A DNA stretch of 21,291 nucleotides from Deltaproteobacteria bacterium (GTDB taxonomy: Bacteria > Campylobacterota_A > Desulfurellia > JAGGSF01). The translations under genes were made by a program, and so were the position numbers. A model generated the notes under the pieces. The model was not told the DNA's origin and ran no database searches. It saw only the letters and a program-made list of their open reading frames with translations. Within the stretch, counting starts at the first letter, position 1. Every line of letters starts with the position of its first letter. Of this stretch, positions 1-21,291 are shown in pieces. The stretch covers positions 1-21,291 of the forward strand of contig JAGGSF010000057.1 of the NCBI GenBank assembly GCA_021159235.1, in the 5' to 3' direction.

Positions 1-1575
1 ATATATAGGTGCCTTTACTGGACCATAGACTATTTCTCTTTCTATCTTTTCTTTTAACAGTGCGGTGAATCTTTGCGCCTGTTCCATTAGTTTCTTTTCT
101 CTTTTTCCTTGAAATACGAATCTAATGAGATGAGTAAAAGGTGGATATAAAAGGGCCCTTCTATTTTTCAATTCTTCTTCAGCAAATGTTCTCCAGTCAT
201 ATTTCTTTACATACTCAAACAGTGGACTTAAAGGATTTAAAGATTGAACGATGACATTACCCTTATTTGCCATCTGAATAATCAAAGAAACTGCCTTTTC
301 CGTTGCTCGCACATCCGGTGAAGAAAGTAAAGCCTCAAAAAATGCAACCACCGTCAGGTTGATATGTGGAAATTCACATCCTTTTACCATCTGCGTACCT
401 ACTATTATATCTGCTTTTTCTATTTCTTTTAAAATTCTCTGGAAATCCTTCTTTTTTCTCGTTGTATCCCTGTCCACGCGCACGATATGAGCTTGAGGAA
501 ATGAATCTTCGAGTGTGTTATGTACTTTTTCCATTTCCATTCCACTTACAAGCACAATGACGCCTTTTTTTCTGTGCAGCGTGTTTCTTATCTCTCTTTT
601 TGCAAGAGAAGTAATAAGTTCACCTTTTTTTAAAGAAACAATATTTATCTGCGGCATATCTTTACTGCGCCCTTTAAACTCAAAAAGTCTGCATTCGCCA
701 TTTTTTGCCCTATATAGAGACTCTAAGGAAGGAGTAGAAGAAACGAGCATGATGGGAATGTTACTGTTTTTTGCACGCACAACAGCCACATCCCTAGCAT
801 TGTACAGTGGTGCAACTTCTTGCTTGTAAGATTCATCCTGCTCATTGTCTATTATAATAAATTTCATGTTTTTCAATGGTACAAATACACTGGAACGAGT
901 ACCTATAAGAACCTTTATTGTTCCTTTTCTTGCCCTGCACCACACATCAAACCGCTCTTTTGGCGTAAGTCGCGAATGATTTACAGCCACTACTTTTTTT
1001 CCAAACCTTCCAGTAAACAATTTGAAGAAATGAGATATGAAGAATATCTCTGGAACAAGAACAAGGGCTGAACCTCCATTTTTCAATACATACTCAACGA
1101 GTTTTAAACAAAGCTCTGTTTTTCCACCACCTGCATCAAATAGTAAAAAAGACTGAAATATAGGGTTTTTAATACAAGAACTTATTTCATGGTATGCTTC
1201 TTCCTGTTCCTTTAAAAGTTTACCTCCTTTTCCCCACACTATTTTCGTATCGTTTTCCACACCTATATTTATCTTTTGAAAGAGCTTCTTAGGGAAAGCA
1301 CTTTTGACAACCATGCCCAATGGGGCATTGTAGTATGAGGATGTAAATTGTATACTTTTCATGAGACCTTCTTCTATCAACGGTTCTTTATCTATTACTT
1401 TCCCTATCTTCTTTGTTTTAAACTGTGGATTTTCTACCTTCTCCCACACAATGCCTATCTTTTCCTCTCCGCGAAGGTCTACCTCCACTCTAACCCCTTT
1501 TTTTATTTCACCATCATACTCGTATACGAAACCCTCTATGTTAAGTGGGAAAACCACTTTAAAGTAACAAACCAT
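1..1575 (-). CDS. priA: PriA-like primosomal protein N', degenerate helicase (3' end cut by window)
   Basis: One open frame of 525 codons runs from an ATG at 1575, preceded by GGAGG at about 8 bases, off the left edge. PriA restarts stalled replication forks as a 3'-5' helicase. The N-terminal DNA-binding domain is recognisable (FPLNIEGFVYEY, residues 9-20; YYNAPLG, 81-87), as are GTRSS (225-229), DESYKQE (247-253), RVDRDTT (366-372), GTQMVKG (393-399) and YPPF (477-480). The helicase signatures are eroded. Walker A, normally GVTGSGKTE, reads FDAGGGKTE (146-154). DEEH reads DNEQ (243-246). The cysteine-rich zinc module expected between about residues 334 and 352 is absent. Motif VI, normally QVAGRAGR, reads QMANKGN (434-440). 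The frame is uninterrupted, so this looks like a maintained non-catalytic PriA rather than decay. Actinobacterial PriA proteins with lost helicase motifs are a known parallel. Family assignment is firm; loss of activity is inferred. Confidence 0.88.
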   Translation of the reverse strand, partial: MVCYFKVVFPLNIEGFVYEYDGEIKKGVRVEVDLRGEEKIGIVWEKVENPQFKTKKIGKVIDKEPLIEEGLMKSIQFTSSYYNAPLGMVVKSAFPKKLFQKINIGVENDTKIVWGKGGKLLKEQEEAYHEISSCIKNPIFQSFLLFDAGGGKTELCLKLVEYVLKNGGSALVLVPEIFFISHFFKLFTGRFGKKVVAVNHSRLTPKERFDVWCRARKGTIKVLIGTRSSVFVPLKNMKFIIIDNEQDESYKQEVAPLYNARDVAVVRAKNSNIPIMLVSSTPSLESLYRAKNGECRLFEFKGRSKDMPQINIVSLKKGELITSLAKREIRNTLHRKKGVIVLVSGMEMEKVHNTLEDSFPQAHIVRVDRDTTRKKKDFQRILKEIEKADIIVGTQMVKGCEFPHINLTVVAFFEALLSSPDVRATEKAVSLIIQMANKGNVIVQSLNPLSPLFEYVKKYDWRTFAEEELKNRRALLYPPFTHLIRFVFQGKREKKLMEQAQRFTALLKEKIEREIVYGPVKAPIY

Positions 1576-1606
1576 TTCCAAAACCTCCTGTTTGATGTAT
1601 TATAAC
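1575..1606. promoter_or_regulatory. Overlapping divergent promoters between priA and punA
   Basis: The 51-base gap carries a perfect TATAAT on the minus strand (1604-1599), suited to priA. Its -35 is poor. On the plus strand a TTTCCA (1575-1580), 17 bases and TATTAT (1598-1603) could serve punA. The two -10 boxes overlap, so the two directions would compete for polymerase. Motif match only. Confidence 0.4.
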
Positions 1607-1626
1607 CTGAAAATCGGAGGGGAGAA

Positions 1627-2457
1627 ATGCTTACTAAATTAAAAGAATCGGTGAATTATATAAAAAAGAGAACAGATGGATTTAAACCGTTGGTGGGTAT
1701 TGTTCTGGGAACAGGATTGGGCGATAGTTTAAATATAACTGTAAAATTTTCTATTCCTTACACTGATGTTCCCCACATGCTTCCATCTACTACTGCAGGA
1801 CATAAAGGTTGTTTCCTATTTGGAAGGATAGAAAATGTAAATGTTGTTTGTATGCAGGGGAGATTGCATTTTTATGAGGGATACGATTTAAAGGATATTA
1901 CCTATCCCATAAGGATTATGGGTCTTTTGGGTATTAAATTTCTCATCGTAACAAATGCCAGCGGAGGACTGAATCCTTCCTTTTCTGCTCGGGACATAAT
2001 GGTCATCACCGATCATATAAACTTCTGTGGAGAAAATCCACTAAGAGGAGAGAACATAGAAGAGTTGGGAGAGCGTTTTCCAGATATGTGTGAGCCTTAT
2101 GATAAAAAGTTATATCTGAAGGCATTAGAAAAAGGAGCAGAACAGGGAATAATATTGAAACAGGGAGTCTATGTTTGGGTATGTGGACCATCAATGGAGA
2201 CGCCCGCCGAAACAAGAATGTTGAGACAGATAGGAGGAGATGCTGTAGGAATGTCAACCGTACCGGAGGTTATAGTTGCTCGACACATGAACATCAGGGT
2301 ATTGGGTCTTTCTGTCATCTCAAATGTCAATAAGCCGGATTGCATGCAACCTGCCCCTATAGAAATGGTGATAGAAAATGCCCATCTGGCATCTCCGAAG
2401 CTGGCTTTGGTTATAAAGGGTATTTTAAAGGAGGTCTCTGATGGATCTATTGATTAA
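1627..2457 (+). CDS. punA: Purine nucleoside phosphorylase, trimeric PNP/MTAP family
   Basis: A 276-residue protein that phosphorolyses purine nucleosides to free base plus (deoxy)ribose-1-phosphate. Family motifs are clear: the N-terminal phosphate loop GIVLGTGLG, MQGRLHFYEGY, VTNASGGLNP, GPSMETPAE with the base-contacting Glu, GMSTVPEVIVARH, and SVISN. The Asn in SVISN corresponds to the Asn of 6-oxopurine PNPs; MTA phosphorylases usually have Asp in this area. That favours inosine/guanosine-type substrates. The start follows a strong CGGAGGGG. It overlaps the next gene by 17 bases, whose ribosome site AAAGGAGG lies inside punA, so the two are probably translationally coupled. Punning against MTA phosphorylase is the main alternative and rests on one residue. 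Confidence 0.92.
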   Translation: MLTKLKESVNYIKKRTDGFKPLVGIVLGTGLGDSLNITVKFSIPYTDVPHMLPSTTAGHKGCFLFGRIENVNVVCMQGRLHFYEGYDLKDITYPIRIMGLLGIKFLIVTNASGGLNPSFSARDIMVITDHINFCGENPLRGENIEELGERFPDMCEPYDKKLYLKALEKGAEQGIILKQGVYVWVCGPSMETPAETRMLRQIGGDAVGMSTVPEVIVARHMNIRVLGLSVISNVNKPDCMQPAPIEMVIENAHLASPKLALVIKGILKEVSDGSID

Positions 2458-3709
2458 AGGTATCGTTGTTACACCTCAAGATGTGATGGATGGATATGTA
2501 GGAATAAAGGGTTCTCAGATAGCCTATGTAGGAAAAGAAAGGAAAAAAGCAGAAAGAACAATAGAAACTCCTCATCTCCTTATTATTCCTGGTTTGATAA
2601 ATACCCACACCCATTTAGCGATGTCTCTGTTTAGAGGACTGGTTGATGATTTAAAATTAAAGGACTGGTTGTACAATTATATCTTCCCCTTGGAAAAGAA
2701 GTTCATCAACAAAAATTCTGTCTACTGGTGCAGCCTGCTATCCATGATAGAGCTTGTAAAGGGTGGTGTAACTACATTTGTAGATATGTATTTTTTTGAA
2801 GAGGAAGTAGCTCGAGCATGTAAGGATATAGGTATGAGAGGATTTATAGGGGAAGGAATATTGGATTTCCCCACACCTGATGCAAAAAATTCGAAAGAGG
2901 CTTTAGAAAAAACGGAAGAACTATCAGAGAAATTCAAGGAAGATGAGCTTATAGATGTTATTGTAGCACCTCATTCTGCATATACAGTAAAAAGGAAAAC
3001 ACTGGAAAGATGTAAACAGCTAAGTTTGGATAAAAAAATGTTATTCAACATACATGTCGCAGAGACAAAAGACGAAATTGAAACAGTAGAGGAAAAAACA
3101 GGAAAAATGCCGGTAGAGTATTTAAATGACATGCATGTATTGGATGAATATACTATCTTAGCCCACTGCATCCATGTTACAGATAAGGAGATAGAAGTGT
3201 TAAAAGAGAAAAAGTCAACAGTTTGCTGTGTTCCAGAAAGCAATATGAAACTTGCCTCTGGCGTTGCACCGGTATGGAAAATGATAAAAAACGGTGTGAA
3301 TGTGACCATAGGTACAGATGGCAGCGCAAGCAACAACGATTTGGATCTTCTTCAGGAAATGGATACGGTATCCAAGGTGCAGAAGCTTCGGACCATGGAT
3401 CCCACTGCAATGGATGCAAAAAATACCTTATTTTTAGCTACAGCAAATGGCGGAAAAGCACTGCATAAAAGAATAGGCAAAATAAAAGAAGGGTACATTG
3501 CAGATTTAGCGATTGTGGATTTAGATGATGTAAACCTTATACCATATTTCAATCCTTATTCTCACCTCATTTATTCTGCTTCAGCTTATAATGTGAAAAT
3601 GACGATAGTAAATGGGAAGATTATCTATGAGAAAGGCAGGATAAATACTGTGGATGAAGAAGAGGTAAAACAGAAGGTAAGAGAAATTGCATCAAGAGTT
3701 AAAGGTTAA
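2441..3709 (+). CDS. mtaD: Amidohydrolase, MTA/SAH/5'-deoxyadenosine deaminase type
   Basis: A 422-residue metal-dependent hydrolase of the TRZ/ATZ/MtaD amidohydrolase family, which converts the adenine amine of adenosine, MTA, SAH or 5'-deoxyadenosine to the inosine form. Visible metal and catalytic motifs: THTH (residues 55-58), NIHVAE, AHCIHV and IGTDGSASNN. The N-terminal and C-terminal beta segments of the composite beta-sandwich are also present (LLIKGIVVTP; VNGKIIYEKGR). AAAGGAGG precedes the ATG at 2441. It overlaps punA upstream and ispE downstream (23 bases). Next to a 6-oxopurine PNP the pair fits deamination followed by phosphorolysis. The exact substrate cannot be read from sequence; guanine or chlorohydrolase-type activity is less likely. 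Confidence 0.88.
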   Translation: MDLLIKGIVVTPQDVMDGYVGIKGSQIAYVGKERKKAERTIETPHLLIIPGLINTHTHLAMSLFRGLVDDLKLKDWLYNYIFPLEKKFINKNSVYWCSLLSMIELVKGGVTTFVDMYFFEEEVARACKDIGMRGFIGEGILDFPTPDAKNSKEALEKTEELSEKFKEDELIDVIVAPHSAYTVKRKTLERCKQLSLDKKMLFNIHVAETKDEIETVEEKTGKMPVEYLNDMHVLDEYTILAHCIHVTDKEIEVLKEKKSTVCCVPESNMKLASGVAPVWKMIKNGVNVTIGTDGSASNNDLDLLQEMDTVSKVQKLRTMDPTAMDAKNTLFLATANGGKALHKRIGKIKEGYIADLAIVDLDDVNLIPYFNPYSHLIYSASAYNVKMTIVNGKIIYEKGRINTVDEEEVKQKVREIASRVKG

Positions 3710-4541
3710 ATCTTTTGCCAAGTTAAACCTGTTCTTGTATGTGCTGGACAAGAGAGAAGATGGTTATCATGAGATATTCTCCCTCTTGAGTAAGATAGAC
3801 CTGCACGATATACTTATATTTAAAAGATCAAATAAAATTACAATAAATTCCAACATAAGGGAGCTGTGTGGAGAGAAAAATGTCGTATACAGAGTGGCTT
3901 CATTTTTGAAGAAGCGTTTTGACATAGATGGAGGGGTAGAGATTTATGTGGACAAGCATATTCCTATAGGTAGTGGTTTGGGTGGAGAAAGTAGCAACGC
4001 TGCCTATACATTACTAACATTAAACACATTGTGGCATCTGAAGATGAGCAGAGAAGAAATGATGAAAACATCTCTCCTCTGGGGAAGCGACATTCCTTTT
4101 TTTATCTCCGCCAATACAGCGCTGGTTAAGGGAAGAGGTGAGCTCGTTTATCCCTTAAGAATGAAGAAAAGATGTTCGGCTTTAATTGTATTTCCGAGGA
4201 TTCCCATATTTACTAAGGATGTATATACAGGAAAAATCCAGTTGACAAACAAGGTATTTGTTCATAGAATTGCGATGGATGTTTTCCGAAAAGATGACAT
4301 AGACATGAAGTGTATTCTTAAGTACATGCATAATGATCTGGAACACAGTGCCTTTTCTCTTTATCCCAAACTAAAACAATATAAGGAGAAAGCAGAAGAA
4401 AGGTTGGGGAGAAAGCTTATCATGTCTGGCAGTGGATCGGCATTTTTTACTATACTATTTGAGGATGAGGAGGTGCGAAGAGCAGTAAGCAAATGTAAGA
4501 TGGAAGGTATAGACTGTGTTAAAGCAAAATTTTTATGTTAA
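3687..4541 (+). CDS. ispE: 4-diphosphocytidyl-2-C-methyl-D-erythritol kinase
   Basis: GHMP-kinase-fold enzyme of the non-mevalonate (MEP) isoprenoid pathway, phosphorylating CDP-methylerythritol on the 2-OH. The N-terminal FAKLNLFLYV and DGYHEI are typical. The ATP loop is PIGSGLGGESSNAA, with the usual third Gly of GGGSS replaced by Glu. GSDIPFF supplies the catalytic Asp and SGSGSAFF is the C-terminal glycine motif. At 284 residues it has the normal length. The chosen start is TTG at 3687, overlapping the end of the deaminase and following GAAGGTAAG. No ATG or GTG lies between it and the conserved AKLNL segment. It ends inside the ribosome site of spoVG. Confidence 0.92.
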   Translation: MHQELKVKSFAKLNLFLYVLDKREDGYHEIFSLLSKIDLHDILIFKRSNKITINSNIRELCGEKNVVYRVASFLKKRFDIDGGVEIYVDKHIPIGSGLGGESSNAAYTLLTLNTLWHLKMSREEMMKTSLLWGSDIPFFISANTALVKGRGELVYPLRMKKRCSALIVFPRIPIFTKDVYTGKIQLTNKVFVHRIAMDVFRKDDIDMKCILKYMHNDLEHSAFSLYPKLKQYKEKAEERLGRKLIMSGSGSAFFTILFEDEEVRRAVSKCKMEGIDCVKAKFLC

Positions 4542-4553
4542 AGGATGGAAAGG

Positions 4554-4850
4554 ATGGAAATTACAGAGGTAAGGATTAATTTAGTGGAGGGAGATCCGAA
4601 GTTGTTGGCTTTTGCTACGGTAACTTTTGATAACTGTTTTGTAGTTAGAGACCTGAAGGTAATCAGTGGGAAAAGAGGCTATTTTGTAGCCATGCCTTCT
4701 AAAAGAATGAAGGATGGAAGTTTTAGAGATATTGCTCATCCTCTAAATAACGAAACGAGGAGAAAATTGGAAGAGAGGGTTATTCAGGAATATGAGAAAG
4801 TGAAAAGAGAAAATACAGGGAACGTTGCAGAACCGGAAACTGATAACTAA
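4554..4850 (+). CDS. spoVG: SpoVG family RNA-binding regulator
   Basis: A 98-residue homologue of SpoVG, a small site-specific nucleic-acid-binding regulator found well beyond sporulating bacteria. It starts with the family-typical MEITEVRINLV and carries FDNCFVVRDLKVI and GYFVAMPSKR. The tail is charged. Two start codons lie in a tandem 9-base duplication (AAAGGATGG at 4540-4548 and 4549-4557). The second ATG at 4554 is preferred: it gives the canonical N-terminus and an AAAGGA eight bases upstream. The first ATG (4545) would add MER and has its purines too close. It sits between ispE and tRNA-Gln, a frequent arrangement. Presence here does not imply sporulation. Confidence 0.93.
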   Translation: MEITEVRINLVEGDPKLLAFATVTFDNCFVVRDLKVISGKRGYFVAMPSKRMKDGSFRDIAHPLNNETRRKLEERVIQEYEKVKRENTGNVAEPETDN

Positions 4851-4851
4851 T

Positions 4852-4926
4852 TGGGGTGTAGCCAAGTGGCAAGGCACGGGACTTTGGATCCCGCATTCGG
4901 TGGTTCGAATCCACCCACCCCAGCCA
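4852..4926 (+). tRNA. tRNA-Gln (anticodon UUG), CCA encoded
   Basis: The cloverleaf can be folded by eye. The acceptor stem pairs TGGGGTG (4852-4858) with CACCCCA (4916-4922), followed by discriminator G and an encoded CCA (4924-4926). The anticodon stem is CGGGA/TCCCG around loop CTTTGGA, giving anticodon TTG at 4884-4886. The T arm is GGTGG-TTCGAAT-CCACC. It lies one base after the spoVG stop and 22 bases before prs with no separate promoter evident, so it is probably cut from the operon transcript. UUG reads CAA and, by wobble, CAG. Confidence 0.96.
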
Positions 4927-4948
4927 AAGAAAGTGTGGAGACCGTGAA

Positions 4949-5875
4949 ATGAAGCTTATTACGGGCAATGGAAATAGAGAATTATCAGAGGAAATAAGCA
5001 GTTATCTGGGTGTTCCTCTTACTCCCACCGTTGTTGATACTTTTAGTGATGGGGAGATAAATGTACGAATTAAAGAAAGTGTAAGAGGTGATGATGTTTA
5101 TGTTATTCAATCTCTCTCCCGACCCGTAAACAAGAACATAATGGAAATGCTCGTCATCATAGATGCATTGAAGAGAGCATCTGCTGGGTGCATTACGGCA
5201 GTTATGCCCTATTACGCTTACGCCAGACAGGATAGGAAGGTAGAACCGAGAGCACCTATTACTGCAAAATTAATCGCTGATTTGCTCACGGCCTCCGGGG
5301 CAAATCGAATCCTGTGTATGGACTTGCATGTGGGTCAAATTCAAGGTTTTTTTAACATCCCGGTAGATCACCTGTATGCATTTCCAATTATACTGGATTA
5401 TATTAAATCAAATATGTTAGATGATGTGGTTATTGTTTCACCAGATGCAGGTGGTGTAGAAAGAGCAAGAAGCTATGCCCGAAAGCTCAACACATCTCTG
5501 GCTATCATAGATAAAAGGAGATCTGAACCCAACGTTTCAGAAGTGTTGCATGTTATAGGGGAAGTAAAAGGAAAAACAGCAATAATAGTGGACGATATGG
5601 TAGATACAGGTGGAACACTGGTCAATGCGGCAGAAGCATTGAAAGAAGCAGGAGCAGAAAAAGTATACGCCTGCTGTACACATCCTGTTCTTTCCGGTAA
5701 TGCTGTTGAGAAAATAGAGAATTCTAACATAGAGAAATTGATCGTTACCAACACCATTAAGGTTCCTGTAGATAAAGTATCATCCAAGATAAAGGTTCTG
5801 TCTGTAGCTCCATTAATTGGAGAAGCCATAAGAAGAATATCTAACAAGGAATCCGTTAGCTCACTTTTTTTGTGA
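4949..5875 (+). CDS. prs: Ribose-phosphate pyrophosphokinase (PRPP synthetase)
   Basis: A 308-residue enzyme making PRPP from ribose-5-phosphate and ATP, feeding purine, pyrimidine, histidine, tryptophan and NAD synthesis. Signatures: FSDGEINVRI near the N-terminus, YARQDRK for ATP, MDLHVGQIQGFF, and the PRPP-binding loop VDDMVDTGGT. Length is normal for bacterial class I enzymes. It lies directly after tRNA-Gln and 19 bases before rplY, the usual core order. Its product would also serve phosphoribosyltransferases that reuse bases released by punA upstream. Confidence 0.97.
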   Translation: MKLITGNGNRELSEEISSYLGVPLTPTVVDTFSDGEINVRIKESVRGDDVYVIQSLSRPVNKNIMEMLVIIDALKRASAGCITAVMPYYAYARQDRKVEPRAPITAKLIADLLTASGANRILCMDLHVGQIQGFFNIPVDHLYAFPIILDYIKSNMLDDVVIVSPDAGGVERARSYARKLNTSLAIIDKRRSEPNVSEVLHVIGEVKGKTAIIVDDMVDTGGTLVNAAEALKEAGAEKVYACCTHPVLSGNAVEKIENSNIEKLIVTNTIKVPVDKVSSKIKVLSVAPLIGEAIRRISNKESVSSLFL

Positions 5876-5894
5876 ATCTTCAAAGGAGAAGAAG

Positions 5895-6473
5895 ATGGAT
5901 GTTCATTTAAGAAGAGAAACAGGCAAGGGTTGTGCTAAAAGGTTGCGTAAAAAAGGGGTGATTCCTGCTGTCATATATGGCTGGAAAAAAGAAAGTAGAC
6001 CGTTAGAGGTAAATGAAGAGGAATTTACCAAATTCTATAAAAACAGTCCAAGAAATGCTATATACAAACTAAATATAGAAGGTGAAGAAATAGAGGCAAT
6101 TCTGAAAGACGTGCAGAGAAACCCTGTAACAGACAAAATAATACACCTGGATTTTTATCAAATCTCTCCAGAGCGAATGATACAGGTGGATGTGCCTGTA
6201 GAACTTATGGGTGAAGCAATAGGAGTGAAGAGAGGCGGAATTCTTTATCAGCCCAGAAAGTATATCAGAATCACTGCCTATCCCAGGAATATCCCTTCTT
6301 CTCTTCAGGTGGATATAAGTTCATTGGATATTGGAGATACAATCCATGTTATGGACTTAGCTCTACCAGAAGGAGTGAAGGTAAAGGAGAAAAGAAATTT
6401 CACCATTGTAGCTATCTTGGGTAAAGAAGAGAAGGAAGAGGAAAAGACCACAGAAGAGGAAACAGAAGAGTAA
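5895..6473 (+). CDS. rplY: Ribosomal protein bL25, CTC/TL5 form
   Basis: A 192-residue 5S-rRNA-binding protein. The N-terminal L25 domain shows RRETGKGCAKRLRKKG and PAVIYGW (up to about residue 95). The longer C-terminal beta domain (about 95-180; VPVELMGEAIGVKRGG, PRNIPSS, GDTIHV) marks the CTC/TL5 form, not the short E. coli form. It ends in a Glu-rich tail (EEKEEEKTTEEETEE), common in this form. AAAGGAGAAGAAG precedes the ATG. It is one base from pth. Confidence 0.95.
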   Translation: MDVHLRRETGKGCAKRLRKKGVIPAVIYGWKKESRPLEVNEEEFTKFYKNSPRNAIYKLNIEGEEIEAILKDVQRNPVTDKIIHLDFYQISPERMIQVDVPVELMGEAIGVKRGGILYQPRKYIRITAYPRNIPSSLQVDISSLDIGDTIHVMDLALPEGVKVKEKRNFTIVAILGKEEKEEEKTTEEETEE

Positions 6474-6474
6474 A

Positions 6475-7041
6475 GTGTTCTTAGTGGTGGGCTTGGGGAA
6501 TACTGGGTCTTGCTATGCAGAAACACGCCACAATGTAGGATTTATGGTGGTAGATGAGTTTTGCAATCGTTTAAATTCAAGCTTTTCATATCGGGAAGAT
6601 ATCTCCTCTTTCTGCACAGGTGGGGAAAAGGTTATAGTAATAAAACCAGCAACATGGATAAACCTGAGCGGGGAAGCGGTTAAACGGGCAGTAAGCGTAT
6701 TTTCTCCAGAAGAGATTATCTTGGTTCATGATGATATATATATACCGTTGGGAAGGCTAAAGATAAAAAAAGGTGGAGGGGACGGTGGCCATAAGGGTGT
6801 GCGTTCTGTCATCCAGCATATTGGTAAAGATTTTGTCAGAATAAAGATAGGTATAGGCAAGCCCGATGGTGATATAATAAGTTATGTGCTGGGAGAATTT
6901 ACAAGAGAGGAAAAAACCGTAATAAAGCGGGTGATAGATGTGGCAGTGTATGCTATACTGGATATTGTGGAAAACGGGTTAAGTTATGCGATGAACAAAT
7001 ATAATCCACCCCTGGAGGCCAAAGAAGATGAAGGAGTATAG
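6475..7041 (+). CDS. pth: Peptidyl-tRNA hydrolase
   Basis: A 188-residue enzyme that hydrolyses peptidyl-tRNAs dropped from the ribosome. VVGLGNTG and ETRHNVGF (with the catalytic His) are at the N-terminus, then KPATWINLSG, LVHDDI and GGDGGHKGVRSV. The usual GHNG tRNA-contacting motif reads GHKG; other families show changes here (for example GHGG), so activity is still expected. The start is GTG at 6475, one base after the rplY stop. There is no alternative before the conserved LVVGLG. It overlaps asd by 14 bases. Confidence 0.95.
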   Translation: MFLVVGLGNTGSCYAETRHNVGFMVVDEFCNRLNSSFSYREDISSFCTGGEKVIVIKPATWINLSGEAVKRAVSVFSPEEIILVHDDIYIPLGRLKIKKGGGDGGHKGVRSVIQHIGKDFVRIKIGIGKPDGDIISYVLGEFTREEKTVIKRVIDVAVYAILDIVENGLSYAMNKYNPPLEAKEDEGV

Positions 7042-8050
7042 CGTAGCTGTTGTAGGTGCCACCGGTATGGTGGGCGAAGAGATGGCTTCAATCTTAGAGA
7101 AACGCAGTTTCCCCATAAAGAAGATAAGCTTCCTCGCATCTGAGAGGTCCATAGGGAGAACAATACACTTCAAGGGTGAGGAGTTACCGGTGAATGTATT
7201 GGACAAAAATTCCTTTAGGGGAATAGATATTGCACTATTTTCGGCAGGAGGAAAAGTAAGTAGGGAATATGCACCTATTGCTGTGGAAAGTGGAGCAGTG
7301 GTAATAGACAACACCAGCTATTTCCGTATGGATGAGGATATACCCCTGGTTGTTCCAGAAGTAAATCCAGAAGACATTACCCTGTATAAAAACAGAGGAA
7401 TAATCTCCAATCCCAATTGTTCTACTATTCAGATGGTAGTAGCATTAAAACCTATTTATGACAACTTTGGCATAAATAGGATAGTGGTAGCTACATATCA
7501 AGCAACATCAGGGGCAGGCAGAAGAGCAGTAGATGAACTTATACATGAGACAAAGGCGTTCTTTGAGTTTAAACTCAAAGATTACGAGCCTGCTGTTTTC
7601 CCGCACAAAATTGCATTTAACTGCCTTCCACATATAGACGTATTCTTTGAAGATGGCTACACCAAGGAAGAAAAAAAGATGATGAATGAAACAAGAAAAA
7701 TATTCCATAACAAAGACATAAGGGTTACAGCTACATGTGTAAGGGTGCCCGTTATTAGATGTCATTCGGAGGCGATAAATGTAGAAACAGAAAAGGCATT
7801 TGATATAGAAAAGGTAAAACAGTTGATTGCCTCTCAGAAAGGTTGCAAGTTGGTTGATGACCCAGATGGCTCGCTTTATCCACTGGCACTTGATGCATCT
7901 GGAAAGGATGAAGTCTTTGTAGGCAGGATAAGGAGGGACGAATCGATAGAAAATGGTATGAATATGTGGGTAGTTTCTGATAATTTAAGGAAAGGGGCAG
8001 CACTCAATGCGGTGCAAATTGCAGAAATACTTATAAAACAATATCTATAG
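7028..8050 (+). CDS. asd: Aspartate-semialdehyde dehydrogenase
   Basis: A 340-residue NADP-dependent enzyme reducing aspartyl phosphate to the semialdehyde, the branch point to lysine/diaminopimelate, threonine and methionine. The N-terminal Rossmann motif is VVGATGMVGEE. The catalytic Cys is C131 in SNPNCSTIQ, with TYQATSGAG, VPVIRCHSEA and the C-terminal NLRKGAALNAVQIAE. The ATG follows CTGGAGG and overlaps pth. A 22-bp perfect palindrome lies inside the gene at 7560-7581. Confidence 0.97.
   Translation: MKEYSVAVVGATGMVGEEMASILEKRSFPIKKISFLASERSIGRTIHFKGEELPVNVLDKNSFRGIDIALFSAGGKVSREYAPIAVESGAVVIDNTSYFRMDEDIPLVVPEVNPEDITLYKNRGIISNPNCSTIQMVVALKPIYDNFGINRIVVATYQATSGAGRRAVDELIHETKAFFEFKLKDYEPAVFPHKIAFNCLPHIDVFFEDGYTKEEKKMMNETRKIFHNKDIRVTATCVRVPVIRCHSEAINVETEKAFDIEKVKQLIASQKGCKLVDDPDGSLYPLALDASGKDEVFVGRIRRDESIENGMNMWVVSDNLRKGAALNAVQIAEILIKQYL
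7560..7581. repeat. 22-bp perfect palindrome inside asd
   Basis: The core CTTTGAGTTTAAACTCAAAG (7561-7580) equals its own reverse complement, and the flanking T (7560) and A (7581) extend it to 22 bp. It encodes FEFKLK. With no central spacer it is a protein-dimer-type site or a chance event, not an RNA hairpin. Confidence 0.9.
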
Positions 8051-8058
8051 GAGGAAAA

Positions 8059-8514
8059 ATGGAATTTAAAGAGGTAGATATAAAAACAATTATGGTAGCT
8101 ACCGACCTTTCGGAAAACGCAGAGTATGCACTCTTGTTTGCTAAAAGTGTGGCAGAGAAATTAGGAGCAAAACTCATTGTTTACCATTGTTTAACAGATA
8201 TAGACAAATCTATTGGTTATGTTCCAGGTTTTCCCGCTGAGCAGATAGAAAAGAACCTACGCGATGAAGCGGTGAAAGAGCTTACAATCTTGAAGAATAG
8301 ATATAAATTAGGCCCTGATATAGAAACCGTAGTGGAAAAGGGAGAAGCTTATAGAAAGATTGTGGATTTCGCTCAATCCCGCCATGTGGATCTCATAATC
8401 ATGGGTGCACGAGGAAAAACAAAGCTGGAAAAATTCATCTTTGGCAGTGTAACACAGAAAGTAGTAAGCATATCAGATATTCCCGTGCTGGCAATTAAAA
8501 TACCAAAAGAATAA
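8059..8514 (+). CDS. Universal stress protein, ATP-binding UspA family
   Basis: A 151-residue single-domain Usp. The N-terminus has KTIMVATDLSENAEYAL. The C-terminal nucleotide-binding pattern G-x2-G-x9-G-S is intact (GARGKTKLEKFIFGSV), so this is an ATP-binding type. TAGGAGGAAAA precedes the ATG and the gene is eight bases after asd, the last of the plus-strand run. Its stop is one base from the stop of the convergent EF-G-like gene. No terminator hairpin lies between them. Confidence 0.93.
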   Translation: MEFKEVDIKTIMVATDLSENAEYALLFAKSVAEKLGAKLIVYHCLTDIDKSIGYVPGFPAEQIEKNLRDEAVKELTILKNRYKLGPDIETVVEKGEAYRKIVDFAQSRHVDLIIMGARGKTKLEKFIFGSVTQKVVSISDIPVLAIKIPKE

Positions 8515-8515
8515 T

Positions 8516-10504
8516 CTATTTTTCCTGTTTTTTATTCCTTTCTACAATTTTTTGCGCCAGGAGGGGTGGCACTTCTTCATAGGTACTGAATTTCATTGTA
8601 AAGTATCCTTCTCCCTGTGTGATAGCACGTAGTGTAATGGCATATTCCAATACCTCCGCATGGGGAACAATTGCCTTTATGCAATTGTACTCTCTTTGAG
8701 GATTCATCCCTATCACTTTCCCTCGACGGGAATTGAGATCACTAACTACATCACCCGTGCACCTGTCCGGTACATATATCTCCATTTCCATCATGGGTTC
8801 TAATAGAACAGGTTTGCAGTTCCTGATACCCTCTTTAAAAGCAATAGAACCAGCTGTTTGAAAAGCAATATCTGAAGAATCAACAGGATGATACATGCCA
8901 TCGTACAGTGTTACCTTTATGTCTGTCATAGGATAACCGGCCAGTACTCCCTTCTCCATTGCAGCCTTTATTCCCTTTTCTACAGAAGGTATAAATTGTC
9001 GGGGTATAGCACCTCCTACGATCTTGTCCACAAACTCAAATCCCTTCCCTCTTGGCAGGGGTTCAATTTCTATCCAGCAATCACCAAACTGCCCATGACC
9101 ACCGGTCTGCTTCTTGTACCTTCCATGAGACTTTGCCTTTTTCTTGATTGTTTCTCTGTATGCAATTTTCGGTATGGTAAGTTCAGCGTCCACACCAAAT
9201 CTGTTTTTCAGTTTAGATGCTGTTATCTCAAGATGCATCTTGCCCATTCCCTTCAGTAGAAATTCCTGCGTTTCTATGTTTTTCTCAAAAACCAGTGAGG
9301 GATCGGATTCTATTATCTTGGATAACGCACTACCAATTTTTTCTTCATCACCTTTAGATTTCGCGTGAATAGCGTATGAAATTTGAGGAATAGGTATGTC
9401 CACAAAATCATACCTTACAGAATTGCCCTTTTCAACCAGTGTATCTCCTGTTTGAGTAACTTTTAGTTTAGCACAAGCCACAACTTCTCCCTGTTCTGCA
9501 CTCTCTACAGGAGTCGTATTCTTACCCTGTAATTTCATCAACGTGCCTATTTTTTCTGCTGCAAGTTTGTTTGCATTAAAATAAACAGTATCCGAGTTTA
9601 TTGTTCCTGTGCATACCTTCATACAACTGATTTTACCCGTTAAAGAATCATTGTAGGTTTTAAAAACCAGCGCAGATACCTTATCAACTCTTTCCTGCTG
9701 CGGTAGATAATCTACAATGCCAGAAAGAATAACATCTGTACCTATACCCTTTAAACCAGATACAGGGAAAACAGGTATGATTTTTAGATCTTGTATTGCC
9801 TTTTTCAGTGTTTTCAGGAGTTCTTTTTTATCAATATCTTCTCCTTCTAAATACTTCTCTAAAAGCTCATCATTTTCCTCTACTGTTGCTTCTACAATTT
9901 TTGATCTAAAATCATCAAGTTTTTCTCTTTCTACATCCGGGATTGTCGCCTCTTTTCTCTTTCCATCCTTATAAGTATAGGCTTTTTCAGCCATTACATC
10001 TATAATACCGGAAAATCCTGTCTCCTTCCCCAATGGCAAAAACAAGGGTATCGCTTTTGGTGCAATATTTTGTCTGATAGTAGAAAGTGTATTGTAGAAA
10101 TCGGCATGTTCTTTATCCAGCATATTTACCGCAATGAAACTTAATTTCTGTCTTTCCATAAGCCATCTGAAAAGCTTGTTTGTTTCTGCCTTTATCCCGC
10201 TTAATGCATCTACAAGCAGCAGCGCACCATCAGCCACCCTGGCTCCACAAAATGCATCAGTAATAAAATCTCCATATCCTGGTGTGTCTATAATGTCTAT
10301 GTGATGTCCTTTCCACTCCGTATATCCTATTGCCAGTTGCAGAGAAAGCTTTCTCTGTATTTCCTCACTGTCAAAGTCCATGGTTGTATTTCCGTTATCC
10401 GTACTACCCTTTCTGTTTATCTTCTTGGTGAGAAATAGAATATCCTCTACCAATGTTGTTTTTCCACTTCCTCTTCCCCCCAGCACAACTATAGTCTTTT
10501 TCAT
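8516..10504 (-). CDS. EF-G-like translational GTPase (second fusA-type protein)
   Basis: A 662-residue GTPase with the EF-G domain order but belonging to the EF-G-like paralogue group rather than canonical FusA. P-loop GGRGSGKTT (residues 9-17). The G2 segment RKLSLQL replaces RGITI. G3 is DTPGYGDF (73-80), with Tyr where EF-G has its catalytic His, as is usual in the paralogues. G4 reads NMLD (127-130) instead of NKxD. Domains III-V are present (GKISCMKVCTGT; GMGKMHLEI; GGHGQFGDCWIEIEP; RRGKVIGM). The substrate and role of these paralogues are not settled. The start overlaps the upstream gene by four bases (ATGA). The third and last gene of the dedA operon. Confidence 0.9.
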   Translation of the reverse strand: MKKTIVVLGGRGSGKTTLVEDILFLTKKINRKGSTDNGNTTMDFDSEEIQRKLSLQLAIGYTEWKGHHIDIIDTPGYGDFITDAFCGARVADGALLLVDALSGIKAETNKLFRWLMERQKLSFIAVNMLDKEHADFYNTLSTIRQNIAPKAIPLFLPLGKETGFSGIIDVMAEKAYTYKDGKRKEATIPDVEREKLDDFRSKIVEATVEENDELLEKYLEGEDIDKKELLKTLKKAIQDLKIIPVFPVSGLKGIGTDVILSGIVDYLPQQERVDKVSALVFKTYNDSLTGKISCMKVCTGTINSDTVYFNANKLAAEKIGTLMKLQGKNTTPVESAEQGEVVACAKLKVTQTGDTLVEKGNSVRYDFVDIPIPQISYAIHAKSKGDEEKIGSALSKIIESDPSLVFEKNIETQEFLLKGMGKMHLEITASKLKNRFGVDAELTIPKIAYRETIKKKAKSHGRYKKQTGGHGQFGDCWIEIEPLPRGKGFEFVDKIVGGAIPRQFIPSVEKGIKAAMEKGVLAGYPMTDIKVTLYDGMYHPVDSSDIAFQTAGSIAFKEGIRNCKPVLLEPMMEMEIYVPDRCTGDVVSDLNSRRGKVIGMNPQREYNCIKAIVPHAEVLEYAITLRAITQGEGYFTMKFSTYEEVPPLLAQKIVERNKKQEK

Positions 10505-11163
10505 ATATCGGCCCCCGTTTTTAAAAGCTTATTCCATAATGGACAATCTTTCTTCTTGAAAAATGAACAACCCGAACATTTTTTCTCAAAATATCCGGTA
10601 TCTTTTTCTGATTCCTCTCTGATCTGGCGTAAGTTTTTTGATTTACTGATAAATAAATCTATTTCGTTTTTTGTCTTTTTCAGTTTTTCCAGCCATTCCT
10701 TAAGAATATCATTATACTCGGGATGATTTATACTGTTACTTTTCATGATTTTATTCTCCAGATTATATACACCTGTAATTTCTGTTATATCTATTACCTG
10801 TGAAGTAAAGTGTACCTCTTGTGCTGGCAGAATATATATACCGGGTTTAATTTCCTTACAATCTTTACCATCTGTTTTGCAATATCCAATAAGGAGATCA
10901 CGAGAGTATCGCACTCTGAACAAAAAGTACACTGTAGCATATTTCTGTATAAGCTCACTAATTTCCTCAAAGTAGAAGAGATAATCCATCTGTCCATCAT
11001 TCATGTATCCCTCAAGATACGGACCATTTTCTATCTCCCCTTTTCTCCGTGGGTAACAGTGAAGAATGTCTCTTATAATTATGTCATTTTCCTTAACGAT
11101 CCTGCATCCTTCCGGAAAAGGCGGAAGAGGATAAAATGGAGAAGAAATCAACAGCGGTTCCAT
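10501..11163 (-). CDS. Unrecognised protein with C-terminal Cys cluster
   Basis: A 220-residue soluble-looking protein I do not recognise. The N-terminus is hydrophobic and proline-rich (SPFYPLPPFP) but is not a convincing signal peptide. A mixed alpha/beta middle runs to about residue 140, followed by a highly charged helix (150-190). A C-x2-C-x7-C cluster (C196, C199, C207; CSGCSFFKKKDCPLW) could bind Zn or a metal cluster, with a fourth ligand elsewhere (C36, C95 and C102 are candidates). A good AAGGAG precedes the ATG, inside the end of dedA. It overlaps the EF-G-like gene by four bases, so all three are probably co-translated. A link to translation is context inference only. Confidence 0.75.
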   Translation of the reverse strand: MEPLLISSPFYPLPPFPEGCRIVKENDIIIRDILHCYPRRKGEIENGPYLEGYMNDGQMDYLFYFEEISELIQKYATVYFLFRVRYSRDLLIGYCKTDGKDCKEIKPGIYILPAQEVHFTSQVIDITEITGVYNLENKIMKSNSINHPEYNDILKEWLEKLKKTKNEIDLFISKSKNLRQIREESEKDTGYFEKKCSGCSFFKKKDCPLWNKLLKTGADI

Positions 11164-11765
11164 AAAATTTCTCCTTTCTTCTTAAAATAACAATATACCA
11201 GAATTACACCAGCAATAAACGCAATTGCTGCGCCTTTCCCTAAATAAGAGTGCACGATCCTCCATTCTCTGCCTGCGAAGTAACCTAAAAAAACATATAT
11301 AGATGCCCAGCACACTCCACCTGCTACATTGTATATGAGAAATGTCTTACACTTCATGTGTGCAATACCGGCCACAAAGGGGGCAAACGACCTCAGGACA
11401 GAGGCAAATCGCCCGAAGAAAATTGTCTTTCCACCATGGCTGTTGAAAAAAGCTCTTACAATACGATAGTATTTCTCGTTGAACAAAAAATACTTCCCGT
11501 ATTTTATTATCACCGGCTCTCCAATTTTCCGTCCTAAAAGATACCCGAAACTATCTCCTAATATTGCACCAGATAGAGAGGCAACAACAGTTGAATAGAA
11601 ATTCAATATACCTTGCGATGAAAAGACACCACCTAATACAACTGCTGTTTCCCCAGGAACAATTAACCCTGCAAAAGCTGATGATTCCAGAAAGGTCAAT
11701 ACAAATATAGCACCATCACCGTATCGCGATACCCACTCTATTGCTGTGTTCACAACACTAAACAT
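11148..11765 (-). CDS. DedA/SNARE-associated family membrane protein
   Basis: A 205-residue inner-membrane protein of the DedA (VTT-domain) family, linked in other bacteria to membrane homeostasis and undecaprenyl-phosphate or lipid flipping. Family motifs: FLESSAFAGLIVPGET near the N-terminus, LGDSFGYLLGRKIG, FFGRFASVLRSFAPFVAGIA, and hydrophobic C-terminal helices before a basic tail. The ATG at 11765 lies about 10 bases after a strong -10, with no Shine-Dalgarno, so the mRNA is probably near-leaderless. It overlaps the downstream gene by 16 bases. It is divergent from the HTH/PBP regulator. Confidence 0.92.
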   Translation of the reverse strand: MFSVVNTAIEWVSRYGDGAIFVLTFLESSAFAGLIVPGETAVVLGGVFSSQGILNFYSTVVASLSGAILGDSFGYLLGRKIGEPVIIKYGKYFLFNEKYYRIVRAFFNSHGGKTIFFGRFASVLRSFAPFVAGIAHMKCKTFLIYNVAGGVCWASIYVFLGYFAGREWRIVHSYLGKGAAIAFIAGVILVYCYFKKKGEILWNRC

Positions 11766-11776
11766 CAGATAATCTC

Positions 11777-11805
11777 ATTATAAGTGAAATGTAGATTTAT
11801 ATCAA
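11777..11805 (-). promoter_or_regulatory. Promoter for dedA operon
   Basis: On the minus strand, TTGATA (11805-11800), a 17-base spacer and TATAAT (11782-11777). The dedA ATG begins 11 bases downstream of the -10. That leaves roughly 5 bases of leader with no Shine-Dalgarno. Confidence 0.75.
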
Positions 11806-11849
11806 GCGGTAAGCATTATTTAAATTTTACATTTAACGGATTTCCGCTT
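11804..11849. promoter_or_regulatory. Spaced inverted repeat AAGCGG...CCGCTT between divergent promoters
   Basis: AAGCGG (11804-11809) and CCGCTT (11844-11849) are inverted copies 34 bases apart. One touches the dedA -35 and the other the -10 of the regulator. They could be half-sites for the adjacent HTH regulator. Six bases each, so chance is possible. Confidence 0.3.
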
Positions 11850-11854
11850 ATAAT
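11826..11854 (+). promoter_or_regulatory. Promoter for the HTH/PBP-like regulator
   Basis: TTTACA (11826-11831), a 17-base spacer and TATAAT (11849-11854). The expected start point, about seven bases on, is 11861; the ATG is at 11864. No Shine-Dalgarno can fit, so the transcript should be leaderless or nearly so. Confidence 0.8.
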
Positions 11855-11863
11855 AAATACGCT

Positions 11864-12745
11864 ATGGAAGATGCACTTTTAACGACTAAAGAGGTATCAA
11901 AGTATTTAAAAATCAACGAAAAAAAGGTATATCAACTGATAAAAGAGGGAAAAATTCCCTGCACGAGGATCGCCGGAAAATGGCTTTTTCCTAAAAAGTC
12001 CATAGAAAGATGGATTAGAGAAAGTGTGGAGGGTGAAAAAGATATATTCATTGCTGGCAGTGATGATTTAATCTTAAAACAACTGGTAAGTAAATATATA
12101 GAAAAAAGCTTTCCTCAATCGTTAGCCTATTATGCAGATGTGGGCAGCCTCAAAGGCATTCTTGCTCTGTCCTGTGGAAAGACATTTATCGCCGCCATTC
12201 ACCTGCTTGATGCAGAAACAGGAGAATACAATCTTCCTTATCTTTCCAGGTACCTTCAAAATGAAGAGTATGCGGTGATCAATCTCTCTTATAGGAATCA
12301 GGGGCTCATTGTAAATAAAGGGAACCCCCTGGGGATAAAAGGAATAAGAGATGTAGTTGAAAAGAAAGCGCGGTTTGTTAATCGCAACCCGGGTTCAGGC
12401 ACCAGGGTTTTATTTGATTATTATTTGAACAAACTAAATATAGATCCTGAAGAGATAATAGGTTATAAGAATGAGGTAAACAAACATCTTGATGTAGGGT
12501 TGAAGATTCTTCATGGAGAGGCAGATGCAGGTTTGGGCATTGAATCTGTTTCCAGTATTCTGCACTTGGATTTTATCCCCATCACACAGGAACGATTTGA
12601 CCTTGCTATCTCCAAACAACACCTGTACACAAAGCCGATGAGAGATTTTCTTTCCCTTATAGATCCTGTATTTATACATACCCTGTTTAAAAAACCTGCT
12701 GGTTACGACCTCAGGGATACGGGGAAAATCATCTATCATTCCTGA
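11864..12745 (+). CDS. Excisionase-type HTH fused to PBP-like ligand domain, one-component regulator
   Basis: A 293-residue fusion. Residues about 5-53 are a MerR/excisionase-family winged helix (LTTKEVSKYLKINEKKVYQ, KLINE-like turn, then GKWLFPKKSIERWI). Residues about 58-290 are a periplasmic-binding-protein-like domain without a signal peptide, so it is cytoplasmic (GSDDLILKQL, INLSYRNQGLIVNKGNP, NRNPGSGTRVLFDYYL, GEADAGLGIESV). The NRNPGSGTR segment is characteristic of this group, which resembles molybdate/tungstate oxyanion-binding proteins. The family is thus expected to sense a small ligand and regulate transport or cofactor genes. It is followed after 12 bases by a ClC gene, probably co-transcribed. 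Ligand unknown; an oxyanion or other anion is inference. Confidence 0.88.
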   Translation: MEDALLTTKEVSKYLKINEKKVYQLIKEGKIPCTRIAGKWLFPKKSIERWIRESVEGEKDIFIAGSDDLILKQLVSKYIEKSFPQSLAYYADVGSLKGILALSCGKTFIAAIHLLDAETGEYNLPYLSRYLQNEEYAVINLSYRNQGLIVNKGNPLGIKGIRDVVEKKARFVNRNPGSGTRVLFDYYLNKLNIDPEEIIGYKNEVNKHLDVGLKILHGEADAGLGIESVSSILHLDFIPITQERFDLAISKQHLYTKPMRDFLSLIDPVFIHTLFKKPAGYDLRDTGKIIYHS

Positions 12746-12757
12746 ATCATTAAAAAC

Positions 12758-14038
12758 ATGAAACAGTCCCCGGCAAATAAGGTGAAAGAATACATAAGCT
12801 TCACAAGACAGTTAAAATTGGATCGGTTTGAGATAATACAGTATATCGTCAAATGGATTCCCTTTTCTATTGTGGTAGGAATAGCTACGGGTATAATGGC
12901 ATCAATCTTTGACTACACTATAGTAGAGATAAACAAAAACATTATAGCAAACAAAAAGATTTGTGTTATTTTTCCTCTTTCAGTCGGTATAATCACAGGA
13001 TTGATTATACATCGTTTTCCAGGTGTTTCGGGTCCTGGTATAAATTATATTATCTGGCACTTAAGAGAAAAAGGCAGGATACCTGCCATTTGCATGCTGG
13101 CAAAATTTGTGACATCTGCTCTCGCTCTTTCTGGCGCCTTCCTGGCGGGAAGAGAAGGTCCATCATTTTATATTGGGGCAGGAGTAGGCGAATGGCTGGG
13201 GAAAATATTCAAAATAACGGAAAAGGAGAAAAAATATACAGCTCTTATCGGTGCAGGAGCATTCACCGGGGCATTGTTTAAAGCTCCCTTAGGTGGTGCT
13301 ATATTCGCACTGGAAATTGGATATCTTTATGATATAGAGTACAAACCATTTGGTCAAACATTGATCGCCTCGGTAATAAGCTATTCAATTTTCTCCTGGT
13401 TTAGAGGTATGCATCCATTCATAGAAATAAATACTATTCCTGTATGGAACATAAAACATATACCATATTTCGTCCTCACAGGTATGGTTGCCTCCGCTAT
13501 AACTTATTTATTTGCGATTCACTACTCTTTACTAAACCGTATTTCTTTATCTATCAAACCAATTATAAGACCCATAATTGGAACTGTCATGGCCATTCCA
13601 CTGTTGATATTTATTATTTCAATAACCAATATTCATTTATTGTCTTTGCCTGTAAACTACACACCCTTGACGAACCTAATAGAATACATCTATCCTGTAT
13701 GGGAATTATTACTTATAATTGTGGTTACAATACTCTTCATAAGCCTTACTCTGGGATTTGGTATATCTGGAGGGTTGATACTTCCAAACTTGCTTATTGG
13801 GGCAGCAATTGGGAATATATTCGGCCACATATTTCCTGGTGAAATTGCTACATTTGTAATGGCTGGCATGGGATCCTCCTTAGCTGCAAGTGCAAAAACG
13901 CCATTAGCTGCTATCGTTCTATTAACAGAGATGTCAGGAACAAATGTGGTTATACCAATGGCGGTTGCAGTTATAACAAGTTATATCTTTAGTTTCGGTA
14001 TCAGTATGTATAAGGCACAGCAGATAATGCGTTCCTGA
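12758..14038 (+). CDS. ClC family anion channel/transporter
   Basis: A 426-residue polytopic protein of the ClC family without C-terminal CBS domains. The selectivity motifs are visible: SGPGIN (residues 91-96, in place of GSGIP), GREGP (131-135) with the gating Glu E133, GGLILP near the C-terminal third, and a conserved Tyr in GISMYKAQ matching the pore Tyr. The proton-glutamate of E. coli ClC (E203) aligns with I187 in FALEIGYLY, so coupling to protons may differ. It is not of the fluoride CLC-F type, whose motifs differ. No clear Shine-Dalgarno precedes the ATG at 12758; a GTG at 12781 is a possible alternative. It is probably transcribed with the upstream regulator. Confidence 0.9.
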   Translation: MKQSPANKVKEYISFTRQLKLDRFEIIQYIVKWIPFSIVVGIATGIMASIFDYTIVEINKNIIANKKICVIFPLSVGIITGLIIHRFPGVSGPGINYIIWHLREKGRIPAICMLAKFVTSALALSGAFLAGREGPSFYIGAGVGEWLGKIFKITEKEKKYTALIGAGAFTGALFKAPLGGAIFALEIGYLYDIEYKPFGQTLIASVISYSIFSWFRGMHPFIEINTIPVWNIKHIPYFVLTGMVASAITYLFAIHYSLLNRISLSIKPIIRPIIGTVMAIPLLIFIISITNIHLLSLPVNYTPLTNLIEYIYPVWELLLIIVVTILFISLTLGFGISGGLILPNLLIGAAIGNIFGHIFPGEIATFVMAGMGSSLAASAKTPLAAIVLLTEMSGTNVVIPMAVAVITSYIFSFGISMYKAQQIMRS

Positions 14039-14039
14039 T

Positions 14040-14092
14040 TTTCCTTTGCGAGCACTTTGTGCTTGCAGGAAATTCTCAAAAAGAGAATTTCC
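14040..14092 (+). terminator. Two overlapping alternative hairpins after the ClC gene
   Basis: Hairpin 1: TGCGAGCAC (14047-14055), loop TTT, GTGCTTGCA (14059-14067), nine pairs with one G-U. It can extend past a two-base bulge by pairing TTTCC (14040-14044) with GGAAA (14068-14072). Hairpin 2: GGAAATTCTC (14068-14077), loop AAAAA, GAGAATTTCC (14083-14092), ten perfect pairs. GGAAA is shared, so the full forms exclude each other. No T-run follows. It may end or stabilise the ClC transcript, or be a palindromic repeat unit. Confidence 0.6.
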
Positions 14093-14120
14093 TTGACAAA
14101 TCCCATTTACAGCCTATATT
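14093..14120 (+). promoter_or_regulatory. Promoter for the zinc-ribbon gene
   Basis: Consensus TTGACA (14093-14098), a 16-base spacer and TATATT (14115-14120). It begins on the base after hairpin 2. The leader is about 33 bases and ends with AAAGGAG five bases before the ATG at 14160. Confidence 0.7.
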
Positions 14121-14159
14121 AACCCTTCCGATTTTAAACGAAGTTTTAAAGGAGTGTGT

Positions 14160-14342
14160 ATGAAAGATTTAGAGATCTTGCACTATGGTTTCTGCCCCAC
14201 CTGCAGAAGACCGGTGGAGAAAATATCAAGTGTAAAGTTTCACTGCCCTTCATGTCAAAAGACATGGTATCTACATGTGCCCGGCAGGAAAGTATTGGAA
14301 AGCATAGAAGATAAATCAGAGAAGTGGAGAAAAGCCTCATAA
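14160..14342 (+). CDS. Small zinc-ribbon protein
   Basis: A 60-residue protein with two CxxC knuckles (FCPTCRRPV and FHCPSCQKTW) 16 residues apart, the pattern of a rubredoxin-like or TFIIS-like zinc ribbon. A charged C-terminal helix follows. The ATG at 14160 is chosen because AAAGGAG sits at the right distance. An upstream in-frame GTG (14154) overlaps that site. It has its own strong promoter and is convergent with yggS, the stops being one base apart. Function unknown; small zinc ribbons often serve as nucleic-acid or protein adaptors. Confidence 0.75.
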   Translation: MKDLEILHYGFCPTCRRPVEKISSVKFHCPSCQKTWYLHVPGRKVLESIEDKSEKWRKAS

Positions 14343-14343
14343 T

Positions 14344-15012
14344 CTATTTTTTCCTTTCCCCAAATATTTTTGTGCCTATACGGACGATATTGGCACCCTC
14401 TTCTATGGCAATCCGGTAGGAATTCGTCATTCCCATAGACAAATATTTCATCTCTACATTGGGAATGTTAAGCTTCTTTATTTTATCAAATATCTTTTTC
14501 GTCTCTATAAAATAAGGCCTGGAGTCTTCCGGATTGCCAAAACGAGGACCCATCGTCATAAGTCCCATTATCTTTATATTTTTAAGCCGGGCAATTTTCC
14601 TGATTAAGGTTTCTACATCCTCTGGCATCACACCGGATTTTTGCGGTTCTCTACCACTGTTTATCTCTATCAAAACAGGCATTACTTTACCAATACTTTT
14701 GCATCGTTTATCTATTTCTTCTGCTATCTCCACTGAATCGATAGTTTCTATCATGTCAAATATTTCTAAGTTTTTTTTCCTTAAAAGATCGTGTTTTTGT
14801 GTTTCGGGAGTTCCGATAAAATGCCACCTTACTTTTTTCCCTATTACTGGATAAACCTTTTTTACATCTCCTATGTAGTTCTCCCCGATAATCTTTACGC
14901 CAGCACGGATTGCCTCCATGATTTCTTCTGCTGTTCTTGTTTTTGCTGCTGCTTCCAGTTCCACACCTGGCGGCAACTCTTTTAACAACCTCTCTACATT
15001 TTCTCTAATCAT
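14344..15012 (-). CDS. yggS: YggS family pyridoxal-phosphate homeostasis protein
   Basis: A 222-residue PLP-binding TIM-barrel protein of the YggS/PLPBP family, which keeps free PLP in balance and lacks a known enzyme activity. PLP-lysine K24 is in EAAAKTRT. IGENYIGDV matches the usual FGENRVQE region, WHFIG follows, and the C-terminal LSMGMTNSYRIAIEEG and VRIGTKIFGER bind the phosphate. The normally conserved LQSNK after WHFIG reads TPETQK. GGGGG lies seven bases before the ATG. Confidence 0.92.
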   Translation of the reverse strand: MIRENVERLLKELPPGVELEAAAKTRTAEEIMEAIRAGVKIIGENYIGDVKKVYPVIGKKVRWHFIGTPETQKHDLLRKKNLEIFDMIETIDSVEIAEEIDKRCKSIGKVMPVLIEINSGREPQKSGVMPEDVETLIRKIARLKNIKIMGLMTMGPRFGNPEDSRPYFIETKKIFDKIKKLNIPNVEMKYLSMGMTNSYRIAIEEGANIVRIGTKIFGERKK

Positions 15013-15031
15013 TCCAATACCCCCTCAGATT

Positions 15032-15061
15032 ACTCTACCAGAGTTTTTATAGCTGCGTCAA
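15032..15061 (-). promoter_or_regulatory. Probable promoter for yggS
   Basis: On the minus strand, TTGACG (15061-15056), an 18-base spacer and TAGAGT (15037-15032). Its -35 lies back to back with that of the divergent patatin gene. Confidence 0.45.
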
Positions 15062-15062
15062 G

Positions 15063-15091
15063 TTGCTAAAGTTCCCGGATTATTTTAAAAT
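15063..15091 (+). promoter_or_regulatory. Promoter for the patatin gene
   Basis: TTGCTA (15063-15068), a 17-base spacer and TAAAAT (15086-15091). The expected start point, about seven bases on, coincides with the ATG at 15098. The AAAGG just before the ATG is too close to act as a ribosome site. Confidence 0.6.
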
Positions 15092-15097
15092 AAAGGT

Positions 15098-16018
15098 ATG
15101 ATTTTACCTGAGCCTGTAATAGGTCTTGCCTTAGCTGGAGGTGGAGCAAAAGGCATAGCTCATATTGGTGTAATAGAAGTACTTGAAGAAGAAGGCATAA
15201 ACATAGATAGAATTGCGGGAACAAGCATAGGTGCAATCATAGGCGCAATGTATGCCTTAAACCCTGATATTCACCTGTTGAAACAAAAGGTAAAAGAGAT
15301 AATTAATCTGGATGCATACCAGAAACTGGCATTGGGAAAATTCAAACCCAGAAAAGGTGAAACATGGCTTGATAAATGGGTGAATAGGTTTCAAGAGGGT
15401 GCGTTACTTACAGAGTTACTTACCAAGAATGCTCTTCTCTCAAAAAAGGAAACAGACGAGATTTTCCATTATATATTTGGTGAAAAAACCTTTAATGATA
15501 CAAAGATTCCCTTTGCCAGCACAGCCCTTGACCTTTTAACAGGCAAGGATGTGGTAATGAAAAGAGGAGATTTATGGGAGGCAGTAAGAGCCAGTGCTGC
15601 TATACCTGCCATTTTCCCGCCTGTAAGACAGAAGGATAAATTGTTAGTTGACGGTGGCGTAACGGCAAATATACCTGTTAAACTGGCGTTTGATCTGGGT
15701 GCGAATATCGTAATTGCCGTGATGCTCAAAAGCACACCTTCTTCACCGGGAAAACTAAATACGGCACTGGAGATATATATGCGTAGCGAGGAACTCACTT
15801 ACATCAAACTCTGTAAGATATTATCAAAAGGAGCAGACCTTGTGATAAAACCTGATGTGGAAGGGGTTTACTGGACAGATTTTGATAAAATGGAGTTTTG
15901 TATAGAAAAGGGCAGGGAGGCAGCAAAGAGACAACTGAAAAAAATAAAAGCGGTAACTTCAAGGGAATACCTTGTCTGTAAAAAACTGTTTGGCAAACAT
16001 AAAAGTTTATGGCTGTAG
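15098..16018 (+). CDS. Patatin-like phospholipase (RssA-like)
   Basis: A 306-residue Ser-Asp dyad acyl hydrolase. The oxyanion-hole motif is GGGAKGIAHIG (14-24), the nucleophile S43 is in GTSIG (41-45) and the Asp D185 is in DGGVTANIPV. AAIPAIFPPV is also family-typical. There is no signal peptide, so it acts in the cytoplasm or at the inner membrane face. Similar proteins act on phospholipids or lysophospholipids. It precedes a PRMT-like gene by 12 bases, so the two are probably one operon. The start is set by the conserved N-terminus and lies at the predicted transcription start. Confidence 0.92.
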   Translation: MILPEPVIGLALAGGGAKGIAHIGVIEVLEEEGINIDRIAGTSIGAIIGAMYALNPDIHLLKQKVKEIINLDAYQKLALGKFKPRKGETWLDKWVNRFQEGALLTELLTKNALLSKKETDEIFHYIFGEKTFNDTKIPFASTALDLLTGKDVVMKRGDLWEAVRASAAIPAIFPPVRQKDKLLVDGGVTANIPVKLAFDLGANIVIAVMLKSTPSSPGKLNTALEIYMRSEELTYIKLCKILSKGADLVIKPDVEGVYWTDFDKMEFCIEKGREAAKRQLKKIKAVTSREYLVCKKLFGKHKSLWL

Positions 16019-16030
16019 TTGGAGGATATT

Positions 16031-17032
16031 ATGAGAACAGGTTATGAAGGTTTAGGCCCTCACAAAATGATGATAAGTGATGTTGTGCGTACCGCATCCT
16101 ACCGCAAGGCAATATTTGAGATAGTTAGAAGAGGAGATGTGGTGGCTGATATTGGCACAGGAGTTGGTATTCTGGCCTTTTTTGCCTGTCAGGCTGGGGC
16201 AAGCAGGGTGTATGCGATTGAGGCAAGTGATATAATTGAAGTGGCTAAACAAGCTCGAGTAGGCGGTTTAGAAAAACGGGTAACATTCATTAAAAGTTTC
16301 TCTGAAATGGCAAAATTACCAGAAAAGGTTGATGTTATAATATCGGAGATAATAGGTACCTTTGCTGTTGAGGAAAATATATTGGCTGTCATTTCTGACG
16401 CCAGGAAGCGTTTTCTTAAAGATAATGGAATCTTAATTCCCTCTTCTATTAAAATGATGATTGTGCCTGTAGAATCTTTTGATTTATATAAAGAGATTGA
16501 ATTCTGGAGTGAGGATATTTATGGAATTGATTTTTCTTCCATTCATAAGATGGCAGCAAACAACCGATATATTAAATCACTTGATCCAGGTTATTTTTTG
16601 AGCAAGCCTTTATCAATAAATAGTATTGATTTTTACACGGTGGAAAGCAAAGATTTATACATAAATAATATGGTTTCGTTTACAATTGAAAGAGCGGGCG
16701 TTCTACACGGTTTTGGAGGATGGTTTGAAGCCAATCTTTCCAAAAGCATCACGCTCAGTACCGCGCCTCCCAATCCAACTACCAGCTGGAAAAATGTATT
16801 TTTCCCTGTTGAGAAGCCCGTTGATGTTGAAAGCGGAGATAGTGTGGTGATAAGGATGGAGGTAAACCCCATAGGTATAGATTTTGTTTGGAACTGGGAT
16901 GTAGATGTTCTTAGCAAAGAAGGAAATAAGAAGGCTCAGTTTAGCCATAGCACACTTCAGGGTTCTCCTCATTCTGATGAGGGTTTTCCAGCCGGGCTCA
17001 TTTCCTGCTTATCAGAAGAAAGTCAGCCATAA
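16031..17032 (+). CDS. PRMT-like SAM-dependent methyltransferase (protein arginine methyltransferase fold)
   Basis: A 333-residue protein that follows the class I PRMT layout throughout. HKMMISDVVRTASYRKAIF at the N-terminus matches the eukaryotic Y-x-HxxML-D-RT-Y segment. Motif I is VADIGTGVGIL. The double-E loop IISEIIGTFAVEENIL keeps both glutamates at the PRMT spacing of nine. A C-terminal beta-barrel follows (FGGWFEANL, STAPPNPTTSWKN). The THW loop reads TSW, losing the His. PRMT-fold enzymes are uncommon in bacteria; the substrate is unknown and need not be protein. GGAGG with five-base spacing supports ATG 16031 over an in-frame TTG at 16019. Confidence 0.85.
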   Translation: MRTGYEGLGPHKMMISDVVRTASYRKAIFEIVRRGDVVADIGTGVGILAFFACQAGASRVYAIEASDIIEVAKQARVGGLEKRVTFIKSFSEMAKLPEKVDVIISEIIGTFAVEENILAVISDARKRFLKDNGILIPSSIKMMIVPVESFDLYKEIEFWSEDIYGIDFSSIHKMAANNRYIKSLDPGYFLSKPLSINSIDFYTVESKDLYINNMVSFTIERAGVLHGFGGWFEANLSKSITLSTAPPNPTTSWKNVFFPVEKPVDVESGDSVVIRMEVNPIGIDFVWNWDVDVLSKEGNKKAQFSHSTLQGSPHSDEGFPAGLISCLSEESQP

Positions 17033-17056
17033 TCTTCAACAAATTTCTCAATCCAG

Positions 17057-17875
17057 TCACGAGGCATCTTCGTACCTATTGATACAAGAGTTGTTTGCTT
17101 GACAGATAGGACAAAAATAACAACTCCTTCCTGCTATAATCTCTCTTTTAAGCTTATGATTTTCATTACGGGGACACTTCATGTCTGTGTTTCGATGAAC
17201 AATGAGCCAGGATGAATCAAAATACATGTTACAATCAATTGCTTCTTCTAATACCATTTTCATACTCTTGAATAGTTTTTTCCTTTGCTTCAAACCAATA
17301 GTTTCAATGCTTTTATGGGGATCTATCTTAGCCTTAAATAATATCTCATCAGAATAAACATTTCCAATTCCGGCAATATTTCTTTGATCTAACAGAAAGG
17401 CTTTTATGTTTTTTCGCTGGTGCCTATCTAAGATTTTAAAAAAGTCCTTTTCAGAAATGGTCAGGGGTTCTGGCCCCATTTCCCTTATCAGTTTTACCTC
17501 TTCCGGATCTTCTACCAAGTAAATTTTAGCCAATTTTCTTATGCTAAACAATCTAAGTTCATAACCATTCTCAAATTTTATAACCAGACGAGTGAACCTA
17601 TCCTTTTTTGTATTTTGTTTTACATAGTGCAAATTTCCTGTCATTCCGAAATGAAGTATAAGTTTTTCAGGAATGTTCTTAATCTCACAGATCAAAAACT
17701 TCCCCCTCCTGTTGATATCTATAAATCTTCTTCCTACAAGCTTACTCTTTAAATCTTTAAAGTTTATATTTCTGATCAAATCTTTACAGCTACATTGAAC
17801 ATCAATTATAACTTTGTTGAGAGAAGTTTTCTTAAAATATGTTTTAAAAGATTCAACATCTGGTAACTCTGGCAT
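17057..17875 (-). CDS. mutM: Formamidopyrimidine-DNA glycosylase (Fpg/Nei family)
   Basis: A 272-residue bifunctional glycosylase/AP lyase excising oxidised purines such as 8-oxoguanine. The processed N-terminus PELPDVE gives the catalytic Pro and Glu, and K59 in RRGKF is the conserved lysine. The helix-two-turn-helix is present (DQRNIAGIGNVYSDEILFKA). The C-terminal finger starts KCPRNENH, ending RSCYFCPICQ. One of the first two Cys ligands is missing from its usual CxxC place, so H may substitute. No Shine-Dalgarno precedes the ATG. An 11-bp perfect hairpin separates it from the upstream gene. The PELPDVE form and phylogeny may suggest transfer, which I cannot test. Confidence 0.92.
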   Translation of the reverse strand: MPELPDVESFKTYFKKTSLNKVIIDVQCSCKDLIRNINFKDLKSKLVGRRFIDINRRGKFLICEIKNIPEKLILHFGMTGNLHYVKQNTKKDRFTRLVIKFENGYELRLFSIRKLAKIYLVEDPEEVKLIREMGPEPLTISEKDFFKILDRHQRKNIKAFLLDQRNIAGIGNVYSDEILFKAKIDPHKSIETIGLKQRKKLFKSMKMVLEEAIDCNMYFDSSWLIVHRNTDMKCPRNENHKLKREIIAGRSCYFCPICQANNSCINRYEDAS

Positions 17876-17892
17876 TGTTTCTGCAGTTGCAA

Positions 17893-17917
17893 GCTTAAAT
17901 CTCAGGGAGATTTAAGC
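17893..17917. terminator. Perfect 11-bp hairpin at the end of the thioredoxin-fold gene
   Basis: GCTTAAATCTC (17893-17903), three-base loop, GAGATTTAAGC (17907-17917). It overlaps the stop codon of the minus-strand gene 17912-18772. On the plus strand it is followed by ACCTTTTT, a U-tract; on the minus strand by TTGCAACTGC, which is not. It may thus end plus-strand antisense transcripts better than the operon, or protect the upstream mRNA. Confidence 0.7.
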
Positions 17918-18772
17918 ACCTTTTTGCCTTTCAGCTTTTTCAACAAAGTGCCGCAATAAGCCAAAGCTTGCACCTCTTACTACATAAGAATCTACAACAA
18001 AGGTCGGGGTGCCATTGGAATGCAGTGTTTCAAGCATTTCCCTTTCATTTGCTTCTATAATATCTCTGGTTTTCTTGCTCTGCGCTATTTTAACTGCTTT
18101 TACATAATCAATCTTATTCTTTTTGCACCAGTCCTTTATCCTTTTTACTATTTCTTCTTTATTTTTACCGGCAATTGAAAAAAGCAGAGGAGAAATATCC
18201 CGTTTAAAATGGGACACGGCGATAAACATCCCGGTTAAGAAGCGATTTTTCTCATTGGAATGAATTAGAACTGGTTTTATATAAACATTCGCAGGCAGTT
18301 TTTTCTCTTTTACGAGGTTTAAAACTTGAGCTTTGCCTATCTTACAATAAGGGCATTCAAAATCGAGATACATAACAATATTAAACTTAGAATTCTCTGC
18401 TCTGTGAACCGTTACGGCGTTTTTAACGGACACACTAACTCTGTTTTTTTCGGCAAGGGCAGCGAAAAGAAGGGGATAATGATTTTTCCCCTCGACTTGA
18501 ACCGCACCGGTAATGACTATATCTCCGTTGGAGGCAAAAGGGATAATTTTTTGTTGTTTGTCTTTCTTTAAAGTAACGGTTATCAGATGAAATCCCTGAA
18601 GTCCTGATATTTTACCTTCATCTTTTACTTTTACCTCTATTCCCCTTGCAGAATATTGTTTTATCTGTCTTTCAAAGATATAATTAACTGTTTCCCGGGG
18701 CGAAGCTGCATAACTCAGAACGGGAGTAAGTACTGCTAACATCAAACAGATCTTCAGAAAATATTGCTTCAT
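17912..18772 (-). CDS. Exported DsbC/DsbA-like thioredoxin-fold protein
   Basis: A 286-residue protein with a Sec signal peptide (MKQYFLKICLMLAVLTPVLSYA, 22 residues, written in two parts: basic MKQYFLK, hydrophobic core, SYA cleavage). Residues about 24-120 resemble the DsbC-type N-terminal domain, including a GDIVITGAVQV strand. The thioredoxin domain carries C140-P-Y-C143 and the cis-Pro motif GTPTF. It should form, reduce or isomerise disulfides, or deliver thiols, outside the membrane. The ATG at 18772 is chosen because AGGAGG lies nine bases upstream. An ATG at 18790 precedes that site. The gene is preceded by an unrecognised gene and followed by fpg. Confidence 0.85.
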   Translation of the reverse strand: MKQYFLKICLMLAVLTPVLSYAASPRETVNYIFERQIKQYSARGIEVKVKDEGKISGLQGFHLITVTLKKDKQQKIIPFASNGDIVITGAVQVEGKNHYPLLFAALAEKNRVSVSVKNAVTVHRAENSKFNIVMYLDFECPYCKIGKAQVLNLVKEKKLPANVYIKPVLIHSNEKNRFLTGMFIAVSHFKRDISPLLFSIAGKNKEEIVKRIKDWCKKNKIDYVKAVKIAQSKKTRDIIEANEREMLETLHSNGTPTFVVDSYVVRGASFGLLRHFVEKAERQKGA

Positions 18773-18793
18773 ATTACAAAACCTCCTCATAAA

Positions 18794-19423
18794 TTAAGAC
18801 TTCTTTTTCTTAAGAGTATCACTCAGATAGCGGTGAATCTCATCCAGAACAGGAGGAGCTATATAGAAAACCTCAATGTTGGATGGAAATTGGAACTGAT
18901 TGTTCTCTAAGGCAAACAGTATTCCTGCCTCTCCATCCTGAATCGTTTCTGTTATTTTGTTTACAACATATTCGTTTCTCTTTTTAGCAGCTTTGTTGTA
19001 GGCTTCAGAGATGATCTTCATCGCATTCTGGCTCTCAACCCCTATCATAATGCATCGTTGCCAATCCAGTGTTTCCTTTAACACTTCGTCATCTTCTACC
19101 GCAAAGAGTTTTGCTCCTCTATCCAGCATCTCCTTGACAATCTTAAAACTGCCCCGATTTAAATTTTCAATCACCTTTAATCCCTCTTCTCCCTCCTTTG
19201 GAACAAACTCATGATAGATGTTTTTGACCTTTCCCATCTTAAGTTCCAGATTTTCTACCTGCTTTTTGGCCTGTTTCCAGTATTCCTCCAGCTTTTTCTC
19301 ATACTCTTCCTTTTCTTTATCATCCAATCCTATCTGTGAGGATATAAGGGGAATAAGATACAACCTCTTCTTATCCTTAAATTTTTCAACTGAAGGTTTT
19401 TCCATCTTACCCAATTCTGGCAT
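18794..19423 (-). CDS. Unrecognised 209-residue charged protein
   Basis: I do not recognise this family with confidence. The N-terminus MPELGKMEKP is followed by a basic segment and LYLIPLISS, a probable coiled coil (about residues 34-65; KEKEEYEKKLEEYWKQAKK), then an alternating alpha/beta part (GSFKIVKEMLDRGAKLFAVEDD; MIGVESQNAM) and a C-terminal segment (AGILFALENNQFQFPS, VFYIAPPVLDEIHRYL). No signal peptide, membrane helix or catalytic motif is evident. The layout faintly recalls release-factor-like C-terminal folds, which I do not assert. It lies between coaE (one base) and the DsbC-like gene (a few bases), so it is operonic. Confidence 0.75.
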   Translation of the reverse strand: MPELGKMEKPSVEKFKDKKRLYLIPLISSQIGLDDKEKEEYEKKLEEYWKQAKKQVENLELKMGKVKNIYHEFVPKEGEEGLKVIENLNRGSFKIVKEMLDRGAKLFAVEDDEVLKETLDWQRCIMIGVESQNAMKIISEAYNKAAKKRNEYVVNKITETIQDGEAGILFALENNQFQFPSNIEVFYIAPPVLDEIHRYLSDTLKKKKS

Positions 19424-19424
19424 A

Positions 19425-20021
19425 TCATCCTCCTTTAATCTTGCTCCAGATGTTTTTCACCTGCTTGAAGGTATCATCCTTTGTTCCCCTATTGTCTATA
19501 ACAATCTGTGCTCTTTTCTTCTTCTCCTCTATATCCATCTGCAGCTTCAATCTCTTTTCTGCTTCTTCTTCAGAAATCTTGTTTCTCTCCATTATTCTTT
19601 TTATCTGTGTCTCTCTGTCTATATAGACCACAATAACCACATCAAACATATTTTCCATCTTTTTTTCATAAAGTAAAGGAACATCGTATACAATAACCGC
19701 ATCTCTATCCTTTTTTCTTACATTTTCTATAAATGCCTCTCTCATCTCTGCTACTTTGGGATGAACGACACTCTCCAAGAATCTCAACTCCTGTTTGTTA
19801 TTTATTACAATCTGACCCAGTTTTTTCCTGTCTATCTCTCCGCTTTCGTTCAATATAACATTTCCAAAATGCTTTAACAGCTTCTGATAGACATCTTCCT
19901 GGTGTAATGCCTTATGAGACAGTTCATCTGCATCCAGTGTATATGCACCCATTCTTTCAAACATCTTTCTTACCGTGGTTTTGCCCGAAGCGATACCACC
20001 GGTAAGACCGATGAGCCTCAT
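19425..20021 (-). CDS. coaE: Dephospho-CoA kinase
   Basis: A 198-residue P-loop kinase performing the last step of CoA synthesis. P-loop GGIASGKTT (8-16), DADELSH, the VHP motif and DVPLLYE are all present. YIDRETQIKRIMERN is typical. The ATG at 20021 overlaps the upstream stop by one base (TAATG) and has AAGGGAG about nine bases upstream. A further in-frame ATG at 20045 would add eight residues and has no such site. The C-terminus ends at KNIWSKIKGG, the normal length. Confidence 0.95.
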   Translation of the reverse strand: MRLIGLTGGIASGKTTVRKMFERMGAYTLDADELSHKALHQEDVYQKLLKHFGNVILNESGEIDRKKLGQIVINNKQELRFLESVVHPKVAEMREAFIENVRKKDRDAVIVYDVPLLYEKKMENMFDVVIVVYIDRETQIKRIMERNKISEEEAEKRLKLQMDIEEKKKRAQIVIDNRGTKDDTFKQVKNIWSKIKGG

Positions 20022-20647
20022 TATAAAAACTCCCTTAAAGGACATACATCACATCGAGGATTCCTCTTGCAGTATGTTTTACCCAGCTTGACGATCAAGG
20101 CATGATAATTCTTATACAGTTCAATATCCAGGGGAATGTTTTCCATAAATATTTTTTGTATCTCACCGTATCTGTTTGAAGATGTGATTTCGTGCCTGTG
20201 AACCAGTCTTCTGGTATATGCATCAACCACGAAAAAAGGGCAGGAAAGAACATATAAAAGAATAGAATCCGCTGTTTCTTCACCTATACCCTTAATGGAG
20301 AGAAGTTCTGAACGCAACTTTCTACAGGAATATTCTTTCAGTCTCGAAAAGCCTCCTTTGTGGTGTAGCCAGGATGCAAAATTTTTCAAATACTGTGCCT
20401 TGGAATTGAAAAAACCTGCAGGTGAAATAAGTTTCTTTATCCTTTCTTCTTCTGCACTGAAGATAGCAGAGAAACTGCACAGATTTGCCTGTTTTAAGTT
20501 TTGAATTGCCTTTTCTACATTTTTCCAGGCTGTATTCTGAGTAAGGATAGCACCAATTGCTATTTCATCCTCTGTTTCTCCAGGCCACCAGTTTTGATGG
20601 CCAAACACAGAGAACAGCTTTTCATAGATAGAAATAAGATCAGGCAT
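20021..20647 (-). CDS. Endonuclease III-related DNA glycosylase, MagIII/COG2231 type
   Basis: A 208-residue HhH-GPD protein. WWPGETEDEIAIGAILTQNT and WKNVEKAI match the endonuclease III relatives typified by H. pylori MagIII, a 3-methyladenine glycosylase. The hairpin LLSIKGIGEETAD precedes the catalytic D142 in VVDAYTRRL. The lyase Lys of endonuclease III is replaced by Glu (GEETA), so a monofunctional glycosylase is expected. The C-terminal cluster has C193, C199 and C202, but the fourth Cys is missing: the protein stops at CPLREFL. Iron-sulfur binding is therefore uncertain. Overlaps the upstream Usp gene by eight bases. Confidence 0.88.
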   Translation of the reverse strand: MPDLISIYEKLFSVFGHQNWWPGETEDEIAIGAILTQNTAWKNVEKAIQNLKQANLCSFSAIFSAEEERIKKLISPAGFFNSKAQYLKNFASWLHHKGGFSRLKEYSCRKLRSELLSIKGIGEETADSILLYVLSCPFFVVDAYTRRLVHRHEITSSNRYGEIQKIFMENIPLDIELYKNYHALIVKLGKTYCKRNPRCDVCPLREFL

Positions 20648-21107
20648 TTTTCCAGTACTGGTTTAGCCTTCCCTTCACATCCTCGGGTTTAATAATGGTA
20701 ACAGGTATGGGAGATTTTCTTGTTACCTTTACAGCTACGCTACCTACAAACATCTCCCTTAATGCTCCTCTACCATGCGAAGAGACAACTATATGATCTA
20801 CTTTTTTCTCAACAGCTGTTTTAACAATCTCATCCGATGGTTCACCTGATCTTATGGTGTACTTTATCTCTAAGCCCTGTTCTTTGAATTTTTTCTGTAT
20901 GCTCTTCAGCCTTTTTTCTGCTTCTTTCTGAATGATACCCTGCAACTCTGCTGCACTGGTATAGATTGCAGAAATAATACCCCTCATATCCACTACATAA
21001 ACGAGGATAATATCTCCTTTTTTTAAGTATTCATTCTGTATAACAAACTCTATTGCTTCTAAGGATACTTCAGAGAGATCAGTAGGAATGAGAATTTTCA
21101 TCTTCAA
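20640..21107 (-). CDS. Universal stress protein, UspA family
   Basis: A 155-residue Usp, first gene of a minus-strand run of six. KILIPTDLSEVSLEAIEF opens the fold, and SSHGRGALREMFVGSVAVKV is the nucleotide loop. The first Gly of G-x2-G-x9-GS is Ser here, so ATP binding is probable but not certain. It differs clearly from the Usp at 8059. AAGGAG lies close before the ATG. It stands at the head of a run with two repair glycosylases and an exported thiol protein, which fits a stress-related role. Confidence 0.93.
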   Translation of the reverse strand: MKMKILIPTDLSEVSLEAIEFVIQNEYLKKGDIILVYVVDMRGIISAIYTSAAELQGIIQKEAEKRLKSIQKKFKEQGLEIKYTIRSGEPSDEIVKTAVEKKVDHIVVSSHGRGALREMFVGSVAVKVTRKSPIPVTIIKPEDVKGRLNQYWKNA

Positions 21108-21121
21108 CTCCTTTTTAGTTC

Positions 21122-21150
21122 ATGATACCAGATTTTGCAGTTCTAAACAA
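21122..21150 (-). promoter_or_regulatory. Promoter for the Usp-glycosylase-coaE operon
   Basis: On the minus strand, TTGTTT (21150-21145), a 17-base spacer and TATCAT (21127-21122), with the Usp Shine-Dalgarno just downstream. Confidence 0.5.
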
Positions 21151-21183
21151 CAGTGTTAAATACTTCCAGAGAACAACTAACAA

Positions 21184-21239
21184 TTTACATTTATTTTATC
21201 ATTTCTTAACACTTTCTTAACATCTATTTTTTGTAATAA
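21184..21239 (+). promoter_or_regulatory. Pho-box-like array of four 11-bp-phased hexamers plus -10
   Basis: TTTACA (21184), TTTATC (21195), TTAACA (21206) and TTAACA (21217) start exactly 11 bases apart. The last two sit in identical TTTCTTAACA decamers (21202-21211 and 21213-21222). TAATAA (21234-21239) lies 11 bases after the last. This matches the Bacillus-type PhoP box (TTAACA-like repeats, about 11-bp period) in the place of the -35. The regulator is inferred from consensus only. Confidence 0.55.
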
Positions 21240-21267
21240 AACAAACAAATTTTGAAGGAGGTTTTCT

Positions 21268-21291
21268 ATGAAAAGGTTTTTTGTATGTGTG
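21268..21291 (+). CDS. Start of a probably exported protein (cut by window)
   Basis: Only eight codons are present: MKRFFVCV. A strong GAAGGAGG lies six bases before the ATG. The basic start followed by hydrophobic residues suits a signal peptide or membrane anchor. A Pho-box-like array upstream makes a phosphate-binding protein (PstS) or another phosphate-starvation protein the most economical guess, but no sequence here tests it. Confidence 0.5.

Follow-up and report, generated by a model that had tools for sequence, protein, structure and literature searches.

Which parts of PriA a cell needs is the question raised by a locus at one end of a metagenome-assembled genome (MAG) contig, which offers a natural test of it. 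The window analyzed here, 21,291 b in length, is the whole of contig G000:C16 of this genome (1.13 Mb, 122 contigs, rated 100% complete), whose host is a reduced-genome member of the class Desulfurellia related to Desulfurella. The zinc domain of PriA, or cysteine-rich region (CRR), is thought to act as an unwinding wedge and as a switch that exposes a partner site. An earlier note on this DNA had described a PriA homologue that lost both the zinc module and several helicase motifs, and had read it as a selected, ATPase-dead loader. By combining profile searches, comparison with congeneric and more distant PriAs, and structure modelling, we consider it likely that the protein is a selected pseudohelicase without the CRR, which would serve as a fork-binding platform for DnaB/DciA reloading without ATP or a CRR switch.

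The protein scored 304.7 bits against the TIGR00595 profile (curated cut-off 230.35), which places it in the PriA family, and its PriA_3primeBD (PF17764) and PriA_C (PF18074) domains were both found above their cut-offs. The canonical PriA model PRK05580 matched it far better (372 bits for P0001) than PRK14873 (85 bits), which we take to be the actinobacterial-type PriA model; with that type, which the note had cited for helicase-motif loss, it nevertheless shares degenerate helicase motifs in an otherwise PriA-like protein. The 525 codons visible in the window are all open, as the note had stated. The window contig ends within priA, and the C-terminus is encoded at the start of contig G000:C24; the two contigs overlap by 7 nt (TATATAT), and their in-frame join gives 571 codons ending in ...DVDPMNFL-stop. 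Features of the gene are collected in Table 1.

Table 1. Parts of priA retained, altered or lost in the window and in contig C24
Feature	Position	Strand	Details
priA codons 1-525	1..1575	(-)	ATG at 1573-1575; open frame by translation
priA last 46 codons and stop	G000:C24:8-148		found by searching with a congener's PriA
3'-DNA-binding domain (3'BD), kept	1291..1575	(-)	residues 1-95; PF17764 56 bits; dN/dS about 0.06
Degenerate Walker A FDAGGGKTE	1114..1140	(-)	residues 146-154; FGAAGSGKTE in the congeners; loss of one codon
Walker B/motif II DNEQ	838..849	(-)	residues 243-246; common to genus; class DEEN/DEEQ
Motif III SST instead of SAT	733..741	(-)	residues 279-281
Deletion junction: 61 codons with motif IV (NRRGF) and 8-Cys zinc module gone	543..544	(-)	between residues 344 and 345
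Motif V GTQMV-KG, shortened by a one-codon deletion	379..399	(-)	residues 393-399; congeners GTQMVSKG
Motif VI QMANKGN instead of QVAGRAGREMPGK	256..276	(-)	residues 434-440; deletion of 6 codons, no arginine fingers left
PriA C-terminal domain (CTD) start, kept	1..189	(-)	residues 463-525; PF18074 33.4 bits

All four losses listed in the earlier note (Walker A, DEEH, the cysteines between residues 334 and 352, and motif VI) are seen in the translation and are real. The list was incomplete, since motifs IV and V are also affected and motif III reads SST, and the replacement of DEEH by DNEQ is not private to this gene, being found in both congeners too. None of the elements expected of an active helicase is retained: FDAGGGKTE stands in place of Walker A, DNEQ lacks the catalytic glutamate of motif II, and QMANKGN lacks the arginines of motif VI. 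The zinc-binding cysteine-rich module, which is near-universal elsewhere although the family cut-off does not demand it, is absent. Aligned with the DNA of the congeners, the portion of priA in the window shows indels of 3, 3, 6, 183, 6, 3 and 18 nt, and the C24 portion adds another of 3 nt; the 183-nt deletion takes out motif IV together with the zinc module. All eight are multiples of three; if neutral indels kept the frame in one case out of three, such an outcome would have a chance of about 1.5e-4.

That the zinc segment is merely masked by a frameshift or an assembly error, a possible flaw named in the note, was checked and rejected, as the 61 codons are missing from the DNA itself and the flanks align to the congeners. 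A broader artefact of assembly or binning, such as a strain-variant chimera at the contig end, is suggested by the contig break inside priA, by the 122 contigs of the MAG and by UvrD, which likewise runs into contig ends. We regard this explanation as very improbable: the changes are numerous, spread across 1.5 kb and all in frame, the break, itself a short overlap, does not lie at the losses, the neighbouring genes are intact, and both priA contigs match one uninterrupted stretch of a congener's contig (G001:C80). Scans of genome contigs for a second, independent assembly did not return the genus.

The two congeners (G001 and G002) possess full-length, syntenic PriAs of 646 residues, which are 96% identical to each other and 79-80% identical to the protein described here; with the same flanking genes and a clade supported at 100/100, the three are orthologs. 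Profile and homologue searches of the G000 contigs for a second PriA, canonical or otherwise, found none. The other TIGR00595 matches in this genome were rejected as second copies, their ORFs of 1052, 729 and 664 aa corresponding in length to Mfd, RecG and UvrB. The gene is the orthologous and only PriA of its genome.

Like the G000 protein, the congeneric PriAs have the 3'BD and CTD, lack the winged helix and carry DNEQ; unlike it, they retain Walker A (FGAAGSGKTE), motif IV (NRRGF), the eight zinc-module cysteines, motif V (GTQMVSKG) and motif VI (QVAGRAGRE). Since the congeners have the missing elements at the same locus, the G000 losses other than DNEQ are recent and private. The catalytic glutamate was lost at the base of the genus, when the rest of the motor was kept, because the class has DEEN/DEEQ and all three genus members DNEQ. 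The winged-helix domain is absent in all Desulfurellia PriAs (L007-L023), where the 3'BD leads directly into helicase lobe 1, and its absence is therefore outside the G000-specific finding. At the level of aligned residues, these comparisons show a stepwise loss: the winged helix class-wide, the catalytic glutamate of motif II genus-wide, and then the P-loop, motif IV with the zinc module, and motifs V and VI in G000. The genus thus presents a graded series from the canonical PriA of the class through DNEQ to a species without motor and zinc module.

How rare such a protein is was assessed in 289 genomes of at least 95% completeness from about 247 genera. A PriA-model match was found in 286 genomes and a PriA zinc-module match in 283. 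Of the six genomes in which the zinc module was not matched, one is G000; the other five lack PriA, and just other helicases scored there, weakly. A zinc-less PriA accordingly occurs in one of the 284 PriA-bearing genomes, and the evidence for a zinc-less, motor-less PriA comes from a single MAG; the note's statement that the combined loss is unusual agrees with this count. The zinc model picks up the module even in strongly degenerate PriAs (weakest E-value 2.5e-4). Six motor-degraded PriAs from other lineages were examined (L026 in G051, L148 in G222, L149 in G125, L150 in G060, L151 in G116 and L157 in G061), and all six keep a paired-cysteine zinc module, including L150 and L157, in which degradation is extreme. 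Motor loss recurs in nature; loss of the zinc module does not recur among the genomes sampled. Searches of the open-access literature turned up no description of a PriA that lacks the cysteine-rich region.

No PriA was found in the near-complete genomes G016, G080, G121, G187 and G220; for G016 this may be an assembly gap, and the other four genomes measure 0.8-1.3 Mb.

The selective regime was estimated by domain from comparisons with the congeners. The dN/dS ratio is 0.061-0.065 in the 3'BD, 0.15-0.16 in the CTD and 0.26-0.28 in the motor, each pairwise value averaging the time before and after the losses; the N/S ratio differs between the motor and the binding domain (p = 0.01-0.02). Genes neighbouring priA have ratios of 0.08-0.27, and the C24 tail of priA is somewhat less conserved (0.17-0.20). 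We further counted changes at class-conserved columns, defined as those conserved in at least 90% of the class, with motor columns taken outside the zinc module. G000-only changes, polarised by amino acids at a class-level identity of only about 40%, affect none of the 18 columns of the 3'BD and none of the 23 of the CTD, whereas 18 of the 107 motor columns are hit (13 substituted, 5 deleted; Fisher p = 0.0035). The two congeners combined have two private changes at such columns. Among canonical PriAs of the class, conservation of the motor exceeds that of the DNA-binding parts in each of 78 pairs (identity ratio 1.04-1.52), and this order is reversed between G000 and its congeners (0.90-0.91). 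The ratio of 0.97 between the two congeners, which is based on few differences, gives no more than a hint that the constraint on the motor had already eased when DNEQ arose.

The frame is intact and, as judged from these substitution patterns, purifying selection is centred on the 3'BD and CTD, and the motor is relaxed; the DNA-binding domain is kept, as the note had claimed. The pattern fits a selected pseudohelicase rather than a decaying gene. Decay would mean that restart is dispensable in a reduced genome and that priA is at an early stage of loss, its frame open by chance. The sampled small genomes without PriA, the raised dN/dS of the motor and the fall of all eight indels in one lineage speak for it. 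The in-frame length of every indel, 571 codons without a stop, the low ratio of the 3'BD, the lack of G000-only changes in the 41 binding-domain columns and the modelled restoration of a RecA-like lobe at the excision point speak against it, and we consider it unlikely. Because pairwise dN/dS spans the time before the losses, decay of very recent onset retains a small share of the probability.

An AlphaFold model of the protein (pLDDT 91.9, pTM 0.90) places a strand at residues 338-342, a short turn and a helix at 345-358 at the former site of the zinc module, and 505 of 525 residues align to fork-bound E. coli PriA (8fak; Z 31.6, rmsd 3.2). Excision of the module is predicted to leave a complete RecA-like lobe; as the alignment contained homologues, and AlphaFold, steered by them, would fold a decaying protein likewise, the model shows compatibility rather than stability. 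We use the term pseudohelicase for this combination of lost motor motifs with a PriA fold, as modelled, and DNA-binding parts kept under selection.

Among candidate partners, for which the gene content was checked one family at a time, genes for DnaB and DciA are present in G000, as is one SSB-family gene. A search of the genome with the IstB/DnaC model found no DnaC/DnaI-like loader; it matched just long ORFs of other sizes, the best being of DnaA size (432 aa, 1.8e-9). UvrD is present as two pieces at contig ends, together with an ORF of RecG size.

The SSB of all three genus members ends in EEKDDVPL (L170 at G000:C7:25611-25916; L167, L168), whereas the class has EDEDIPF/DEDVPF; the usual terminal Phe of this partner-binding tip is replaced by Leu in the same genus that has DNEQ in PriA.

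The selected pseudohelicase that we favour may work as follows. Judging from its motifs, it would neither hydrolyse ATP nor unwind DNA. The 3'BD, the CTD and a pair of inert RecA-like lobes would still allow it to recognise branched forks or D-loops, and the protein could then provide a static landing platform for DnaB and the ATP-independent accessory loader DciA. A lagging arm that is duplex would have to be cleared by another helicase, such as UvrD or the product of the RecG-sized ORF. As to the earlier reading, selection holds up (domain dN/dS, in-frame indels), DNEQ predates the other losses, and ATPase death and a loader role are plausible from the motifs and by analogy, respectively.

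When E. coli PriA binds a fork, its CRR swings so that a pore for lagging-strand ssDNA forms and the PriB site is exposed; the CRR is required for PriB docking and DnaB loading, and CRR mutants fail in the latter (PMC10175261). The ATPase-dead variant K230A was used in that DnaB-loading assay, and the motor is therefore dispensable for loading in vitro (PMC10175261). The E. coli variants K230A/K230R and the winged-helix deletion 6dcr are engineered parallels to the G000 protein, the former in ATPase loss, which for G000 is predicted, and the latter in lacking the winged helix. Because the CRR pore and switch of E. coli cannot operate in a PriA that lacks the CRR, handover to DnaB/DciA must use other surfaces. 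Given the E. coli requirement, a lost restart function is conceivable, and the protein may have been selected for another role, such as passive fork-capping or SSB/fork binding, with DnaB recruitment gone. The missing PriB docking site mapped to the CRR (PMC10175261) and the retained DNA-binding parts would suit that role; PriB, DnaT and DnaC, however, are partners of the E. coli type, so that docking in a bacterium with DciA may take place elsewhere than at the CRR, and PriA of Deinococcus radiodurans binds DnaB directly (PMC4504706). We consider this other role quite unlikely.

The closest known system is the pseudohelicase PriA of D. radiodurans, whose ATPase is not measurable and whose unwinding is negligible. 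It binds both forks and DnaB, and combines degenerate motor motifs I and II with retained fork-binding parts in a host without clear PriB/DnaT (PMC4504706). DciA, present in G000, was also detected in our Deinococcus-Thermus control genomes. The two proteins differ in that the described departures in D. radiodurans concern motifs I and II, whereas in G000 the damage extends over motifs I-VI and includes deletion of the zinc module, and in that the G000 loss is private to one species of a genus otherwise keeping these elements. Fork and DnaB binding are known for the former protein and would be predicted for the latter. Degenerate PriAs of other lineages (L148, L149, L151 and others) differ from the G000 protein in keeping their zinc modules. 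DnaB loading by the G000 PriA is suggested by gene content and the Deinococcus precedent.

That PriA here restarts replication without ATP hydrolysis or a CRR switch, docking DnaB/DciA directly on a static fork-bound scaffold, has in our view about an even chance of being correct. If true, the CRR pore/switch mechanism would not be universal, and a minimal PriA would consist of the 3'BD, inert lobes and the CTD. Together with its two zinc-bearing close relatives, the G000 protein forms a natural separation-of-function pair that raises the question of whether bacteria with DciA require the zinc domain, or ATP, to load DnaB.

Two further differences from the congener were observed in the window. 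A protein-arginine-methyltransferase-like ORF, judged from its translation (16019-17032), is not represented on G001:C80, its flanking genes being near neighbours there. A long ORF at 12758-14038, whose translation has the look of a ClC-type chloride channel, is missing at the syntenic G001:C80 site, the flanks being 68 b apart.
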